This document shows, piece by piece, positions 1 through 60,313 of a DNA stretch of 60,313 nt (position 1 is its first letter; every line of letters starts with the position of its first letter). Under the pieces are notes generated by a model. The model saw only the letters and a list, made by a program, of their open reading frames with translations, did no database searches and was not told the origin of the DNA. Source of the DNA: Nitrospinae bacterium bin107 (lineage in GTDB: Bacteria; UBA8248); NCBI GenBank assembly GCA_002238965.1, contig MPNJ01000024.1:1-60313 (forward strand). Direction: 5' to 3'. The position numbers and the translations under genes are program-made.

Positions 1-120
1 GTCCGGGCTTCCAGATCGCCGGGTCGCCCCGTACGTCTGCCGGATATGACTACGGCGCCAAACTGAGAATTGCGCCGGCGGGACTTTCACCCGCTAGTAC
101 CGCAGCTAGTCTCGCTGCAC
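1..120 (-). other. possible 5' end of a group II intron (cut by the window edge)
   Basis: Read on the minus strand, the segment starts at 120 with GTGCAGCGAGACTAGCTGC and then has a GCGGGTGAAAGTCCCGC hairpin followed by further short stems (a GGCGC/GCGCC pair near 54-76). A GTG-type 5' end plus a 'GGTGAAAGTCC' block is typical of domain I of bacterial group II introns. The intron would run off the left edge, so neither the reverse transcriptase nor domain V can be seen. It abuts a 39-bp intergenic repeat. The call rests on resemblance only; another structured element is possible. Confidence 0.35.
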
Positions 121-138
121 CCCTCCCCGGTCGACTCC

Positions 139-177
139 ATACGCCGAATCACGAAGCCAGGTCTTTTTCAACAACCC
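139..177. repeat. 39-bp intergenic repeat, copy 1
   Basis: This 39-bp stretch, from ATACGCCGAATC to TTTTTCAACAACCC, matches 34 of 39 positions with 11571-11609. A more diverged inverted copy lies at about 60248-60283. Its TCAACAACCC end encodes the last two codons and the TGA stop of the ABC ATPase gene on the minus strand. Confidence 0.75.
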
Positions 178-851
178 TCCTCCAGGCGGCCATCGGTTAT
201 ACCGACCCGCCGGGTGGCGTAGCGCAAGGGCATCTGGTCGTGCGTCGCCATGACGACCGTGAAACCGTCTTCCTGGTGGAGTTCTGCGACGAGTTCCAGG
301 ACGTTTTGCGAGTTCTCGGAATCGAGGTTGCCCGTCGGCTCATCGGCGAGTATGAGGCGGGGCTTGTGGATGATGGCGCGCGCGACGGCCACGCGCTGCA
401 TCTCGCCGCCCGAGAGCTGCCTCGGGAAGCTGCGCATCCGGTTCGCCAGTCCCACGCGCGCCAGGGCGTTTTCGGCCATCTCCTTGATTTCGGATCGTTT
501 CCGGCCCTGAAGCAGAAGCGGCAGGGCGACATTCTCATAAGCCGTCATCGTCGGCATGAGATGAAAGAACTGATGGATGAAGCCCACATCTCTCAGGCGG
601 ATTTCGCTCAGGCCCTCATCGCTCAGGCGCGATATTTCGCGTCCATCCAGAAACACCTCGCCACTCGATGGCGCGTCGACAGCCCCCATCAGGTGCAGAA
701 ACGTGCTCTTGCCCGACCCGCTCGGGCCCGAAACCGTGATAAACTCGCCTGGTTCCGCCCGGAAGCTAACGCCCCTGAGCGCGTGGATTTGCGCTTCGCC
801 CGCGACGTAGGTTTTGGATACCTCTTTCAACTCGACCAGGGGATGGGCCAT
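168..851 (-). CDS. ABC transporter ATP-binding protein, LolD/MacB type
   Basis: The 227-residue ATPase has every nucleotide-binding motif: Walker A GPSGSGKS at 42-49, Q-loop Gln94, signature LSGGE at 146-150, Walker B LILADE at 166-171 and the switch His at 204. The short single-domain form with the 'FHLMPTMTAYENVALPLLLQG' style helical region fits the LolD/MacB/FtsE branch, which energises lipoprotein release or efflux through a separate permease at the inner membrane. No permease is adjacent; downstream lie a repeat and a possible intron. The last codons GGT TGT TGA belong to the repeat, so the original C-terminus may have been replaced. The substrate is unknown. Confidence 0.9.
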   Translation of the reverse strand: MAHPLVELKEVSKTYVAGEAQIHALRGVSFRAEPGEFITVSGPSGSGKSTFLHLMGAVDAPSSGEVFLDGREISRLSDEGLSEIRLRDVGFIHQFFHLMPTMTAYENVALPLLLQGRKRSEIKEMAENALARVGLANRMRSFPRQLSGGEMQRVAVARAIIHKPRLILADEPTGNLDSENSQNVLELVAELHQEDGFTVVMATHDQMPLRYATRRVGITDGRLEEGC

Positions 852-896
852 ACCGTTTCTCCGAAGGCGAACTTAAGAAAACCAGGGAGTCTTCAC

Positions 897-1295
897 TTGT
901 TCGAATCGCTGCCCGCCGTTTTTCTGATCACCAAAGACTACGAGGCGTCTTGTCGATTTTATACCGAAACGCTGGAGTTGAAAGAAGCGAGCCGGGCGAA
1001 AGACCACGTACGCTATGATTTGGGAGGTACTTCGCTCGTCATCCACGCGCCGATTGCGGATGAGGAAATGCGCAAGTGGAATCTCGAACCCCTGCAGGAA
1101 CCAAGAGGTTCGGGCGTCGTCGTCACGCTCACGCCCGAGGACGTTGACCGCGCCCATGACGCACTTATCAAAAAAGGTGCGGAGGTCATATTCCCGCCCC
1201 GCGATGCTCCCTGGGGCGTGCGCATGTTCATGCTGAAGGACCCGAACGGGTTTCTGATCGAGGTGAGCAAGCCCATTCCAGGCGGCTCAGGATAG
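897..1295 (+). CDS. VOC (glyoxalase/bleomycin resistance) family protein
   Basis: This single-domain protein of about 132 residues begins LPAVFLITKDYEASCRFYTE and ends MLKDPNGFLIEVSKP, the usual opening and closing strands of vicinal-oxygen-chelate domains. The Glu of 'GFLIEV' is the standard C-terminal metal ligand. I chose the TTG at 897 because AGGGAG sits seven bases upstream; an in-frame ATG at 843 would overlap the divergent ATPase gene. The family covers glyoxalase I, extradiol dioxygenases and antibiotic-binding proteins, so no substrate is assigned. It is convergent with the LmbE gene, overlapping by nine bases. Confidence 0.75.
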   Translation: MFESLPAVFLITKDYEASCRFYTETLELKEASRAKDHVRYDLGGTSLVIHAPIADEEMRKWNLEPLQEPRGSGVVVTLTPEDVDRAHDALIKKGAEVIFPPRDAPWGVRMFMLKDPNGFLIEVSKPIPGGSG

Positions 1296-2156
1296 TCCCT
1301 CGTACACCGAACTCTCCTCGCCTCGCACTTCCGCCTGTGATTGGACGCGAACGAAGGATTCCTCTTTGTAGAGCCAGCGCCCGGTCAAGCGAACGAACCA
1401 CCAGAAGAAATTACCGTTGATCTGGCTCTTGTGCGCGGTGAGCGCGCGAAATTTGCGGCGAAGCTGCCAGCGGATGTTCACGCGGGTGGTGATGACTTCA
1501 TCCGGCGTACCGTACTTGTCCTCCCTGAAATCCGGATCGTCGAGCGGCGTTTTCTGTCCGAAAAACTTCATCCAGCGCCAGGCGCGCAGCATTTTCGAGC
1601 GCGACCACGCCGTGTGATAGAACTTGGGGACACGCCATGCCTCTCGCCCATCTGCTGGGAATCGGGCGGGGTCCGCGGCCGCCTCCAACGCCTCGGTGGT
1701 GACCTTGTTCGCCTTTAAGTGGTCGGGATGTCCGTATCCACCCTGCTCGTTGTAGGTGATGACCACGTCGGGGCGATAGCGGCGTATGTAGGCCACAATC
1801 CTGCCGACGACTTCTTCCTCATCGGCGTTCTTGAACGCCTTGGCGTGCCCGTTGCCCTCCCAGCCGTCCATGCCCGAATCGCGATAGCCCAAGGTATGAA
1901 CTTCCGAAATCCGCAAAATCCGCGCCGCACTTTCCAGCTCTTCGAGCCTGATCTCCCCGAGCCTGTCCTGGTCCGACTCGGATTCGGGGTCGAGGTTCAC
2001 GCCGATATGCTCCATCTTGCCCATCTCGCCGTTGGTGCAGGTGACGAGTATGACACGGTGGCCTTCGCGCGCGCTCTTCAGAATCAGACCGCCCGTGCTG
2101 CTGCACTCATCGTCGGGGTGCGCATGAACAAGCATGAGGGTGAAGGATTTTGACAT
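1287..2156 (-). CDS. LmbE/PIG-L family deacetylase, Mca/MshB-like
   Basis: The 289-residue protein has the zinc-binding AHPDDE motif at 12-17 and the second metal motif HPDH at 143-146. The segments LGYRDSGM (88-95) and 'TYNEQGGYGHPDH' are characteristic of the Mca/MshB branch, which cleaves N-acyl-glucosamine bonds in mycothiol conjugates or precursors. Related enzymes act in bacillithiol synthesis, so a role in a low-molecular-weight thiol or a sugar N-deacetylation is plausible but not shown. The ATG at 2156 lies just downstream of the korB terminator. The 3' end overlaps the VOC gene. Confidence 0.87.
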   Translation of the reverse strand: MSKSFTLMLVHAHPDDECSSTGGLILKSAREGHRVILVTCTNGEMGKMEHIGVNLDPESESDQDRLGEIRLEELESAARILRISEVHTLGYRDSGMDGWEGNGHAKAFKNADEEEVVGRIVAYIRRYRPDVVITYNEQGGYGHPDHLKANKVTTEALEAAADPARFPADGREAWRVPKFYHTAWSRSKMLRAWRWMKFFGQKTPLDDPDFREDKYGTPDEVITTRVNIRWQLRRKFRALTAHKSQINGNFFWWFVRLTGRWLYKEESFVRVQSQAEVRGEESSVYEGLS

Positions 2157-2180
2157 GGGTTCCGGACGCCAGAAGGCGCG

Positions 2181-2211
2181 AAAAAGGCCGCCAGGTCGAA
2201 TCCCGGCGGCC
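2181..2211 (-). terminator. intrinsic terminator downstream of korB
   Basis: On the minus strand GGCCGCC (2205-2211) pairs with GGCGGCC (2186-2192) and is followed directly by a TTTTT run. It lies 18 bases after the korB stop and would end the korAB transcript before the LmbE gene. Confidence 0.75.
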
Positions 2212-2228
2212 CTTGGAGGCGACGAATA

Positions 2229-3251
2229 CTAGTGGTGCTCCCAGGTATCTCCTGAATTCAAGAGCGTGTCGATATCGCCCTCGCCTTTCGCCTGGGCCGC
2301 GGCGACTTGATCCCCCATCAATCCCTCGAACGGCGGACGCTCCACCTTTCTCAGAACGCCCAGGGGCACGGGGCCGCCTTCGAGTTCAACCCGGCTCAGG
2401 ATATGGGCGTAGCCGCCCGCCTCATCGTCCACGCGATGGACGGTGACGTCGGGAGAATCGGCCTCGACGACCCGGACCTTGTAATCATCCAGAGAGATTC
2501 CCTTACGATTATCTTCCGGGCCATAGACGAGGGGCTGGCCGTCTTCGAGATACATCACGTTCTGCTCTTTCATGCCTTTCTCGGTGAATTTGTGCCACGC
2601 GCCGTCGTTGAACACGATGCAATTCTGCAGCACCTCGAGCAGAGACGTACCCTCGTGGTTCGCCATCTCCTCGAACATCGAGGCCATGTGCTTCTGATCC
2701 CTGTCCGTCGTGCGGGCCACGAAGCTGCACTCCGCCCCCAGGGCCAGCGTCAGCGGGTGGAGCGGATAGTCCACCGAACCGGTGGGCGTGGATTTCGTGC
2801 GCGAGCCCAGAAGCGAGGTCGGCGAATACTGGCCCTTGGTCAATCCGTAAACGCGGTTGTTGAAGAGAATGATCTTGACGCCCACGTTGCGGCGCATGGA
2901 GTGAATCAGGTGGTTGCCGCCGATGGACAGCGCGTCGCCGTCGCCGCTGATGACCCAGACGGAGAGGTCTGGGTTGCTCACCTTCACGCCGGTGGCGAAC
3001 GCCGGAGCGCGTCCGTGAATGGTGTGGAAACCAAACGTGTCCATGTAGTAGGGAAAGCGCGCCGCGCAGCCGATACCGGATACGAAAACGAACTTCTCGC
3101 GCGGAATCTCGAGCGTCGGCAGCACCTTCTGCATCTGCGCCAGTATCGCGTAGTCACCGCAACCCGGGCACCAGCGCACGACCTGGTCGGACTGAAAATC
3201 CTTGCGGGTGAGGCCCAACCCACCGCCATTCTTGGCTGTCGTCGTAGACAT
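2229..3251 (-). CDS. korB: 2-oxoacid:ferredoxin oxidoreductase, beta (TPP) subunit
   Basis: The 340-residue beta subunit has WCPGCGDYAIL near the N-terminus and a thiamine-diphosphate motif GDGDALSIGGNHL around 100-112, typical of KorB/PorB. With KorA it oxidatively decarboxylates a 2-oxoacid, most likely 2-oxoglutarate, to the acyl-CoA, reducing ferredoxin in the cytoplasm. The start codon directly follows the korA stop, so the two are translationally coupled. The lack of separate delta or ferredoxin-domain subunits matches the two-subunit Kor type. Substrate is inferred from subunit architecture; related 2-oxoacids remain possible. Confidence 0.93.
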   Translation of the reverse strand: MSTTTAKNGGGLGLTRKDFQSDQVVRWCPGCGDYAILAQMQKVLPTLEIPREKFVFVSGIGCAARFPYYMDTFGFHTIHGRAPAFATGVKVSNPDLSVWVISGDGDALSIGGNHLIHSMRRNVGVKIILFNNRVYGLTKGQYSPTSLLGSRTKSTPTGSVDYPLHPLTLALGAECSFVARTTDRDQKHMASMFEEMANHEGTSLLEVLQNCIVFNDGAWHKFTEKGMKEQNVMYLEDGQPLVYGPEDNRKGISLDDYKVRVVEADSPDVTVHRVDDEAGGYAHILSRVELEGGPVPLGVLRKVERPPFEGLMGDQVAAAQAKGEGDIDTLLNSGDTWEHH

Positions 3252-5108
3252 TTAGAGTAACTCCTCAATCTTGGTAATCAGTTCGCCGACCTTGAAGGGC
3301 TTTCCTTGAATTTTGTTGAAGCTGATCGTGTCGACCAGATACTGGTAGCGGAGCATCTTGGAGAGTTGACCCAAGTTCAACTCGGGGACGAGAATTTTCT
3401 CGAAATTGCCGAGTACTTCTTCCAGGTTCGCCGGGAAGGGGTTGAGATGCCTCAGGTGAACCTGCGATACGGAGGCGCCCCGGGCTTGTAGAGCCTCGAT
3501 CGCCGCCGTGATGGCGCCGAAGGTGCCGCCCCAGCCGATGACGAGAACCTTGCCGCTCTCCTCGCCGATGACCTCCGCGGGCGGGATGTCCTTCGCGATG
3601 CCCGCAATCTTCTCATCGCGCGTGCGCACCATGAATTCGTGGTTCTCAGGCTCGTAGTTGACGTTGCCGGTCTGGTCTTCCTTCTCGATCCCGCCGATTC
3701 TATGCTCGAGCCCGGGCGTCCCGGGAATCGCCCACGGACGGGCCATCGTTTCCGGGTCCCGAAGATAGGGCAGGAACCCTTCCGGGTCCGTCCTGTAGGT
3801 CACCGGCATCTCGGGAATATCCTCCGCCTTGGGCAGAAGCCAGGGTTCCGAGCCGTTGGCCAGGTAGCCGTCACTCAGGACCACTACGGGCGTCATGTAT
3901 TTCACCGCCAGGCGGCTCGCTTCTATTGCCGTCCAGAAACAGTCTCCCGGCGTGGCCGCCGCCACGATCGGCAGCGGGCTTTCGCTGTTGCGCCCGAACA
4001 TCACCTGGAGCAGGTCGGCCTGCTCGGTCTTCGTGGGAAGGCCTGTGCTCGGGCCGCCGCGCTGGATGTTGGCGATGACCATGGGAAGCTCCGTCATCAC
4101 GCCGAGACCCATGGCCTCGGCCTTGAGAGCGATACCTGGGCCGCTCGAACACGTCACGCCGAGCGAGCCTGTGAACGAAGCGCCAAGCGCCGCGGAGACG
4201 GCCGCGATTTCATCTTCCGCCTGGAAGGTCTGCACGCCGAAATTCTTGTGGCGGGAGAGTTCGTGGAGAACGTCGCTGGCCGGCGTGATCGGATAGGCGC
4301 CCCAGAAGAGGTTGATGCCCATCTTCTTCGTCGCCGCGATGAAGCCGTAGGCCAGGGCGACGTTGCCCGAGATGTTCCTGTATTTGCCGGGCGGATAGGT
4401 CGCCTCGCGCACGATGTAGTTGCTGGTGAAGACCTCGGTGTTCTCGCCGAAGAAAAACCCGGCTTCTAACGCGCGCGTGTTGGCCTGCACGAACTCGGGG
4501 CGTTTCCCGAATTTCTCCTCGATCCACTGCTTGGTCGGATCCAGCGGACGAGAGTACATCCAGTACATCAGGCCAAGCGCGAAGAAGTTCTTGCACCGAT
4601 CCGCCAGGTTGGACTGGAGCTCCATGTCTTCCAGGGCCTGTCGCGTCATGGAGGTGATCTTCACCTCGTGGATGTCGTAGTTGCCCTTGAACTCCTCATC
4701 CTCGAGGGGGTTGGACTCATAACCGGCCTTGGCCAGGTTCTTCTGGCCGAAGTTATCCACGTTCGCGATGATGATGCCCCCGCTCTTCAAATCGACGATG
4801 CTCGTCTTGAGCGCGGCCGGGTTCATCGCCACGAGTACGTCAACGGCGTCGCCCGGGGTGTGGATGTCCTTGCTCGAGAAGTTGATCTGGAACCCGCTCA
4901 CTCCGGCAAGGGTTCCGACGGGCGCGCGAATCTCGGCGGGAAAGTCGGGGAACGTGCTCAGATCGTTCCCGGCGATGGCCGCTGCGTTCGTGAACCTGTC
5001 TCCGGTGAGCTGCATTCCGTCGCCGGAGTCGCCGGCGAATCGAATCGCCACCGTTTCGAGTTCAACAAGCTGCTTCTCAGCCCCGTTTTTACCTGAAGAC
5101 TCAGCCAT
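3252..5108 (-). CDS. korA: 2-oxoacid:ferredoxin oxidoreductase, alpha subunit with fused gamma domain
   Basis: The 618-residue protein begins with the gamma domain (AIRFAGDSGDGMQLTGDRF near 22-40, through about 190). The pyrimidine-binding alpha domain follows from about 235 (GNVALAYGFIAATKKMG), with GAYPITPASDVLHEL and the conserved SSGPGIALKAEAMG segment. The gamma-alpha fusion of this length is the standard KorA form. It pairs with the immediately downstream korB to make an oxygen-sensitive ferredoxin-linked TCA-cycle enzyme. An AGGA about ten bases upstream supports the ATG at 5108, and a good sigma70-like promoter lies at 5261-5289. Confidence 0.93.
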   Translation of the reverse strand: MAESSGKNGAEKQLVELETVAIRFAGDSGDGMQLTGDRFTNAAAIAGNDLSTFPDFPAEIRAPVGTLAGVSGFQINFSSKDIHTPGDAVDVLVAMNPAALKTSIVDLKSGGIIIANVDNFGQKNLAKAGYESNPLEDEEFKGNYDIHEVKITSMTRQALEDMELQSNLADRCKNFFALGLMYWMYSRPLDPTKQWIEEKFGKRPEFVQANTRALEAGFFFGENTEVFTSNYIVREATYPPGKYRNISGNVALAYGFIAATKKMGINLFWGAYPITPASDVLHELSRHKNFGVQTFQAEDEIAAVSAALGASFTGSLGVTCSSGPGIALKAEAMGLGVMTELPMVIANIQRGGPSTGLPTKTEQADLLQVMFGRNSESPLPIVAAATPGDCFWTAIEASRLAVKYMTPVVVLSDGYLANGSEPWLLPKAEDIPEMPVTYRTDPEGFLPYLRDPETMARPWAIPGTPGLEHRIGGIEKEDQTGNVNYEPENHEFMVRTRDEKIAGIAKDIPPAEVIGEESGKVLVIGWGGTFGAITAAIEALQARGASVSQVHLRHLNPFPANLEEVLGNFEKILVPELNLGQLSKMLRYQYLVDTISFNKIQGKPFKVGELITKIEELL

Positions 5109-5260
5109 TGGTTTGGTTGTCCTTTAATTGGATGTATCTTGTATAGGGAAATTCGTGGAGGATTTCATTCACTGAGAAATACCATATGTCGTGCATATTT
5201 TTTTTGGGCATGTCCATTCGAGTCCGAGTGGCGATTCATACATCAACCAGCCGATCGCGA

Positions 5261-5289
5261 ATTATGCGGAAATCATTCAAAGCCGTCAA
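5261..5289 (-). promoter_or_regulatory. sigma70-type promoter for korAB
   Basis: On the minus strand TTGACG (5284-5289) and CATAAT (5261-5266) are separated by 17 bases in an A/T-rich gap. This predicts a leader of about 145 bases before korA. No other gene starts in this gap. Confidence 0.55.
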
Positions 5290-5325
5290 CGCAAATTCAA
5301 CTTTTTTTCAAAAAAATCAAATACA

Positions 5326-5901
5326 TCAGCCCGCACGGGAGCCGTCGAGGCCCAAATCCTCAGCCGCCCCCTGCATGGCCTCCAGCGTGAAGGCGACGTG
5401 CTCCTCCAGAGGCACCCCCAGCTCCGAGGCTCCCAGCTCCACATCCGCACGATTCACGCCCTTGGCGAAATTCTTGTCCTTCCATTTTTTCCGGATGCTT
5501 CGCGGCTTCACCTGGCGGATGTCTTTCGCAGGGTTCACCAGGGCGACGGCGGTGATGAGGCCCACCAGTTCATCCACGGCGAAGAGCGCCTGGGCGAGGC
5601 GCGTCTCCCGGGGGACGTTCAGGTACTGCGCGTGCCCCAGAATCGCCTGTATCATTTCCTCGGGATAACCCGCCTCGCGCAGTACCGCGCAGCCGGTCTC
5701 GGGGTGTTCTTCGGGCGATGGGTGCTTCTCGTAATCCATGTCGTGCAGCAGGCCGGTGACGCTCCAGAGCGCCTCGTCTTCTCCGTATTTCCTCGCATAA
5801 GCAAGTAGAGCGGCCTCCACCGCCCGGGCGTGCGCTCTCAGGCCCGGGCTTTTGGTCCACTCGAATAAAAGCGCCTCGGCGCTTGCGCGATCCAGTTCCA
5901 C
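5326..5901 (-). CDS. HD/HDIG-domain phosphohydrolase-like protein
   Basis: The 191-residue protein has the HD signature: His24 in LRAHARAVE, the doublet His53-Asp54 in GLLHDMDYEKH, a later AILGHAQYL histidine and an AVDEL aspartate. It belongs to the small HDIG proteins usually found alone, whose substrates are mostly unknown nucleotides or phosphate esters. No sensor, synthetase or ppGpp domain is attached. It is followed by korA in the same orientation but the korAB promoter lies between them, so it is probably a separate unit. Divergent from the M24 peptidase. Confidence 0.75.
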   Translation of the reverse strand: MELDRASAEALLFEWTKSPGLRAHARAVEAALLAYARKYGEDEALWSVTGLLHDMDYEKHPSPEEHPETGCAVLREAGYPEEMIQAILGHAQYLNVPRETRLAQALFAVDELVGLITAVALVNPAKDIRQVKPRSIRKKWKDKNFAKGVNRADVELGASELGVPLEEHVAFTLEAMQGAAEDLGLDGSRAG

Positions 5902-6114
5902 GCTCGACTCCCCCCTTGCGACGATGAATCAAAGAGATGACAAATCAAAGAAACCATCAAACATTGCTGATATCACTAAACCTTGCGCTTCGACCCGCTT
6001 TCCGTCAAGGCGCACAGCCTCGCTTGAGGCGCTTTGGTTGTGGTACATATTCCCCCCAGGACATTTTCCAACAAAATTCCGTGCAGCAGAAGAAATTTTT
6101 TCAGGGAGAAAGCC

Positions 6115-7347
6115 ATGCTCTACAACAGGGAACGCGCGCTGGAACTGATGCGAGAACACGACGTGGCGGCCATGATCGGCACGACGCTCGAGAACGTCAC
6201 CTACCTGACGGGCCACATCGGCTGGGCGCAGCGGGTCTACCGCGCGCGCAAAAGCTACGGCGTGATGACCAACGACCCGGACGCCGGCACCGACCTCATC
6301 ATGAACCGCGCGGACAACACCTATTACGCCGCCTACGGCGGTCACGCGGAGAACGTCTATGTCTGGGGCGGGCAGGCGAACCACATCGAGCCGGAGGGCT
6401 ACGAGCCGCATGACGACGAGATGAGGCGCTACCGCGAACTCCACGCGAGCGGGGCCAAGCACGCCACCCTGCTCGACGGGCTCCTCGCCGCTCTCAGGGA
6501 CCGGGGCATCACCTCCGGCAGAATCGCCCTCGATGAGGAAGGCTGTCCGGACAGCCTGTTCGCAACCTTGAAGGAAAAACTGCCCAATTGCGAATTCATC
6601 CCCGGCTCGGGACTGTTCCTGATGACGCGCCTCATCAAGACGGCGGATGAACTCGACCGCCTGCGCGAGGCGGCCCAGGTGAACGAAGACGCCATCACCA
6701 AGGTGTTCGAATTCGTGCGCGAGGGCGTGAGCGAGCGCGAGGTGGCCGAGGTCTGGCGGCAGGAGGTGGCCCGGCCCGGCGGCATGTGGCACTGGTTCCA
6801 CTTCAACTCCGGCCCGAGGGGCGTCTTCATCTTCCCGCCCACTGACAGAAAGCTCCAAAAGGGCGACGGATTCATGTTCGACGCCGGCCTGTTTCACAAG
6901 AACTACAACGCCGACACGGGAAGCTGCGGCTCCATCGGCGAGCCGAGCGCGCGCGTGCAGCGCGAGTGGAAGGGGGTCGAAGAGGGTTTCCACGAGTGCC
7001 TGGAGGTCATCAAGGCCGGCTGCACGGGCAACCAGATCTATCAGGCGCTGGTCAAGGGAATCCAGTCGCGCTTTCCCGAGTTCGACGCCCCGTTCGCCGG
7101 TCATACGATTGGCCTCGAAGCCAGGGAGTTCCCCTTCATCCTGGGGCCCGAATCGAAGTACAACCAGCCGTTCTACCCGGAAACCTCCGAGATCCCTTAC
7201 CCCGTCGATTCGGTGATCAACATCGAGGCGCCCATCGGCACGTTCGGACAGGGAGGCTACCAGATCGAATACTCGGTCGTCGTGAAGGAAAACGGCTGGG
7301 AGATGCTCATTCCCCAGGACAGGAGTTTCAGGGTCATCGACGCGTGA
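6115..7347 (+). CDS. M24 family metallopeptidase (Xaa-Pro peptidase/creatinase fold)
   Basis: The 410-residue protein has a creatinase-like N-terminal domain and a C-terminal pita-bread domain with all five dinuclear metal ligands: Asp256, Asp267, His330, Glu371 and Glu385. It is therefore expected to be an active cytoplasmic metallohydrolase, probably an aminopeptidase P or a creatinase/ectoine-hydrolase relative. The ATG at 6115 is preceded by AGGGAG at about ten bases, and reading further upstream gives low-complexity sequence. No operon partner; a repeat-rich gap follows. Confidence 0.87.
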   Translation: MLYNRERALELMREHDVAAMIGTTLENVTYLTGHIGWAQRVYRARKSYGVMTNDPDAGTDLIMNRADNTYYAAYGGHAENVYVWGGQANHIEPEGYEPHDDEMRRYRELHASGAKHATLLDGLLAALRDRGITSGRIALDEEGCPDSLFATLKEKLPNCEFIPGSGLFLMTRLIKTADELDRLREAAQVNEDAITKVFEFVREGVSEREVAEVWRQEVARPGGMWHWFHFNSGPRGVFIFPPTDRKLQKGDGFMFDAGLFHKNYNADTGSCGSIGEPSARVQREWKGVEEGFHECLEVIKAGCTGNQIYQALVKGIQSRFPEFDAPFAGHTIGLEAREFPFILGPESKYNQPFYPETSEIPYPVDSVINIEAPIGTFGQGGYQIEYSVVVKENGWEMLIPQDRSFRVIDA

Positions 7348-7825
7348 TTGGTATATGCGGGAGGGGAGCAACCTGGGACAGGCACAGGGGCCTGTCCCTA
7401 CGGAAACTGCGCGTATCGAAAAGAAAAAGAACCGGTAGGGGCGGCCCCCCGTGGCCGCCCTGCCTCCCCTTTGATTGGTTGTTGTGTAGGGACAGTTCCT
7501 CTCTATTGATTGTATCCATCCTGAAAAGGACAATCACGGGGAGTTGTGCCTATCCAATTCAATAAATTATGTAGGGGCCGCATATCATGCGGCCCTACCT
7601 TTCCGCCTTCACAATACGGGTCGCATGATAAGCGACCCCTACACATGCCGAACCACAAAACCGAAATGACGATGCCAAATCTCGTTAGATGAGGGGGAGC
7701 CGTTTTCGCGGCCACCTTCCACCAACGCCTAGACACGCCGAACGAGTATTTCCCACAATTGACCTGGACGGGAAAATAATGTGAGATAGGCGGGTCGCCA
7801 CATTTCTCTAGCCTGGAGAAAGCCG
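7348..7825. repeat. gene-free gap with four palindromic hairpin repeats
   Basis: No credible gene is seen in these 478 bases. Four GC-rich inverted repeats occur: GGGACAGG/CCTGTCCC (7375-7382, 7391-7398); GGGCGGCC/GGCCGCCC (7439-7446, 7453-7460); a GTAGGGGCCGCAT arm with its near-complement (7571-7598); and GGGTCGC/GCGACCC (7618-7624, 7632-7638). Most are flanked by GTAGGG or CCCTAC. The first matches hairpins at 17931-17951. The last stretch before 7826 should hold the promoter of the aldo/keto reductase gene; GGAG precedes its ATG. Confidence 0.75.
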
Positions 7826-9058
7826 ATGCCTCAACATACCGACCTTTTGCCGAGACGCGATTTTATCCGAAAAAGCGCTTTCGCCGGCCTCGGCGCCGGA
7901 CTCCTGCCCTTCGCGCGCGCCATGAACGCGGACGCCGCGCAGAACCGGGTTCAACGCTACGTCACCTTGGGCAAGACGGACATCAAGATGTCCGATATCT
8001 CGTTCGGCAGCAGCCGGCTCGGCTCAGACGAGGAAAACCTCGTACACCACGCGCTCGATCTGGGGATCAACTATTTCGACACCGCCGAGAGCTACTCCTG
8101 GGGGGAATCGGAGACCACCATCGGCAAGGCGCTCAAGGGGAAACGCCACAAGGTCTACATCGCCTCCAAGACACATGCGGGACCGAGCGACGACAAAGCC
8201 TCCATGATGCGCTCGCTCGAGCAGAGCCTCCAGAAACTCCAGACCGACTACGTGGACGTCTACTTCAACCACGCGGTGAACGACGTGAACAGGATGAAGA
8301 ACCCCGAGTGGAGCGAATTCGTCGCTCTCGCGAAAAAACAGGGGAAAATCCGCTATTCCGGCATGTCGGGCCATGCGGGCAACCTGATCGAGTGCCTCGA
8401 CTACTGCACCGACAACAACGTCGTGGACGTATATCTCGTGGCCTACAACTTCGGGCAGGACCCGGCCTTCTACCAGCGGTTCACGCGCGGGTTCGACTTC
8501 ATCGCCAGGTTCCCGAAACTGCCCCTCGCGCTTGCGCGGGCGAAAGCCAAGGGCATCGGCGTCATCGCCATGAAGACGCTCATGGGCGCACGCCTGAACG
8601 ACATGCGGCCCTTCGAGAAAGGCGGCGCCACCTATTCGCAGGCCGCCTTCCGCTGGGTGCTCTCGAACCCCAACGTGGACTCGCTCATCATCTCGATGAC
8701 GAGCAAGGAGAACATCACCGAGTTCGTGGGCGGCTCTGGCTGGAAAAAGATATCGCGCCGCGAGGTGCCGATCTTGAAGAAATACGCGCGGCTCAACGGA
8801 ACCTCCTACTGCCGCCATGCGTGCAACGACTGCGCGGGCGCGTGCCCGGAGAACGTGCCCATCGCGGACGTGCTCCGCACCCGCATGTATGCGACCGACT
8901 ATGAGGACGTGCGGTTCGCCAAGGCCGAGTACTCCATGCTGGGCGCGGGCGCTTCGGCGTGCCTCACCTGCAGCCACCAAAGCTGCGCCGGCTCCTGCAC
9001 GCACGGGCTGCCCATCGAGAAGATGACCGCGCCGACCCACGAACTGCTCACGGTATAG
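7826..9058 (+). CDS. Tat-exported aldo/keto reductase with C-terminal ferredoxin domain
   Basis: The 410-residue protein starts with a twin-arginine signal (Arg10-Arg11 in LPRRDFIRKSAF, then a small-residue hydrophobic stretch to about 37). An aldo/keto reductase barrel follows with FDTAESYSWGESE and YVDVYFNHAVND. The C-terminus has two cysteine groups, CRHACNDCAGACP and CLTCSHQSCAGSC, fitting one or two [4Fe-4S] clusters. The protein would fold in the cytoplasm with its cofactor and be exported. It probably couples an electron carrier to carbonyl reduction in the periplasm. GGAG lies about eight bases before the ATG. Substrate unknown. Confidence 0.88.
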   Translation: MPQHTDLLPRRDFIRKSAFAGLGAGLLPFARAMNADAAQNRVQRYVTLGKTDIKMSDISFGSSRLGSDEENLVHHALDLGINYFDTAESYSWGESETTIGKALKGKRHKVYIASKTHAGPSDDKASMMRSLEQSLQKLQTDYVDVYFNHAVNDVNRMKNPEWSEFVALAKKQGKIRYSGMSGHAGNLIECLDYCTDNNVVDVYLVAYNFGQDPAFYQRFTRGFDFIARFPKLPLALARAKAKGIGVIAMKTLMGARLNDMRPFEKGGATYSQAAFRWVLSNPNVDSLIISMTSKENITEFVGGSGWKKISRREVPILKKYARLNGTSYCRHACNDCAGACPENVPIADVLRTRMYATDYEDVRFAKAEYSMLGAGASACLTCSHQSCAGSCTHGLPIEKMTAPTHELLTV

Positions 9059-9094
9059 GCCAGGCCGCCGTATAGGCGTCTCAAGAAAAGGCGA

Positions 9095-10048
9095 GTGGCC
9101 CCGGTGCGCTCGGCCGCCTTTCGACATATCGGGAGAAGCCCCATCGACATCGCCATCACGGGTGCGAACGGCGCCGTCGGCAAAGCGCTCATCGAACGCT
9201 TAAGCTCCAATACGGCCAATAGTCCATTGCGTCTGCGCGCGCTCGTCCGGGACCTGGGGCGAAGCGCGAATCTGCGCAATCTTCCTGCAAAGTTAATAGA
9301 AGTGGACTACGACGATCCCGAAAGCCTCGCGCGAGCCGTGGTCGGCGCGGACTGCGTGGCCCACCTGGCGGGTTCGCTGGTTCCGAGAGCGGGCGATTCC
9401 CTGCTCCAGTCGAACCTGCTCACCACGAAGAACGTAGCCGAGGCGAGTAAAGGCTGCGGCGTCAAATCCTTCGTTTATTTAAGTTTTCCGGGCGCGGACG
9501 CACGCTCTCAAAACGAATATATAAGGACGAAAGGCCAGGCCGAGGACGTGATTGAGGAGAATTTCGGGTCGGGCGCCATCTTCCGTGTACCAATGATTCT
9601 GGGGACAGACACTCCTGCGATGAACCAGATAAAACGCCTGCTCCGCTCCTCGACGATCCCCCTCGTGGCGGGCGGCGCGGTGCGGATACAGCCGATATAC
9701 CTGGGCGACGTTCTGAGCGCTGTCGAATGGGCGATTCTTCATCCCGAAGCACCGCTCACGCGGGTGAACCTCGTGGGGCCGGAGACCCTGCTCTACCGCG
9801 AACTGCTCATTCGCGCCGGGCGGAGGCTCGGCAAACGGCCCCGCATCCTGACGATTCCGAGGGGGCCGGCCCGGCTTGCGTCGGGCATCATCAGCCGCCT
9901 CTCGCCCTCCTCCCCCATGAGCCGCACCGTATTCGACGTTATATTCTACGAGCATCTGTGCAACGATGAGGAAGCCGGAAGCGACGCGCCCATCGCCCGC
10001 ACGGGCGTCGACGAGATTCTGGACCTCTCGCTGCCGCACCGCGAATAG
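9095..10048 (+). CDS. NAD(P)-binding epimerase/dehydratase-like protein
   Basis: The protein of about 317 residues has a Rossmann nucleotide-binding motif TGANGAVG in its first 30 residues and the atypical/extended SDR pattern (VGADCVAHLAGSLVPR, FVYLSFPGADA, then a YIRTKGQAED segment). It most resembles complex I NDUFA9-like or isoflavone-reductase-like SDRs. The catalytic Tyr-xxx-Lys appears as Y-I-R-T-K, with one extra residue, so activity is uncertain. GTG at 9095 is the longest start; a second GTG at 9104 is possible. The YbhN-like gene follows 26 bases downstream. Confidence 0.8.
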   Translation: MAPVRSAAFRHIGRSPIDIAITGANGAVGKALIERLSSNTANSPLRLRALVRDLGRSANLRNLPAKLIEVDYDDPESLARAVVGADCVAHLAGSLVPRAGDSLLQSNLLTTKNVAEASKGCGVKSFVYLSFPGADARSQNEYIRTKGQAEDVIEENFGSGAIFRVPMILGTDTPAMNQIKRLLRSSTIPLVAGGAVRIQPIYLGDVLSAVEWAILHPEAPLTRVNLVGPETLLYRELLIRAGRRLGKRPRILTIPRGPARLASGIISRLSPSSPMSRTVFDVIFYEHLCNDEEAGSDAPIARTGVDEILDLSLPHRE

Positions 10049-10074
10049 CCGCTGCGCCTTCAAGGAGTTTCGCA

Positions 10075-11016
10075 TTGGAGCAAAACCAGGATACGCATCA
10101 ATCCAGCAAAGCCGGTCGACTCATCCCCATCGCCCTCACGGTGGTGATCTTCGTCATCATCTTCTGGCGGATACCCTTTGGCGAGTTCGTCCTCGCCATA
10201 TCGAAGGCGAGGCTCGCGCCCTTCCTCGTGCTGATGGGGTGTTTTTCGGTCTGTTTTTTCCTGATGGACACCTTCGTCCTGAGCCGGATGATCCGCTGGT
10301 TCCACGGCCCGCTGACGTTCCCGACGCTGCTGCCTGTGCGCGCCGTCACCTACGTCGTCTCCATCATCAACACCCAGCTCGCACAGGTGGCGCTGGCGCT
10401 TTATTTTCACCGCAGGTTCCAGACCCCGCTCGCAGAGATCACGAGCACAGTCGCCATGCTCATCCTCCTGGAAGTCACGAACCTGATCTCCTTCGCCACG
10501 GTCGGCCTCATCGCCTTCCCGGGCGGCGCGCCGCTCTTCCTGTTCGCCCTGCCCGCCGGGCTCGCCTGTTGCTGGCTGCTCATCACCCAGGTGGCGCGGG
10601 GGGGACTTGGCGTGGTCGGTGAGAAAATCGGCGGCCACACCCTGCTCAACACCTTCCGGGCGGTTCGCTTCGGGCAGGGCCTCACCGTCCTGGCGCTAAA
10701 GGGCTCCGTTTTCGTGCTTTCGCTGTTCGTGCACAAATACGCCCTGACGCTCTTCGGGATGGACATTCCGCTGCTGCAGCTTCTCACGTTCCTGCCGCTC
10801 GTCTTCATGATAGGGGCGCTTCCGGTGACGGTGGCGCATCTGGGCACCTCCCAGGCCGCATGGATATTCTTCTTCAAGGACTATGCGCCCGAGGCGGACC
10901 TGCTCGCCTACAGTCTCGTATCGCATCTCACCTTCATGCTGGCGAACGGGACGATCGGCTTGCTTTTCATGCCGAAGGCGTATTCGGATCTGTTCGGAAA
11001 GAGGCGCGCCGCCTGA
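10075..11016 (+). CDS. YbhN/UPF0104-like multi-pass membrane protein (flippase-like domain)
   Basis: The 313-residue protein has about seven or eight hydrophobic segments, beginning LIPIALTVVIFVIIFW, and the pattern of the lysylphosphatidylglycerol-synthetase transmembrane domain family (UPF0104/YbhN). That domain is found in MprF-type flippases and in stand-alone inner-membrane proteins of unclear function. It starts with TTG at 10075 preceded by AAGGAG at eight bases. It probably shares a transcript with the SDR gene. The substrate is unknown; lipid handling is an inference from the family. Confidence 0.75.
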   Translation: MEQNQDTHQSSKAGRLIPIALTVVIFVIIFWRIPFGEFVLAISKARLAPFLVLMGCFSVCFFLMDTFVLSRMIRWFHGPLTFPTLLPVRAVTYVVSIINTQLAQVALALYFHRRFQTPLAEITSTVAMLILLEVTNLISFATVGLIAFPGGAPLFLFALPAGLACCWLLITQVARGGLGVVGEKIGGHTLLNTFRAVRFGQGLTVLALKGSVFVLSLFVHKYALTLFGMDIPLLQLLTFLPLVFMIGALPVTVAHLGTSQAAWIFFFKDYAPEADLLAYSLVSHLTFMLANGTIGLLFMPKAYSDLFGKRRAA

Positions 11017-11060
11017 GGGGGGTTGCTTTTCAAGGCAGAGGGAGAACGAGCGGGGCGGGT

Positions 11061-11092
11061 TTTTCAACAGCCCACTCAAGGGGCTGTTGAAA
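11061..11092. terminator. perfect 12-bp palindrome, likely bidirectional terminator made from the TTTTTCAACA repeat
   Basis: TTTCAACAGCCC (11062-11073) pairs perfectly with GGGCTGTTGAAA (11081-11092) across a seven-base loop. It lies 45 bases after the YbhN-like gene and is built from two inverted copies of the local intergenic repeat core. The flanking T and A runs are short, so termination is plausible rather than certain. Confidence 0.5.
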
Positions 11093-11104
11093 TAGTCATT
11101 TCCA

Positions 11105-11237
11105 CCTCATCCTGAGTAGCGGCGAAGCCGCGTATCGAAGGATTGACCCAATTGAGGAACGAGGGTCGAACGGGGCGCGAGGCGTTCGGCCCCCCTCGTC
11201 CCTCGATACGGCCCTTGCGGGCCTACTCGGGATGAGG
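11105..11237. repeat. 133-bp inverted repeat (CCTCATCCTGAGTAG type)
   Basis: CCTCATCCTGAGTAG at 11105-11119 is complementary, apart from one mismatch, to 11223-11237. Pairing continues inwards through TATCGA-containing blocks. The right half recurs at about 59544-59586 (GTCCCTCGATACGG and CTACTCGGGATG blocks). No coding potential is seen. It looks like a dispersed palindromic element. Confidence 0.7.
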
Positions 11238-11260
11238 AGGTTTGTTACGCACGCGCTTTT

Positions 11261-11435
11261 GAATTTCACTCCCCCCTTGAGGGGGAGTCGAAGAGCTGAG
11301 GGCGTAAGCCCGAAAGCGATTCGGTGGGGGGTATAACTCGGAGTGGCGATAAAGCGCGATTCACCCCCCACCACATCGACCTTCGCACAAACCGCTCGGT
11401 CTCTGTGACTCCCCCTCAAGGGGGGAGTGAAATTC
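11261..11435. repeat. 175-bp MITE-like element with perfect 29-bp terminal inverted repeats
   Basis: Positions 11261-11289 and 11407-11435 are exact reverse complements over 29 bases. Each arm contains its own CCCCTTGAGGGG-type palindrome. A nested pair, GGTGGGGGGT (11323-11332) and ACCCCCCACC (11363-11372), lies inside. There is no transposase, so it would be non-autonomous if mobile. No convincing target-site duplication is visible. The arm core CCCTCAAGGGGGGAGTGA recurs at 11471-11487, 17891-17910 and, in variant form, 54369-54390. Confidence 0.75.
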
Positions 11436-11453
11436 ATCGCGCTCCCTCTGTGG

Positions 11454-11487
11454 GACTTTTTCAACAGACCCCTCAAGGGGGGAGTGA
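11454..11487. repeat. composite intergenic repeat (TTTTTCAACAG plus CCCTCAAGGGGGGAGTGA)
   Basis: The two repeat cores sit side by side here. The same combination appears inverted at its left half at 17881-17910. The rest of 11488-11570 shows only degenerate AAGGGGAGA-like blocks and no gene. Confidence 0.7.
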
Positions 11488-11570
11488 TTGTTTGGTACTC
11501 TGCAAGGGGAGAATGTTTTTGGCCCGACCCCCAAGGGGAGAGCAATTCTTCTCTCTCTCCGGCAGTGAAT

Positions 11571-11609
11571 ATACGCCGAATCATGAAATCACGACTTTTT
11601 CAACAACCC
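11571..11609. repeat. 39-bp intergenic repeat, copy 2
   Basis: It matches 139-177 at 34 of 39 positions. Its right end supplies the codons GGT TGT and the TGA stop of the minus-strand CDP-alcohol phosphotransferase gene, exactly as copy 1 does for the ABC ATPase gene. Confidence 0.75.
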
Positions 11610-12187
11610 CGAGAGGTTCCGAGTGGCGAGCGCGCGTTCCGGATGAGCAAGTATAAAGCGTAGAAGAAAACCAGACGGCCGAGCCAGGGCAGGACGGGCC
11701 GGAGCCAGTCCCAAGCGAGGCCCATCTCCAAGACGACCCCGCCCACCAGAGCGTAAAAACAGACCCCCGCCCACTTTCCCGCCGCATCCTCGGGCAAGGA
11801 TTCGCCCGCGCTCCCGGCCCCGCCCCGGCAGCGCCACAGGAACTGAGCGCCCAGCGCCAATACGCCCAGGGCGGCCCAGGGTCCGATACGCCCCGTCCAT
11901 GCGGCGGCTGCGAGCGCCGCCGCGTTGAAGGCCACGTCCGAGAGGGCATCCACCTGCCCCCAGAAATAACTCTTCGCACCCGCGCGCCTCGCCAGCGGAC
12001 CGTCCGCCAGGTCGCTCAGGATAGCGTATAAGTAGGCGGCGATGAGCAGGACACGCCACCTCAGGTCGGGTGCGGAATCCATTTCGAGCAACGCCCAGAC
12101 AATTAGTGGAATCGTGAAAATCCGCGCGAGCGTGAGGCCCCTCGCCAGATACGCGAGTTTCGGCCTGAGAGGCGCTCTCTCCATCAT
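11600..12187 (-). CDS. CDP-alcohol phosphatidyltransferase family membrane protein
   Basis: The 195-residue inner-membrane protein carries the CDP-OH-P motif: Asp59, Asp62-Gly63, Ala66-Arg67, Asp80 and Asp84. The family joins a CDP-linked lipid or polyol to an alcohol acceptor. The glycine normally found four residues before the third aspartate is Trp76 here, with Gly77 beside it, so the helix packing differs. The start pair ATG ATG at 12187/12184 follows AAGGAGG; an upstream in-frame start exists without such support. The final Gly-Cys-stop comes from an intergenic repeat. Acceptor unknown. Confidence 0.8.
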   Translation of the reverse strand: MMERAPLRPKLAYLARGLTLARIFTIPLIVWALLEMDSAPDLRWRVLLIAAYLYAILSDLADGPLARRAGAKSYFWGQVDALSDVAFNAAALAAAAWTGRIGPWAALGVLALGAQFLWRCRGGAGSAGESLPEDAAGKWAGVCFYALVGGVVLEMGLAWDWLRPVLPWLGRLVFFYALYLLIRNARSPLGTSRGC

Positions 12188-12335
12188 CCGGCCTCCTTCC
12201 AAGCCCCAGGCTATGCGTAAACTTGAAAAACCCAGATTACTCTGCCTCAATTGACACGCCCGCCGCAAAGTTCTAGCTTTGAACTTCCATAGCCACGATA
12301 CGAGAAACGCGTTTCACCACTAGTGAGGAATCTTC

Positions 12336-13856
12336 ATGCCCAAGTACGCAATGGCGATCGACCTCGAGTCCTGCATCGGATGCCACGCATGCACGATCGC
12401 CTGTAAATCCGAACACGATATTCCCATCGGCGTCTGGCGATGCTGGGTGAAGGAAGTCGAAAAAGGCGCCTTCCCGAGCACAAGGAGGGAGTTCCTGCCC
12501 GTCCTGTGCAATCAGTGCGACGACGCGCCTTGCCAGAACATCTGCCCGACGAAGGCGCTCTTCAGGCGCAGCGACGGAATCGTGGACCTGGACCCGGAAT
12601 GGTGCATCGGGTGCAAGTCCTGCATTGCGGCGTGCCCCTACGATCAGCTCTTCATCGACCCCAACACGATGACGGCGGAGAAATGCAACTTCTGCGCGAA
12701 CCGCCTGGAAGCGAACCTGGAACCCGCCTGCGTGGTGGTCTGTCCCACGCAGTGCCGCGTGTTCGGCGACGTCGAGGATGCGGATTCGAAGATATCGAAA
12801 CTCACCACGCAGCGCCCCTACAACGTGAGAAAGCCCGAATACAACACCGCGCCCAACATCTATTATCTCGAGGGCAGCCGCCAGCTCCTGGACCCCACCG
12901 AGGCGGGCCAGTCCGGCATCTACAAGCAGGGCGAGATGGACATGGAGAAAGAAGACGTCGTGCCCGAGTGGGAGAACAAGCCCGGCGAGAGCCGCACCGT
13001 GTACGACACCTTCCACGAGGTTCCCTGGGAGACGAAGATCATCACCTATCTGCTGACCAAGGGCGCGAGCACGGGCCTTCTGGTCATCAGCCTCTTCATG
13101 TGGATGTTCGGCTTCAAGAGTTCGCTTTTCTCCTTCTGGATGCCCGCGCTGAGCGGCATCCTCCTCGCCGCCACGGGGGCGGTGCTCATCACCGACCTCA
13201 AGCGGCCCGAGCGGTTCTACTACATTATGCTGCGCTCGAACTGGGGAAGCTGGATGGCGTGGGGCACTTGGTTCATCGCGCTCGACGGCGTCTTGACCCT
13301 CCTGTGGGTGATTGGCGCCCTGTTCGGCGCAGAGGGCTTCATGGGCCTCATCCTGTGGCCCACCATCCTCATGGGCGTGCTCGCCTCGATATACACGGGC
13401 TTTTTCTTCGCCCAGGCCTCGGCGCGCGATTTGTGGAAAGGAAGCGAGAACACCCTGGACATCGGCGTGCAATCGGGACTCAAGGGCGCGGCTATCCTGC
13501 TCCTCTTCGCCACGCTCTTCCCGATACAGAACCAGGCCTCGGCCCTGAACATCCTGGGCGGGCTGCTCGCCATTCTCGTTCTGCTGCACCTGAGCATCCT
13601 GGTGTTCTCGATTCTCGTGCATCGATTCGGCTCCGTTGCGCATGAGCGGGCGATCCACCTGCTGACGAACGGGCCGTTCAAGAACGATTTCTGGGGAGGC
13701 GCCATCGCCGTGGGATGCCTCGCTCCCCTGCTCCTGCTTTGGGCGGGAGGCTTCGGCGGTTTCGGCGCGGTGCTGGCCGGCATCATGGCCACGGCGGGCG
13801 CGTATCTTTGGGACAAGATCTGGGTGAAGGCCGGACAGGCCGTTCCCCTTTCGTAA
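12336..13856 (+). CDS. FeS protein fused to NrfD-type membrane subunit (B-C fusion of a Psr/Phs/Soe-type molybdoenzyme)
   Basis: The 506-residue fusion has four [4Fe-4S] sites in its first 140 residues: Cys13/16/19/23, 58/61/66/70, 90/93/96/100 and 117/120/132/136. From about 225 it is a polytopic NrfD-like domain with eight or so membrane helices, including LKRPERFYYIMLRSNWGSWMAWG. It would pass electrons between the molybdenum subunit encoded next and membrane quinone. There is no Tat signal, which would leave the FeS domain in the cytoplasm. It leads the operon; the molybdenum subunit starts 18 bases later. Confidence 0.88.
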   Translation: MPKYAMAIDLESCIGCHACTIACKSEHDIPIGVWRCWVKEVEKGAFPSTRREFLPVLCNQCDDAPCQNICPTKALFRRSDGIVDLDPEWCIGCKSCIAACPYDQLFIDPNTMTAEKCNFCANRLEANLEPACVVVCPTQCRVFGDVEDADSKISKLTTQRPYNVRKPEYNTAPNIYYLEGSRQLLDPTEAGQSGIYKQGEMDMEKEDVVPEWENKPGESRTVYDTFHEVPWETKIITYLLTKGASTGLLVISLFMWMFGFKSSLFSFWMPALSGILLAATGAVLITDLKRPERFYYIMLRSNWGSWMAWGTWFIALDGVLTLLWVIGALFGAEGFMGLILWPTILMGVLASIYTGFFFAQASARDLWKGSENTLDIGVQSGLKGAAILLLFATLFPIQNQASALNILGGLLAILVLLHLSILVFSILVHRFGSVAHERAIHLLTNGPFKNDFWGGAIAVGCLAPLLLLWAGGFGGFGAVLAGIMATAGAYLWDKIWVKAGQAVPLS

Positions 13857-13874
13857 TACGGGAGCTTCAAAAGC

Positions 13875-16751
13875 ATGAGCACAAGTCATCTACAAGTCGG
13901 CAAGGGCGCACGCGACATCGCCTCACTGGGCCGCCCCGATCTGCTGGCCAAGGCGCCGCCCACGGCGCCTGCGGGTCAACTCAACTACACGAACACGAAC
14001 GGCGCTCTCACCTCCTACCCGAGCCCGGACCAATGGGACAACTGGACGGAATACGAGAGCACCAAATGGCCACAGAAGGTGGCGAGAAACTACGCGCTGG
14101 TCCCGACTCTCTGCTTCAACTGCGAGGCGGGCTGCGGACTCCTGGCCTACGTCGACAAGGACGACATGAAGATCCGGAAAATCGAGGGAAACCCGCTCCA
14201 CCCCGCCTCGCGCGGACGCAACTGCGCGAAGGGCTGGGTGACGCTCAACCAGGTCTACGACCCCGACCGCATCTTCTATCCCCTGAAGCGCGTGGGCGAG
14301 CGCGGCGAGGGCAAGTGGGAGCGCGTGAGCTGGGACGAGGCGCTCGACGACATCGCCGGCCGCATCAGAGAGGCGATCCTGGCGGAGCGGCGAAACGGCG
14401 TCATCTACCACGTGGGACGCCCCGGCGAGGACGGCTACATGTTCAAGACGCTCGCCGGCTGGGGCGTGGACGGCCACAACAGCCACACCAACGTGTGCAG
14501 CTCCTCTGCCCGCATCGGCCAGTTCCTCTGGAACGGGTCGGACAGGCCGTCTCCCGATTTCACGAACGCAGACGCCATCCTGCTGATCAGCAGCCACCTC
14601 GACACGGGCCACTACTACAACCCCTCGGCCCAGCGCATCATCGAGGCGCAGACGAGCGGGGCCAAGCTCATCGTGATTGACCCCAGGCTCTCCAACACGG
14701 CGGCGAAGGCCGACTACTGGCTGCCCGCCTACAGCGGCACCGAGAGCGCGATTCTGCTCGCCATCGCGCGCTACCTGCTCGACACCGGGCAGTTCGACGC
14801 GCAGTTCGTCGAGGAATGGATGAACTGGACCGAATACATGCGGACCGTTCATCCCGACGAGGAGGCGAGCTTCGAGAACTTCGTCGAGAAGCTGAAACAA
14901 GAATACGCGGAGTTCACCTTCGAGTATGCGGCGGAGGAGACGGGCGTGTCCGTTGACCTGATCGCCGAAGTCGCCCAGGTCGTCGCCCGCGCCGGCAGCC
15001 GCCTTTGCGTCCACGTCTGGCGTGCGGCCGCCACAGGCAACCTGCACGGCTGGCAGGTGGCGCGGTGTCTGCACTTCCTGCCGTCGCTTACGGGCGCGGT
15101 GGGCACGGTGGGCGGAACCCACCTGGCGAACACGCACAAGTTCGTGCCCAAACACCCCAACCCCGCTCCGGGCCCCAAAGACTGGAACGAGCTTCTCTTC
15201 CCCCGGGAATACCCCCTCGCCTTCTTCGAGATGAGCTTCCTGATGCCCCATCTCGTGAAGGACAAGGGCCACAGCGTCGACGTCTACTTCACGCGGGTCT
15301 ACAACCCGGTGTGGACGAACCCCGACGGCTTCATGTGGGTGGACATGCTCAAGGACCACGACAAGATAGGCTGCCACGTGGCGCTCACCCCCACCTGGAG
15401 CGAGACGGCCTGGTTCGCGGACTACATTCTGCCGATGGGCAACGCCACGGAGCGCCACGACAACCAGAGCCAGGAGACGCACCCCACGAAATGGGTCGGA
15501 TTCCGCCAGCCGGTGCTTCGGGCGCTGCGCGAAAAAATGGGCGAGACGTTCGAGACCTCCCGCGAGACGAACCCCGGCGAGGTGTGGGAAGAGGACGAGC
15601 TTCACATCGAACTCTCCTGGCGCATCGACCCCGACGGCTCGCTCGGCATCCGGCAGTATTTCGAGAGTCCCTACAGGCCGGGCGAGAAGATAACGGTGAA
15701 CGAGTACTACCAGTGGATGTTCGAGAACGGCGTGCCGGGCCTGCCCGAGGCCGCCGAGAAGGAAGGCATGACGCCGCTCGAATACATGCGCAAATACGGC
15801 GTTTTCGCCGTGCAGGAAAACGTGTACGAACCCCACATGCACGAGCTGTCGGACGAAGCGATGCACGACGCCCACGTGGATGAGGCGACGGGCTCGGTCT
15901 GGAAAGACGGCGCGCTCATCGGCAACATGAGCCGGGGAAGAGCGAGAGAGGGCTTCCACACGCCGTCCAAGAAACTCGAATTCTACAGCCCGACCATGGC
16001 GGCCTGGAACTGGGGCGATGAGGCCATCCCCAAGTACATGAAGACCCACGTCTACTGGCGCGACATGAATCGGGATGACAACGAGTTCGACCTGCTGCCG
16101 AACTATCGCCTCGCCACCCTCATCCATACACGCTCGGCCGTGAAATGGCTTTATGAGATCACCCACAACAACCCGCTGTGGCTCCACACCGACGACGCCA
16201 AGCGACTCGGGCTGAACACGGGCGACCTGGCGAAGGTCGAGACCGGGATTGGCCATTTCGTCACGAGATGCTGGGTGACGGAGGGCCTGAGGCCGGGCAT
16301 CGTCGCCATGGCGCACCACCTGGGCCGCTGGCGTCTGAGCGAAGACCAGGGCGCGCCCAAGATCGCCTCCGCCGTCGTTCGCCTCGACGAGAAGAATGAT
16401 GGGGAATACACCATGCGTCAGGTACACGGCGTCCAGCCCTTCAAGAGCGACGACCCCGACACGGAGCGCATCTGGTGGCGCGAGGTGGGCGTGAACCAGA
16501 ACCTCACTTTCCCGGTCAACCCCGACCCGGTGAGCGGGATGCACTGCTGGCACCAGAAGGTGCGGGTGACGAAGGCGGGGGCGGCGGATCGCTACGGCGA
16601 CATCAGCGTCGACACGAAGAAGAGCTTCGAGCACTACAAGCAGTGGCTCGAGATGACAAAGCCGGCCCCCGGCCCCGACAACCTCAGGCGCCCGCTGTGG
16701 TTCGCCCGGCCCAACAAGCCCCAGGCCGAGGCCTACACCATTACCGAATGA
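13875..16751 (+). CDS. molybdopterin oxidoreductase catalytic subunit (DMSO reductase family)
   Basis: The 958-residue protein binds an N-terminal [4Fe-4S] cluster through Cys80, Cys83, Cys87 and Cys117. Bis-MGD motifs follow, including WDEALDDIAGRI and IVIDPRLSNTAAKADYWLP. Cys208 in NVCSSSARIG sits where the molybdenum ligand is expected. The C-terminal MopB domain includes VKWLYEITHNNPLWLHTDDAKRLG-type sequence. No Tat signal is visible, so the active site probably faces the cytoplasm, as known for the sulfite-oxidising SoeABC complex. Polysulfide, thiosulfate or arsenic compounds are other possible substrates. The stop overlaps the chaperone gene start as ATGA. Confidence 0.88.
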   Translation: MSTSHLQVGKGARDIASLGRPDLLAKAPPTAPAGQLNYTNTNGALTSYPSPDQWDNWTEYESTKWPQKVARNYALVPTLCFNCEAGCGLLAYVDKDDMKIRKIEGNPLHPASRGRNCAKGWVTLNQVYDPDRIFYPLKRVGERGEGKWERVSWDEALDDIAGRIREAILAERRNGVIYHVGRPGEDGYMFKTLAGWGVDGHNSHTNVCSSSARIGQFLWNGSDRPSPDFTNADAILLISSHLDTGHYYNPSAQRIIEAQTSGAKLIVIDPRLSNTAAKADYWLPAYSGTESAILLAIARYLLDTGQFDAQFVEEWMNWTEYMRTVHPDEEASFENFVEKLKQEYAEFTFEYAAEETGVSVDLIAEVAQVVARAGSRLCVHVWRAAATGNLHGWQVARCLHFLPSLTGAVGTVGGTHLANTHKFVPKHPNPAPGPKDWNELLFPREYPLAFFEMSFLMPHLVKDKGHSVDVYFTRVYNPVWTNPDGFMWVDMLKDHDKIGCHVALTPTWSETAWFADYILPMGNATERHDNQSQETHPTKWVGFRQPVLRALREKMGETFETSRETNPGEVWEEDELHIELSWRIDPDGSLGIRQYFESPYRPGEKITVNEYYQWMFENGVPGLPEAAEKEGMTPLEYMRKYGVFAVQENVYEPHMHELSDEAMHDAHVDEATGSVWKDGALIGNMSRGRAREGFHTPSKKLEFYSPTMAAWNWGDEAIPKYMKTHVYWRDMNRDDNEFDLLPNYRLATLIHTRSAVKWLYEITHNNPLWLHTDDAKRLGLNTGDLAKVETGIGHFVTRCWVTEGLRPGIVAMAHHLGRWRLSEDQGAPKIASAVVRLDEKNDGEYTMRQVHGVQPFKSDDPDTERIWWREVGVNQNLTFPVNPDPVSGMHCWHQKVRVTKAGAADRYGDISVDTKKSFEHYKQWLEMTKPAPGPDNLRRPLWFARPNKPQAEAYTITE

Positions 16752-17386
16752 GCCTTCGCTGGAAGCGCCGCGCCTCACACGCTGAATACGCCGAGCAGGC
16801 GAGGCTCCGCGCGCAACTCTACCGGGTACAGGCGCGGGCGATGCTCGACCCGCTCGATAAGGAACTCGCAGGCTTCCTGCGCGAGAACTACCCGTTCCTC
16901 TTCCCCGAAATATTCGAAGTCACCGAAGAGGCCCTACAGAAACTGAGGGTCGATTTCACGAACCTGTTCGTGCTCTCCTCCCCTCCCTACGAAGCCGCCC
17001 TGATGGATGAGAGCGGGCATCTGAACTCGAAGCGGACGGATGCGGTCGCCGATTTCTACCGCGCCTGCGGCTACAACCCCGGCCGTGGTAGCGCCGCTCT
17101 CTCCCAGTCCAGCGTGCTGGCGGTGGATCACCTGAGCGTGGAGCTGGAATTCCTGGCCCGGCTCGCCACGGAAGAAGCGGACGCCTGGGAGGAGGGCGAC
17201 GCCGACCTCGCGCGGGAGAAACTGGGTTTGTGCGCGCGGTTCATGGACGAGCACCTCATGGGCTGGATGCCCGTCTACACGTCGAGCATGGAAGAGGACG
17301 CGGAAACGCACCTCTACTGCGCACTCGCCGGATGGATACGCGAATTCGCCTTCTCGGACAGGAAATACATCGCAGGGATACTTTAG
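16748..17386 (+). CDS. TorD/DmsD-like chaperone for the molybdoenzyme
   Basis: The 212-residue, all-helical protein contains LRVDFTNLFVLSSPPYEAALMDE, the signature region of TorD-family chaperones, followed by VDHLSVELEFLARL and FMDEHLMGWMPVY. Such proteins hold the apo-molybdoenzyme until cofactor insertion and are usually encoded with their client. The ATG at 16748 overlaps the stop of the catalytic subunit gene, indicating translational coupling. A chaperone for an apparently non-exported enzyme points to cofactor loading rather than Tat proofreading. Confidence 0.85.
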   Translation: MSLRWKRRASHAEYAEQARLRAQLYRVQARAMLDPLDKELAGFLRENYPFLFPEIFEVTEEALQKLRVDFTNLFVLSSPPYEAALMDESGHLNSKRTDAVADFYRACGYNPGRGSAALSQSSVLAVDHLSVELEFLARLATEEADAWEEGDADLAREKLGLCARFMDEHLMGWMPVYTSSMEEDAETHLYCALAGWIREFAFSDRKYIAGIL

Positions 17387-17408
17387 GGACAAGGGGCGGC
17401 GATTCCTG

Positions 17409-17801
17409 CTACGGGGCTTCCTCTTTCATGGCGCTCGCCCACTTCTGGGCCTGCGTGAGGTGGCGTCTTAGTTCCCGCGTCTTTCTGCTCCAGTCGCGCC
17501 ACGCGGCCTTGGACGGCGGGCACGCCTTCGACCAGGCGCGGTACCGGGCGAGGTTCTCTTCCGCCACCCCGTCGATGCGCGAAAGCAACTCCTGCACACG
17601 GCCATCGGAACCCGCTTCGCGGAAAAGATTCTCCAGCATTCTGGCCCGGTTCTGGACACCCGCGCGCAGGCCCATCTCCCCTGCAAGCGCGCGGATGCGG
17701 CTTCGCGTCAGGAAAATGCCCGAGCGGGCGGGCGTCACCAGAAATTCCGCCAACTCGTGGAGGTTCCCGCCCTCGAATGTTCGCGTGATGTCGGAACTCA
17801 T
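17409..17801 (-). CDS. uncharacterised 130-residue protein
   Basis: I do not recognise a family. The protein is hydrophilic and probably helical, with an N-terminal part rich in small and charged residues and a basic C-terminal stretch containing KAAWRDWSRKTRELRRHL. There is no signal peptide, membrane segment or cysteine cluster. It is convergent with the TorD-like gene, 22 bases away, and codon usage matches its neighbours. It could be a DNA- or RNA-binding accessory or a conserved hypothetical. Confidence 0.5.
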   Translation of the reverse strand: MSSDITRTFEGGNLHELAEFLVTPARSGIFLTRSRIRALAGEMGLRAGVQNRARMLENLFREAGSDGRVQELLSRIDGVAEENLARYRAWSKACPPSKAAWRDWSRKTRELRRHLTQAQKWASAMKEEAP

Positions 17802-18314
17802 AACGCGTCCATATTACGCCAAAACGGACCGGATGACACCGCCCGAAGGGCTTCGGCTCAAACCCGACCGCCAAAGGAGGTGTTGAAAAAGCCCCTCAAG
17901 GGGGGAGTGATTTCTTTCGAAGGTTTGTAGGGACAGGCCCCCGTGCCTGTCCTATATCGGAGTGAATATGACAGACGGGCGGCCACGGTCGAACTTCCCT
18001 CTTCGGGAAGTTCGACGCCCCTACGGTGGAATCCCAACCGATCCGCAAGGAGGGAATGGTTCATTTCACTTTCGTGGCCTCTGCAATCGCTCCCTTCTCG
18101 GTCGCGATTGACCTCCCAAAACGCAGGATATTCATACGCAACCACCGATTCGGCTAAAATTGGCATCCGCAACCGGTTCGTTTATGGCAGGCCGGGCTTC
18201 TTCGTGCTATGAGGAGGAAAAGAGCACAGCCTGCGTCGGGGCGGCATGATGAATTTTGCCCCCGGGCGGGTGAGCCACCGAATTCCTGTTTTCGCGATAT
18301 GGTGATTTCGCCTC
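17802..18314. repeat. gene-free gap with intergenic repeats and hairpins
   Basis: No gene is supported in this 513-base gap. It contains a composite repeat at 17881-17910 (GTTGAAAAAG joined to CCCTCAAGGGGGGAGTGA). It also has a GGACAGGC/GCCTGTCC hairpin (17931-17938, 17944-17951), like the one at 7375, and a perfect 12-bp stem, GTCGAACTTCCC/GGGAAGTTCGAC (17988-17999, 18005-18016), followed by CCCCTACGG. The right end should hold the trmJ-like gene's promoter, which I cannot pinpoint. Confidence 0.7.
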
Positions 18315-19142
18315 ATGGACGAGCCTGTTTCTCTGGAAGAAAACGCCGATTTCGCCGTCATCCTCGTACGCCCGGGGGGTGCGGGCAACGTGGGCGCCAT
18401 CGCGCGCGTCATGTCGCACTTCGGCCTGTCGGACTTGCGCCTCGTCGCGCCGCGGTGCGACGTCAAGAGCGTGGAGGCGCGCTCGATGGCCATGAAAGCG
18501 CAGCCCCTGCTGGCGGGCGCGAAGCATTTCGCCAGCCTGCGCGAAGCCTCGCACGATTGCGGCTGGCTGGTGGGGACGTCGAGGCGCCTTGGCAGGAAAC
18601 GGCAGCCCACCATGCGCCCGAGAGAGGATGCGGGCGCACTGCTCGCGCGCGCATCGGGCATGAAAGTCGGCCTGGTGTTCGGGCAGGAGGACAAGGGCCT
18701 GTTCACCGAGGAGTTGAGCCTGTGCCAGGAGAGGCTCCTCATCCCGGCGCTGCCCGACGGAGAGTCGTTCAACCTCTCCCAGGCCGTGCTGATCATTTTG
18801 TGGGAGTTGTTCTGCCAGAACCAGGAGATCGCCCGGCCCGGAGTCGGCGATGCGAAGCGCGAGCGCGCGAATGAACTCGAACCTGCATCGCGCGAGGAAA
18901 TTGAGGGCCTGGTGGATCACCTCATCGAATCCATGGAGCAGATCGGCTTCGTCCCCCACAACGACCCGGATCGCGTGGCCCGGACCTTCCGGAAGATGCT
19001 CGACAGGCTGGGGCCGGACGAGAGAGAGGTCCGCGTGTTGCGGGGCGTGCTGCGGCAGGCGATCTGGAAACTCTTTCATCCGGGCGAAAAAGACGAGCCG
19101 CAAGAGTCCGCCGTTTCGTCCCGCCCGGTTGAAGAAGACTGA
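18315..19142 (+). CDS. TrmJ/TrmH-type SPOUT RNA 2'-O-methyltransferase
   Basis: The 275-residue protein has the three SPOUT motifs: PGGAGNVGAIARVM near 20-33, VGLVFGQEDKGL near 117-128, and IPALPDGESFNLSQAV near 142-157. They form the trefoil knot that binds S-adenosylmethionine. An extra C-terminal helical region is typical of TrmJ, which methylates position 32 of several tRNAs. It is followed after 45 bases by queA, another tRNA-modification gene, so the two may be co-transcribed. Other SpoU substrates, including rRNA, cannot be excluded. Confidence 0.85.
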   Translation: MDEPVSLEENADFAVILVRPGGAGNVGAIARVMSHFGLSDLRLVAPRCDVKSVEARSMAMKAQPLLAGAKHFASLREASHDCGWLVGTSRRLGRKRQPTMRPREDAGALLARASGMKVGLVFGQEDKGLFTEELSLCQERLLIPALPDGESFNLSQAVLIILWELFCQNQEIARPGVGDAKRERANELEPASREEIEGLVDHLIESMEQIGFVPHNDPDRVARTFRKMLDRLGPDEREVRVLRGVLRQAIWKLFHPGEKDEPQESAVSSRPVEED

Positions 19143-19187
19143 TTTCGGGCATCGTTCCGAAGAGAACCTGCGCAGAGCGTGAAACGC

Positions 19188-20219
19188 ATGAAACTCGATG
19201 ACTTCGACTATCACCTGCCCCGTAACCTCATCGCCAGATATCCGCCGCCGAACCGGGAAGACGCGAGGATGCTCCATCTCTCAAGAGAGGGTGATGCGCT
19301 CGCGCACCTTCAGGTCATCGACCTGCCGCGTTACTTAAGTCCGGGGGATCTGGTCGTCATCAACGACACGAAGGTCAACCCGTGGCGGATTCACGGCAGG
19401 CGCAAGAGCGGAGGCCGGGTGGAGATCCTGCTGCTCAAACAGCTCTCCCCCGGAAAATTCCGCGCCATGGCGCACGCCAACCGCCCCCTGCCTGAAGGGG
19501 AAACTATCGTTTTCGACGATGCGCACCGCGCCACGCTCGGGGCCCAGGGTCTGGAAAGGGAACTCGAATTCGCGTCGCCTGATGGTCTCGCCGAATGGCT
19601 GGAATCTTTCGGGGAGATGCCGATACCGCCCTATCTGGAGCGATGTGCCGAGGAGATCGACAAGGAGCGCTACCAGACCGTTTTCGCCCGGAACCCGGGC
19701 GCCGTCGCCGCGCCCACGGCGGGGCTGCACCTGAGCGAAACGATCCTCGAAGACATATCGGCCGCCGGCGCGCGCATCGCCAGGCTGACCCTCCACGTGG
19801 GAGCCGGGACGTTCCGGCCGGTTCAGGCGGAAAACGTCGAAGAACACAAAATGGACGCGGAAAGCTATATTCTCACCGAAGAGGCTGTCGCCTCGATTCA
19901 AGATACCAGAGCGGGCGGCGGGCGCATTCTGGCCGTGGGCACGACGGTGGTCCGGGCTCTGGAGGCCGCATACATCGAGGCGGCGGCCCGTGGCCGGACG
20001 CTGCAGGCGGGAGAGTTCAGCACCCGCCTGTTCATCCGGCCGGGATTTCGGTTTCAGGCCGTGGACATGATGCTGACGAATTTCCACCTGCCGCGCTCGA
20101 CCCTGCTGATGCTCGTGTCGGCGTTCGCGGGCAGGGAGAAAACCCTGAGCGCATACGCGCAGGCGATTGAAGCGGGATACCGGTTCTACAGCTACGGGGA
20201 CGCCATGCTGATAGACTAG
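19188..20219 (+). CDS. queA: S-adenosylmethionine:tRNA ribosyltransferase-isomerase
   Basis: The 343-residue protein begins MKLDDFDYHLPRNLIARYP, the invariant QueA N-terminus, and has SVAAPTAGLHLSE-like and LTLHVGAGTFRPVQ blocks plus TNFHLPRSTLLMLVSAFAG near the C-terminus. It transfers the ribosyl group of SAM to preQ1 in tRNA and forms epoxyqueuosine at the wobble position. I chose ATG 19188 because it begins the conserved domain; GTG 19179 in the same frame is possible. Other queuosine genes are not in this window. Confidence 0.95.
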   Translation: MKLDDFDYHLPRNLIARYPPPNREDARMLHLSREGDALAHLQVIDLPRYLSPGDLVVINDTKVNPWRIHGRRKSGGRVEILLLKQLSPGKFRAMAHANRPLPEGETIVFDDAHRATLGAQGLERELEFASPDGLAEWLESFGEMPIPPYLERCAEEIDKERYQTVFARNPGAVAAPTAGLHLSETILEDISAAGARIARLTLHVGAGTFRPVQAENVEEHKMDAESYILTEEAVASIQDTRAGGGRILAVGTTVVRALEAAYIEAAARGRTLQAGEFSTRLFIRPGFRFQAVDMMLTNFHLPRSTLLMLVSAFAGREKTLSAYAQAIEAGYRFYSYGDAMLID

Positions 20220-20240
20220 GCGAACGGGAGATTCACCTGT

Positions 20241-20534
20241 TCAGTGAAATTTCACCTCGGCGCCGTTCACCGCATCCTTGAAGTGCTTACCCGCCTTGAA
20301 GCGCACGACGCGGCGCGCGCTGATGGGCGCTTCCTGACCCGTCTTCGGGTTGCGCCCCACGCGGGCGTTCTTTTCTCTCACCTGAAAAGAACCGAAGCGC
20401 CTCAGAATGACGGAATCACCACTTTGGAGGGATTCCTTGATGGTGTGGATAATCGTCTCGACCGCTTCTTCCGCTTTTACCTTACTGAGGCCCGTATCGT
20501 CCGATACGAGGTTGATGATGTCGATTTTCGTCAA
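20241..20534 (-). CDS. HU/IHF-family DNA-binding protein, IHF alpha-like
   Basis: The 97-residue protein has the DNA-arm signature RRFGSFQVREKNARVGRNPKTG and begins MTKIDIINLVSDDTGLSKVKAE, closer to IHF alpha than to HU. It bends DNA as a dimer and acts in nucleoid structure, recombination and transcription. It stands alone, convergent with queA and divergent from the aminotransferase gene. No beta-subunit gene is nearby, so a homodimer or a remote partner is possible. Confidence 0.9.
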   Translation of the reverse strand: MTKIDIINLVSDDTGLSKVKAEEAVETIIHTIKESLQSGDSVILRRFGSFQVREKNARVGRNPKTGQEAPISARRVVRFKAGKHFKDAVNGAEVKFH

Positions 20535-20736
20535 AGGACTCCCCCCCCTTCATGCCCAGACTTACCCTAAGCCCCGCCCTCGCACAGGAAGCAAAGCCGG
20601 AGTGGGAAATTCTTTAGGCACCCTCTGAATGTATATCAAAATCCGTGTAACCTCTTGAGTCTAATCAATTTTACCACTAGCCTTGCAGGGGAGCAACTAC
20701 TTATAAATCAATTAGAAACCCGAAAGGTCAAAAAAC

Positions 20737-21888
20737 ATGAAGGAATTTTCCGTCCCGTCGCGCATCTCCGGCATCAAGCCTTTCCTGGTGATGGACATCA
20801 TGGAGCGCGCCCATCAACTGGAGGCCCAGGGCCGCGAGGTGATCCACCTGGAAGTGGGAGAACCCGATTTCGACACGCCCGAAGTCATCACCCGCGCCGC
20901 CGAGAGCGCCCTGCGCGCAGGCCACACCCACTACACGGCGGCGCTGGGCATTCCCGAGCTGCGCGAGGCGATAGCGGATTATTACAACCACAAATATGGC
21001 GTATCCGTATCGCCCGAACGCGTGGTGGTGACGAACGGCACGAGCCCGGGCCTGTTGATGCTCTTCTCCGTTCTGGTCGATGCGGGCGATGAGATCATCA
21101 TTTCAGACCCCCACTACGCCTGCTATCCGGCATTCATCCTCTCCGCCTGCGGGAAACCGGTGCGTGTCCCCACCCATGCGGAGCAAGGCTTCGCGCTCGA
21201 GGCCGATGCCGTCCGCGACTTCATCACCCCGAAAACGAGGGCCGTCCTCATCAACTCGCCCTCGAACCCCACGGGCGCTTCTCTCTCGCGCCGGGACATG
21301 GAGGCGCTCGCCGAACTGGGAAAACCCCTCATTTCGGACGAGATATACCACGGACTCAGCTACGGGGACGAAGAGCACACGGCGCTCCACTTTGCGGAGG
21401 ATTGTTTCGTCATCAACGGATTTTCAAAGAATTTCGCAATGACGGGCTGGCGGGTCGGCTATCTCATCGTGCCGCCCGAATATGTCCGCCCGCTGGAGAT
21501 ACTTCAGCAAAACTATTTCGTCTCACCCAATTCCTTCGTCCAGCACGCGGCGATAGCCGCCCTCAAAGACGGCCTGCCCGAAGCGGAGCGGATGCGCGGG
21601 GTTTATGACAAAAGACGAAAAATCATGCTCGCGCGCCTCGAGGATATCGGCCTGAAAATGCTTCACGAGCCGACTGGCGCGTTCTACGCCTTCGCCGACG
21701 CGCGCGCCTATGGGACGGACAGCCTGGAACTGGCAAAGGAAATTCTGGAGGCCACCGGCGTGGCCGTGGCGCCGGGAGCGGATTTCGGTCCCGGCGGGGA
21801 AGGGTTCCTGCGGTTCTCCTACTGCAACTCGGTCGAAAACATCGAAGCCGGAATCGAAAGAGTGGGGGCGTTCCTCAGGAAGCAATAA
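20737..21888 (+). CDS. class I/II PLP-dependent aminotransferase
   Basis: The 383-residue fold-type I enzyme has LEVGEPDFDTPEVI near the N-terminus, the NSPSNPTGA block and the PLP-lysine segment INGFSKNFAMTGWRVGY, with the arginine for the substrate carboxylate in LRFSYCNS. It transfers amino groups between amino and 2-oxo acids in the cytoplasm; sequence style fits aspartate, alanine or aromatic aminotransferases of the AspC/PatA group. AAAGG lies upstream of the ATG. It appears monocistronic and ends at a terminator shared with rpoZ. Confidence 0.9.
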   Translation: MKEFSVPSRISGIKPFLVMDIMERAHQLEAQGREVIHLEVGEPDFDTPEVITRAAESALRAGHTHYTAALGIPELREAIADYYNHKYGVSVSPERVVVTNGTSPGLLMLFSVLVDAGDEIIISDPHYACYPAFILSACGKPVRVPTHAEQGFALEADAVRDFITPKTRAVLINSPSNPTGASLSRRDMEALAELGKPLISDEIYHGLSYGDEEHTALHFAEDCFVINGFSKNFAMTGWRVGYLIVPPEYVRPLEILQQNYFVSPNSFVQHAAIAALKDGLPEAERMRGVYDKRRKIMLARLEDIGLKMLHEPTGAFYAFADARAYGTDSLELAKEILEATGVAVAPGADFGPGGEGFLRFSYCNSVENIEAGIERVGAFLRKQ

Positions 21889-21892
21889 AAAA

Positions 21893-21918
21893 CCGCTGCC
21901 CGGTGAACGGGGCAGCGG
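21893..21918 (-). terminator. intrinsic terminator after rpoZ
   Basis: GGGCAGCGG's complement CCGCTGCCC (21893-21901) pairs with 21910-21918 in a perfect nine-base stem. On the minus strand it is followed by TTTTTT. It would end the long heat-shock/rpoZ transcript and may also stop reads from the aminotransferase gene. Confidence 0.8.
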
Positions 21919-21941
21919 CCGGCTTGCGCTTTCAAGCGATA

Positions 21942-22217
21942 CTACGCCTCGTCGTCGAACCCGACATCCATGAATCCCTGGTCAATATCGGTCAAATCCA
22001 TGGCCGACGCGGTTTTTCGCCACTCCAGTTTTTCTTCGATGATTTCGCGAAACACGATCTGCTCGGGCGTCTCGTGAGACTGTGAGGGAACCAGAGGCTC
22101 CGCACCCCGCCTGAGTTGGGCCACCCGCTTGGCGAGCAGCACCGAAAGCAAGAAACGATTCTTGACGATACCGAGCGCTTCTTCGAACATCTCGTCATAA
22201 GACGTAGACACGATCAT
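21942..22217 (-). CDS. rpoZ: RNA polymerase omega subunit
   Basis: The 91-residue protein contains KNRFLLSVLLAKRVAQLRRGAEPLV near 18-43, the omega signature that clamps the beta' C-terminus. It assists RNA polymerase assembly. Unusually for this gene it ends a cluster of chaperone genes rather than following gmk; the upstream DUF1844 gene is 80 bases away. The acidic C-terminus (DLTDIDQGFMDVGFDDEA) is a lineage extension. An AT-rich leader and GGAG before the ATG support the start. Confidence 0.85.
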   Translation of the reverse strand: MIVSTSYDEMFEEALGIVKNRFLLSVLLAKRVAQLRRGAEPLVPSQSHETPEQIVFREIIEEKLEWRKTASAMDLTDIDQGFMDVGFDDEA

Positions 22218-22297
22218 GTAATCTCCTGCAAGAGGTAATTAAAAAGGACCATTGGGGATGACGCGCATCAGACCGGCGACTCGCCGATCCTTCGGAC

Positions 22298-22828
22298 CTA
22301 ACCGAACCCAACCTCCCGAACATATATCATTTGCAAATCAGAGTGAACCTGATTCAATAGTTGTTCCTCTTCCTCAGAAAGATTGCCTTGCATCTTCTCC
22401 TTGAGAACGCCGAACAAATCTACGAATAATTTCGAGCTACGCGGGTCCGCCGCTCCGATGCGCTCTCCCGTCTGGGGATGAATGCCCATCGCCGCCAGAG
22501 TGTTTTGCTGCACGATGGCGATGAGCATCTCGAAACTCCTGTCTTCCTCCTCTTCCTCGTCCGCCTCATCACCCTCAGGCTGCGCTCTTTCCTCGGCTTC
22601 GGGCTGCGGAACTTCCGGAGCCCGGGGTGGAGCCGGTTCGGCTTCCATCGGCTCGGGTTCCGGGGAAAACGCGCCGGTTTGCGGACTCATCTCTTCATCG
22701 GCCGCATCCGGGGAGAGCAACTGCCCTTCACCTCCCGAAGGGGGCGTTTCTTCATCCTCATATCCCCTCACGGAGAATCTCCGGTCGGAAACCTTGAACC
22801 CCTTTTCTTCCACGTTTTCTTCTTCCAT
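22298..22828 (-). CDS. DUF1844 domain protein with acidic/proline-rich N-terminus
   Basis: The C-terminal third (about 95-176) has FEMLIAIVQQNTLAAMGIHPQTG and KLFVDLFGVLKEKMQGNLSEEEEQLL, the DUF1844 pattern. The first 90 residues are low complexity, rich in Glu and Pro, and probably disordered. DUF1844 proteins are small, soluble and of unknown role. This one lies between dnaJ and rpoZ in the same orientation. No function is assigned. Confidence 0.8.
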   Translation of the reverse strand: MEEENVEEKGFKVSDRRFSVRGYEDEETPPSGGEGQLLSPDAADEEMSPQTGAFSPEPEPMEAEPAPPRAPEVPQPEAEERAQPEGDEADEEEEEDRSFEMLIAIVQQNTLAAMGIHPQTGERIGAADPRSSKLFVDLFGVLKEKMQGNLSEEEEQLLNQVHSDLQMIYVREVGFG

Positions 22829-22897
22829 CGCTTACCCTCCGGCGTCCGGTGCCGGGGCTATCGGACCCCGCCTCTTTTCATTTGCCTGAATGTGCGC

Positions 22898-24043
22898 TCA
22901 TGCCCAAAGAGAACTCAACTTGCCGAGAATGCCTTTTCCGGCCCCATTTTCCCCGGCTCCTCCAGCCCCGTTCTTCTCCGCCTTTTCACGTTCGATCTCC
23001 AACAATTCGCCAAAGAGTTTTTCCTCGTCCGGCGTTAATTTCGTCGGCGTCAGGACGTGAACCAGAAACATGTGATCGCCACGCCCTCTCCTGCCGAGGC
23101 GCTGGAATCCCTCGCCCTTGAGCCTCAACACGTCCGAGGACTGCACCCCCTGGGGTATCTCGAGATCGGACTCTCCGTAGAGCGTCCTCACCTTCACCGT
23201 ATCGCCCAGGGCGGCCTGCGAGAACGAAACGGATACCTGGCTCGCCACGTCCGCCCCGTTGCGTTCGAATTCCTCGTGCGCGAGCATGGAGACGACGACG
23301 AACAAATCGCCCGCCGGCCCGCCCTTGGCGCCCCCTTCCCCCTCTTCGCGAAGACGCAGCCTGGCGCCCTCGTCCACGCCGGGAGGAATCTTCACCTTCA
23401 CCTTCCTCTGCTCCAGACGGCGTCCGGCGCCATCGCATTCCGCGCAATGCTCGGTGATCCGCCTGCCCGCGCCGTTACAATCCGAGCAAGTGGTGGAAAA
23501 GGTCATGAAACCCTGGCGGTAGGACATCTGGCCGCTGCCGCCGCACGATGTGCACTCGCGAATCGCGTCGGGCGACTTGGCCCCGCTGCCGCCGCAATAG
23601 ACGCATTCCGTGGGCCGCTCGAATTCGATTTCACGCTCTATGCCCGTAGCCGCTTCCTCGTAAGTCATCTCCAGTTCATAGGCCAGATCCCGGCCCTGGC
23701 GCGGCCCGTCGCGGCGCGCGCGAGAACCTGCGAATGCGCCACCGAACAGATCGCCGAAAATATCCCCGAACGAGGAGAAGATGTCGTCGAAATTCGAAAA
23801 CCCTTGATGCCCCATGCCACGAAGCCCGTCGTGGCCGAAGCGATCATACGCGCTCCTCTTCTCGGGCTCGCTCAATACCTGGTAGGCCTCGGAGGCTTCC
23901 TTGAACAATTCCTCGGCCTCCGCATCGCCGGAATTGCGATCCGGGTGATGCTGCATCGCCAGCGTGCGATACGCCTTTTTGATCTCGGCGTCGCTCGCAT
24001 CGCGGCTTACGCCCAGCACTTCGTAGTAGTCACGCTTGCTCAT
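22898..24043 (-). CDS. dnaJ: chaperone DnaJ (class A J-protein)
   Basis: The 381-residue protein has an N-terminal J-domain with HPD in QHHPDRN, a Gly/Phe linker, and four zinc-binding repeats (CVYCGGSG, CTSCGGSG, CSDCNGAG, CAECDGAG). The C-terminal substrate-binding domain contains VKIPPGVDEGARLRL. It delivers unfolded clients to DnaK and stimulates its ATPase. It follows grpE by 59 bases in the heat-shock cluster. A second J-protein without zinc repeats lies farther upstream in the same cluster. Confidence 0.95.
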   Translation of the reverse strand: MSKRDYYEVLGVSRDASDAEIKKAYRTLAMQHHPDRNSGDAEAEELFKEASEAYQVLSEPEKRSAYDRFGHDGLRGMGHQGFSNFDDIFSSFGDIFGDLFGGAFAGSRARRDGPRQGRDLAYELEMTYEEAATGIEREIEFERPTECVYCGGSGAKSPDAIRECTSCGGSGQMSYRQGFMTFSTTCSDCNGAGRRITEHCAECDGAGRRLEQRKVKVKIPPGVDEGARLRLREEGEGGAKGGPAGDLFVVVSMLAHEEFERNGADVASQVSVSFSQAALGDTVKVRTLYGESDLEIPQGVQSSDVLRLKGEGFQRLGRRGRGDHMFLVHVLTPTKLTPDEEKLFGELLEIEREKAEKNGAGGAGENGAGKGILGKLSSLWA

Positions 24044-24102
24044 GCTTTCCCTTTATCCTGAAAATCGAAAACACGCGACAATACTATGCGCACGAATCCG
24101 GT

Positions 24103-24810
24103 TCAAGGGCGCGAGTCCGGCTGCCCGCCCGCATACTTGCCCACCGAGACGCGCGCGGGTCGTAATACCGCATCGCCCAGCTTGTAGCCGCAGGCCAACT
24201 CCTCCACCACCAGGCCGTCCTGCGCCTTATCGTCCACCTCGACCAACCGCACCGCCTCGTGCTCTTCCGGGTTGAAGGCGGCGCCCATCGCCGGGAGAGG
24301 CTCCACGCCCAGGTTCGAGAGTTCCTGAAAGAACCGGCCCTGAATCATCCGGACCCCCTGGACGAGGGTTTCCAGCGCGCTGCCTTTTTCCCCCTGTGAG
24401 GTTCCGCTATCGACGGCCGCCGTGGCGCGCGCCAGATCGTCGGCGATGCTCAAGAATCCGGAGACCGCCTGTTTTTTCACCTCCTGGGTCCTGCGCTCCA
24501 TCTCGCGCTCCTGGCGCGCCCTGAAGTCAGTCGTGTCCTTGTCGATTTTCTCGACATATTCCTTGAACTTCTCCTCGGCGGCGGCGACCTTCGCCTGGAG
24601 CTGCTCCACATAGGCGGGCACGCGGGGGGTTTCTTCGGCCTCCCCGCCGCTCACCTCGCCGTCTTCGCGGACGCGCCGCCTGTCCACGACGCGCGGCTTC
24701 TCCTTGGTTTCCGCCTCCGCATCGCCCGTATCCACCGACTCCGCTGCTTCGGCTTCGGCCTTCGCGCCACCGCCGTTTTCCGTCTCGACTTTTACATCCC
24801 TGGCTTTCAT
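24103..24810 (-). CDS. grpE: nucleotide exchange factor GrpE
   Basis: The 235-residue protein has an acidic, low-complexity N-terminus to about 70. A long coiled coil follows (LQAKVAAAEEKFKEYVEKIDKDTTDFRARQERE), then the beta domain with NPEEHEAV and the terminal VLRPARVSVGK-type sequence. GrpE dimers release ADP from DnaK. It lies between htpX and dnaJ; its own promoter is not obvious. The N-terminus is longer than in E. coli, which is common. Confidence 0.92.
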   Translation of the reverse strand: MKARDVKVETENGGGAKAEAEAAESVDTGDAEAETKEKPRVVDRRRVREDGEVSGGEAEETPRVPAYVEQLQAKVAAAEEKFKEYVEKIDKDTTDFRARQEREMERRTQEVKKQAVSGFLSIADDLARATAAVDSGTSQGEKGSALETLVQGVRMIQGRFFQELSNLGVEPLPAMGAAFNPEEHEAVRLVEVDDKAQDGLVVEELACGYKLGDAVLRPARVSVGKYAGGQPDSRP

Positions 24811-24831
24811 GAAACGACTTCCTCCCAGAAC

Positions 24832-25692
24832 CTAGTATCTCATTTCCATCAACCGCCGAATCCGCTCTTCCATCGGCGGGTGCGTGCTGAAAAGACTCGC
24901 CAGACCTCCACCCGCAAGGGGGTTGACGATGTACATGTGGGCCGTCGCCTCGCTCGCACAGTGAAGTTCCTCGCGGTGGGCGGCCTCATCGAGGCGATGC
25001 AGGGCGTTCGCCAGCCCGACCGGCGTGCCCGCGATCTGCGCCCCCGTGGCGTCGGCGAGATACTCGCGCGAGCGGCTCACCGCCATCTGAAGAAGCGTCG
25101 CGGCGATGGGGGCCACGATGGCGGCGACGATGATCCCCAGCAAGCCTCCGCCACCACCCTCCTCGTCGTCGCCCCGGCCGTATGCGCCGAAAAAAGCGGC
25201 GAACTGCGCCATCTGCGCGAGATACATGATGGCGCCCGCCAGGGAGGCGGCGACCGTGCTCAGAAGAATGTCTCGGTTCTTGATGTGGGCGAGTTCGTGC
25301 GCGGCCACGCCTTCGAGTTCTTCTCTATTCAGGTCCTGCAAAATTCCCTCGGTGAAGGCGACGGCGGCGTTCTCGGGGTTTCTGCCCGTGGCGAAGGCGT
25401 TCGGCGCATTTTCGGGAATGACGTAGACGCGCGGCATGGGCAGGTTCGCGCGCCGGGCGAGGTCCGCCACCATGCCGTAGAGTTCGGGCGCATGTTCGGG
25501 AAGCACCTCGCTCGCACCCGTGCTGGCGAGAACGATCTTGTCCGAATACCAGTAGCTGTAGCCGTTGATGCCCACCGCGAGCACCAGGGCGATGACCAGC
25601 CCGGTCGTCCCGCCGAGGAGATTGCCGATGAGCAGAATCAGCCCCGTCAGCAACCCGAGCAGTAAAAAGGATTTTATGGAATTCGTGCTCAC
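24832..25692 (-). CDS. htpX: HtpX-like membrane zinc metalloprotease (M48)
   Basis: The 286-residue protein has two N-terminal hydrophobic segments, the zinc motif HELAH at 132-136 and a third metal ligand region [17 protein letters not shown]. HtpX degrades damaged inner-membrane proteins with its active site on the cytoplasmic side. It starts with GTG at 25692, overlapping the hspR stop as GTGA, so expression is coupled to the repressor gene. A membrane protease inside a chaperone operon fits envelope heat-stress control. Confidence 0.92.
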
Positions 25693-26096
25693 AACCGCCT
25701 CCTCCTGATATGCACGAGTTTGGCGGCGACCGAAGGTATCATGGCCTGCATATCGGGCGTTGCGTTGCTCATCTGCTCGCGGAATTCCTCGAACGCCCGG
25801 CTCTCGATCAACTCCTCGAGTTCGCCGAGGCGTTCGAGCGCGCTCATCAGCTTCTCGCGAAGCTCGATGATGACCTCCACGCCCGCCAGATTCACGCCCA
25901 TGTCCCTCGTGAGCGCCATGATGATTTCGAGTTGATCGATATCTTCTTCGGAATAATAGCGCGTCCCGCCCTCGCTGCGGCCCGGTTCGATGAGACCCTG
26001 GCGCTCATACATCCTGAGCGTCTGCTGGTGGATCTCGAACATCTCGGCCACCGCGCTGATGGTGTAGCGCCCGTCTCTCACGCCTCTACGCGCCAT
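25689..26096 (-). CDS. hspR: MerR-family heat-shock repressor HspR
   Basis: The 135-residue protein has a MerR helix-turn-helix with the HspR-style sequence [28 protein letters not shown], then [33 protein letters not shown] and a coiled coil. HspR represses dnaK-operon genes, often with DnaK as co-repressor, giving feedback. Its place downstream of clpB, dnaK and a J-protein matches that role. No HrcA/CIRCE system is visible. A candidate operator overlaps the clpB promoter. Confidence 0.92.
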
Positions 26097-26157
26097 TATC
26101 CTCTCCAGAGTCTATCGTCATATCGTCTGCTCACGCCCATCCCGCATACGCCCATCA

Positions 26158-27096
26158 TTACATGCTCACGCCCGTCATGTTCGCCCGAGGCGACGTGGGG
26201 TTGCGACTTTCGAGCTCGCGGACGATTTCCTTGCTTTCCTCATCCATCTGATCCGGCAACAAGACCTGGATCCTGACGAACAAATCGCCCTTGCCCGAGC
26301 CCTTGAGTTTCGGAGCGCCCTTGCCCGAAAGCCTGAAAACCTGGCCGTTCTGGGTCGAAGGGGGAATCGTCATCTTCGTCACCCCTTCGAAGGTGTTGAT
26401 CTCCACGCGCGCGCCCAGAAGCGCCTCGCCGAGGCTGACGGGAAGCTCGAGATACAGGTTATCCCCTTTTCGCTCGAAGAATGGGTGTTCGCGCACCTTT
26501 GTGACGATGAAGAGGTCCCCCTGCGGTCCCCCGTTCAGGGAGGCTTCTCCCTTGCCCGCCAGGCGGATGCGCGAGCCGTTCGAGACGCCGGGCGGTATTT
26601 TCACCTGGATGCGCTCCGTCGTGTGCTGGATTTTCCCGTTCTCCTGCGTGGTCTTGGGCACGGTGATGGTGGTGTTGAGTCCCTTCAGGGAATCGTCGAA
26701 ACCGATTTCCATGGAATAATTCACATCCTGACCCCGCCGGGGGGCCTGGGGCTGCGCGTGGAAGCCGCCGTGTCCCGCGCCGCCGCGCGCTCCTCCGAAA
26801 ACTCCGCCGAAAATATCGCGTAGAATGTCTTCCATTCCGGGGGGGGCGCCTTCGCCCCAGGGGCTGCCTCCGCCGAAGGCGGCATGCCCCATGGCGTCGT
26901 ACTTTCTGCGCTTCTCCGCGTCCGAGAGAACGGCATACGCCTCGCTGATCTCCTTGAAGCGCTCCTCCGCCTTCGCATCCCCCGGGTTGACGTCGGGGTG
27001 ATACTTACGCGCCAGCTTCTTGAAGACGCGCTTCAGTTCCGTTTCCGAGACGCTTCGGTCGATTCCCAGCACCTCGTAATAATCACGCTTGGCCAT
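26158..27096 (-). CDS. cbpA: CbpA/DnaJ-like J-protein without zinc finger (class B)
   Basis: The 312-residue protein has a J-domain with HPD in KYHPDVN, a Gly-rich linker and the C-terminal domain with VKIPPGVSNGSRIRLAGKGEA. The four CxxCxGxG repeats of DnaJ are absent. Such proteins are alternative DnaK partners (CbpA in E. coli; DnaJ2 in operons with HspR). It sits 24 bases after dnaK and 61 before hspR. Together with DnaJ this gives two J-proteins in one cluster. Confidence 0.88.
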   Translation of the reverse strand: MAKRDYYEVLGIDRSVSETELKRVFKKLARKYHPDVNPGDAKAEERFKEISEAYAVLSDAEKRRKYDAMGHAAFGGGSPWGEGAPPGMEDILRDIFGGVFGGARGGAGHGGFHAQPQAPRRGQDVNYSMEIGFDDSLKGLNTTITVPKTTQENGKIQHTTERIQVKIPPGVSNGSRIRLAGKGEASLNGGPQGDLFIVTKVREHPFFERKGDNLYLELPVSLGEALLGARVEINTFEGVTKMTIPPSTQNGQVFRLSGKGAPKLKGSGKGDLFVRIQVLLPDQMDEESKEIVRELESRNPTSPRANMTGVSM

Positions 27097-27120
27097 ACCA
27101 TCCTCATCCGGGCTAGACTT

Positions 27121-29040
27121 TTAGGACTTGTCCTTATCGACCTCCTCGAACTCCGCATCCACGACATCACCCCCGGGTGAGTCTCCGGGCGCGCCGTTCG
27201 CTCCGCCGCCGGATTCCGAAGCGGCGTCCGCCTGACTCGCCTGCTCGTACATCGCCTGTGCGAGCTTGTGCGAGGCCGCCTCGAGTTTTTCTTGCGCTTC
27301 TTTGATTTCATCCACCGTCGCGTCTTCTTTCTCCAGAACCGCCCGGAGCGCGGCGATGGCGTCTTCTATCTCTTTCTTGTCCTCGGCCGAAACCTTGTCC
27401 TCGTTCTCCTTGAGCATCTTCTCCGTGTTGTACGCCATGCTGTCGGCCATGTTTCTCGCCTCGACGGCCTCGCGCCGCTTCTTGTCCTCCTCGGCGTGCT
27501 CGTCCGCATCGGACACCATGTTGTTGATCTCCTCCTCGGAGAGGCCGCTCGAGCTCGTGATGGTGATCGCCTGCTCCTTGCTGGTGCCCAGGTCCTTGGC
27601 GGAGACGTTCACGATGCCGTTGGCGTCGATGTCGAACGTCACCTCGATCTGGGGAACCCCCCGTGGCGCGGCGGGGATGCCGACGAGATGGAACTTGCCC
27701 AGCGAGCGGTTGCCCGAAGCCATCTCGCGCTCGCCCTGAAGCACGTGCACTTCGACGGAGGGCTGGTTGTCCGCCGCGGTGGAGAAGGTTTCGCTCTTCT
27801 TGACGGGTATCGTCGTGTTGCGCTCGATGAGCTTGGTGGACACGCCGCCCAGCGTCTCTATCCCCAAGGAGAGCGGGGTGACGTCCAGCAGCAGAACGTC
27901 CTTGACGTCTCCGGCGAGCACGCCTCCCTGCACGCCCGCGCCGACCGCCACGACCTCGTCGGGGTTCACGCCCTTGTGGGGCTCTTTGCCGAAAAATTTC
28001 TCCACCGTCTCCTGAACCAGCGGCATTCGCGTTGAACCGCCCACCAGCACGACCTCGTCGATGTCTCCGGGCTGGAGCTTGGCGTCATCGAGCGCGCGGC
28101 GGCAGGGAGCCAGCGTCTTCTCCACCAGATCGCCGGTCAACTGCTCGAGTTTCGCGCGCGTGAGCTTCAGGTTCAGGTGCTTGGGGCCCGAGGCGTCCGC
28201 CGTGATGAACGGCAGGTTGATGGTCGTCTCCATGGAACTAGAGAGCTCGATCTTCGCCTTCTCGGATTCCTCGCGCAGACGCTGAAGCGCCATCGGGTCT
28301 CCCGAGATGTCGATGCCCTGGTCTTTCTTGAACTCCTCCGCCATCCATTCGATGATCCGGTGGTCGATGTTGTCGCCGCCCAGGTGCGTATCGCCGTTCG
28401 TGGCCTTCACCTCGACCACGTTGTCCCCCACCTCGAGGATGGAGATGTCGAACGTACCGCCGCCGAAGTCGTACACCGCGATGGTCTGATCCGCCTTCTT
28501 GTCGAGTCCGTAGGCGAGGGCGGCGGCCGTCGGCTCGTTGATGATGCGCTGGACGTTGAGACCCGCGATTTTTCCGGCATCCTTCGTCGCCTGGCGCTGG
28601 CTGTCGTTGAAATACGCCGGCACCGTGACAACCGCCTCGGTCACCTGCTCGCCCAGGTAGTCCTCGGCGGCCTGCTTGAGCTTTTGCAGCACGCTCGCCG
28701 ATATCTCGGGAGGGGCGTGCTCCTTGCCGTCGATCTTGATGCGCGCGTCGCCGCTGTCCGACTTCACGACCTCATAGGGCACGATGGTGACTTCCTCGGG
28801 CACTTCCGCGAAACGCCTGCCCATGAAGCGTTTTGCGGAATAGATGGTCCTGGTCGGGTTCGTGACCGCCTGGCGCTTGGCCACGAGGCCGACGAGTTTC
28901 TCCCCGTCGTCGGTGAACGCCACGACGCTGGGCGTCGTGCGGTTGCCCTCCTGGTTGGCGATGACCGTAGGCTGCCCACCCTCCATGACCGAGACGACCG
29001 AGTTGGTGGTGCCCAAATCAATTCCGATTACCTTCGACAT
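27121..29040 (-). CDS. dnaK: Hsp70 chaperone DnaK
   Basis: The 639-residue protein begins [21 protein letters not shown] and has the three Hsp70 signatures, including [17 protein letters not shown] and [14 protein letters not shown]. The linker [16 protein letters not shown] and an acidic C-terminus ending [10 protein letters not shown] follow. It refolds proteins in ATP cycles with DnaJ/CbpA and GrpE. I start it at ATG 29040, eight bases after AAGGAG; an adjacent upstream TTG is less likely. It lies downstream of clpB with a 107-base gap. Confidence 0.97.
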
Positions 29041-29147
29041 CAATCTTTCTCCTTATCGGGATAACAATCAAAATTTCACAACAAAATTTCTGTTTTTTTC
29101 GTTCTCATGGATGTGGAATAGAAAGTTCCGTCCGCATCCGGGAGCAT

Positions 29148-31778
29148 TCAAGCCTTCACCGCTTCGGCCTCCATGAGTACGGCGAAAGAAAGCGCATCCG
29201 CTCCCTCCGGGTGGTCGACCTCCACGGTTTCTCCCGCCTCGAATTCCCCGGCGAGCAGCTTCCTGCTGAGCGGATTCATAACATAAGTCTGAATCGCGCG
29301 CTTGAGGGGCCGCGCCCCGTAGACGGGGTCGTAGCCGCGTTCGGCGAGGAATTTCCTGGCGGCGTCCGTGAGGCGCAGCTTGATCTTCTGGGCTTCCAGG
29401 CGTTTTTCGAGTTCTTGCAACTGAATCTCCACGATATCTGCGATCTGCTCTTTCGTGAGCGCGCGGAAGACGATTATCTCATCCACCCGGTTCAGAAATT
29501 CCGGTCTAAAGACCTTGCGAAGCTCCGCAAGCACCTCTTCGGACTCATCCGTCTCCTCCACGCTGCCTTTAATGAAACCGATCCTGGTTCGCGCAAGCTC
29601 TGCGGTTCCCACGTTGCTCGTCATGATGATGACGGTGTTCCTGAAATCGACCGTGCGGCCGTGCCCGTCCGTGAGGCGTCCTTCATCAAGCAGTTGCAGA
29701 AGCAGGTTGAAGGTCTCGGGGTGCGCCTTCTCGATCTCATCGAGCAGAAGCACGGAATAGGGTTTTCTGCGTACGGCTTCGGTGAGCTGTCCCCCCTCCT
29801 CGTAACCGACGTATCCGGGAGGAGCGCCGATGAGCCTGGCGACGGCGTGTTTTTCCATGTACTCGCTCATGTCCACGCGGATCATCGCCGCCTCGTCGTC
29901 GAACAGGAATTCCGCGAGGGCGCGGGCGAGTTCGGTCTTGCCCACGCCGGTGGGCCCCAGGAAGATGAACGAACCGATGGGCCGGTTCTCGTCCATGATG
30001 CCCGCGCGGGCGCGGCGCACGGCTTCGGCCAAGGCCTCCACCGCCGGTTCCTGGCCCACGACGCGCTTGTGGATGTTCTCCTCCATCTGCAGGAGCTTCT
30101 CCCGCTCGGTCTCGATCAGCCTGCTCACGTTGATGCCCGTCCAGCGGCTCACGATGGCGGCCACGTCGTCTTCCGTGATCTCCTCTTTCAGCATGCGGCC
30201 ACCGGCGCCTTCTTCGAGGTGCGCCTCCGCTTCGGCCATCTGTTTTTCCACCGCGATAATCTCGCCATAGCGAAGCTCCGCCGCCCGCCCCAGATCTCCC
30301 TCGCGCTCGGCGCGCTGGGCCTCGGCCTTCAATTCCTCGATGCGCTCCTTGAGTTCCCGCACCCGGGAGATGGCCTTTTTCTCATCCGCCCATTGGTTTC
30401 GCTGCGCCCGGCTCTGCTCATCGAGAGAGGATATCTGCTCGCGTATCTGCGACAGACGCTCGCGGCTGCTCTCGTCAACTTCCGCCTCCAGGGCGCGCTC
30501 TTCAATGCGGAGCCTGAGAAGCTCGCGCTCCTGGCGATCGATTTCCTTGGGCAGGCTGTCCAACTCGAGCCGCAGACCGCTCGCGGCCTCATCGATGAGG
30601 TCGATGGCCTTATCCGGCAGGTAGCGGTCGCTGATGTAGCGATGCGAGAGCATGACGGCGGCGAACAGGGCGTTGTCCAGAATGCGGACGCCGTGGTGAA
30701 TCTCGTATCTCTCCTTCAAGCCGCGCAGGATGGAGACCGCGTCTTCCATATTCGGCTCATCGACCATCACGGGCTGAAAGCGCCGCTCGAGCGCCGCATC
30801 TTTTTCGATGTGTTTCCGGTATTCATCGAGCGTGGTGGCGCCCACGCAGTGAAGCTCTCCCCGGGCGAGGGCCGGCTTCAAGAGATTGGAGGCGTCCACC
30901 GACCCCTCCGCGGCGCCCGCGCCCACGACGGTGTGAAGCTCGTCGATGAACAAGACGACCTCACCCGCGGATTCGCTCACTTCCTTCAGCACGGCCTTGA
31001 GCCTGTCCTCGAACTCGCCCCGGAACTTCGAACCCGCGATGAGAGAACCCATGTCGAGACTGAGCAGGCGCTTGCCTTTGAGGCCCTCGGGCACGTCGCC
31101 GTCCACGACCCGCTGGGCAAGCCCCTCGACGATGGCGGTCTTGCCCACGCCGGGGTCTCCGATGAGCACCGGATTGTTCTTCGTGCGCCGCGAGAGCACC
31201 TGCATGACGCGCCTGATCTCCTCGCCCCGACCCACGACGGGGTCGAGCCTACCGGAGCGGGCCTGCTGCGTGAGGTCGATCGCGAAGCGCTCGATGGCCT
31301 GGTAGCGGCTCTCCGCATTCTGATCGGTGATGCGCTGGCTCCCCCGGATTTCCTTGAGCGCTGCGAGTACGGCCTCGCGGTCGAGGGAGGCTGCGCGCAG
31401 GATATTCCTGACCTCTACGCCGCCATTCTCCAGCGCGGCCAGGAGCAGGTGCTCGCCGCTCACGAATTCATCCGCCATGGCCTTCGATTCGCGCTGCGCC
31501 GCCTGGAAGAGCGTCGCCAACTCTTTCGTGACGTGCAAGGGGCCGCCGTCTGCGGTAATTTTCGGGAGTTTCTCCAGGGAGGCTTCCAGTTCGCGGCTTA
31601 AGGCGTGTACTTCCTGCCCCGTCTTTTCGACCAGCGGCGCAAGCACGCCTTCCGGCTGATCCAGAAGCGCCAGGAGAACGTGCGCGGGCATGACGCCCTG
31701 ATGCCCTCTCATCTGGGCCCACTCATGGGCGTGCTGGAGCGCCTCTTGCGTCTTGTGGGTGAATTGCTCAAAATTCAT
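29148..31778 (-). CDS. clpB: disaggregase ClpB
   Basis: The 876-residue AAA+ protein has the N-terminal Clp repeat domain ([21 protein letters not shown]), a first ATPase domain with GDPGVGKT, the ClpB-specific coiled-coil middle domain (about 405-525), and a second ATPase domain with GPTGVGKT and [10 protein letters not shown]. The middle domain distinguishes it from ClpA/ClpC. Hexamers thread aggregated proteins and hand them to DnaK. It is the first gene after the strong promoter at 31929-31957, so it leads the heat-shock cluster. Confidence 0.96.
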
Positions 31779-31821
31779 GACCGTGTGCTCCGGTTTCTTT
31801 CGTGAAAATCCACGTAAATAT

Positions 31822-31861
31822 CGATAAATTACGATAAATTTCCACTGAATTTCGATAAATT
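31822..31861. repeat. three direct CGATAAATT repeats in the clpB leader
   Basis: CGATAAATT occurs at 31822, 31832 and 31853, spaced 10 and 21 bases, close to one and two helical turns. The array lies between the clpB promoter and its start codon. It could be an operator or leader element. Confidence 0.55.
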
Positions 31862-31928
31862 TTCAGGCGCCTGAAACCCCGTCAATTCCGATATACCGGA
31901 GGCGGCCAAGGCTTGATGACGCAAGGGA

Positions 31929-31957
31929 AATATAATATCTTAGTCATGAGCTGTCAA
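31929..31957 (-). promoter_or_regulatory. strong sigma70-type promoter for the clpB-dnaK cluster, with HAIR-like overlap
   Basis: On the minus strand TTGACA (31952-31957), a 17-base spacer and TATATT (31929-31934) make a near-consensus promoter. The leader to clpB is about 145 bases. Half-sites CTTGACA and ACTAAGA (31938-31958) lie seven bases apart, as in the HspR operator HAIR (CTTGAGT-N7-ACTCAAG), but match it only 5/7 and 4/7. The rest of the gap 31779-32174 holds the leader repeats and a forward promoter. Confidence 0.65.
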
Positions 31958-32085
31958 GTTTTATAATATTAAAATATGCAGACTTTTTCGATTTGCACCG
32001 GAGTACGCCTCGCCGACCTGGATGGAAATAAGCGGCTTATTGCGTGAACAAGCCTGTATTTCAAGGATATATCGGCCTCAAGCCT

Positions 32086-32113
32086 TTGCAAAAAGACAAA
32101 AAAGTAGTATATT
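32086..32113 (+). promoter_or_regulatory. candidate promoter for the A-type FeS carrier gene
   Basis: TTGCAA (32086-32091) and TATATT (32108-32113) are 16 bases apart, 61 bases before the gene's ATG. It is divergent from the clpB promoter. Confidence 0.4.
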
Positions 32114-32174
32114 CAGGGTGTGGATATCACAATTAATCTTGGTTGCCATTAACAAGGTCAAGGAGAAACAACAG

Positions 32175-32558
32175 ATGACGGATGGAACGGTCACTTTATT
32201 CGATCAGTCCCAAGAAAAACCCCAAGCCCTTGAAGGCATTATGGTTACGCCGCTCGCCCGCCAGAAGGTGAGCGAGATTCTCGAGGCGGAAGGCAAGACC
32301 GGTCACGGGCTGCGTCTGGCCGTCACGGCCGGCGGCTGCTCGGGTTACAACTATGGCCTGTATTTCGAGGAATCCGCCAATCCCGAGGATAAAGTGTTCT
32401 CCGCCGATAGCTTCGACGTGTTCGTGGACCCGCAGAGCTATCCCGTCATCGCGGGAACGGAGATTGATTTCGTCGACAGCCTCCAGGGCTCGGGCTTCAA
32501 GATCAACAACCCCAACGCCATGGGCATGTGCGGCTGCGGCAAATCGTTCACCACTTGA
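32175..32558 (+). CDS. A-type iron-sulfur cluster carrier (IscA/ErpA/SufA family)
   Basis: The 127-residue protein has the three conserved cysteines of A-type carriers: one in TAGGCSGYNYGL and the closing pair in MGMCGCGKSF. It receives or carries Fe-S clusters to apoproteins in the cytoplasm. The ATG at 32175 lies nine bases after AAGGAG; the reading frame is open farther upstream but without support. It is monocistronic, ending at a strong terminator. The next gene encodes a radical SAM FeS protein, a possible client. Confidence 0.92.
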   Translation: MTDGTVTLFDQSQEKPQALEGIMVTPLARQKVSEILEAEGKTGHGLRLAVTAGGCSGYNYGLYFEESANPEDKVFSADSFDVFVDPQSYPVIAGTEIDFVDSLQGSGFKINNPNAMGMCGCGKSFTT

Positions 32559-32576
32559 ATAAACAATACCTTACGA

Positions 32577-32609
32577 GCCCCGGGTATCACGCGCCCGGGG
32601 CTTTTTTTA
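32577..32609 (+). terminator. intrinsic terminator after the A-type carrier gene
   Basis: GCCCCGGG (32577-32584) pairs with CCCGGGGC (32594-32601) and is followed by TTTTTTT. It lies 19 bases after the stop. Confidence 0.9.
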
Positions 32610-32630
32610 TGCCGGACGAGAGAGGCTGCC

Positions 32631-34085
32631 GTGAACCGAAACGATAAGGCATCCGAGTGGCGCGCCCCCGGCGCCGTCGTCCTCATCTCCTGCTACGAAC
32701 TGGGACATCAGCCCCTCGCCGTCGCCTCGCCCCTGGCTTTTTTGCGCGAAGCGGGCTTCCGTCCCCGGGCGATGGACATCGCGGTTGAGGATTTCTCAGA
32801 AGAAAAAATCGCAAACGCGAAATTCGTCGGCATCAGCGTACCGATGCACACCGCGCTCAGGCTCGGCGTGGAGGTAGCGGCGAAAGTACGCGAGACGAAC
32901 CCCGAGTGCCACATTTGTTTTTACGGCCTCTACGGCCTGCTCAACAAAGACTATCTACTTGAAAACGGCGGGGATTCGACCATCGGCGGCGAGTTCGAAC
33001 TGCCGCTCGTGAAGCTCGTTCAAGGACTGTCCCAAGACTCCGGCGCCACCCAGGTTCCCGGCGCAGCCACGAGAGAGCACACATCCGGCCCGTATCTCGA
33101 GAAAATCCCGCTTCTCAAGCCCGAACGAGAAGGGTTGCCAGCGCTCCAGGCGTACGCCCACCTCGTAAATGGAGAAAATCACTACCCCGCAGGGGCCGTC
33201 GAGGCGAGCCGCGGCTGCAAGCACTTGTGCCTCCATTGCCCCATTCCGCCGGTCTACGATGGCCGTTTCTTCATCGTGCCCCAGGACAAGGTTTTAGAGG
33301 ATATCGAAGATTTGGCGGCGCAAGGCGCGCGCCATATCACCTTCGCGGATCCGGATTTCCTGAACGGCCCCTCTCATGCGCTTCGAGTCGCCCGCGCCAT
33401 GCACGAGCGGTTTCCGGCGCTCACCTTCGATTTCACGGCCAAGGTGGAACACCTCATCAAACACGAGGAACTTCTGCCGGAGTTCAGAGAATACGGATGC
33501 GCGTTTTTCGTCACCGCGGTGGAATCTTTAAGCGACCTCGTCCTCCGTCATCTGGACAAGGGACACAGCAGGGAAGACGTTTTTCGCACCGTGAAAGCCG
33601 CCCGGCAGGCGCGCGTTTCCATCAGGCCGTCACTGGTCGCATTCACGCCGTGGACGAGCGCTCAGGACTATTTCGATCTGCTGGATTTCATCGAAGAATA
33701 CGCACTAATCGACGAGGTCGACCCCATTCAGATGGCCATTCGGCTGCTGGTGCCGCCGGGGTCCTACCTGCCCGGCTCCAAACAGATGGAGAGATACATC
33801 ACCGAACTCGACGCCGAGAATTTCATCTACCGATGGGAGCATCCGGACAGAAGGATGGACAAACTGCACGAAGAAGCGCTCATCTTGGCCGAAGATGCGG
33901 CAGCGCGCCAGGAGGATGCCGCCACAACATTCATGAGGATTCGCGAATTGGCGGCCGACGTTCTCGAACGCCCCGAACAGGCGCGGGCAAAGGCCGTCTT
34001 CGCGCCCGATCGAATCCGCCCGCCTCGCCTGACGGAATCGTGGTTTTGCTGAGCGGAGCCCACCCAGGGCCAGTTGGCCCTCTAA
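32631..34085 (+). CDS. B12-binding radical SAM selenoprotein with C-terminal Cys-Sec-Ala-Glu-Pro tail
   Basis: The protein has a cobalamin-binding-like N-terminal domain (about 15-130) and a radical SAM core with cluster ligands Cys196, Cys200 and Cys203 (CKHLCLHC). A helical C-terminus follows. A conventional call stops at TGA 34050-34052, but the frame continues as Ala-Glu-Pro-Thr-Gln-Gly-Gln-Leu-Ala-Leu to TAA at 34083-34085. This gives 484 residues with Sec474 in a Cys-Sec-Ala-Glu-Pro motif. I recall a radical SAM family named for a CUAEP/CCAEP tail, which this matches. A six-base hairpin sits just downstream of the UGA. GTG start after GAGAGG. Substrate unknown. Confidence 0.85.
34066..34081 (+). 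promoter_or_regulatory. candidate bacterial SECIS hairpin for the radical SAM selenoprotein
   Basis: AGGGCC (34066-34071) pairs with GGCCCT (34076-34081) around an AGTT loop. The loop lies about 20 bases after the UGA at 34050-34052, within the spacing known for bacterial SECIS elements that bind SelB. It overlaps the last codons. Confidence 0.55.
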
Positions 34086-34101
34086 GCCGCCCAGATAATA
34101 T

Positions 34102-34452
34102 TTACGTCAATATCCTTGTGTAGGTATCTTCATCGAAGCCGACGATGAGGGTGCTCCGGTGTTTGATGACCGGCGCTCTGAGCGTGCCCGAGCGACCCAT
34201 CACTAGAGTCAGCACGTCTTCGCGCGCAGGTTTTTCTTTTTTGATATTCAGGTGAATGACTTTCCTGCTCTTGGTCGAATACAGGTCCGTCACGCCATCC
34301 AGAAACGAATCGACGTTGCCCTCATCCACCACGTCTTTCCTGGAACTGGCCTGCTCTGTAACCTCGATACCGTTTTCCGCAAGAAACGCTTGCGTTTTGG
34401 CGCAGGTCTTTCAGCCTGAGCGATGGTAGTACCAATCCACTGTCTTCGACAT
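34102..34452 (-). CDS. small selenoprotein with Sec-x-x-Cys motif, ArsC/Spx/thioredoxin-like fold
   Basis: The frame from ATG 34452 to the stop at 34102 is open except for one TGA at 34411-34413 (codon 14). Read as selenocysteine it gives a 116-residue protein starting MSKTVDWYYHRSG, then Sec-Lys-Thr-Cys (14-17) and AKTQAFLAENGIE. This is the redox motif and first helix of ArsC/Spx or glutaredoxin-like proteins. The C-terminus has the fold's cis-Pro region in TLRAPVIKH and ends LIVGFDEDTYTRIL. GAGGAG lies upstream of the ATG. A conventional call would start at an internal Met and lose the active site. Convergent with the radical SAM selenoprotein, 16 bases apart. Confidence 0.85.
34378..34394 (-). 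promoter_or_regulatory. candidate bacterial SECIS hairpin for the UxxC selenoprotein
   Basis: On the minus strand CGCAAG pairs with CTTGCG around a CGTTT loop. The stem begins 16 bases after the UGA at 34411-34413, inside the usual SelB-recognition window, and the loop contains the G-U often seen in such elements. Confidence 0.6.
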
Positions 34453-34566
34453 GACTCAAAATCTCCTCACAAAACGAGAAACCCTCTCGTTGAAAAACCA
34501 TATCGGCTGCTGAGCGAATCGGGGGATGCCCGCCTTCAACTCACCCCTGATGAAGGCGCAATTGAT

Positions 34567-35280
34567 TCAAAGATTCATTACTGCGACGGCCCGTATGGGA
34601 GAGCCCGTGCCATCGCGAATCTTCAGCGGAAGCCCCACATAGAGGAATTCCTCCCCCGCCACGGCTTCGATGTTCGCCAGATTTTCCGTGTTGTGGCGCT
34701 GAAGCTCCCGGCAAAGCACATGACAGGGAAACGTGAGTTCTATGGTGTTCACGCCGGCGTCGATGCTGGGCGCATCCTGGCCGATGTTCACCACGCCGCA
34801 CTCGCGATAGAGGAAATTCGCGGCGTCATAGCCCAAACCCGGGTACGTGCTGAGATAATCATCCGTCGGGTAGGTGCGCTTGAAATGGCCGCCCGTGAAG
34901 AGGAGCGTGCCGTCCCTGGGGGGCGTCAAGTCCGCCGCGGAAAGCTCATCCTGCAAGAGCTGCAAGGAAATCTCCTCCATCGGCTCCACCTTGCCCGTGA
35001 AATCCAGCGCGACCGCCCGTGTAATGAACCACTCGAGCGGCGCCTGATCGATGTTCGGCGCCGTTTCCCGCTCGTCGATGTGGCTGACCGAATCGGTATG
35101 CGTCGGACCGTGATCGCACATGTGGAGCATCATGGCCGCATACGTGATGTCCTTTGGCTTGATAGGCGCATTGGCCGCATCTTCGTGCCGGGCGACGTAT
35201 TCGATTTCCGTCCCCGGATGCCCGGGAAACCTGGGCGCACCGGTGTAAATCTCCTGGCTCAGATCGATGATTTCGTACAT
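34567..35280 (-). CDS. cyclase-family metal-dependent hydrolase (kynurenine formamidase-like)
   Basis: The 237-residue protein begins MYEIIDLSQEIYTGAPRFPGHP and has the cyclase-family metal motif in the form DHGPTHTDSVSHIDE. The fuller family motif is HxGTHxDxPxH. Members hydrolyse arylformamides, cyclic amides or related compounds. ATG 35280 follows GAGGAG; an upstream in-frame ATG lacks this. It is 63 bases downstream of the LLM oxidoreductase gene in the same direction, suggesting a two-gene catabolic unit. Substrate unknown. Confidence 0.85.
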   Translation of the reverse strand: MYEIIDLSQEIYTGAPRFPGHPGTEIEYVARHEDAANAPIKPKDITYAAMMLHMCDHGPTHTDSVSHIDERETAPNIDQAPLEWFITRAVALDFTGKVEPMEEISLQLLQDELSAADLTPPRDGTLLFTGGHFKRTYPTDDYLSTYPGLGYDAANFLYRECGVVNIGQDAPSIDAGVNTIELTFPCHVLCRELQRHNTENLANIEAVAGEEFLYVGLPLKIRDGTGSPIRAVAVMNL

Positions 35281-35343
35281 GCTCATCTCCTCAAAATCTA
35301 TCCGAAAAGCCCCCGCATGCGGTGGCATCCTCGTCAAAAATAA

Positions 35344-36588
35344 TCAGGCGACACCGCCGACCGTTACGCCGTTCGACACCGGACACTCCAGGTCGGGCCA
35401 TATCTTCGTCATGAACGTTTCCAATTCGTAAATGACTTCTTCCTTGGGGCATTGCGCATAGTGCCAGATCAGGGTGATGAACTCAGAAGGCACTTTCTCG
35501 TACGTTTCCTCCCACTCGCGCTTGAGCTTGTCCACCGGACCACCCAGGAAGATGCCGCTTTCCTTGATGTTCTGGATCCAGTCGATGCTCTCCGTATCGT
35601 CGGGGAATTGCGGGAAGAAGGGCACGTAGAAGTTCTGGTAGATGTCCTGATCGTATTTCCTGAGTTTCTCGTCGTACTCTTCTTCTGTGTCCGTCACATG
35701 AATCCACCGGCAAACGCATTGGCGCTCGCCATGCGCAAAGTTGTGGCCCGCTTTGGCCGCTTCTTCAACGTAGAGGTGGGAGAATTCTTCCATCTTTTCA
35801 AGCTTTGTGAAATAAACGGGCCGGAACCCGTGCTTCGCCGCGAATTTTATGGAATCCGGGCTCGCGCTCACGGCCTGGAACATGGGCGGGTAAGGCTCCT
35901 GATAGGGCTTGGGAACAACGCTCACCCTCCGCACCCGATTGTCATCGCCGACTTCGCCGATTGCGCCGGCGTCCCGGGCGCTCTTCCAGGCCGGATATTC
36001 GATGCCATCCTCATACGGGTAAGGAATCTCGTAGTAATCGCCCTTCACTTCCACCGAATCTTCCTGCCAGAATTTCAGGAGCATCTCGACGCGCTCTTCA
36101 AAAATGTCGCGGTTCTTCACGTCGTCGGCCCCGCCGAGGGCGTCGGAGACAGTGGCCCGGGTGTCGCTGAACTGCCCGAGCACGTTCGACCACCTGGACT
36201 GATACCCTCTTGCCAAACCACAGAAGAACTTCCCCTTGGTGATGTGGTCGAGTATCGCCGTCTCCTCGGCCACGCGAATCGGATCTTGAGTCGCCATGAC
36301 GTAACCCAGCGCGCCCACCCGCGCATTCTTGACATGATTGGCCCACCAAGCGTTGAGAACGCCCGGATTGGGACCAACCTCGTAACCCTCCGAATGCAGG
36401 TGGTGCTCGATGGTGCTGATACCCCAGACACCCATCTCATCGGCGGCCTTTACGATATCGACCCATTCATGAAGCACGTGATGGTACAAATCCTTGTCCC
36501 TGGCCAAGGGCCGTTTCTGCTCGCGCTCCTCCCGGTTTTCCGTCGGCAGCATAGGATATAGCTGGATAATCACTTTGGGTTTCGCCAT
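35344..36588 (-). CDS. LLM-class flavin-dependent oxidoreductase (bacterial luciferase-like)
   Basis: The 414-residue TIM-barrel protein has the luciferase-like opening (EWVDIVKAADEMGVWGISTIEHHLHSEG) and the conserved segments LDHITKGKFFCGLARGY and PYPPMFQAVSASPDS. LLM enzymes use reduced FMN or F420 to oxidise substrates such as alkanesulfonates, nitriloacetate or terpenoid ketones. It is followed by the cyclase-family hydrolase and preceded by a MarR regulator in the same direction. These three probably form a regulated degradation unit. Confidence 0.88.
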   Translation of the reverse strand: MAKPKVIIQLYPMLPTENREEREQKRPLARDKDLYHHVLHEWVDIVKAADEMGVWGISTIEHHLHSEGYEVGPNPGVLNAWWANHVKNARVGALGYVMATQDPIRVAEETAILDHITKGKFFCGLARGYQSRWSNVLGQFSDTRATVSDALGGADDVKNRDIFEERVEMLLKFWQEDSVEVKGDYYEIPYPYEDGIEYPAWKSARDAGAIGEVGDDNRVRRVSVVPKPYQEPYPPMFQAVSASPDSIKFAAKHGFRPVYFTKLEKMEEFSHLYVEEAAKAGHNFAHGERQCVCRWIHVTDTEEEYDEKLRKYDQDIYQNFYVPFFPQFPDDTESIDWIQNIKESGIFLGGPVDKLKREWEETYEKVPSEFITLIWHYAQCPKEEVIYELETFMTKIWPDLECPVSNGVTVGGVA

Positions 36589-36621
36589 CGCCTTATTCTC
36601 CTTTTTAGACAGAGATTTTCT

Positions 36622-37164
36622 TCATCCTCGGGCGCCGGAGGCCGGCGCATGTTTTGATAAATTCATTTTATTCTTCACTTTATGGAGGAGCCTCGATAGT
36701 CTCTCTCTTTCATCGTCCTCCAAATCATTCATGAGGTCCGCTATGCGTGAGTAATAGTCCGGGAAAATGGCGTGCAGGCTCTCTTTTCCCTTGGGCGTCA
36801 GGCGCACGATGACTTTCCTCCTGTCTCCTTCGTGGCTGAAGCGCTCAATGAGCCCGTCGCGCTGAAGTCCCTTCATCAACCCGGTCATCGTCGCGCGCGT
36901 CACGCCCGCCTGCCCGGCCAGTTCGGACGGGCTGAGGCCCGAACCATTGTTTCTCACTTGCGAGCGCAGCAGCAGCAATAAAACGATGAATCTGCCCTGC
37001 GATACGCCGTGATTCGCCAGATACGTTTCAAAGGCGGTAAGCATATCGCTGCCTACCTGCAAGAAAAGATAAAAAAGCATGACGGAGGATGTATCCAGAG
37101 AGGAATACTCCGGTACGAGTGGCCTGAAATCTTCCTCGTTGGGCAGTTCTTTCATATAGAACAT
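36622..37164 (-). CDS. MarR-family transcriptional regulator
   Basis: The 180-residue protein has a winged helix-turn-helix with LSPSELAGQAGVTRATMTGLMKGLQRDGLIERFSHEGDRRKVIVRLTPKGKE, the MarR signature including the DRR wing. It likely responds to an aromatic ligand and controls itself and the LLM/cyclase genes 33 bases downstream. GGAG seven bases before the ATG at 37164 supports the start. A pair of direct repeats just upstream may be its operator. Confidence 0.9.
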   Translation of the reverse strand: MFYMKELPNEEDFRPLVPEYSSLDTSSVMLFYLFLQVGSDMLTAFETYLANHGVSQGRFIVLLLLLRSQVRNNGSGLSPSELAGQAGVTRATMTGLMKGLQRDGLIERFSHEGDRRKVIVRLTPKGKESLHAIFPDYYSRIADLMNDLEDDERERLSRLLHKVKNKMNLSKHAPASGARG

Positions 37165-37188
37165 GGGTTTGCTCCGAGAATCAAATGC

Positions 37189-37215
37189 TATGGGGCCTAA
37201 TTATATGGAGCCTTA
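37189..37215. promoter_or_regulatory. direct repeat pair, possible MarR operator
   Basis: TATGGGGCCTAA (37189-37200) and TATGGAGCCTTA (37204-37215) agree at 10 of 12 positions and are spaced 15 bases apart, 25-50 bases before the marR start. Confidence 0.35.
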
Positions 37216-37299
37216 CAACCCAAGTCAACCAGCTCTTTCTCACGGATGGTTCGAAAGCGCAAATAGTGGCGCCGCTGCAAGAAACCACATATTCGGGTC

Positions 37300-37327
37300 T
37301 TGAAACATTCATCAAATGGGATATATT
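37300..37327 (+). promoter_or_regulatory. candidate promoter for the Bax-inhibitor-1 family gene
   Basis: TTGAAA (37300-37305) and TATATT (37322-37327) with a 16-base spacer, about 115 bases before the ATG. Confidence 0.4.
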
Positions 37328-37443
37328 AGCGTGAGTATGGTAGTATCCTCGAATTCAGAGGGTATGAATCCACAGAATCGTGAATATTCTTTGGCCGCTT
37401 CGCCTGATATACGAAATGATTGGGTATCCAGGAGGATTTTGAA

Positions 37444-38154
37444 ATGCGCTCTCAAGACTTCACTCGCTCGACCGGGCAACGCGTTATCGCGCAAGACGCC
37501 GCCGCATTCATGCAGCGCGTCTATGGATGGATGACGCTGGGGCTCTTCGTCACGGGCTTCAGCGCCCTCTACGTCGCATCCAGCCCCGCCGCCATCCAGT
37601 TCATCTTTGGAAGCTCCATCTCGGTATTTCTGGTTATCGGCGTTCAACTCGCCCTGGTTTTCTCCATCAGGCCTGTGATGCGCAGCAAAGGCTGGCAAGT
37701 GGGCGCGATTCTGTTCCTGCTCTACAGCGCGACTCTGGGCGTCACCGTTTCCACCCTGCTCCTGCGCTACACGTTCACCTCCGTGGCCCAGGCGTTTTTC
37801 GTCACCGGCGGCGCGTTCGGCGGACTGACCCTCTTCGCGTTCGTCACGAAAAAAGACCTGTCGGGTGTGGGCAACTTCTGTATGGTGGGACTCATCGGCA
37901 TTATTCTGGCCAGCGTCGTCAACATTTTCGTGGGCAGTTCGGCCGTTCATTTCGCCATCAGCGTTCTGGGCGTTCTCATCTTTGCGGGTCTGACGGCCTA
38001 TGACACCCAGAAGATGAAGGAATACGCCTACTCCCAGGACACGGACAACGAGACGGGCAGGCGCGCCTCCATCATGGCGGCGCTCGAACTCTACCTCGAT
38101 TTCATCATGATGTTCATTTACCTTACACAGCTACTGGGCGCCTCACGAGATTGA
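37444..38154 (+). CDS. Bax inhibitor-1 (YccA/YbhL) family membrane protein
   Basis: The 236-residue protein has seven hydrophobic segments, the RVYGWMTLGLFVTGFSALYV opening and the family signature FAGLTAYDTQKMKEYA near the C-terminus. Bacterial BI-1 proteins are pH-sensitive calcium-leak channels or FtsH modulators. The ATG at 37444 follows GGAGG at eight bases. Monocistronic, closed by a terminator 20 bases after the stop. Confidence 0.93.
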   Translation: MRSQDFTRSTGQRVIAQDAAAFMQRVYGWMTLGLFVTGFSALYVASSPAAIQFIFGSSISVFLVIGVQLALVFSIRPVMRSKGWQVGAILFLLYSATLGVTVSTLLLRYTFTSVAQAFFVTGGAFGGLTLFAFVTKKDLSGVGNFCMVGLIGIILASVVNIFVGSSAVHFAISVLGVLIFAGLTAYDTQKMKEYAYSQDTDNETGRRASIMAALELYLDFIMMFIYLTQLLGASRD

Positions 38155-38173
38155 AAAAGCAGCTTCCGTCAAC

Positions 38174-38200
38174 AAGCCGGGGCTTCGGCCCCGGCTTCTC
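38174..38200 (+). terminator. intrinsic terminator after the Bax-inhibitor-1 gene
   Basis: AAGCCGGGGC (38174-38183) pairs with GCCCCGGCTT (38188-38197) around a TTCG tetraloop, followed by CTCTTT. Confidence 0.75.
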
Positions 38201-38308
38201 TTTACTATCGTTTATCCCTTCCAATTTCCTGACAATAAGTGTTAAAATTAGAAAGTTGAAACATGAGAAACATGAAACACCAATTTTCGCCCTGGTAGGA
38301 GAATAGTT

Positions 38309-40306
38309 TTGGGCCTTCGTATCTCCATAGGGGCGATTATCGCCGTCCTCCTTGGCGGTGGTGGATACTTCGCCCAGCAATCCCAATCGACAAAAAGTCT
38401 GCTCCAACAACGAGAGGCTGAACTCCTAAAAGAAAAAGAGAGTTCCGCCAAGCTCAAAAGCGACATCCTCCGCTTCAAAAACCTAGATCAAAAGATGAAG
38501 GATCTGGAGTCACAACTCGCAGACGTGAGCACTTCCGCCAAGACGCGGATGGAAGAGTTGAGCAAACTCGTCGCCGAGAAAAACGCCGCAATCTTGCAGG
38601 AGAAAGCCAAACTTCTGAGCCTTGCGACCGCTCTCGAAGAAAACCAGGCTACCCTCGATAATGAGCGCAAGGCGCGCGCCGAGGCGACGAGCCGACTCAT
38701 CGCGGAGAAAAACGCAGCCACCAAGCAGGAAAAAGCAAAAATCCGAAACCTCGAAACCACACTCGACATCCTCAACAGCACTCTCAATAACGAGCGTAAG
38801 ATTCGAGCCGAAGAAGCGAACCGACTCATCGCAGAGAAAAGCGCCGGCATCAAGCAGGAAAAAGCAAAAATCCGAAACCTCGCGGCCAGGCTCGACATCC
38901 TCAACGGCTCGCTCGAAAATGAGCGCAAGGCTCGCGCCGAGGCGGAAAAGGCGAACACACAAAACAGCGAACTGGCGGCCAACCAGGCCGAAGAGATAAA
39001 GCGTCTCGAAGCGCAGGCCAAAGAGACGAGCCGACTCATCGAGGAGAGAAACGCCGGGCTCGAACAGGAAAAAACGAAAGCCCGAAAATTCGAAATCGCT
39101 CTCAAACAACTCCAGGCGAACCTCAAGAGCGACCGCAAAACACAGGCGTTGGTCGACAAATTGAGCCGACAAAGCATCGAGTTCGCAGCCGTCCGGGCCA
39201 GAGAGATTAAACGCCTTGAAAGAGTCCGGGGAATTCTTGAAGCCCAGGTCCTGAGAATGGACAAGCTCATCGCTTCCGAACAGAAAGAAGCGAAAAAAAA
39301 TGACATCACCGCTAAAACCAAACCAGCAGCAACAACAGCAAAGGTGAAAGCGTTAAATGGCGAACTCGCGAGAAAACGAGCCGAGGAAATCGCCCGCCTC
39401 GATAAAACCAGAACGCTCCTCAAGACCCAGGTTCAGGAAATGGGGCGGCTGATTGCGGAGAAAAACGTCGGCATCGCGCGTGAAAAAACAAAAGCGCAAA
39501 GCCTTGAACTCGCGCTCAACCAAATCCGCACAAGCCTCGACAACGAGCGCCAGACGCGGGTGAAGTCGGAAAAAGCGAATGCGCGAAACGCAGAACTCGC
39601 GAGAATAAGAGCCGAAGAGATAGGGCGCCTCACGAAAGCCAGGGAGCTTCAAAAGGCGCAGATACAGGAAATGAGCCAACTCATCGGCGAGAAAACCTCC
39701 GTGGCCGAGCTCATCAAGAACAAGCTGGATCAGACGAACCTGAGCCTGGCGGAAACGATCAAAAAACACACGCTTGCGATCGCGCGCTCGAAAGTCCTGG
39801 AGAAAAGAGCGAGCGAAGAGGCCGAACGGGCGAAAAGGCTGGAAGCAGACCTGAACGAGTTGGACGCCAAACTGAAAAAACAGACCGTCAATCTGGAGCA
39901 GACGAGAGACCAACTCCGCGTCACCTTCGTAAACAGTCTTTTGTTTGATTCGGGAAGCGCCACACTCAAGGGAAAAGGTATTGAGGCGCTCTCGACAGTT
40001 GCGGATTTTCTGCAGAAACAAAAAGACAAGATGATCCGAATAGAAGGGCATACGGACAATAAGCCCATCAAAGGCAACCTGCTCGATAGCTATCCCTCGA
40101 ACTGGGAACTCTCGTTCGCGCGCTCCATTGCCATCGTGAAATTTCTGGAATCGAAAAACATATCGCCCGCGCGCATGTCGGCGACCGGCCATTCGTTTTA
40201 CCGTCCCGTGGCGAGCAACGACACGGATGAAGGCCGCGCCAGGAACCGGCGAACCGTCATCCTGCTAGACAGCCCACGTCCGACGGTGGAAAGAGCAGTT
40301 CGCTAG
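38309..40306 (+). CDS. membrane-anchored coiled-coil protein with C-terminal OmpA/MotB domain
   Basis: The 665-residue protein has one N-terminal hydrophobic segment (about 4-21), then about 500 residues of Lys/Glu/Ala-rich coiled coil. The OmpA-like peptidoglycan-binding domain follows (LLFDSGSATLKGKGIEAL, IRIEGHTDNKPI, NWELSFARS). The coil contains imperfect 44-residue repeats around RLIAEK and KQEKAKIRNL. It probably spans the periplasm and links membrane and peptidoglycan. TTG start at 38309 follows AGGAG. No motor or secretion partner is adjacent. Confidence 0.85.
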   Translation: MGLRISIGAIIAVLLGGGGYFAQQSQSTKSLLQQREAELLKEKESSAKLKSDILRFKNLDQKMKDLESQLADVSTSAKTRMEELSKLVAEKNAAILQEKAKLLSLATALEENQATLDNERKARAEATSRLIAEKNAATKQEKAKIRNLETTLDILNSTLNNERKIRAEEANRLIAEKSAGIKQEKAKIRNLAARLDILNGSLENERKARAEAEKANTQNSELAANQAEEIKRLEAQAKETSRLIEERNAGLEQEKTKARKFEIALKQLQANLKSDRKTQALVDKLSRQSIEFAAVRAREIKRLERVRGILEAQVLRMDKLIASEQKEAKKNDITAKTKPAATTAKVKALNGELARKRAEEIARLDKTRTLLKTQVQEMGRLIAEKNVGIAREKTKAQSLELALNQIRTSLDNERQTRVKSEKANARNAELARIRAEEIGRLTKARELQKAQIQEMSQLIGEKTSVAELIKNKLDQTNLSLAETIKKHTLAIARSKVLEKRASEEAERAKRLEADLNELDAKLKKQTVNLEQTRDQLRVTFVNSLLFDSGSATLKGKGIEALSTVADFLQKQKDKMIRIEGHTDNKPIKGNLLDSYPSNWELSFARSIAIVKFLESKNISPARMSATGHSFYRPVASNDTDEGRARNRRTVILLDSPRPTVERAVR

Positions 40307-40326
40307 TATTTCACAGGTATAGCAGG

Positions 40327-41580
40327 CTAAATCTTCAGGACCGCCTCAAGTTCGGAGCCGAGTTCCCGCTCCGCGATCACGGCGGCGGTGAGCCCCTCTT
40401 CCAGAAAAACCTCATTGGCTACGCGCTGAATATCTTCCTCATTCACGGAGTCGATATCCGCCAGTTCTTCCTCCACGGGGTAAATGCTGCCCCTTAGCAT
40501 GAGGTTCGAGCCGTTCCGGCCCGCATGGTATTGCGAACTCTCGTGTATCTGGAGATTTCCCTTGATGTGGCGCTTCGCTTCCGCGAGTTCCTGTTCCGCA
40601 ACGGGTTCGCTCTTGAACTTGCCCGTTTCGGAGAGCATCACCTCGGTCGCCTCCACCGCCTTCTCAAGAGCCACGCCCGCTTTCAGTTCCACCATACCCG
40701 CATCGGTGTAACGGTGCGGTGCGGCGCCCACGCTGTAGGCGAGCCCCCGCTTTTCGCGCACTTCGGTAAACAACCGGCTGCTCATCTTCCCGCCCAGTAT
40801 GTTGCACATCACGCGGAGGGGAGCGGCGTCTTCGTGATTCAGGCCGAAAGCGCGAAACCCCATCGCGAGGTTCACCTGATCCGTCTGGCGGGCCTGATCC
40901 ACGATTTTGGCTTTGCTCTCTTCCGGCAAACCGGGAGATTGGGGCTTCTCCTCGCTGCCGGCTCGTTCCCCGAAGTGTCGTTCGGACAACTCCAGTACCT
41001 CTTCGTGTTTCACGCCGCCCGCCACGGAGATGACCGTGTTGCCGGGGGTGTACCATTTCTCTATCAACTCGCGCATATGCTCGGGTTCGATCGCGTTGAT
41101 GGTATCGCGGTTGCCGATCACGCCCATCTGCAGGTTGTAGACGTTGGTCTCCAGCATGTCCGACACCCAGATACGCGGCATGTCCTCATACATCTTCAAT
41201 TCTTCGAGGATGACCATCCGCTCCCGGTCCCACTCTTCCTTGTCCAGCAGGCAGTTGTTCACCGCATCCGCATAGACTTCCAGCACGGTGGCGAACGCAT
41301 CGGCCGGCGCCGTGAAATGATAGCAAGTGCGCTCGGGCGCGGTGTTGGCGTTGATGGACGCGCCGTTTCCTTCCATCTCGCGCGCGATGTCGAGCGTCGT
41401 TCTCGAAGGCGTGCCCTTGAAGACCATATGCTCCAGCGCATGGGAGACGCCCACCACCTCGTCGCGCTCATGCCGGCCGCCGCAGCCAAAATAGATATGG
41501 AACGCCACGGCCGCCGATTCGGCCCGTTCGGCCGTCACCAGACGTATCCCGTTGGAAAGTTTGTCCTCGATGATCTTCAT
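40327..41580 (-). CDS. M16 family zinc metalloprotease (pitrilysin/processing peptidase type)
   Basis: The 417-residue protein has the inverted zinc motif HxxEH as SHALEH (His47, Glu50, His51) and the third ligand in ERMVILEELKMYED near 126. A PGNTVISVAGG segment precedes the C-terminal half-domain. This length and single active half match the YmxG/PqqL-like processing peptidases. No signal peptide is visible, so it is predicted cytoplasmic. A tRNA-Leu gene lies upstream in the same direction. Confidence 0.92.
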   Translation of the reverse strand: MKIIEDKLSNGIRLVTAERAESAAVAFHIYFGCGGRHERDEVVGVSHALEHMVFKGTPSRTTLDIAREMEGNGASINANTAPERTCYHFTAPADAFATVLEVYADAVNNCLLDKEEWDRERMVILEELKMYEDMPRIWVSDMLETNVYNLQMGVIGNRDTINAIEPEHMRELIEKWYTPGNTVISVAGGVKHEEVLELSERHFGERAGSEEKPQSPGLPEESKAKIVDQARQTDQVNLAMGFRAFGLNHEDAAPLRVMCNILGGKMSSRLFTEVREKRGLAYSVGAAPHRYTDAGMVELKAGVALEKAVEATEVMLSETGKFKSEPVAEQELAEAKRHIKGNLQIHESSQYHAGRNGSNLMLRGSIYPVEEELADIDSVNEEDIQRVANEVFLEEGLTAAVIAERELGSELEAVLKI

Positions 41581-41633
41581 GAGGTCTCCTGAACGGAAAA
41601 AAGAGCAAGCTTTTCCCGATTGATTTTTTTTAT

Positions 41634-41720
41634 TGGTGCCGGAGAGAGGACTTGAACCTCCACGGGCCGAAGCCCACTAGAACCTGAATCTAGCGCGTCT
41701 ACCAGTTCCGCCACTCCGGC
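41634..41720 (-). tRNA. tRNA-Leu (anticodon CAG)
   Basis: On the minus strand the gene starts GCCGGAGTGGCGGAACTGG and ends TCTCCGGC-A-CCA, so the 3' CCA is encoded. The acceptor stem GCCGGAG/CTCCGGC pairs fully. The loop TTCAGGT between CTAGA and TCTAG gives anticodon CAG. The long variable arm (TGGGCTTCGGCCCG) and the GGTTCAAGTCC T-arm fit a class II leucine tRNA. Confidence 0.96.
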
Positions 41721-41866
41721 GAGAAGAATGGTAGTCACTTCCTATATCGGGGGGCGAATGCGTTGTCAAGGATTCGAGTCGATGAATAAAACTATCTCGT
41801 CATTTGATATAGTGGGAAGAAGGTGAGACGACCTCGAAAACAGGTTCCGGCAAAGAGTGGAAAGAT

Positions 41867-42112
41867 ATGCGCAATATTACGTTTTATACGCGAAACGAGT
41901 GTCATCTATGCCACGAGGCGAAAGCGGCGATAATGCGGCACTTCCCGAACCTCGCGATTGAAGAGGTCGACGTGGATGCGGATCCCGAACTGATCCGCCT
42001 CTACGGCGAGGAAGTGCCGGTCGGCTATCTGGGGGAAACCAAGGTTTTCAAATATCATCTGGACGTCAACCGATTGCGCCGCCTGCTCGATGAAACAGAA
42101 CCGCAGGCATGA
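41867..42112 (+). CDS. glutaredoxin-like protein (DUF836 type)
   Basis: The 81-residue protein has a thioredoxin fold with the CxxC active site Cys-His-Leu-Cys in NECHLCHEAK and the cis-Pro loop GEEVPVGYLGE. It begins MRNITFYTRNECHLC. It probably reduces disulfides or glutathione mixed disulfides in the cytoplasm. Its stop overlaps the LysE gene start as ATGA. Confidence 0.85.
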   Translation: MRNITFYTRNECHLCHEAKAAIMRHFPNLAIEEVDVDADPELIRLYGEEVPVGYLGETKVFKYHLDVNRLRRLLDETEPQA

Positions 42113-42735
42113 GCCTGCTCGCCTTTTACGGATTCATCACCGTCATCTCCCTGAGCGGCGTCATGTCGCCGGGACCTCTGACGGCGTTCCTCATTTCGCG
42201 CGGCAGGCAAAGCCCCTGGGCCGGAATCTGGGTGACTCTCGGACACGCACTCGCTGAGGTTCCGCTCATCATCGCCTTGTACGCGGGGCTTCAGCCTTTT
42301 TTTGAAATTCAGGGGATACGCGAGGGCGTCTCCCTCCTGGGCGGGGGCGTTCTCATCTACCTGGGAAGCGGCGTGTTCCGGAGTTTCCGGTCCACCGCGC
42401 CCGAAGAAAAGAGCATCTTAGAGTGCAACTCCCTCACCGGCGGCGTCCTGCTAACGGTTCTGAATCCCTACTGGGTTTTGTGGTGGCTCACCATCGGCGC
42501 AAGCCTCATCGCGCGAACGAGCGAATTCGGGTGGCTGGCCGGTCTCGTGGGCATGACGGTCGTTCACCTGCTGGCGGATGGGATATGGGCCGTATTCATC
42601 ACGTGGTCATCGAACCAGGGAAGCCGCATGATCGGCAAAACCGGATGGATGAGAATCGAACAAGGCTGCGCGTGGGTGATGCTGGGCTTCGGGGTATTTT
42701 TCGTTTACGACGGGCTGACGGGGATTCTGGCCTAG
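42109..42735 (+). CDS. LysE/RhtB family exporter
   Basis: The 208-residue protein has six hydrophobic segments and the family N-terminal motif SGVMSPGPLTAFLISRGRQSP. The central segment TGGVLLTVLNPYWVLWWLTIG is the LysE/RhtB NPK/NPY-type repeat region. It exports amino acids or small metabolites across the inner membrane. Coupled to the glutaredoxin-like gene by a four-base overlap; convergent with ribF with a four-base overlap. Confidence 0.88.
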   Translation: MSLLAFYGFITVISLSGVMSPGPLTAFLISRGRQSPWAGIWVTLGHALAEVPLIIALYAGLQPFFEIQGIREGVSLLGGGVLIYLGSGVFRSFRSTAPEEKSILECNSLTGGVLLTVLNPYWVLWWLTIGASLIARTSEFGWLAGLVGMTVVHLLADGIWAVFITWSSNQGSRMIGKTGWMRIEQGCAWVMLGFGVFFVYDGLTGILA

Positions 42736-43664
42736 ACGCTCAACTTTTTCCGCCCGTTTTCGATATCCAGGTGAATTTGCCGAACGAGTTCTTCGGGGCC
42801 CGAGAATTTCTTCTCCTCGCGCAGGCGGGAGACGAACTCCACCCGAATGGATTTTCCATACAAATCGCCATCCCAATCCAGCAGGTGGGTTTCGAGAGTC
42901 ACCTCTTTTTTATCGAACGTGGGGCGTTTTCCGATATTCGTTACGGCGGGATACCGCGGGCCTTCCCTTCCATCGATTTGCACCTGGCAGGCGTACACCC
43001 CGTTTTCGGGAATCAGAACGGGCGGATAATCCACGTTGGCCGTCGGTATTCCGATTTGACGGCCCCGCCCGTCGCCACGAACCACCTTTCCTTCAATCAG
43101 ATGGTGCTGCCCGAGCCGGCGCGCCGCTTCGTCCACCTCCCCGCCCAGAAGCAGTTTTCGTATTTCCGTGCTGCTGACCCGTCTTCCCTCGTACATGTAA
43201 GGCTCCAGCACGTGCGTTTCGAACCCGGCGCCGGCCCCTACTTCCTGCAACAGTTCGACGTTTCCCGCGCGGCCTTTTCCAAAACGGAAATTAAAGCCAA
43301 CCGCTACCAGCGAGGCTTTGAGACCATCGCCGATTATCCGCCGAACGAAATCCCGCGCCTCAGTTTGCGCGAGATCGGGCGTGAACTTCTCGACCACCAC
43401 GGCGCCGACGTTCTGAGCTTCCAGGCGGGACAACTTCTCTTCCAGGGTCGTCATCAGGGGCGGGCGTCTTTCGGGGGCGACCACGGACAGGGGGTGGGGC
43501 TCGAACGTAAATATGACGCTCCGGCCGCCGCGCCGTGAGGCCTCCTGATTGATGAATCGGCAAATCTCCCTGTGGGCGAGATGAACGCCGTCGAAATTCC
43601 CGATGCTCAACACCGAGGGAGAATCCTCAGGATCAAAAGCGTCCACTCCCTCAAACACTTCCAC
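42732..43664 (-). CDS. ribF: bifunctional riboflavin kinase/FAD synthetase
   Basis: The 310-residue protein has an N-terminal FAD synthetase domain with SIGNFDGVHLAHREI and a VGFNFRFGKGRAG loop. The C-terminal riboflavin kinase domain has RGDGRGRQIGIPTANV and AVTNIGKRPTF. It makes FMN and FAD from riboflavin and ATP. It starts with GTG at 43664. The roughly 300-base gap to the TolC-type gene shows no other gene. Confidence 0.95.
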   Translation of the reverse strand: MEVFEGVDAFDPEDSPSVLSIGNFDGVHLAHREICRFINQEASRRGGRSVIFTFEPHPLSVVAPERRPPLMTTLEEKLSRLEAQNVGAVVVEKFTPDLAQTEARDFVRRIIGDGLKASLVAVGFNFRFGKGRAGNVELLQEVGAGAGFETHVLEPYMYEGRRVSSTEIRKLLLGGEVDEAARRLGQHHLIEGKVVRGDGRGRQIGIPTANVDYPPVLIPENGVYACQVQIDGREGPRYPAVTNIGKRPTFDKKEVTLETHLLDWDGDLYGKSIRVEFVSRLREEKKFSGPEELVRQIHLDIENGRKKLSV

Positions 43665-43963
43665 CGCTCGCTCACCTCAAAAGAATCGCGCATTGCGCGA
43701 AGTAAACCAGAACCGAAGGTTTCTCCCGAAAAGCTTTCTAACAGAGCGCCACGCATTTGCGCAAGAAAAGATGGAGCAGCGTCCTATCTGCCTAATTTAC
43801 AATGAGTAATCGCCGTGGAAGCAAAAACGTATTTCCATTTTCACCCCGATGCGAGTAATATGCCCCCTTGTTACCGGAAGCCCGGTCTTGGAGATTGGAA
43901 TGTAAAATCATGGTAAAATCAATTCGCGATTCAAGCCGCCAGTGACATGGAGCAAGATTGTTC

Positions 43964-45577
43964 ATGAGACCGCCCAAATCGTTTTCTCTGTGTTTCGGTG
44001 TGCTGTTCATATTCCTATCTCCTCTCTTCCTCACCCACACCGCCTCGGCTGCGGAAACCGACACCTCCGCGGAAACTTCTTTTGATCGCCCGCGCAGCAA
44101 CGTGCTGCCGCCGGCCATCAAGGGGCCTCGCCTTGCGCTTTCCATACGAGAAGCCGTAAGTATCGCCCTGGCGCGCAATTTCGACATCACCATCGCCGGT
44201 TTCGACCCCGACATCGCGGAAAGCAACGTCGTCGGGGAACGCTCCGCCTTCGACCCGCAGGCCTTCGTGGACACGAGTATAAGCAAATCCAAGCTCGGTT
44301 CTGCGAACAACGCATTCAACGCGGCCGGGGGCATACGCGATACCGATTCCCTGGGTATCGCGGCCGGCATCCGCCAACGAATCATCACGGGAGCGGAGTA
44401 TTCACTCATCCTGCGAAACATCCGGGAATCGACGAACTCTACGCAAAACGCATTCGACCCGACCTATCAAACCAGCCTCACTTTCACCATTGAGCAGCCC
44501 TTGTTCAAAAATTTCGGCATCGACATCAACCAGGCCAGAATCAAGGTGGCCATGGCCGCGAAAGAACAAACGCTTCACGCTTACAGAAGCAAGGTCATCC
44601 AGACGGTGGACGCGGTGGAGCAAGCCTACTGGGACCTCGTCTTCTATATCCAGAATCGCAAGTTCAGGCGACAGTCTCTCGTTCTCGCGAAGGACCTGTT
44701 GCGCCGGAACAAGATTCAGGTCGAGGTCGGCACCCTCGCCCCGATTGAGATAACGGAGGCGGAAGCCACCGTCGCCTCCCGCGAAGAAGCCCTTATCGTG
44801 GCGGAGCGCGAAGTCAAAGACCGCGAAGACACTTTGAAAATGCTGCTGAACGTCGCGGACAAACCCTCCGCCTGGGGCATCAATATCCAGCCCAGCGATA
44901 AACCGGAGTTCAAGGCGGTACAGGTGGACGAGATGCAACTTATGCTCAAAGCCTTGCGCAAGCATGCGGCGCTGGAGAGCGCCCGCATCGAAATCGATAA
45001 AAGAAAAATCGACATGAAAGTAGCGAAACAAAACCTGCTTCCCGAATTCAACTTGAACGCATCGGCTTCCAACAACTCACTCGCGGACACTGAAGGGAAG
45101 GCTTTTGAGCAGCAATTCAAAAACGAGAGATACTCCTTCTCCGGCGGGGTCTCGTTCCGCATCCCCATCGGAAACCGGCGAGCGGAGGCGGACTACCGCC
45201 AGACGCGACTCAGGCACGCCCAAACGATAGCTTCCTATCATCAAACGCAGCAGGCCATCATGGAAGAAGTACGCCGCAACGCGCGCAGTGTCCGCGTAAA
45301 CATCAAGCGAGTCGAGGCGACTCGCGTCGCCAGAAGGCTGGCGGAAGAACGCCTCGACGCCCAGGAGAAAAAATTCAAGGTCGGGCTCTCGACGAGCAGA
45401 GACATTCTCGAAGACCAGGATAGGCTGGCCAACTCCCTGACGCAGGAAACCCGGGCGCTCATCGACTATCACAAATCTCTCGCCTCATTGGGTAGGGCGA
45501 CCCATTCTACACTCGAGCGGTTCCAGATCGAAATGTTCTATCCCGGCGAGGTCAAGGCGAAAACAACCACAAAATGA
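43964..45577 (+). CDS. TolC-family outer membrane efflux/secretion protein
   Basis: The 537-residue protein has a signal peptide ending near AASA (FGVLFIFLSPLFLTHTASAAE) and two long helical hairpin repeats typical of TolC (LSIREAVSIALARNFDITIA; VDAVEQAYWDLVFYI; YRQTRLRHAQTIASYHQ). It forms a trimeric outer-membrane channel for RND or ABC systems; no pump gene is adjacent. ATG 43964 is chosen; a TTG at 43958 is possible. It overlaps ruvX by four bases. Confidence 0.9.
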   Translation: MRPPKSFSLCFGVLFIFLSPLFLTHTASAAETDTSAETSFDRPRSNVLPPAIKGPRLALSIREAVSIALARNFDITIAGFDPDIAESNVVGERSAFDPQAFVDTSISKSKLGSANNAFNAAGGIRDTDSLGIAAGIRQRIITGAEYSLILRNIRESTNSTQNAFDPTYQTSLTFTIEQPLFKNFGIDINQARIKVAMAAKEQTLHAYRSKVIQTVDAVEQAYWDLVFYIQNRKFRRQSLVLAKDLLRRNKIQVEVGTLAPIEITEAEATVASREEALIVAEREVKDREDTLKMLLNVADKPSAWGINIQPSDKPEFKAVQVDEMQLMLKALRKHAALESARIEIDKRKIDMKVAKQNLLPEFNLNASASNNSLADTEGKAFEQQFKNERYSFSGGVSFRIPIGNRRAEADYRQTRLRHAQTIASYHQTQQAIMEEVRRNARSVRVNIKRVEATRVARRLAEERLDAQEKKFKVGLSTSRDILEDQDRLANSLTQETRALIDYHKSLASLGRATHSTLERFQIEMFYPGEVKAKTTTK

Positions 45578-46017
45578 GTCACCCCCGAATCATGGGAATG
45601 GACTTCGGCGAAAAACGGGTAGGCCTCGCCATCAGCGATTCGCTGGGTCTGACGTCCCAGCCTCTCGGCCTCATCGAAAGACAAAGCGACGCACAACTGC
45701 TCGACGAGATCAGCAGCAGCATCCGTGAGCATGATGTTCATCTGCTGGTGGTCGGACACCCCATCGGACTGTCGAACCGGGATACGGCAAGAGCGAAGCG
45801 CACCAGAAGGCTCATGAAATTTTTGCGAAGCAATTTAGATATCCCCGTCGAGAAATGGGATGAGCGCCTCAGCACGACGCAGGCGGACCGGGTTTTGAAT
45901 GAAATGGAAACCAAGCCGAGCCGGAAGAAGAAAAAGCGCGACGTCATCGCGGCGCAACTCATCCTGCAGGCGTACCTGGATCATCAGAACATGAAGCGCT
46001 CGATTTCCCATGACTGA
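45574..46017 (+). CDS. ruvX: Holliday junction resolvase-like protein RuvX/YqgF
   Basis: The 147-residue protein has the RNase H-like fold with the catalytic Asp in IMGMDFGEKRVGLAISD and later acidic residues in WDERLSTTQAD and KKKKRDVIAAQLILQAYLD. Family members process the 5' end of pre-16S rRNA or cut recombination intermediates. It overlaps both neighbours in the TolC-ruvX-mltG operon, and a RuvX-MltG pairing is common in bacteria. Confidence 0.92.
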   Translation: MSHPRIMGMDFGEKRVGLAISDSLGLTSQPLGLIERQSDAQLLDEISSSIREHDVHLLVVGHPIGLSNRDTARAKRTRRLMKFLRSNLDIPVEKWDERLSTTQADRVLNEMETKPSRKKKKRDVIAAQLILQAYLDHQNMKRSISHD

Positions 46018-47077
46018 AAACGAAAACTCCGAAGCACAACCCGAAGCGCCGGAATCAACTCCACCTAGAGGAAAGGGGCGGTTCTGGAAATTCTTCGTCG
46101 CACTCTGCTCGTCCATTATCCTGGTCGGATTTATCGGCTATCAATATCTCGAAGATGAATTCAACCGACCCGCAAACACACAAGCGCAAGAAACAATAAA
46201 CATCCACGTCCGCCCGGGGATGTCCTTCGCCCAAATCCTCGAACTGCTGGAGAATAGCCGTTTAATACGAAACCCCGGCTTGTTCCACCTCCAGGCCAGG
46301 CTCAGGGGTGGCGCAAAAAGCATACAAGCCGGCGTCTATGAACTCAAAGCATCCATGACGCCGCGAGATATATACCGGCATTTATCAGAGGGCAGAGTCG
46401 CCCGTCGCACGTTCACCGTTCCCGAGGGCTACAACATCCGGGAAATCGCCCGAACGATCCAGCGAGTCAATCTCGCAAGCGAGAAAGAAATTCTACGACT
46501 CTCCCGGGAACCATCTTTTCTTCTGGAAATGAACATTTCCGCACCTACCATAGAGGGATATCTATTCCCCGATACGTATCATTTCCCGGTGGGTGTTACG
46601 GCGAAAAAAATTCTGGGGTTCATGGTTCGCACGATGCGGAGAAAATTTTCGCCCGCTCTCAGAAAGAAAGCGAAAGCGATGGGATTCACCATCCACCAGA
46701 CGCTCACCCTGGCCTCGATAATCGAAAAAGAAACGTCCCTGGGCAGCGAACGGCCACTCATCGCCGCCGTGTTCATCAATCGGCTCAAGCGAAGAATGCG
46801 CCTCCAGAGCGACCCCACCGTCATATACGGGCTTCCCCATTACGATGGAAACATCACAAAAAAAGATCTGCGATACGATTCACCCTACAACACCTACCTC
46901 TACCGGGGCCTTCCCCCGGGGCCCATCGCCAGCCCGGGGCTGGAATCCATCAAATCGGCATTGAATCCCGCCAAGGTGAAATATCTGTACTTTGTGGCCA
47001 CCAAAGACGGCGGCCATCAATTTTCCCGCACGTACCGCGAACACCGCCGCGCCGTGAATCGTTATCAGCGCAAATAG
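46010..47077 (+). CDS. mltG: endolytic murein transglycosylase MltG
   Basis: The 355-residue protein has one N-terminal membrane segment (KFFVALCSSIILVGFIGYQYL). A LysM-like subdomain follows, then the YceG domain with EGYLFPDTYHF, the catalytic Glu in LASIIEKETSLGSERPLIAAVFINRL and LQSDPTVIYGL. It cleaves nascent glycan strands and sets their length. Overlaps ruvX by eight bases. Confidence 0.94.
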   Translation: MTENENSEAQPEAPESTPPRGKGRFWKFFVALCSSIILVGFIGYQYLEDEFNRPANTQAQETINIHVRPGMSFAQILELLENSRLIRNPGLFHLQARLRGGAKSIQAGVYELKASMTPRDIYRHLSEGRVARRTFTVPEGYNIREIARTIQRVNLASEKEILRLSREPSFLLEMNISAPTIEGYLFPDTYHFPVGVTAKKILGFMVRTMRRKFSPALRKKAKAMGFTIHQTLTLASIIEKETSLGSERPLIAAVFINRLKRRMRLQSDPTVIYGLPHYDGNITKKDLRYDSPYNTYLYRGLPPGPIASPGLESIKSALNPAKVKYLYFVATKDGGHQFSRTYREHRRAVNRYQRK

Positions 47078-47233
47078 AGACTGGTTGACCCTGTAATCGA
47101 GGTAGTGGCATGATTGTCAACCGGTTGCCTGGCGAAAGATGACGTAAAAGTTCCAAAGATATTTGAGCGTAGACCCCTTGTTCATATCCTCCATTCGGCT
47201 CATCCAGCGAACGCCCGGACGAGGACCGATTAT

Positions 47234-47956
47234 ATGACGACAAAATTACTTCTCCTCGATGAAAGCCTCCTGGTGCAGCGCGTCGTGGAATTGGCCTTCA
47301 GGGACAAAGGGGTCGACGTCCATATAGCGGAGACTGCCGACGAAGCGTTTGAAATCGCGGATAATGCGCCGCCGGACATCGTCGTCGCCAGCCTGGACAT
47401 GGAGAATTCCGACGGCCTGGACTTTTGCCGTCGCCTGCGTGAACAGCCGGATTTATCCCAGGTGCCTCTCCTCGTTTTAACGAGCACGCGCCAGAGCGTC
47501 AGCGACGAGGAAATCCGGGAAGTGCATGCGATAGCAAGCATCGAAAAACCGTTCAAACCGGTGGTGTTTACCGAGGAAGTCGAGCGCATCATCGCTCCTG
47601 CGCATAGCGAGTCAACTCAACTGCCTGAAGCGCAGGCGTATCCCGCTTCTCCGGAAATCGGGACGGAGGAATCGCCCTCCCCTTCAGTAGAAGTAGCAGA
47701 GGAACCGGAAGAAACGCTCGGAGAGTCAGGAGTATCTCCGGGCGAAGAAGATGAACAACCTTCCTCTTCTCAAGCCACGCTCGCTCTCGATAGCGAAACA
47801 CTCGCGCCTATCATCCAGAAACAACTGGAAGAGGCCGCAGAAAAGATTGCCCCCACGCTGCTCAGCCACATCGAAGATGCCGTGGTAAAACAACTCCCCT
47901 ATATCGTAGAGAAAATCGTCATTCGAGAAATCGAGAAAATCAAACGCGGAGAATAA
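47234..47956 (+). CDS. response regulator receiver protein with C-terminal amphipathic helices
   Basis: The 240-residue protein has a receiver domain (1-118) with Asp9, phospho-acceptor Asp55 in ASLDMENSDG, Thr83 and Lys105. A low-complexity acidic linker (about 125-190) follows, then a helical tail with LLSHIEDAVVKQLPYIVEKIVIREIEKIK. The tail resembles the oligomerising C-terminus of PopZ-like proteins. No DNA-binding or enzymatic domain is present. GAGGA precedes ATG 47234; longer in-frame starts read into non-conserved sequence. It lies three bases before valS, so it is probably co-expressed. Function unknown. Confidence 0.8.
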   Translation: MTTKLLLLDESLLVQRVVELAFRDKGVDVHIAETADEAFEIADNAPPDIVVASLDMENSDGLDFCRRLREQPDLSQVPLLVLTSTRQSVSDEEIREVHAIASIEKPFKPVVFTEEVERIIAPAHSESTQLPEAQAYPASPEIGTEESPSPSVEVAEEPEETLGESGVSPGEEDEQPSSSQATLALDSETLAPIIQKQLEEAAEKIAPTLLSHIEDAVVKQLPYIVEKIVIREIEKIKRGE

Positions 47957-47959
47957 CTT

Positions 47960-50581
47960 TTGCTGGAACCACGCTACGACCCGAAAGGGGCCGAATATCG
48001 CTGGTATGCCGAATGGCTGAAGCGCGGATATTTTCACGGCGCGCCCAGCGAGGGCCACGAACCTTATTCCATCGTCATCCCGCCCCCGAACGTGACGGGT
48101 TCGCTCCACATGGGCCATGCCCTGAACAATACCCTTCAGGACATCCTCATCCGCTGGAAGCGCATGAGCGGCCTGCGCGTCTGCTGGATGCCCGGCACCG
48201 ACCATGCGGGCATCGCCACCCAGAACGTGGTGGAACGCCAACTCGCCGAGGAGAACCTCTCGCGCGAATCCCTGGGACGGGAGAAATTCATCGAGCGCGT
48301 CTGGAAGTGGAAAGCCGAGAGCGGCGGAACCATCATCCGCCAGCTTCACCACCTGGGCGCTTCGTGCGACTGGGAACGCGAGCGGTTCACGATGGACGAG
48401 GGGCTCTCCCGCGCCGTGCGAGAAGCCTTCGTGAGGCTTTATGAAGAGGGATTGATTTACCGCGATAATTACCTGGTGAACTGGTGTCCGAGGTGCGAGA
48501 CGGCCGTCTCGGACCTGGAAGTCGAACACGAAGATCATGACGGCCACCTGTGGAATTTCCACTACCCGCTCTGGAGCGGCGGGGACGGCGTCACCATCGC
48601 GACGACGCGCCCTGAGACCATGCTCGGCGACACGGCCGTGGCCGTCCACCCCGACGATGAGAGATACAAGGACCTCGTGGGCGAGTATCTGCGCCTGCCG
48701 CTTCTGGACAGGAAAATCCCCGTCATCGCGGATTCTTTCGTGGACGCCGAGTTCGGCTCCGGCGCGGTGAAGGTCACACCCGCGCACGACCCGAACGATT
48801 TCGAGGCGGGCCTCAGAAACGACCTGCCGCAAGTCAACATCCTCACGCCGGACGCCAAGATCAACGAAAACGGAGGTCCTTACGAGGGTCTGGACAGGTT
48901 CGAGGCGCGAAAGCGCATCGTCGCCGACATGGAAGCGCAGGGGCTGGCGAGAGGAGTGGAAGCTCATCGTCACGCCATCGGTGGATGCTACCGCTGCGGC
49001 ACCGTGGTGGAACCTTATCTCTCGAAGCAATGGTTCGTGCGCGCGAAACCGCTGGCGGAGGAATCGATACGCGCCGTCGAGGACGGGCGCATCAGGATCA
49101 TCCCCAAACAGTGGGAATCCACCTATTTCGAGTGGATGCACAACATCAGGGACTGGTGCATCAGCCGTCAGATCTGGTGGGGCCACCAGATTCCCGCGTG
49201 GTACAACGACGAGACCGGAGAAGTCATCGTTTCGCGCGAAGACCCAGGCGATCCGAACCTGAGACGCGAGACCGACGTGCTCGACACCTGGTTCAGCTCC
49301 GCCCTCTGGCCCTTCTCGACGTTCGGGTGGCCGGACGACAACCCAGATCTTAAATATTTCTACCCCACGTCCGTCCTCGTCACCGGCTTCGACATCATAT
49401 TCTTCTGGGTGGCGAGAATGATCATGACGGGGCTCAAGTTCATGGACGACGTCCCCTTCCGCGACGTCTACATCCACGCCCTCGTGCGGGATGAACAGGG
49501 CCAGAAGATGAGCAAGACGCGCGGGAACATTATCGATCCCCTGGAAATCATCGAGGAATTCGGCACGGATTCACTGCGGTTCACCCTTACCGCCATGGCC
49601 GCCCAGGGTCGCGACATACGCCTGTCCACCGAGCGAATCGCCGGGTACCGGAATTTCTGCAACAAAATCTGGAACGCGGCCCGCTTCACCCTGATGAATA
49701 TGGGCGACAGCGTTCCGCCCATGCCGCCGAGAGAAGAACTTTCGCTCGGCGACAGGTGGATATTGAGCCGCTTGAACGGCGTGACGCGCCAGGTGGACGA
49801 AGCGCTCGAGGAATACCGCTTCAACGACGCCGCCCTGGCGCTCTACCACTTCACCTGGCATGAGTTGTGCGACTGGTATCTGGAAGTCATCAAGCCCGCC
49901 CTGATCTCGGGCGAGGGCGGCGATGCGAGCCGCGCCGTGCTCGCCGAAGCGCTCGAGCGCACGCTTCGCCTCCTGCATCCCATCATCCCCTTCATCACCG
50001 AGGAGATATGGCAGAAACTTCCGAACCGCAGCGGCGAGAGCATCATGGTGGCCGAATGGCCGGAGCCGCAGGATGGGTGGGACGACGCGCAAGCGGAAGA
50101 GGATTTCGAAGCCCTGACGGACATGATAGGCGGCATCCGGAACATTCGAGGCGAGTTGAACATTTCTCCCAACAAGGAGATGCCAGCGCACATTCAGGTG
50201 CAAGACCCCGGCAAGCTCGACGTCATCATGCGCGAGTCCGAGTGGATACGCAGACTGGCGAGGATTGCGCCCGACTGGAATGTCGGCCCCGACGTGGAGC
50301 GGCCCAAGGCGTCGGCCCACACCGTTTTCGGCTACGGGCAGGCGTTCGTACCCATCGGTGGACTCATCGACGTCGAAGAGGAACTGAAGCGCCTCCACAA
50401 GCAGATCGCCGACGCGAGCGATGTGATAGCGGGCCTCGAGAAAAAACTCGCCAACCCCTCGTTCATCGAACGCGCGCCCGCCGAAATCGTGGAAAAAGAT
50501 AAAAACCGCCTGCGTGAGGCCCTGGAGCGCGCGGAAAAACTCCGCGAGAGCGCAGAGCGCATCGGAGAATATCAAAACTAG
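47960..50581 (+). CDS. valS: valyl-tRNA synthetase
   Basis: The 873-residue class I synthetase has the HIGH motif as PPNVTGSLHMGHAL and the KMSKS motif as GQKMSKTRGN. The valine-editing domain includes ATTRPETMLGDTAVAVHPDDERY, and a C-terminal coiled-coil arm (about 810-873) binds tRNA. It charges tRNA-Val. It starts with TTG at 47960, three bases after the response regulator stop, following GGAG. birA follows immediately after the stop. Confidence 0.97.
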   Translation: MLEPRYDPKGAEYRWYAEWLKRGYFHGAPSEGHEPYSIVIPPPNVTGSLHMGHALNNTLQDILIRWKRMSGLRVCWMPGTDHAGIATQNVVERQLAEENLSRESLGREKFIERVWKWKAESGGTIIRQLHHLGASCDWERERFTMDEGLSRAVREAFVRLYEEGLIYRDNYLVNWCPRCETAVSDLEVEHEDHDGHLWNFHYPLWSGGDGVTIATTRPETMLGDTAVAVHPDDERYKDLVGEYLRLPLLDRKIPVIADSFVDAEFGSGAVKVTPAHDPNDFEAGLRNDLPQVNILTPDAKINENGGPYEGLDRFEARKRIVADMEAQGLARGVEAHRHAIGGCYRCGTVVEPYLSKQWFVRAKPLAEESIRAVEDGRIRIIPKQWESTYFEWMHNIRDWCISRQIWWGHQIPAWYNDETGEVIVSREDPGDPNLRRETDVLDTWFSSALWPFSTFGWPDDNPDLKYFYPTSVLVTGFDIIFFWVARMIMTGLKFMDDVPFRDVYIHALVRDEQGQKMSKTRGNIIDPLEIIEEFGTDSLRFTLTAMAAQGRDIRLSTERIAGYRNFCNKIWNAARFTLMNMGDSVPPMPPREELSLGDRWILSRLNGVTRQVDEALEEYRFNDAALALYHFTWHELCDWYLEVIKPALISGEGGDASRAVLAEALERTLRLLHPIIPFITEEIWQKLPNRSGESIMVAEWPEPQDGWDDAQAEEDFEALTDMIGGIRNIRGELNISPNKEMPAHIQVQDPGKLDVIMRESEWIRRLARIAPDWNVGPDVERPKASAHTVFGYGQAFVPIGGLIDVEEELKRLHKQIADASDVIAGLEKKLANPSFIERAPAEIVEKDKNRLREALERAEKLRESAERIGEYQN

Positions 50582-51349
50582 ATGGACTCTATCGGCGCCG
50601 ACGAGAAAACTCTCGATTGGCGGATTGAAACGCTTGACGAGACAAGCTCCACCAACGATCTGGTTTCGGCCCGCGCGCGGGAAGGCGAAGCGGGCGGCCT
50701 CGTGGTACGCGCGATATCCCAGACAAGAGGCAAGGGTAGAAGGGGACGCTCCTGGTTTTCACCGCCCGGGAGCGGACTCTACTTCTCGGCCCTGCTTCGC
50801 CCGAGCGGCGAAACCGGAATTTCATCCTTCCTGACGCTCCTGCTCGGCGTCGCCGCCGCGGAAGGACTCGCGGAGGCGACGGGTCTTCGGGTCGGGCTCA
50901 AATGGCCGAATGACTTGAGGGTGGGCGGAAAAAAAATCGGCGGAATCCTGTGCGAATACCTGGAACCCCCGAACCAGCCTCCCGCCCTCGTCGCAGGCCT
51001 GGGCATCAACCTCACGACGCGGGAAGCCGACTTTCCCCCCGAACTGCGCGAGTCGGCATCCTCGGTTCTTCTCTCTGGAGGGCGGGTGCCCGACGCGGAA
51101 CATCTGCTCATTCTCCTTCTTGCGCGCATCGCTTTCTGGTACAAGGATTATGAATCGAGCGGCTTCGGCGCCGTTCGTGATGAGTGGCTCAGGTTGTGCG
51201 ACAATCTGGGCGAGCAGATCTCCGTTCATGTCGGGGATGAGACGATAACAGGAAAAAACAACGGGATTGACGAGGCGGGCCGCCTGCTGCTCGAAAAACC
51301 CGATGGGTCAATCGAGAGCATAACCTCCGGCGAGGTGGAACTCCCATGA
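50582..51349 (+). CDS. birA: biotin--[acetyl-CoA-carboxylase] ligase
   Basis: The 255-residue protein has the catalytic signature QTRGKGRRGRSWFSPPGSGLYFS near 49-71, KWPNDLRVGGKKIGGILCE near 108-126, and the small SH3-like C-terminal domain. There is no N-terminal helix-turn-helix, so it is a monofunctional ligase and not the bio repressor. It biotinylates carboxyl carrier proteins. It starts directly after the valS stop and overlaps coaX by four bases. Confidence 0.93.
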   Translation: MDSIGADEKTLDWRIETLDETSSTNDLVSARAREGEAGGLVVRAISQTRGKGRRGRSWFSPPGSGLYFSALLRPSGETGISSFLTLLLGVAAAEGLAEATGLRVGLKWPNDLRVGGKKIGGILCEYLEPPNQPPALVAGLGINLTTREADFPPELRESASSVLLSGGRVPDAEHLLILLLARIAFWYKDYESSGFGAVRDEWLRLCDNLGEQISVHVGDETITGKNNGIDEAGRLLLEKPDGSIESITSGEVELP

Positions 51350-52125
51350 ACCAGGGCTCCTATTTGCTGGCCATCGACGTGGGCAACACGCAGACCGTCG
51401 TGGGGCTTTTCGACGGAGAAGAACTCGCCTCGAACTGGCGGCTCGGCTCCGTGGCCCGCCGCACGACGGATGAGCTGGCCATACTCATGGAAGGCTTGTT
51501 CCGGCTCGGGAAGCACCAGATGTCGGACGTGGGCCGCGTGGTGATCGCGAGCGTCGTCCCTCCACTGGGGCCGAACCTCGAGGAGATGGCCATACGCTAT
51601 TTCGGCGTGAAACCGCTGGTCGTCGGCCCGGGGATACGAACGGGCATCTCCATAAAATACGAGAACCCCCGCGAAGTGGGAGCGGACAGGATCGTCAACG
51701 CCGTCGCGGGCCACCACCTCTACGGCGGGCCCTTGGTGATCGTCGATTTCGGAACGGCCATCACCTTCGACGCGATATCCGCTGCGGGAGAATACCTGGG
51801 CGGCGCCATTTCGCCCGGCCTCGGCATCGCCCTCGAAGCGCTCATCGACAAAACGGCCCGGCTCCCCCGGGTCGAAACCGCCGTGCCGCCCTCGGTCATC
51901 GGAAAGAACACGGTCCACAGCATTCAATCCGGCATCGCGTACGGGTACCGGGGTCTGGTCAGGGAAATCGTCGAGCGCATGAAAGCGGAGCTCGGGAGCG
52001 ACACCAAAGTCGTCGCGACGGGCGGACAGAGTCTGGCTTTGGGTGGAGAAGAAGGGGTTTTCGACCTGATCAACCCCGAGTTGACCCTCCTGGGTCTGCG
52101 CCTAATCGCCGAGAGAAATCCTTGA
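51346..52125 (+). CDS. coaX: type III pantothenate kinase
   Basis: The 259-residue ASKHA-fold protein has LLAIDVGNTQTVVGLFDGEEL at the N-terminus. It also has VGADRIVNAVAG near 107-118, VIVDFGTAITFDAIS near 128-142 and GGAISPGLGIALEAL, all CoaX signatures. It performs the first step of coenzyme A synthesis. Translationally coupled to birA; birA-coaX pairing is widespread. Confidence 0.95.
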   Translation: MNQGSYLLAIDVGNTQTVVGLFDGEELASNWRLGSVARRTTDELAILMEGLFRLGKHQMSDVGRVVIASVVPPLGPNLEEMAIRYFGVKPLVVGPGIRTGISIKYENPREVGADRIVNAVAGHHLYGGPLVIVDFGTAITFDAISAAGEYLGGAISPGLGIALEALIDKTARLPRVETAVPPSVIGKNTVHSIQSGIAYGYRGLVREIVERMKAELGSDTKVVATGGQSLALGGEEGVFDLINPELTLLGLRLIAERNP

Positions 52126-52177
52126 CGGGCATCAGGCGGCGGCTATCTCACCGACCAGATACAGCCGCAAAAATTCG

Positions 52178-52537
52178 CTACTGAAACGCGTTCTTGAGCA
52201 ACTCCTTCGCTTTCGGCTTTTTCCCCGCTTCGGCTTCTAAGAGCACCACGTCGAAGCGGCAGACGGACGATTGCTCCCGGGGATGCGTCAGCAAATAGTG
52301 CTGCGCGGCCTGCGCGATTCTGCGCTGTTTCTCGCGACCCACGGCCTCGGCGCCACTGAGAGACTTACCCGGCGCGCGGGTCTTCACCTCGATGAACGAG
52401 AGCACCGCGCCTTCTCGCGCGATGATGTCCACCTCGTAGCGCGCGCCCCGGTAGTTTCGCTCGATGATTTCATAGCCGCGTCTGCGCAGGAATTTCACGG
52501 CGGCGTCTTCCCCGATTTTTCCGCTCTCGCGGCTCAC
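52178..52537 (-). CDS. yraN: YraN (UPF0102) family endonuclease-fold protein
   Basis: The 119-residue protein has the UPF0102 pattern GEDAAVKFLRRRGYEIIERNYRGARYEVDIIAREGAVLSFIEVKTR, a restriction-endonuclease-like fold with Asp, Glu and Lys of the active site. Members act on DNA processing or natural competence. It lies seven bases after rnhB, a conserved pairing, and is the end of the ffh-to-yraN block. Confidence 0.93.
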   Translation of the reverse strand: MSRESGKIGEDAAVKFLRRRGYEIIERNYRGARYEVDIIAREGAVLSFIEVKTRAPGKSLSGAEAVGREKQRRIAQAAQHYLLTHPREQSSVCRFDVVLLEAEAGKKPKAKELLKNAFQ

Positions 52538-52544
52538 GGCTTCC

Positions 52545-53147
52545 TCACGCTCCCGCTACGGCAGGCACGCCCCGGAACGTACGCCGGTGAATGCGGCAGG
52601 GACCATGACGCTCCAGAGCGGCCAGATGATCCCGCGTGGGATACCCCTTGTGCCTGCCGAACCCGTAGCCCGGGAAGCGCCCGTCCATCCGGGCCATTAC
52701 GCGGTCCCGGTACACCTTGGCGAGCACGCTCGCCGCGGCGATGCAGGCGCAGCGCGAATCCCCTTTCACGAGCGGGGTTTGCGGCAAGGGAGTGGGGATT
52801 CTCCTGTTTCCGTCGACGAGTACGTGGGCGGGCGCGGACCCAAGCCCTTCCACGGCGGCCGCCATGGCGCGCAGGGAGGCCTGCAGGATGTTGATTCTCT
52901 CGATCTCGCGCGGCCCTGCCGCCGCCAGGGCGACGGCGCGCGCTTTCGCGAGAATCTCGGGCAAGAGCGCTTCTCGCTGGCGCGAGGACAGTTTTTTGCT
53001 GTCGGCAAGGCCGGCGATGGGATTCCCGGGGTCGAGCACCACGGCGGCGGCCACCACGGGACCCGCCAGGGGGCCGCGCCCGGCCTCGTCCACGCCTGCG
53101 ACGGGCGAGGCGCCTTCCCGAGCGATTTCGCGTTCGATGGAATACAT
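52545..53147 (-). CDS. rnhB: ribonuclease HII
   Basis: The 200-residue protein has the RNase HII signature GVDEAGRGPLAGPVVAAAVVL with the catalytic Asp-Glu pair near 18-20, LADSKKLSSRQRE, and DGRFPGYGFGRHKGYPT. It removes ribonucleotides from DNA and RNA:DNA hybrids. ATG 53147 begins the conserved domain; the frame extends upstream without support. In many bacteria it directly follows rplS, but here an alpha/beta hydrolase and a lipoprotein gene intervene. Confidence 0.94.
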   Translation of the reverse strand: MYSIEREIAREGASPVAGVDEAGRGPLAGPVVAAAVVLDPGNPIAGLADSKKLSSRQREALLPEILAKARAVALAAAGPREIERINILQASLRAMAAAVEGLGSAPAHVLVDGNRRIPTPLPQTPLVKGDSRCACIAAASVLAKVYRDRVMARMDGRFPGYGFGRHKGYPTRDHLAALERHGPCRIHRRTFRGVPAVAGA

Positions 53148-53301
53148 GAAAAACCATTCCGGGCGGTGGATATCCGCAATATATCGATGATTCGGGGCTT
53201 CCTCAAGGCGTCGCTCCCCTGACAGGCTTGGGGACGGCCTGAAAATCTGAGAAGATGGGGTATCCCTTGAACCGAGGAAATTACCGACTGGAGAAGATAC
53301 G

Positions 53302-54291
53302 TTGGCCAAATCCAAGCTGTTCCGAAAAGACCACCTCATCGATTCGCACGACGAAGGCATCAAACTGCACCTGAGAGAGAAAAAACCGCGCGGGATGAAG
53401 AAGTCGGAAGCGGCCAATACCATGCTCATGGTCCACGGGCAGAGCACGCCGGCGCCCGTCGCCTTCGACTTGCCCCTTCCCGGCTACTCGTGGATGGACT
53501 TCGCCGCCGCGCGCGGCTTTCACGTCTACGCCCTCTGCATCCGGGGTTACGGACCCTCCACGCGGCCGCCGGAGATGCTCCGAAGCCCGGCCGGCCAGCC
53601 CCCGGCCGTGCGGGGAATCACCGCGGTGCGCGACATCGACGCCGCCGTCAGGTTCATCTGCGAGCAAAACGCCATAAACAAGCTGAACCTCCTCGGCTGG
53701 TCGTGGGGCACGACGACCACGGCCGCCTTCACCGCCGGAAAGCAGGCGCGCATCCGCCGCCTCGCTCTCTATGCGCCTTTTTACGCCTACGACAACCCCC
53801 AGGCGGCGGCGCTCTGGGAAGACCCCGCGCGTCCCGGACGCTGGGACCCTCGAAAGGGGGCATGGCGCTGGGTGACGGAAAGCTACCAGCGCGAGCGCTG
53901 GGACGGGAGCATCCCCAAAGGACAGCACGCGAAGTGGCGGACTGAAGCGGCTATCAAGCGCTTCTGGAGCGAACAGCAGAAATTCGACCCCGAGGGCGGC
54001 AAGCGAAGAACCCCCGCCGTCCGCGTGCCCAACGGCGCGATGGCGGACAGCTACGACCGCGCCCGCAACAAGCCGCTCTACGACGCGAGCAGAATCACCT
54101 GCCCGGTCCTGACCATCCGGGGAGACCACGACAGAAGCTCGACCGACGCCGTCTTCGCCGCCGTGTACCGCGCGCTCGTGAACAGCCGGGGGAAGCGCTC
54201 GGTCACGCTGGGAGACGCCACGCACTTCGCCCAGTACGAATGGTGCCGCGAGGCCCTGTACAACGAAGTGCAGAATTTCATCGAGGGTTGA
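53302..54291 (+). CDS. alpha/beta hydrolase
   Basis: The 329-residue protein has a nucleophile elbow Gly-Trp-Ser-Trp-Gly in LNLLGWSWGTTTTAAF, an oxyanion-hole segment MLMVHGQSTPAPVAFD and the acid/His end with TIRGDHDRSSTD and LGDATHFAQYEW. It is a likely esterase, lipase or C-C hydrolase without signal peptide. TTG start at 53302 follows GGAG. It is inserted between rnhB and the lipoprotein gene, oriented against the ribosomal block. Confidence 0.87.
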   Translation: MAKSKLFRKDHLIDSHDEGIKLHLREKKPRGMKKSEAANTMLMVHGQSTPAPVAFDLPLPGYSWMDFAAARGFHVYALCIRGYGPSTRPPEMLRSPAGQPPAVRGITAVRDIDAAVRFICEQNAINKLNLLGWSWGTTTTAAFTAGKQARIRRLALYAPFYAYDNPQAAALWEDPARPGRWDPRKGAWRWVTESYQRERWDGSIPKGQHAKWRTEAAIKRFWSEQQKFDPEGGKRRTPAVRVPNGAMADSYDRARNKPLYDASRITCPVLTIRGDHDRSSTDAVFAAVYRALVNSRGKRSVTLGDATHFAQYEWCREALYNEVQNFIEG

Positions 54292-54368
54292 ATCGAGGGA
54301 AACCGGCGACAAGATGCGGTTTCGTTCATCATTCCGGCGTCGGACCCGATCTGGGAGGGAGGATTTAT

Positions 54369-54390
54369 CACTCCCCCTTGAGGGGGAAGT
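54369..54390. repeat. ACTCCCCCTTGAGGGGGAAGT palindromic repeat
   Basis: It is a near-perfect palindrome with the same core as the ends of the 11261-11435 element. It lies between the alpha/beta hydrolase and the lipoprotein gene. Confidence 0.6.
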
Positions 54391-54436
54391 ATTTCATTTC
54401 TCCTTGGGGTTATTTTTTTAACCCAGAGCAGCAGAG

Positions 54437-55339
54437 CTACGCACGACAGATCGCAATAGAATGCCTTACCTGCTCGCCCCGAAAGCGCCGGCGACGCCGT
54501 CGCGATTGAAGGTCCCGCCCAACCTCCTCGTGAGCCGGCCCATAGAAGATTCCGTGGATGTCGCCCGTATCGAAAGTTCCATCTGACTGAACCTGAATGG
54601 GGTTCCATGTCATGTCGGAAAGCGCATCGCCTGTTTCCCGATTCGTGATGTTGGTGAAGGAAACATCCATTTGAGCGCCTCCTGGATTCGCCATACTGAA
54701 CTCAAGCGTTGCATCTCCCTCAACGTTGTCGCCCAGATCGGCTCCTCCCGTGACCACGCCGAGCATGACGCCGTTATACGTGGCGTCCACGTCGGGATGC
54801 GATCCCGTGGCGTTGCCGATGGAAAGCCCCGTTCCGAAATCGGCCGACGAGATAATTCGATCGGAATATTGCCCCCAGGCCGCGAGGAAAAAATTGTGGA
54901 CCATCCAGCCGCCATACGCCGTGGCGCTGACGGTGCTGTCCTCCCCCAATGCGAAGGTGACGGAGCCGCCATAGACGGGGACGCCGTTCCTCGTCAGGAT
55001 GAGCTGCACTGCCTGTCTCAGATCTTCTATGTCAGACGTGTCGGTATCCTGGATATCCTGTAAGGATACGGATTCACTGATACGCGTATTCGGTTCCGTT
55101 AACGTGCAGGTTGGCCCTGTGCAGTCCGATTCGAGGGTCAATTCCGCAGGCGGCAGCCCCGGAGCGGCTTGTACGCGAAGGTAACTGTTGCTCATGGAGA
55201 GCGCCGCATTCTCGTTCAGCACGACGCCTTCGGTGGAGCCGGTTTCCGGCATGGTGGCGGGAGACTCTGAACTTTTATCATCGCCGCCACAACCGAAAAG
55301 AAGAATTGCCGTTAAGAGAATCGCCGGAATCCGTCCCAT
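54437..55339 (-). CDS. TbpB-like lipoprotein with a C-terminal frameshift
   Basis: The protein starts MGRIPAILLTAILLFGCGG, a lipoprotein signal with lipobox Cys near residue 18, then a beta-rich domain with GGSVTFALG, GADLGDNVEGDATLEF and GIFYGPAHEEVG. The expected end of transferrin-binding-protein-like lipoproteins is EVGGTF...GAFGA. The frame as written instead becomes Arg-rich after EVG and runs to 54437. Removing one G in GTTGGGCGGG (54524-54532) restores Gly-Gly-Thr-Phe-Asn and a GAFGASR ending with a stop at 54466. This is either a sequencing error or a real frameshift. Ligand unknown. Confidence 0.75.
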   Translation of the reverse strand: MGRIPAILLTAILLFGCGGDDKSSESPATMPETGSTEGVVLNENAALSMSNSYLRVQAAPGLPPAELTLESDCTGPTCTLTEPNTRISESVSLQDIQDTDTSDIEDLRQAVQLILTRNGVPVYGGSVTFALGEDSTVSATAYGGWMVHNFFLAAWGQYSDRIISSADFGTGLSIGNATGSHPDVDATYNGVMLGVVTGGADLGDNVEGDATLEFSMANPGGAQMDVSFTNITNRETGDALSDMTWNPIQVQSDGTFDTGDIHGIFYGPAHEEVGRDLQSRRRRRRFRGEQVRHSIAICRA

Positions 55340-55499
55340 ACCACATCCCCCTATCAGAAAGGAATCACGCCGAAACAGCATCTACTTCAGCCAGATACCT
55401 TCCAGTCCGGTCTGTGATGGGCGGAAGAATTTTTGAATCAACAGCGAAGAACAACCAAGAAAAACTTCGAGGCCCGAAACGGGTAAATTTTGCTTCTCT

Positions 55500-55847
55500 C
55501 TACCTCCAGCGGCGCTGTTTCACCTGGGCGGCCTTGCCCTTGCGGTCTCTCAGATAGTAGAGCTTCGCGCGGCGCACGCGGCCTTTCCGGGTAACTTCTA
55601 TCTTGTCGACCCTCGGGGAATGCACCGGGAAGATGCGCTCCACGCCGACGCCGTAGGAGAGCTTTCGAACGCGGAACCTCTCGCGAAGTCCGCCGCCCTG
55701 CCTGCCGATGACGACACCCTCGAATACCTGGATGCGCTCCTTGTCGCCCTCGACGATTTTCACGTGAACGCGCACCGTATCGCCCGGCTCGAAATCGGGA
55801 ACGTCCTTGCGCATGCCCTCACGCTCGATTTGGTCGATTATGTTCAC
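55500..55847 (-). CDS. rplS: 50S ribosomal protein L19
   Basis: The 115-residue protein has [26 protein letters not shown] and the L19 signature [22 protein letters not shown]. It binds at the 30S-50S interface. It follows a SPOUT methyltransferase gene by 30 bases and is the last ribosomal gene before the operon is interrupted. Confidence 0.98.
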
Positions 55848-55877
55848 CTGCCTGCTCCTTGTCCTGAAAAACCGGCA

Positions 55878-56450
55878 CTATACCTCTCTTTGGCCGAGAA
55901 TGCGATCTACGATAATCGCCGCAGCACCACGAACCGAGAGGTGGTTGAAGCCCGTATCGGCATTCGCCTCCACCGGACACAATACCATCTCGGACATCTC
56001 CAAAACCTCATCCGCAAGACCCCAGCTCGTGCCGAACAAAATGACGAGCGGGGCGTCGGTCTCCTTCAACTCGCCGCGCAACTCCTCATACCCCACGGCG
56101 CCGGGCACCCGCCTGGCCGTCGTGGCGGCGAGTCGGGGCCTTCTCGATTCGGTGCACTCCACCTCCTCGATGAGCGCATCCAGAGACGGCAGAACTTCGA
56201 GGAATTCGAGCGTCTCTCCCCGTTGCGGGTGCAGCGCCCGGCCCGGGCCCTCCGTGAAATGCCCTATCACCCGCTCGACAAACGCCCGCTGCGGAGCAGA
56301 AGGATGTACCACAAATACGCCCGTGACGCCATAGGTGCGGCCCACGCGTGCGAGATCGTGCAAATCGAGGCCCGTGACGGAAGAAGTCACCACGTCGCCC
56401 TGGCGGTTCAGCACCGGGTAGTGGATGAGCGCGAGATAGACGTTGCCCAC
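55878..56450 (-). CDS. SPOUT-type RNA methyltransferase (Methyltrn_RNA_4 family)
   Basis: The 190-residue protein begins VYLALIHYPVLNRQGDVVTSSVTGLDLHDLARVGRTYGV and has LVILFGTSWGLADEV and FNHLSVRGAAAIIVDRILG, a knotted SAM-binding fold. The family (PF09936 style) is known mostly from genes placed between trmD and rplS, as here. Its RNA target is not established. It sits 15 bases after trmD in the same operon. Confidence 0.85.
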   Translation of the reverse strand: MGNVYLALIHYPVLNRQGDVVTSSVTGLDLHDLARVGRTYGVTGVFVVHPSAPQRAFVERVIGHFTEGPGRALHPQRGETLEFLEVLPSLDALIEEVECTESRRPRLAATTARRVPGAVGYEELRGELKETDAPLVILFGTSWGLADEVLEMSEMVLCPVEANADTGFNHLSVRGAAAIIVDRILGQREV

Positions 56451-56465
56451 TACGCCGCCATCCTT

Positions 56466-57194
56466 CTAAGTCTGCGAAGATTCAAGCAGGCGCAAATCCT
56501 CATCGCTCAATTCAGCCCGTTCGAACAGTTCCCGGCGCCTCTCCCGCGTTCTCTCGAGCGCCTGGCGTCTCCTCCAGAGGCGAACCGCCTCGTGGTCGCC
56601 GGATAAGAGTACGTCCGGCGCGCGGACCCCTTCGAACTCCGCCGGCCGCGTGTAGTGGGGATGATCGAGAAAGCCGTCAGTGAAGCTGTCCTGGGCGGCG
56701 GAAGCATCGTTACCCAGGACGCCGGGGATGAGCCTGCCGACCGCGTCAATGACGGCCATGGCCGGTATCTCTCCTCCCGAAAGCACGTAATCGCCGACCG
56801 AGATCTCCTCATCCACGCACAACCCGCACACCCGCTCGTCCACGCCCTCGTAGCGGCCGCAGATGAGGAGCAGCCGGGAGGCTTCTGCGAACCTGTGCGC
56901 CGCCGCCTGATCGAACAGCCGCCCCTGCGGCGTGAGCAGCACCTTGAGCGGTTCGGCACCGCCCTCTTCACGAATCGCCCGGACGCCCCTCAGGATGGGT
57001 TCGGGCTTCATGACCATACCCGCTCCGCCGCCGAAGGGAGCGTCGTCGACCTGTTGATACTTCCCCTCGGCGAAATCGCGCAGATTCCAGACCTTGAGCT
57101 CGAGAAGGCCGCCCTCGACCGCGCGCCCCACGACGCCCTCTCGAAACGCCTCCTCCACCATCCGGGGCAATACGGAAAGAACGTCGATGCGCAT
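56466..57194 (-). CDS. trmD: tRNA (guanine-37-N1)-methyltransferase
   Basis: The 242-residue protein has the TrmD motifs DDAPFGGGAGMVMKPEPI near 48-65, LICGRYEGVDERV near 108-120 and EISVGDYVLSGGEIPAMAVIDA, plus FLDHPHYTRPAEF. It methylates G37 next to the anticodon and prevents frameshifting. The start lies nine bases after the rimM stop. Confidence 0.97.
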   Translation of the reverse strand: MRIDVLSVLPRMVEEAFREGVVGRAVEGGLLELKVWNLRDFAEGKYQQVDDAPFGGGAGMVMKPEPILRGVRAIREEGGAEPLKVLLTPQGRLFDQAAAHRFAEASRLLLICGRYEGVDERVCGLCVDEEISVGDYVLSGGEIPAMAVIDAVGRLIPGVLGNDASAAQDSFTDGFLDHPHYTRPAEFEGVRAPDVLLSGDHEAVRLWRRRQALERTRERRRELFERAELSDEDLRLLESSQT

Positions 57195-57203
57195 GACGTC
57201 TCC

Positions 57204-57710
57204 TCAATTCTCGTCGGCGAACTTTGGCGGACGGAAAATCCAGCGATCCCCATCACGCCTCAATACGACCTCGCGCGTGGCGGGCGCGAGCAGTTCCTCT
57301 CCACCGGGGGTGCGGATGACGATGACGTCGTTTCCACCAGCTCCGAACATGTCCACCACGCGCCCGAGGGGATTTCCTCCCTCGTCGATGACTTCACAGC
57401 CTTCGAAATCCTCGAAGTAGAGAACCCCCTCATCGGGGCCATCCAGGAATTTCCTGTCCGCCAGAAAAACAACCCCCCGCAGCGCCTCGGCGTCTTCGGG
57501 GGTGTCGATTCTCTTGAACTTCCAGACGACGGCTCCCTTGCCGCCCCGGTGACATGCCGCTATCTCGAACCTTCTCGCAGGCTCATCTCGCGAGAACACT
57601 TCCTCGATTCGCTCATAGGCGGCCAGGTCGTCGAGCCAGGGCTCCACCCGAACGGCTCCCTTGACGCCGTGGGGCCTGAGTGCGACGCCCACGGCCACCC
57701 TGCCGCTCAT
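57204..57710 (-). CDS. rimM: 16S rRNA processing protein RimM
   Basis: The 168-residue protein has VAVGVALRPHGVKGAVRVEP at its N-terminus and a PRC-barrel with FEGCEVIDEGGNPLGRVVDMFGAGGNDVIVI. It helps 30S maturation and binds S19. It starts nine bases after the rpsP stop; the KH-domain gene often found between them is absent. Confidence 0.95.
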   Translation of the reverse strand: MSGRVAVGVALRPHGVKGAVRVEPWLDDLAAYERIEEVFSRDEPARRFEIAACHRGGKGAVVWKFKRIDTPEDAEALRGVVFLADRKFLDGPDEGVLYFEDFEGCEVIDEGGNPLGRVVDMFGAGGNDVIVIRTPGGEELLAPATREVVLRRDGDRWIFRPPKFADEN

Positions 57711-57719
57711 GTGGCTTCC

Positions 57720-57965
57720 CTAATCGTTGATGCCTGCCCTGTCGAGAAGGTTCCTAACCGTCCGGGTCGGGATGGCGCCCTTATCAATCCAGGCCTTCGC
57801 CTTCTCGAGATCGATGTGAACGAATGCGGGGTCTTCCGACGGATCGTAGCGGCCGATGCTTTCGATGAAACGACCATCGCGCGGCATGCGCTCATCCTGC
57901 ACGACGACGCGGTAGCGCGGCGCTTTTTTCATACCCCCACGGGCAAGTCTGATTTTTACGGCCAA
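57720..57965 (-). CDS. rpsP: 30S ribosomal protein S16
   Basis: The 81-residue protein begins [22 protein letters not shown] and has [14 protein letters not shown], the S16 signature. It is required for 30S assembly. It is 11 bases downstream of ffh. Confidence 0.97.
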
Positions 57966-57976
57966 AGTATATCTCC

Positions 57977-59311
57977 CTAGAAATTAAGCATTTGACGCAT
58001 TCTCTGCATCTGTTTTTTCTTGCCGCCTTTTGAAAATTGCTTCATCAGTTTCTGCGTTTGCGTGAATTGCTTGAGCAGCCGGTTCACGTCCTGCACACGG
58101 GTGCCGCTCCCGGCGGCGATGCGTTTTCTGCGGCTGCCCTTGATGATTTCGGGCTTCGTGCGTTCGGCCGGCGTCATCGAATCGATGATGGCCACCGTGC
58201 GCGTGAGTTCGGTCTCGTCGATATCCACGTCGGGCATCTTGTTGCCCAGCCCCGGTATCATGGACAGGACATCACCCATCGAACCCATCTTCCGCATCTG
58301 GAGAATCTGCTCTTTCATCGTCACGAGGGTGAACGTCCCCTTGCCGAGAGACTCCACCATGGATTGCGCGTCATCGGGGGAGATGGCGGTTTCGGCCTTC
58401 TCGATGAGGGACATGACGTCCCCCATGCCCAGAATGCGGGAGGCCATTCTCTCGGGATGAAACTCCTCGAGCGCGTCGAGCTTCTCGCCCGCACCTACCA
58501 TCTTGACGGGCACGCCCGTCACCGAGCGCAGCGAGAGGGCGCCGCCGCCTCTGGCATCGCCGTCGAGCTTCGTCAGTACGACGCCCGTGATGCCGATGCG
58601 GTCTGAAAACGCGGAGCCCAAGTTCACCGCTTCCTGGCCCGTCATGGCGTCCGCGACCAGGAGCACCTCATCGGGCCGCGCCGCTTCTTTCATCTCCTTC
58701 AACTCGTCCATCAGTGCGTCATCGATGTGCAGCCTGCCCGCGCTGTCCACGATGCAGTAATCGAAATGCTCGAGCCGGGCGCGTTCCGCCGCCCGCCGCA
58801 CGATTTCCACAGGACTCGTCATGCCTTCCGAATCGAACGCGTCTGCGCCCGTCTGCTCGGCCAGCCTCTTGAGCTGGGTGATGGCCGCCGGCCGCGCGAC
58901 GTCCGCAGGCACGAGAAGAACGCGCAATCCCTTGCTTTTGAGCTTCAAGGCGATCTTGCCGGCCGTCGTCGTTTTCCCCGAGCCCTGTAGACCGACGAGC
59001 ATCACGGTCGTGACGCCGCTCGAAGCGCGCTCGAGAGGTGCGCTCTTTGCGCCCATGAGTTCCGTGAGACGCCCCTGGACCGCCTTGATGACCTGCTGGG
59101 AGGGGTCCAAGTGCGCGACGCGCTCGACCCCGAGAAGATCCTCGCGGATTTTCGCCACCAAATCCCTGGCGACCCGGAAGTTCACGTCGGCTTCGAGCAG
59201 CGCCAGTCGAATCTCGCGAAGCGCGGAATCGACTTCTTTTTCTCCCAAAACGCCCCGGCTTCTCAAATCCTTGAAGATTCCGCCCAGACGCTCTTTCAAG
59301 CCGTCAAACAT
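57977..59311 (-). CDS. ffh: signal recognition particle GTPase Ffh
   Basis: The 444-residue protein has an N domain ([16 protein letters not shown]), a GTPase domain with [14 protein letters not shown] and the [16 protein letters not shown] and [10 protein letters not shown] motifs. A methionine-rich M domain follows ([20 protein letters not shown], ending [14 protein letters not shown]). It targets nascent membrane proteins to FtsY. ATG 59311 begins the conserved N domain; the frame extends upstream without conservation. It leads the ribosomal/tRNA-modification operon. Confidence 0.96.
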
Positions 59312-59439
59312 CGAACACCCCAACTGATTGATATTCAATATGTTTTCGATTTTCCACCCGCAAGGCCGGGTGAGGAACCCCAACTTATAAGGATTTTATG
59401 CCGCGAGTGTCAACCGGGTGCGGAACGGGCCACCCTCTC

Positions 59440-59690
59440 GGGGCTGTTGAATAACCCCTCGTTGGGGGGAGTACTTCCTCCCGAAGATTCGTGGTGACAG
59501 ACCCGAGGAGGGGCTGTCCCACAGGTTGCTACCTGTCCGCGGCGTCCCTCGATACGGCGCGCAATCGCGCCTACTCGGGATGCGGGAGGGGGTTTTACGG
59601 ATACCGCTCGGGACAAGGGGGGTATTGCGCACAAGGGCGGCGAATGCGCCGCAGGCGCTTTCCCTCTCAAGGGGGTTTTTCAACAATCCC
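59440..59690. repeat. cluster of intergenic repeats
   Basis: The 396-base gap between ffh and the next gene contains GGGGCTGTTGAATAACCCC (59440-59458) and TTTTTCAACAATCCC (59676-59690). It also has an ACAGGTTGCTACCTGT hairpin (59521-59536) and the copy of the 11105 element (59544-59586) with a perfect GGCGCG/CGCGCC stem. No gene is supported in it. The ffh promoter should lie just above 59312. Confidence 0.65.
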
Positions 59691-59707
59691 AAGGCGGGAG
59701 GGTTCGT

Positions 59708-60028
59708 TTACCTGGTTCGCTCGATGAGCGCGCGCAGGGCCATGCGGCTTTCCGCCTGCCCGTCAATGAGTTCGCGCAGGGTCATTCGGCTTTCCGCCTG
59801 CCCGTCGATGAGTTCGCGCAGGGCCGCCATCGACTCCTCGTGCCTGAGCCGGGATTCGGCCATCGACTCCTCGTGTCTGCGCTCGGATTCGGTCATCGTC
59901 TCATTGTGCTTGCGTTCGGAGTCGGCGGCGCGTATTTCGGCGCCCTTCGCCATGACGCGGATGCCGTAGAAGATCAGCGCGAGGCCGCCGTAGGAGGCGA
60001 TGAGGTTGAGGTATTCATACGTCGTCAT
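59708..60028 (-). CDS. small membrane-anchored coiled-coil protein with internal repeats
   Basis: The 106-residue protein begins MTTYEYLNLIASYGGLALIFYG, one membrane segment (about 5-24). A charged coil follows with 11-residue units (RHEESMAES) and 14-residue units (LRELIDGQAESRM). The second set is exact in DNA as a 42-bp period. GGGAG precedes ATG 60028. I do not recognise a family. The repeat number probably varies. A TTTTTCAACA repeat lies 18 bases beyond its stop. Confidence 0.6.
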   Translation of the reverse strand: MTTYEYLNLIASYGGLALIFYGIRVMAKGAEIRAADSERKHNETMTESERRHEESMAESRLRHEESMAALRELIDGQAESRMTLRELIDGQAESRMALRALIERTR

Positions 60029-60125
60029 GCGTTTACTCCCTGGAGGAGGGTCCCTCATACGCCTCACGTGTACGCTCTTGAGTATAAAAAAAGCGAGTGC
60101 GTCTCGTCAAATCTACCCGCATCGG

Positions 60126-60290
60126 GCCTGTTGAACTCCCCTCCAGGGGTTGTTGAAAAACCCTCGCCGGGGGGTAGCGAACGCTCCCTCCCCGGTCGGG
60201 TCAAGCCCTTATTCATCAATCGCGTTTTACCCCCAACCCCCCTGTGAAGGGGTCGTTGATAAAGTCCCGATTTTGTGATTCGGCGCATGT
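60126..60290. repeat. intergenic repeats at the right edge
   Basis: Included are CCTGTTGAACTCCCC (about 60127), GGGGTTGTTGAAAAACCCTC (60146-60165), and an inverted, diverged copy of the 39-bp repeat (60248-60283) ending in a CGCCGAATCAC complement. No gene is seen from 60068 to the end. Confidence 0.65.
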
Positions 60291-60313
60291 AATCGACAGA
60301 CGAGAGAGAAGAA

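What the first reader, a model, noticed from the sequence alone, without database searches (positions are those of the whole stretch)
32631..34085. Radical SAM selenoprotein hidden by a UGA near its 3' end (Cys-Sec-Ala-Glu-Pro tail)
Conventional translation ends ...Trp-Phe-Cys at TGA 34050. The next codons GCG GAG CCC extend it as Ala-Glu-Pro and run ten residues to TAA 34083. A 6-bp hairpin with an AGTT loop lies about 20 bases after the UGA. The Cys-Sec-Ala-Glu-Pro motif matches a tail I recall for a B12/radical SAM family, so annotation pipelines would truncate it one residue before the functional Sec. The target chemistry is not known to me.
Basis: partly seen in the sequence, partly recalled or inferred. 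Interest (0 to 1): 0.9.

Follow-up and report, generated by a model that had tools for sequence, protein, structure and literature searches.

The report
Radical SAM selenoprotein with Cys-Sec tail
A bacterial enzyme really does seem to carry a hidden selenocysteine at its tail end; the enzyme family is already catalogued, but its relatives nearly always come with a second enzyme of a kind that joins amino acids, which gives a concrete clue to what the pair makes.

Summary
Confirmed, and a member of a known family. The ORF at 32631-34085, read through UGA 34050 into ...WFCUAEPTQGQLAL, scores 670 bits (cut-off 500) against NCBIfam NF040546, 'CUAEP/CCAEP-tail radical SAM (seleno)protein'. Of 40 readable tails, window included, 35 have UGA and 5 Cys at that codon. 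The genome has SelA, SelB, tRNA-Sec and SelD.
New here: (1) A convergent gene 16 bases away (34102-34452, minus) is a second UGA selenoprotein, ArsC-like (NF041106). (2) The next-best family model is ArsL, which makes the arsenic amino acid of arsinothricin. (3) A ligase of the L-amino-acid-ligase type tracks the enzyme: in 16 of 16 carrier genomes outside the window's family (12 families) against 6 of 352 others, and in this genome. It has an invariant Cys that is UGA in three SelA-positive genomes: a candidate undescribed selenoprotein.
Best reading: the Cys-Sec tail holds a soft atom to which a SAM-derived group is added; the ligase couples the resulting amino acid. That chemistry is inferred (about 0.35); Sec is near certain.

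The parts
32631..34085 (+). CUAEP-tail radical SAM selenoprotein gene, 484 residues with Sec at codon 474
33216..33239 (+). codons of the CX3CX2C motif (Cys196, Cys200, Cys203) that is expected to bind the radical SAM cluster
   Evidence: numbering; invariant in 41 of 41 homologues; Pfam PF04055
34047..34061 (+). Cys-Sec-Ala-Glu-Pro codons, with TGA at 34050-34052
34066..34081 (+). hairpin AGGGCC-AGTT-GGCCCT, probable bacterial SECIS
   Evidence: not significant in the window alone, p 0.12
34102..34452 (-). convergent gene for a second selenoprotein, ArsC-like with a UxxC motif (TGA read on the minus strand at 34413-34411)
32022..32558 (+). A-type Fe-S carrier (IscA/ErpA-like) gene upstream, found near the radical SAM gene in 16 of 16 loci of the window's family
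32575..32608 (+). terminator-like hairpin with T run between the carrier gene and the radical SAM gene, so the two may be separate transcripts
   Evidence: 4 terminator-like sites found in the stretch, 3.2 expected

Best explanation
The gene makes a radical SAM enzyme whose UGA codon 474 is translated as selenocysteine, giving a C-terminal tail Cys473-Sec474-Ala-Glu-Pro. It belongs to the catalogued family NF040546. I propose that it works like its relative ArsL: the [4Fe-4S] cluster on Cys196/200/203 splits SAM, the Cys-Sec tail holds a soft atom or thiophilic substrate, and a SAM-derived group (most likely 3-amino-3-carboxypropyl, as proposed for ArsL) is added to it, so that an unusual amino acid results. 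A dedicated L-amino-acid-ligase-type ATP-grasp enzyme, which carries an invariant Cys (Sec in some) in a loop that aligns to the substrate pocket of BacD, then couples that product to another amino acid. Supported by computation: Sec decoding, family, the ligase partnership. Inferred: the group transferred, the atom bound, the product. Confidence: Sec 0.97; functional pair with the ligase 0.85; the transfer chemistry 0.35. The single figure below is for Sec plus the pair.
For: NF040546 at 670 bits, cut-off 500; second best is ArsL (NF040542) at 311 bits, third 57. TGA/Cys alternation at one codon in 40 tails. Stem-loop at a fixed place in TGA types, with arms that change together. SelA, SelB, tRNA-Sec, SelD present. 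Full SelA (E<=1e-50) in 26 of 29 UGA-type genomes, 0 of 2 Cys-type genomes, 152 of 354 genomes without the family. Only five Cys positions are invariant: three cluster Cys (41 of 41) and two tail positions (40 of 40). ArsL ends in CCLKC where this family has CU/CC (3 ArsL-type sequences). Ligase: 16 of 16 CUAEP genomes outside the window's family against 6 of 352, Fisher 2e-23; 12 of 12 families against 5 of 240; within about 3 kb in 13 of 25 loci outside that family; closest solved relative is the dipeptide-forming ligase BL00235. ArsL-type plasmid loci also have an ATP-grasp gene in 7 of 8 looked at, of 16 listed.
Against: No arsenic genes were found near CUAEP or ligase genes: twelve arsinothricin-cluster proteins against 61 loci gave one hit, a 31% ArsM match in L147, a genome without CUAEP. 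Neighbours point to iron and Fe-S handling instead (NfuA-like, A-type carrier, YggX). The CUAEP-linked and ArsL-linked ligases are only about 22-28% identical, and the two ArsL-linked ones compared lack the invariant Cys. Three UGA-type genomes lack a full SelA (G004, G016, G048; completeness 79, 98, 86%, contamination 3, 8, 1%). The window's own hairpin is not significant alone, and one Cys-type tail passes the hairpin test. In the window's family the ligase gene is not beside the radical SAM gene in any of 16 loci. Six genomes outside that family have the ligase without CUAEP.
Confidence: 0.83

Rival explanations
1. The Cys-Sec tail is a redox arm, like the C-terminal Gly-Cys-Sec-Gly tail of animal thioredoxin reductase (recalled): it shuttles electrons or resolves a disulfide in the active site and does not hold a substrate atom.
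For: The tail is among the least certain parts of the model (pLDDT 62 and 55 in the last two blocks); the neighbour is a UxxC selenoprotein of a thioredoxin-like kind; Cys can replace Sec.
Against: The relative ArsL also ends in a Cys-rich tail (CCLKC) and its substrate is As(III); Trp471, Glu476 and Pro477 are as invariant as the Cys pair, more than a bare electron arm seems to need.
Confidence: 0.25
2. The enzyme is a sulfur- or selenium-inserting radical SAM enzyme of the lipoyl-synthase type, with an auxiliary Fe-S cluster consumed in each turnover and rebuilt by an NfuA-like neighbour.
For: NfuA-like or Nfu/NifU-domain genes (below the NCBIfam NfuA cut-off) lie beside the radical SAM gene (L022, L075, L097, L078, L099) or beside the ligase (L142, L155, L147). 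A link of Nfu proteins with lipoyl synthase is in print (PMC9585516, search listing and start of abstract).
Against: Only three cluster Cys and two tail positions are invariant; C21, C96 and C290 are lost in 9, 5 and 4 of 41 homologues, which leaves too few ligands for a lipoyl-synthase-like auxiliary cluster.
Confidence: 0.12
3. The product is not an organometalloid but a small metal ligand or cofactor for iron or Fe-S homeostasis, made by the radical SAM enzyme and the ligase.
For: Recurrent neighbours are Fe-S carriers, a YggX-type Fe(II) trafficking protein (7 loci, from four taxonomic families) and, in one Bacteroidetes record (L022), genes that look like a SUF operon (by eye).
Against: Fe-S genes could simply serve the cluster of the radical SAM enzyme; I saw no recurrent receptor or exporter among the neighbours printed, by eye only.
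Confidence: 0.2
4. The UGA is an ordinary stop codon and the AEP extension is noise.
For: The window's hairpin alone is not better than synonymous shuffles (p 0.12).
Against: Conserved extension in 40 tails, Cys at the same codon in five, hairpin at a fixed place, Sec machinery.
Confidence: 0.01

Closest known systems
NCBIfam NF040546 rSAM_CUAEP, CUAEP/CCAEP-tail radical SAM (seleno)protein
   Same: Whole length, cut-off exceeded, same tail, same Sec/Cys alternation
   Different: Nothing found; it is a member. The NCBIfam title gives no function.
ArsL (NF040542, rSAM_RCCLKC), arsinothricin biosynthesis
   Same: Second-best model at 311 bits; same CX3CX2C site; Cys pair near the C-terminus; an ATP-grasp neighbour in 7 of 8 plasmid loci looked at
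   Different: Below the ArsL cut-off of 450; tail CUAEP instead of CCLKC, after about 50 more residues; Sec; no ars genes found nearby
L-amino acid ligases BL00235 (3vot) and BacD (3vmm): relatives of the partner enzyme
   Same: ATP-grasp_4 plus LAL_C2 domains; 165 bits to 3vot, 57-58 bits to BacD
   Different: Invariant Cys or Sec in the GGxC loop, two residues after the Trp of BacD that I take to be Trp332; no NCBIfam cut-off met
NF041106 ArsC_rel_Se_1: convergent neighbour
   Same: 119 bits against cut-off 85, UxxC motif; listed as a predicted selenoprotein family in PMC13188914
   Different: Adjacent to the CUAEP gene only in the window's family; in the six other genomes with both genes they lie far apart

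Membership tests
NF040546 CUAEP/CCAEP-tail radical SAM | score over the curated cut-off along the whole model | tested here: met
   670.1 bits, cut-off 500, model 1-467 of 468
NF040546 CUAEP/CCAEP-tail radical SAM | C-terminal C-(U/C)-A-E-P tail | tested here: met
NF040546 CUAEP/CCAEP-tail radical SAM | CX3CX2C radical SAM motif | tested here: met
   Cys196, 200, 203 invariant in 41 of 41
selenoprotein | Sec insertion genes in the genome | tested here: met
   SelA, tRNA-Sec, SelB wing domain, SelD
selenoprotein | Cys homologues at the UGA position | tested here: met
   5 of 40 tails have TGC
selenoprotein | SECIS-like hairpin after UGA, in the family | tested here: met
   fixed place in 30 of 30 distinct TGA tails; better than synonymous shuffles in 23 of 30 (stem) and 19 of 30 (energy)
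selenoprotein | SECIS-like hairpin after UGA, in the window alone | tested here: inconclusive
   p 0.12 by stem, 0.11 by energy
selenoprotein | selenium in the protein | not testable with these tools
   needs 75Se labelling or mass spectrometry
ArsL (NF040542) | score over the curated cut-off | tested here: not met
   310.9 bits, cut-off 450
ArsL (NF040542) | RCCLKC tail | tested here: not met
   tail is CUAEP
ArsL (NF040542) | arsinothricin or arsenic genes nearby | tested here: not met
   12 queries against 61 loci at E<=1e-4: one 31% ArsM match, in a locus without CUAEP
cobalamin-dependent radical SAM | B12-binding domain over the Pfam cut-off | tested here: not met
   23.7 bits, cut-off 32.1
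cobalamin-dependent radical SAM | same overall fold | tested here: met
   Foldseek top hits AprD4, OxsB, MgmA, TsrM; AprD4, the best, is recalled not to use B12
lipoyl-synthase-type radical SAM | three further conserved Cys for an auxiliary cluster (recalled) | tested here: not met

The most novel reading that the evidence does not exclude
The CUAEP radical SAM enzyme and the GGC/GGU ATP-grasp ligase are the two core enzymes of an undescribed, widespread, selenium-linked small-molecule pathway: the first makes an amino acid around a soft atom held by a Cys-Sec tail, the second makes a dipeptide from it using a Cys or Sec in its substrate pocket. The ligase itself is a new selenoprotein family in some bacteria.
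Probability: 0.35. Interest if true: 0.85.

Novelty: new member of a known kind. Interest (0 to 1): 0.55.

Why it matters
The family has a catalogue name but no function that I found (searches named under Tried and rejected). A partner enzyme present in 16 of 16 carrier genomes from 12 other taxonomic families, and a relative with known chemistry, turn 'unknown radical SAM selenoprotein' into a two-enzyme pathway that can be rebuilt in a tube. A Sec-containing amino-acid ligase would be a new place for selenium in biology. For annotation, at least one public record lists this enzyme cut off just before its probable Sec.

Tried and rejected
Literature: 'CUAEP' and six related terms gave no paper in the held open-licence library. 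The papers most likely to describe the family, Haft and Gwadz 2023 and Haft and Tolstoy 2025, are not held, so I cannot say that they do not. Of PMC13188914 I read passages and parts 1 and 2 of section 7, with all of Table 1 (119 families as it states); by eye, NF040546 and any ATP-grasp are not in that table, NF041106 is (part 3 not read). 'ATP-grasp' with 'selenoprotein', 'selenocysteine' and 'UGA' gave 0 papers. Of PMC8552651 and PMC6920838 I saw passages, of PMC12013277 the outline and abstract (not used).

Arsenic as the target: considered because of ArsL and the ArsC-like neighbour; no ars genes nearby, so left open. ArsC-like selenoprotein as a constant partner: rejected as general. It is adjacent in 10 loci of the window's family only, and 5 CUAEP genomes of that family have no match at all; elsewhere it co-occurs at a distance (6 of 13 CUAEP genomes against 7 of 152 others, SelA-positive genomes outside the window's family, Fisher 9e-5; three of the six from one taxonomic family). 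Lipoyl-synthase-type auxiliary cluster: too few invariant Cys. Structure of the ligase: single-sequence model useless (pLDDT 37), not used. No model coordinates were available, so no distance from tail to cluster was measured. Rfam on the UGA region: two matches far below their gathering scores. Plasmid tblastn with the ligase: 333 records, all under 60% identity, not informative. Hairpins behind the UGA of the ligase and of the ArsC-like gene were listed but not tested against shuffles.

Full report
'f1', 'f96' and so on are the search tool's numbers for taxonomic families; f1 is the window's own.

1. The observation. The reading frame from GTG 32631 runs to TGA 34050-34052 and, read through, ends at TAA 34083-34085 with the tail ...TESWFC-U-AEPTQGQLAL. 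The hairpin AGGGCC-AGTT-GGCCCT is at 34066-34081. By eye, GAGAGG at 32620-32625 is a plausible ribosome site, and a terminator-like hairpin (4 such sites found, 3.2 expected) lies between the gene and the Fe-S carrier gene upstream.

2. What it is. NCBIfam NF040546, 'CUAEP/CCAEP-tail radical SAM (seleno)protein', scores 670.1 bits against a cut-off of 500. The second model is ArsL (310.9 bits, cut-off 450); the third falls to 57 bits. Pfam sees the radical SAM domain, and a B12-binding domain below its cut-off.

3. Is UGA read as Sec? Of 41 CUAEP loci (window included), 40 could be read at the tail with the pattern W(F/Y)C(U/C)(A/T)EP: 35 have TGA and 5 have TGC (L021, L022, L023, L078, L095). 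Behind TGA, in 30 of 30 distinct tails the best stem has 5-8 pairs and a loop starting at the 20th or 21st base, and the arms change together (GGGCC/GGCCC, GGGTC/GACCC, GGAGC/GCTCC, GAGTC/GACTC). It is better than synonymous-codon shuffles at p<0.05 in 23 of 30 by stem score and 19 of 30 by energy. The window's own p is 0.12 and 0.11. Among 5 Cys tails, four have their best stem elsewhere; L023 passes both tests (0.0499 and 0.002). The genome has SelA (C14:174702), a SelB wing domain (C14:178513), tRNA-Sec with anticodon TCA (C32:49578) and SelD with its own in-frame TGA (C32:206681). In 386 genomes, 32 carry the family over its cut-off: 29 UGA-type, 2 Cys-type (G074, G197), 1 truncated (G007). 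Full SelA (E<=1e-50) is in 26 of the 29, in 0 of the 2, and in 152 of the 354 genomes without the family. The three UGA-type genomes without it are G004 (79% complete), G016 (98% complete, 8% contaminated) and G048 (86% complete).

4. A second selenoprotein next door. On the minus strand, 34102-34452, a 116-residue ArsC/Spx-like protein has TGA in its UxxC motif (NF041106, 119 bits, cut-off 85). The two genes converge with 16 bases between. It is beside the CUAEP gene in 10 loci of f1, always with TGA; in G012 it is on another contig, and G007, G008, G009, G016 and G017 have no match. In the six genomes outside f1 that have both, the two lie far apart.

5. The partner. An ATP-grasp protein lies within about 3 kb of the CUAEP gene in 13 of 25 loci outside f1 and in 0 of 16 loci of f1 (some loci are short). 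It has the ATP-grasp_4 and L-amino acid ligase C-terminal domains (two copies; two more), and its closest solved relative is the ligase BL00235 (3vot, 165 bits). With a profile of 13 such proteins, 36 of 386 genomes carry it at E<=1e-60, 29 of them among the 32 CUAEP genomes. Outside f1 it is in 16 of 16 CUAEP genomes and in 6 of 352 others (Fisher 2e-23); by taxonomic family in 12 of 12 against 5 of 240, taking 252 families from the tool's numbering. Genomes are not independent, but the families are many. Three of the 16 (G129, G266, G197) match the profile only in part (E 4e-124, 3e-126, 3e-94); read in full they are 39-44% identical to the L023 ligase and have the GGxC motif. The three CUAEP genomes without it (G004, G006, G007) are fragmented f1 bins. 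In the window's genome it is at C14:125611-126834, on another contig than the CUAEP gene.

6. A third selenoprotein, probably new. The 13 CUAEP-linked ligases have an invariant Cys or TGA in ...RxxGGxC, and 20 of 20 further ligase loci fetched have Cys there. It aligns two residues after a Trp of BacD (alignment) that I take to be Trp332, named as a key residue of the binding pocket (PMC6920838, passages). In three genomes of family f96 (G112, G250, G379: L073, L098, L093; two genera) this codon is TGA, with the conserved frame going on for the rest of the protein; all three have SelA, and each has a second ligase copy with Cys. The bases GGGAC-CGGGAT-GTCCC follow in all three, but this hairpin was not tested: its stem score is 14, Cys copies score 9-15 on the same scale, and the lowest-energy fold of L093 does not contain it. 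No ATP-grasp is in the 119-family table of PMC13188914 (by eye). The case rests on the TGA/Cys alternation in one bacterial family: a strong candidate, not proof.

7. Mechanism. Across 41 homologues only Cys196, 200 and 203 (41 of 41) and the two tail positions (40 of 40) are invariant among Cys. ArsL likewise has its cluster Cys plus a Cys-rich tail (CCLKC; three sequences); arsL is required to make hydroxyarsinothricin from As(III) and is proposed to use the 3-amino-3-carboxypropyl group of SAM (PMC8552651, passages). Of 16 ArsL-type plasmid records with at least 80% cover I looked at 8: 7 have an annotated ATP-grasp gene near it (Priestia 3, Pantoea 2, Klebsiella 1, Alicyclobacillus 1); the Pseudomonas amygdali one, seen with a shorter flank and an incomplete gene table, has none. 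So both families tend to pair a Cys-tailed radical SAM enzyme with an ATP-grasp enzyme. The simplest joint reading is that the tail holds a soft atom, the SAM-derived group is added, and the ligase couples the resulting amino acid. The model of the protein (pLDDT 85, pTM 0.86) has the fold of AprD4, OxsB, MgmA and TsrM, with the tail among its least certain parts.

8. What does not fit. No arsenic genes were found around. Instead A-type carriers (16 of 16 f1 loci, and five loci of other lineages: L022, L075, L078, L097, L099), NfuA-like proteins and YggX recur, and in L022 the gene sits among genes that look like a SUF operon (by eye). This may mean cluster upkeep, a lipoyl-synthase-like sacrifice of a cluster (disfavoured by the Cys count), or a product that serves iron or Fe-S homeostasis. 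The ligases of the two families are only about 22-28% identical, and the two ArsL-linked ones compared lack the Cys.

9. Verdict. The finding is right; it is a new member of a known family. The ligase partner, the candidate Sec ligase and the ArsL parallel are, as far as my searches go, additions that make the unknown chemistry testable.

Noticed in passing
window 34102-34452, minus strand: A second UGA selenoprotein gene, ArsC-like (NF041106) with a UxxC motif, convergent with the radical SAM gene and not in the ORF list of 80 aa or more.
   Followed up: yes
L073:9018-10265, L093:9349-10578, L098:9503-10750: ATP-grasp L-amino-acid-ligase-type genes with in-frame TGA at an otherwise invariant Cys: candidate new selenoprotein family.
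   Followed up: yes
G000:C14:125611-126834 (L142): The Cys form of the same ligase in the window's genome, next to an SDR gene and convergent with an NfuA-like gene.
   Followed up: partly
L081, L082, L162, L163, L164, L165, L166: RCCLKC-tail (ArsL-type) radical SAM genes on plasmids have an ATP-grasp gene nearby in 7 of 8 records looked at, which suggests that some arsinothricin-type clusters make a peptide.
   Followed up: partly
L022:186-6002: In a Bacteroidetes record the Cys form of the radical SAM gene lies among genes that look like a SUF Fe-S assembly operon (by eye), with an Nfu_N/NifU gene downstream.
   Followed up: partly
window 34567-37164, minus strand: Cyclase-family, luciferase-like monooxygenase and MarR genes in one run, kept behind the pair in related genomes, also in L079 where the ArsC-like gene is missing.
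   Followed up: no
G000:C32:206681-207643 (L057): SelD of this genome has one in-frame TGA, so it is probably a selenoprotein too, a known kind.
   Followed up: no
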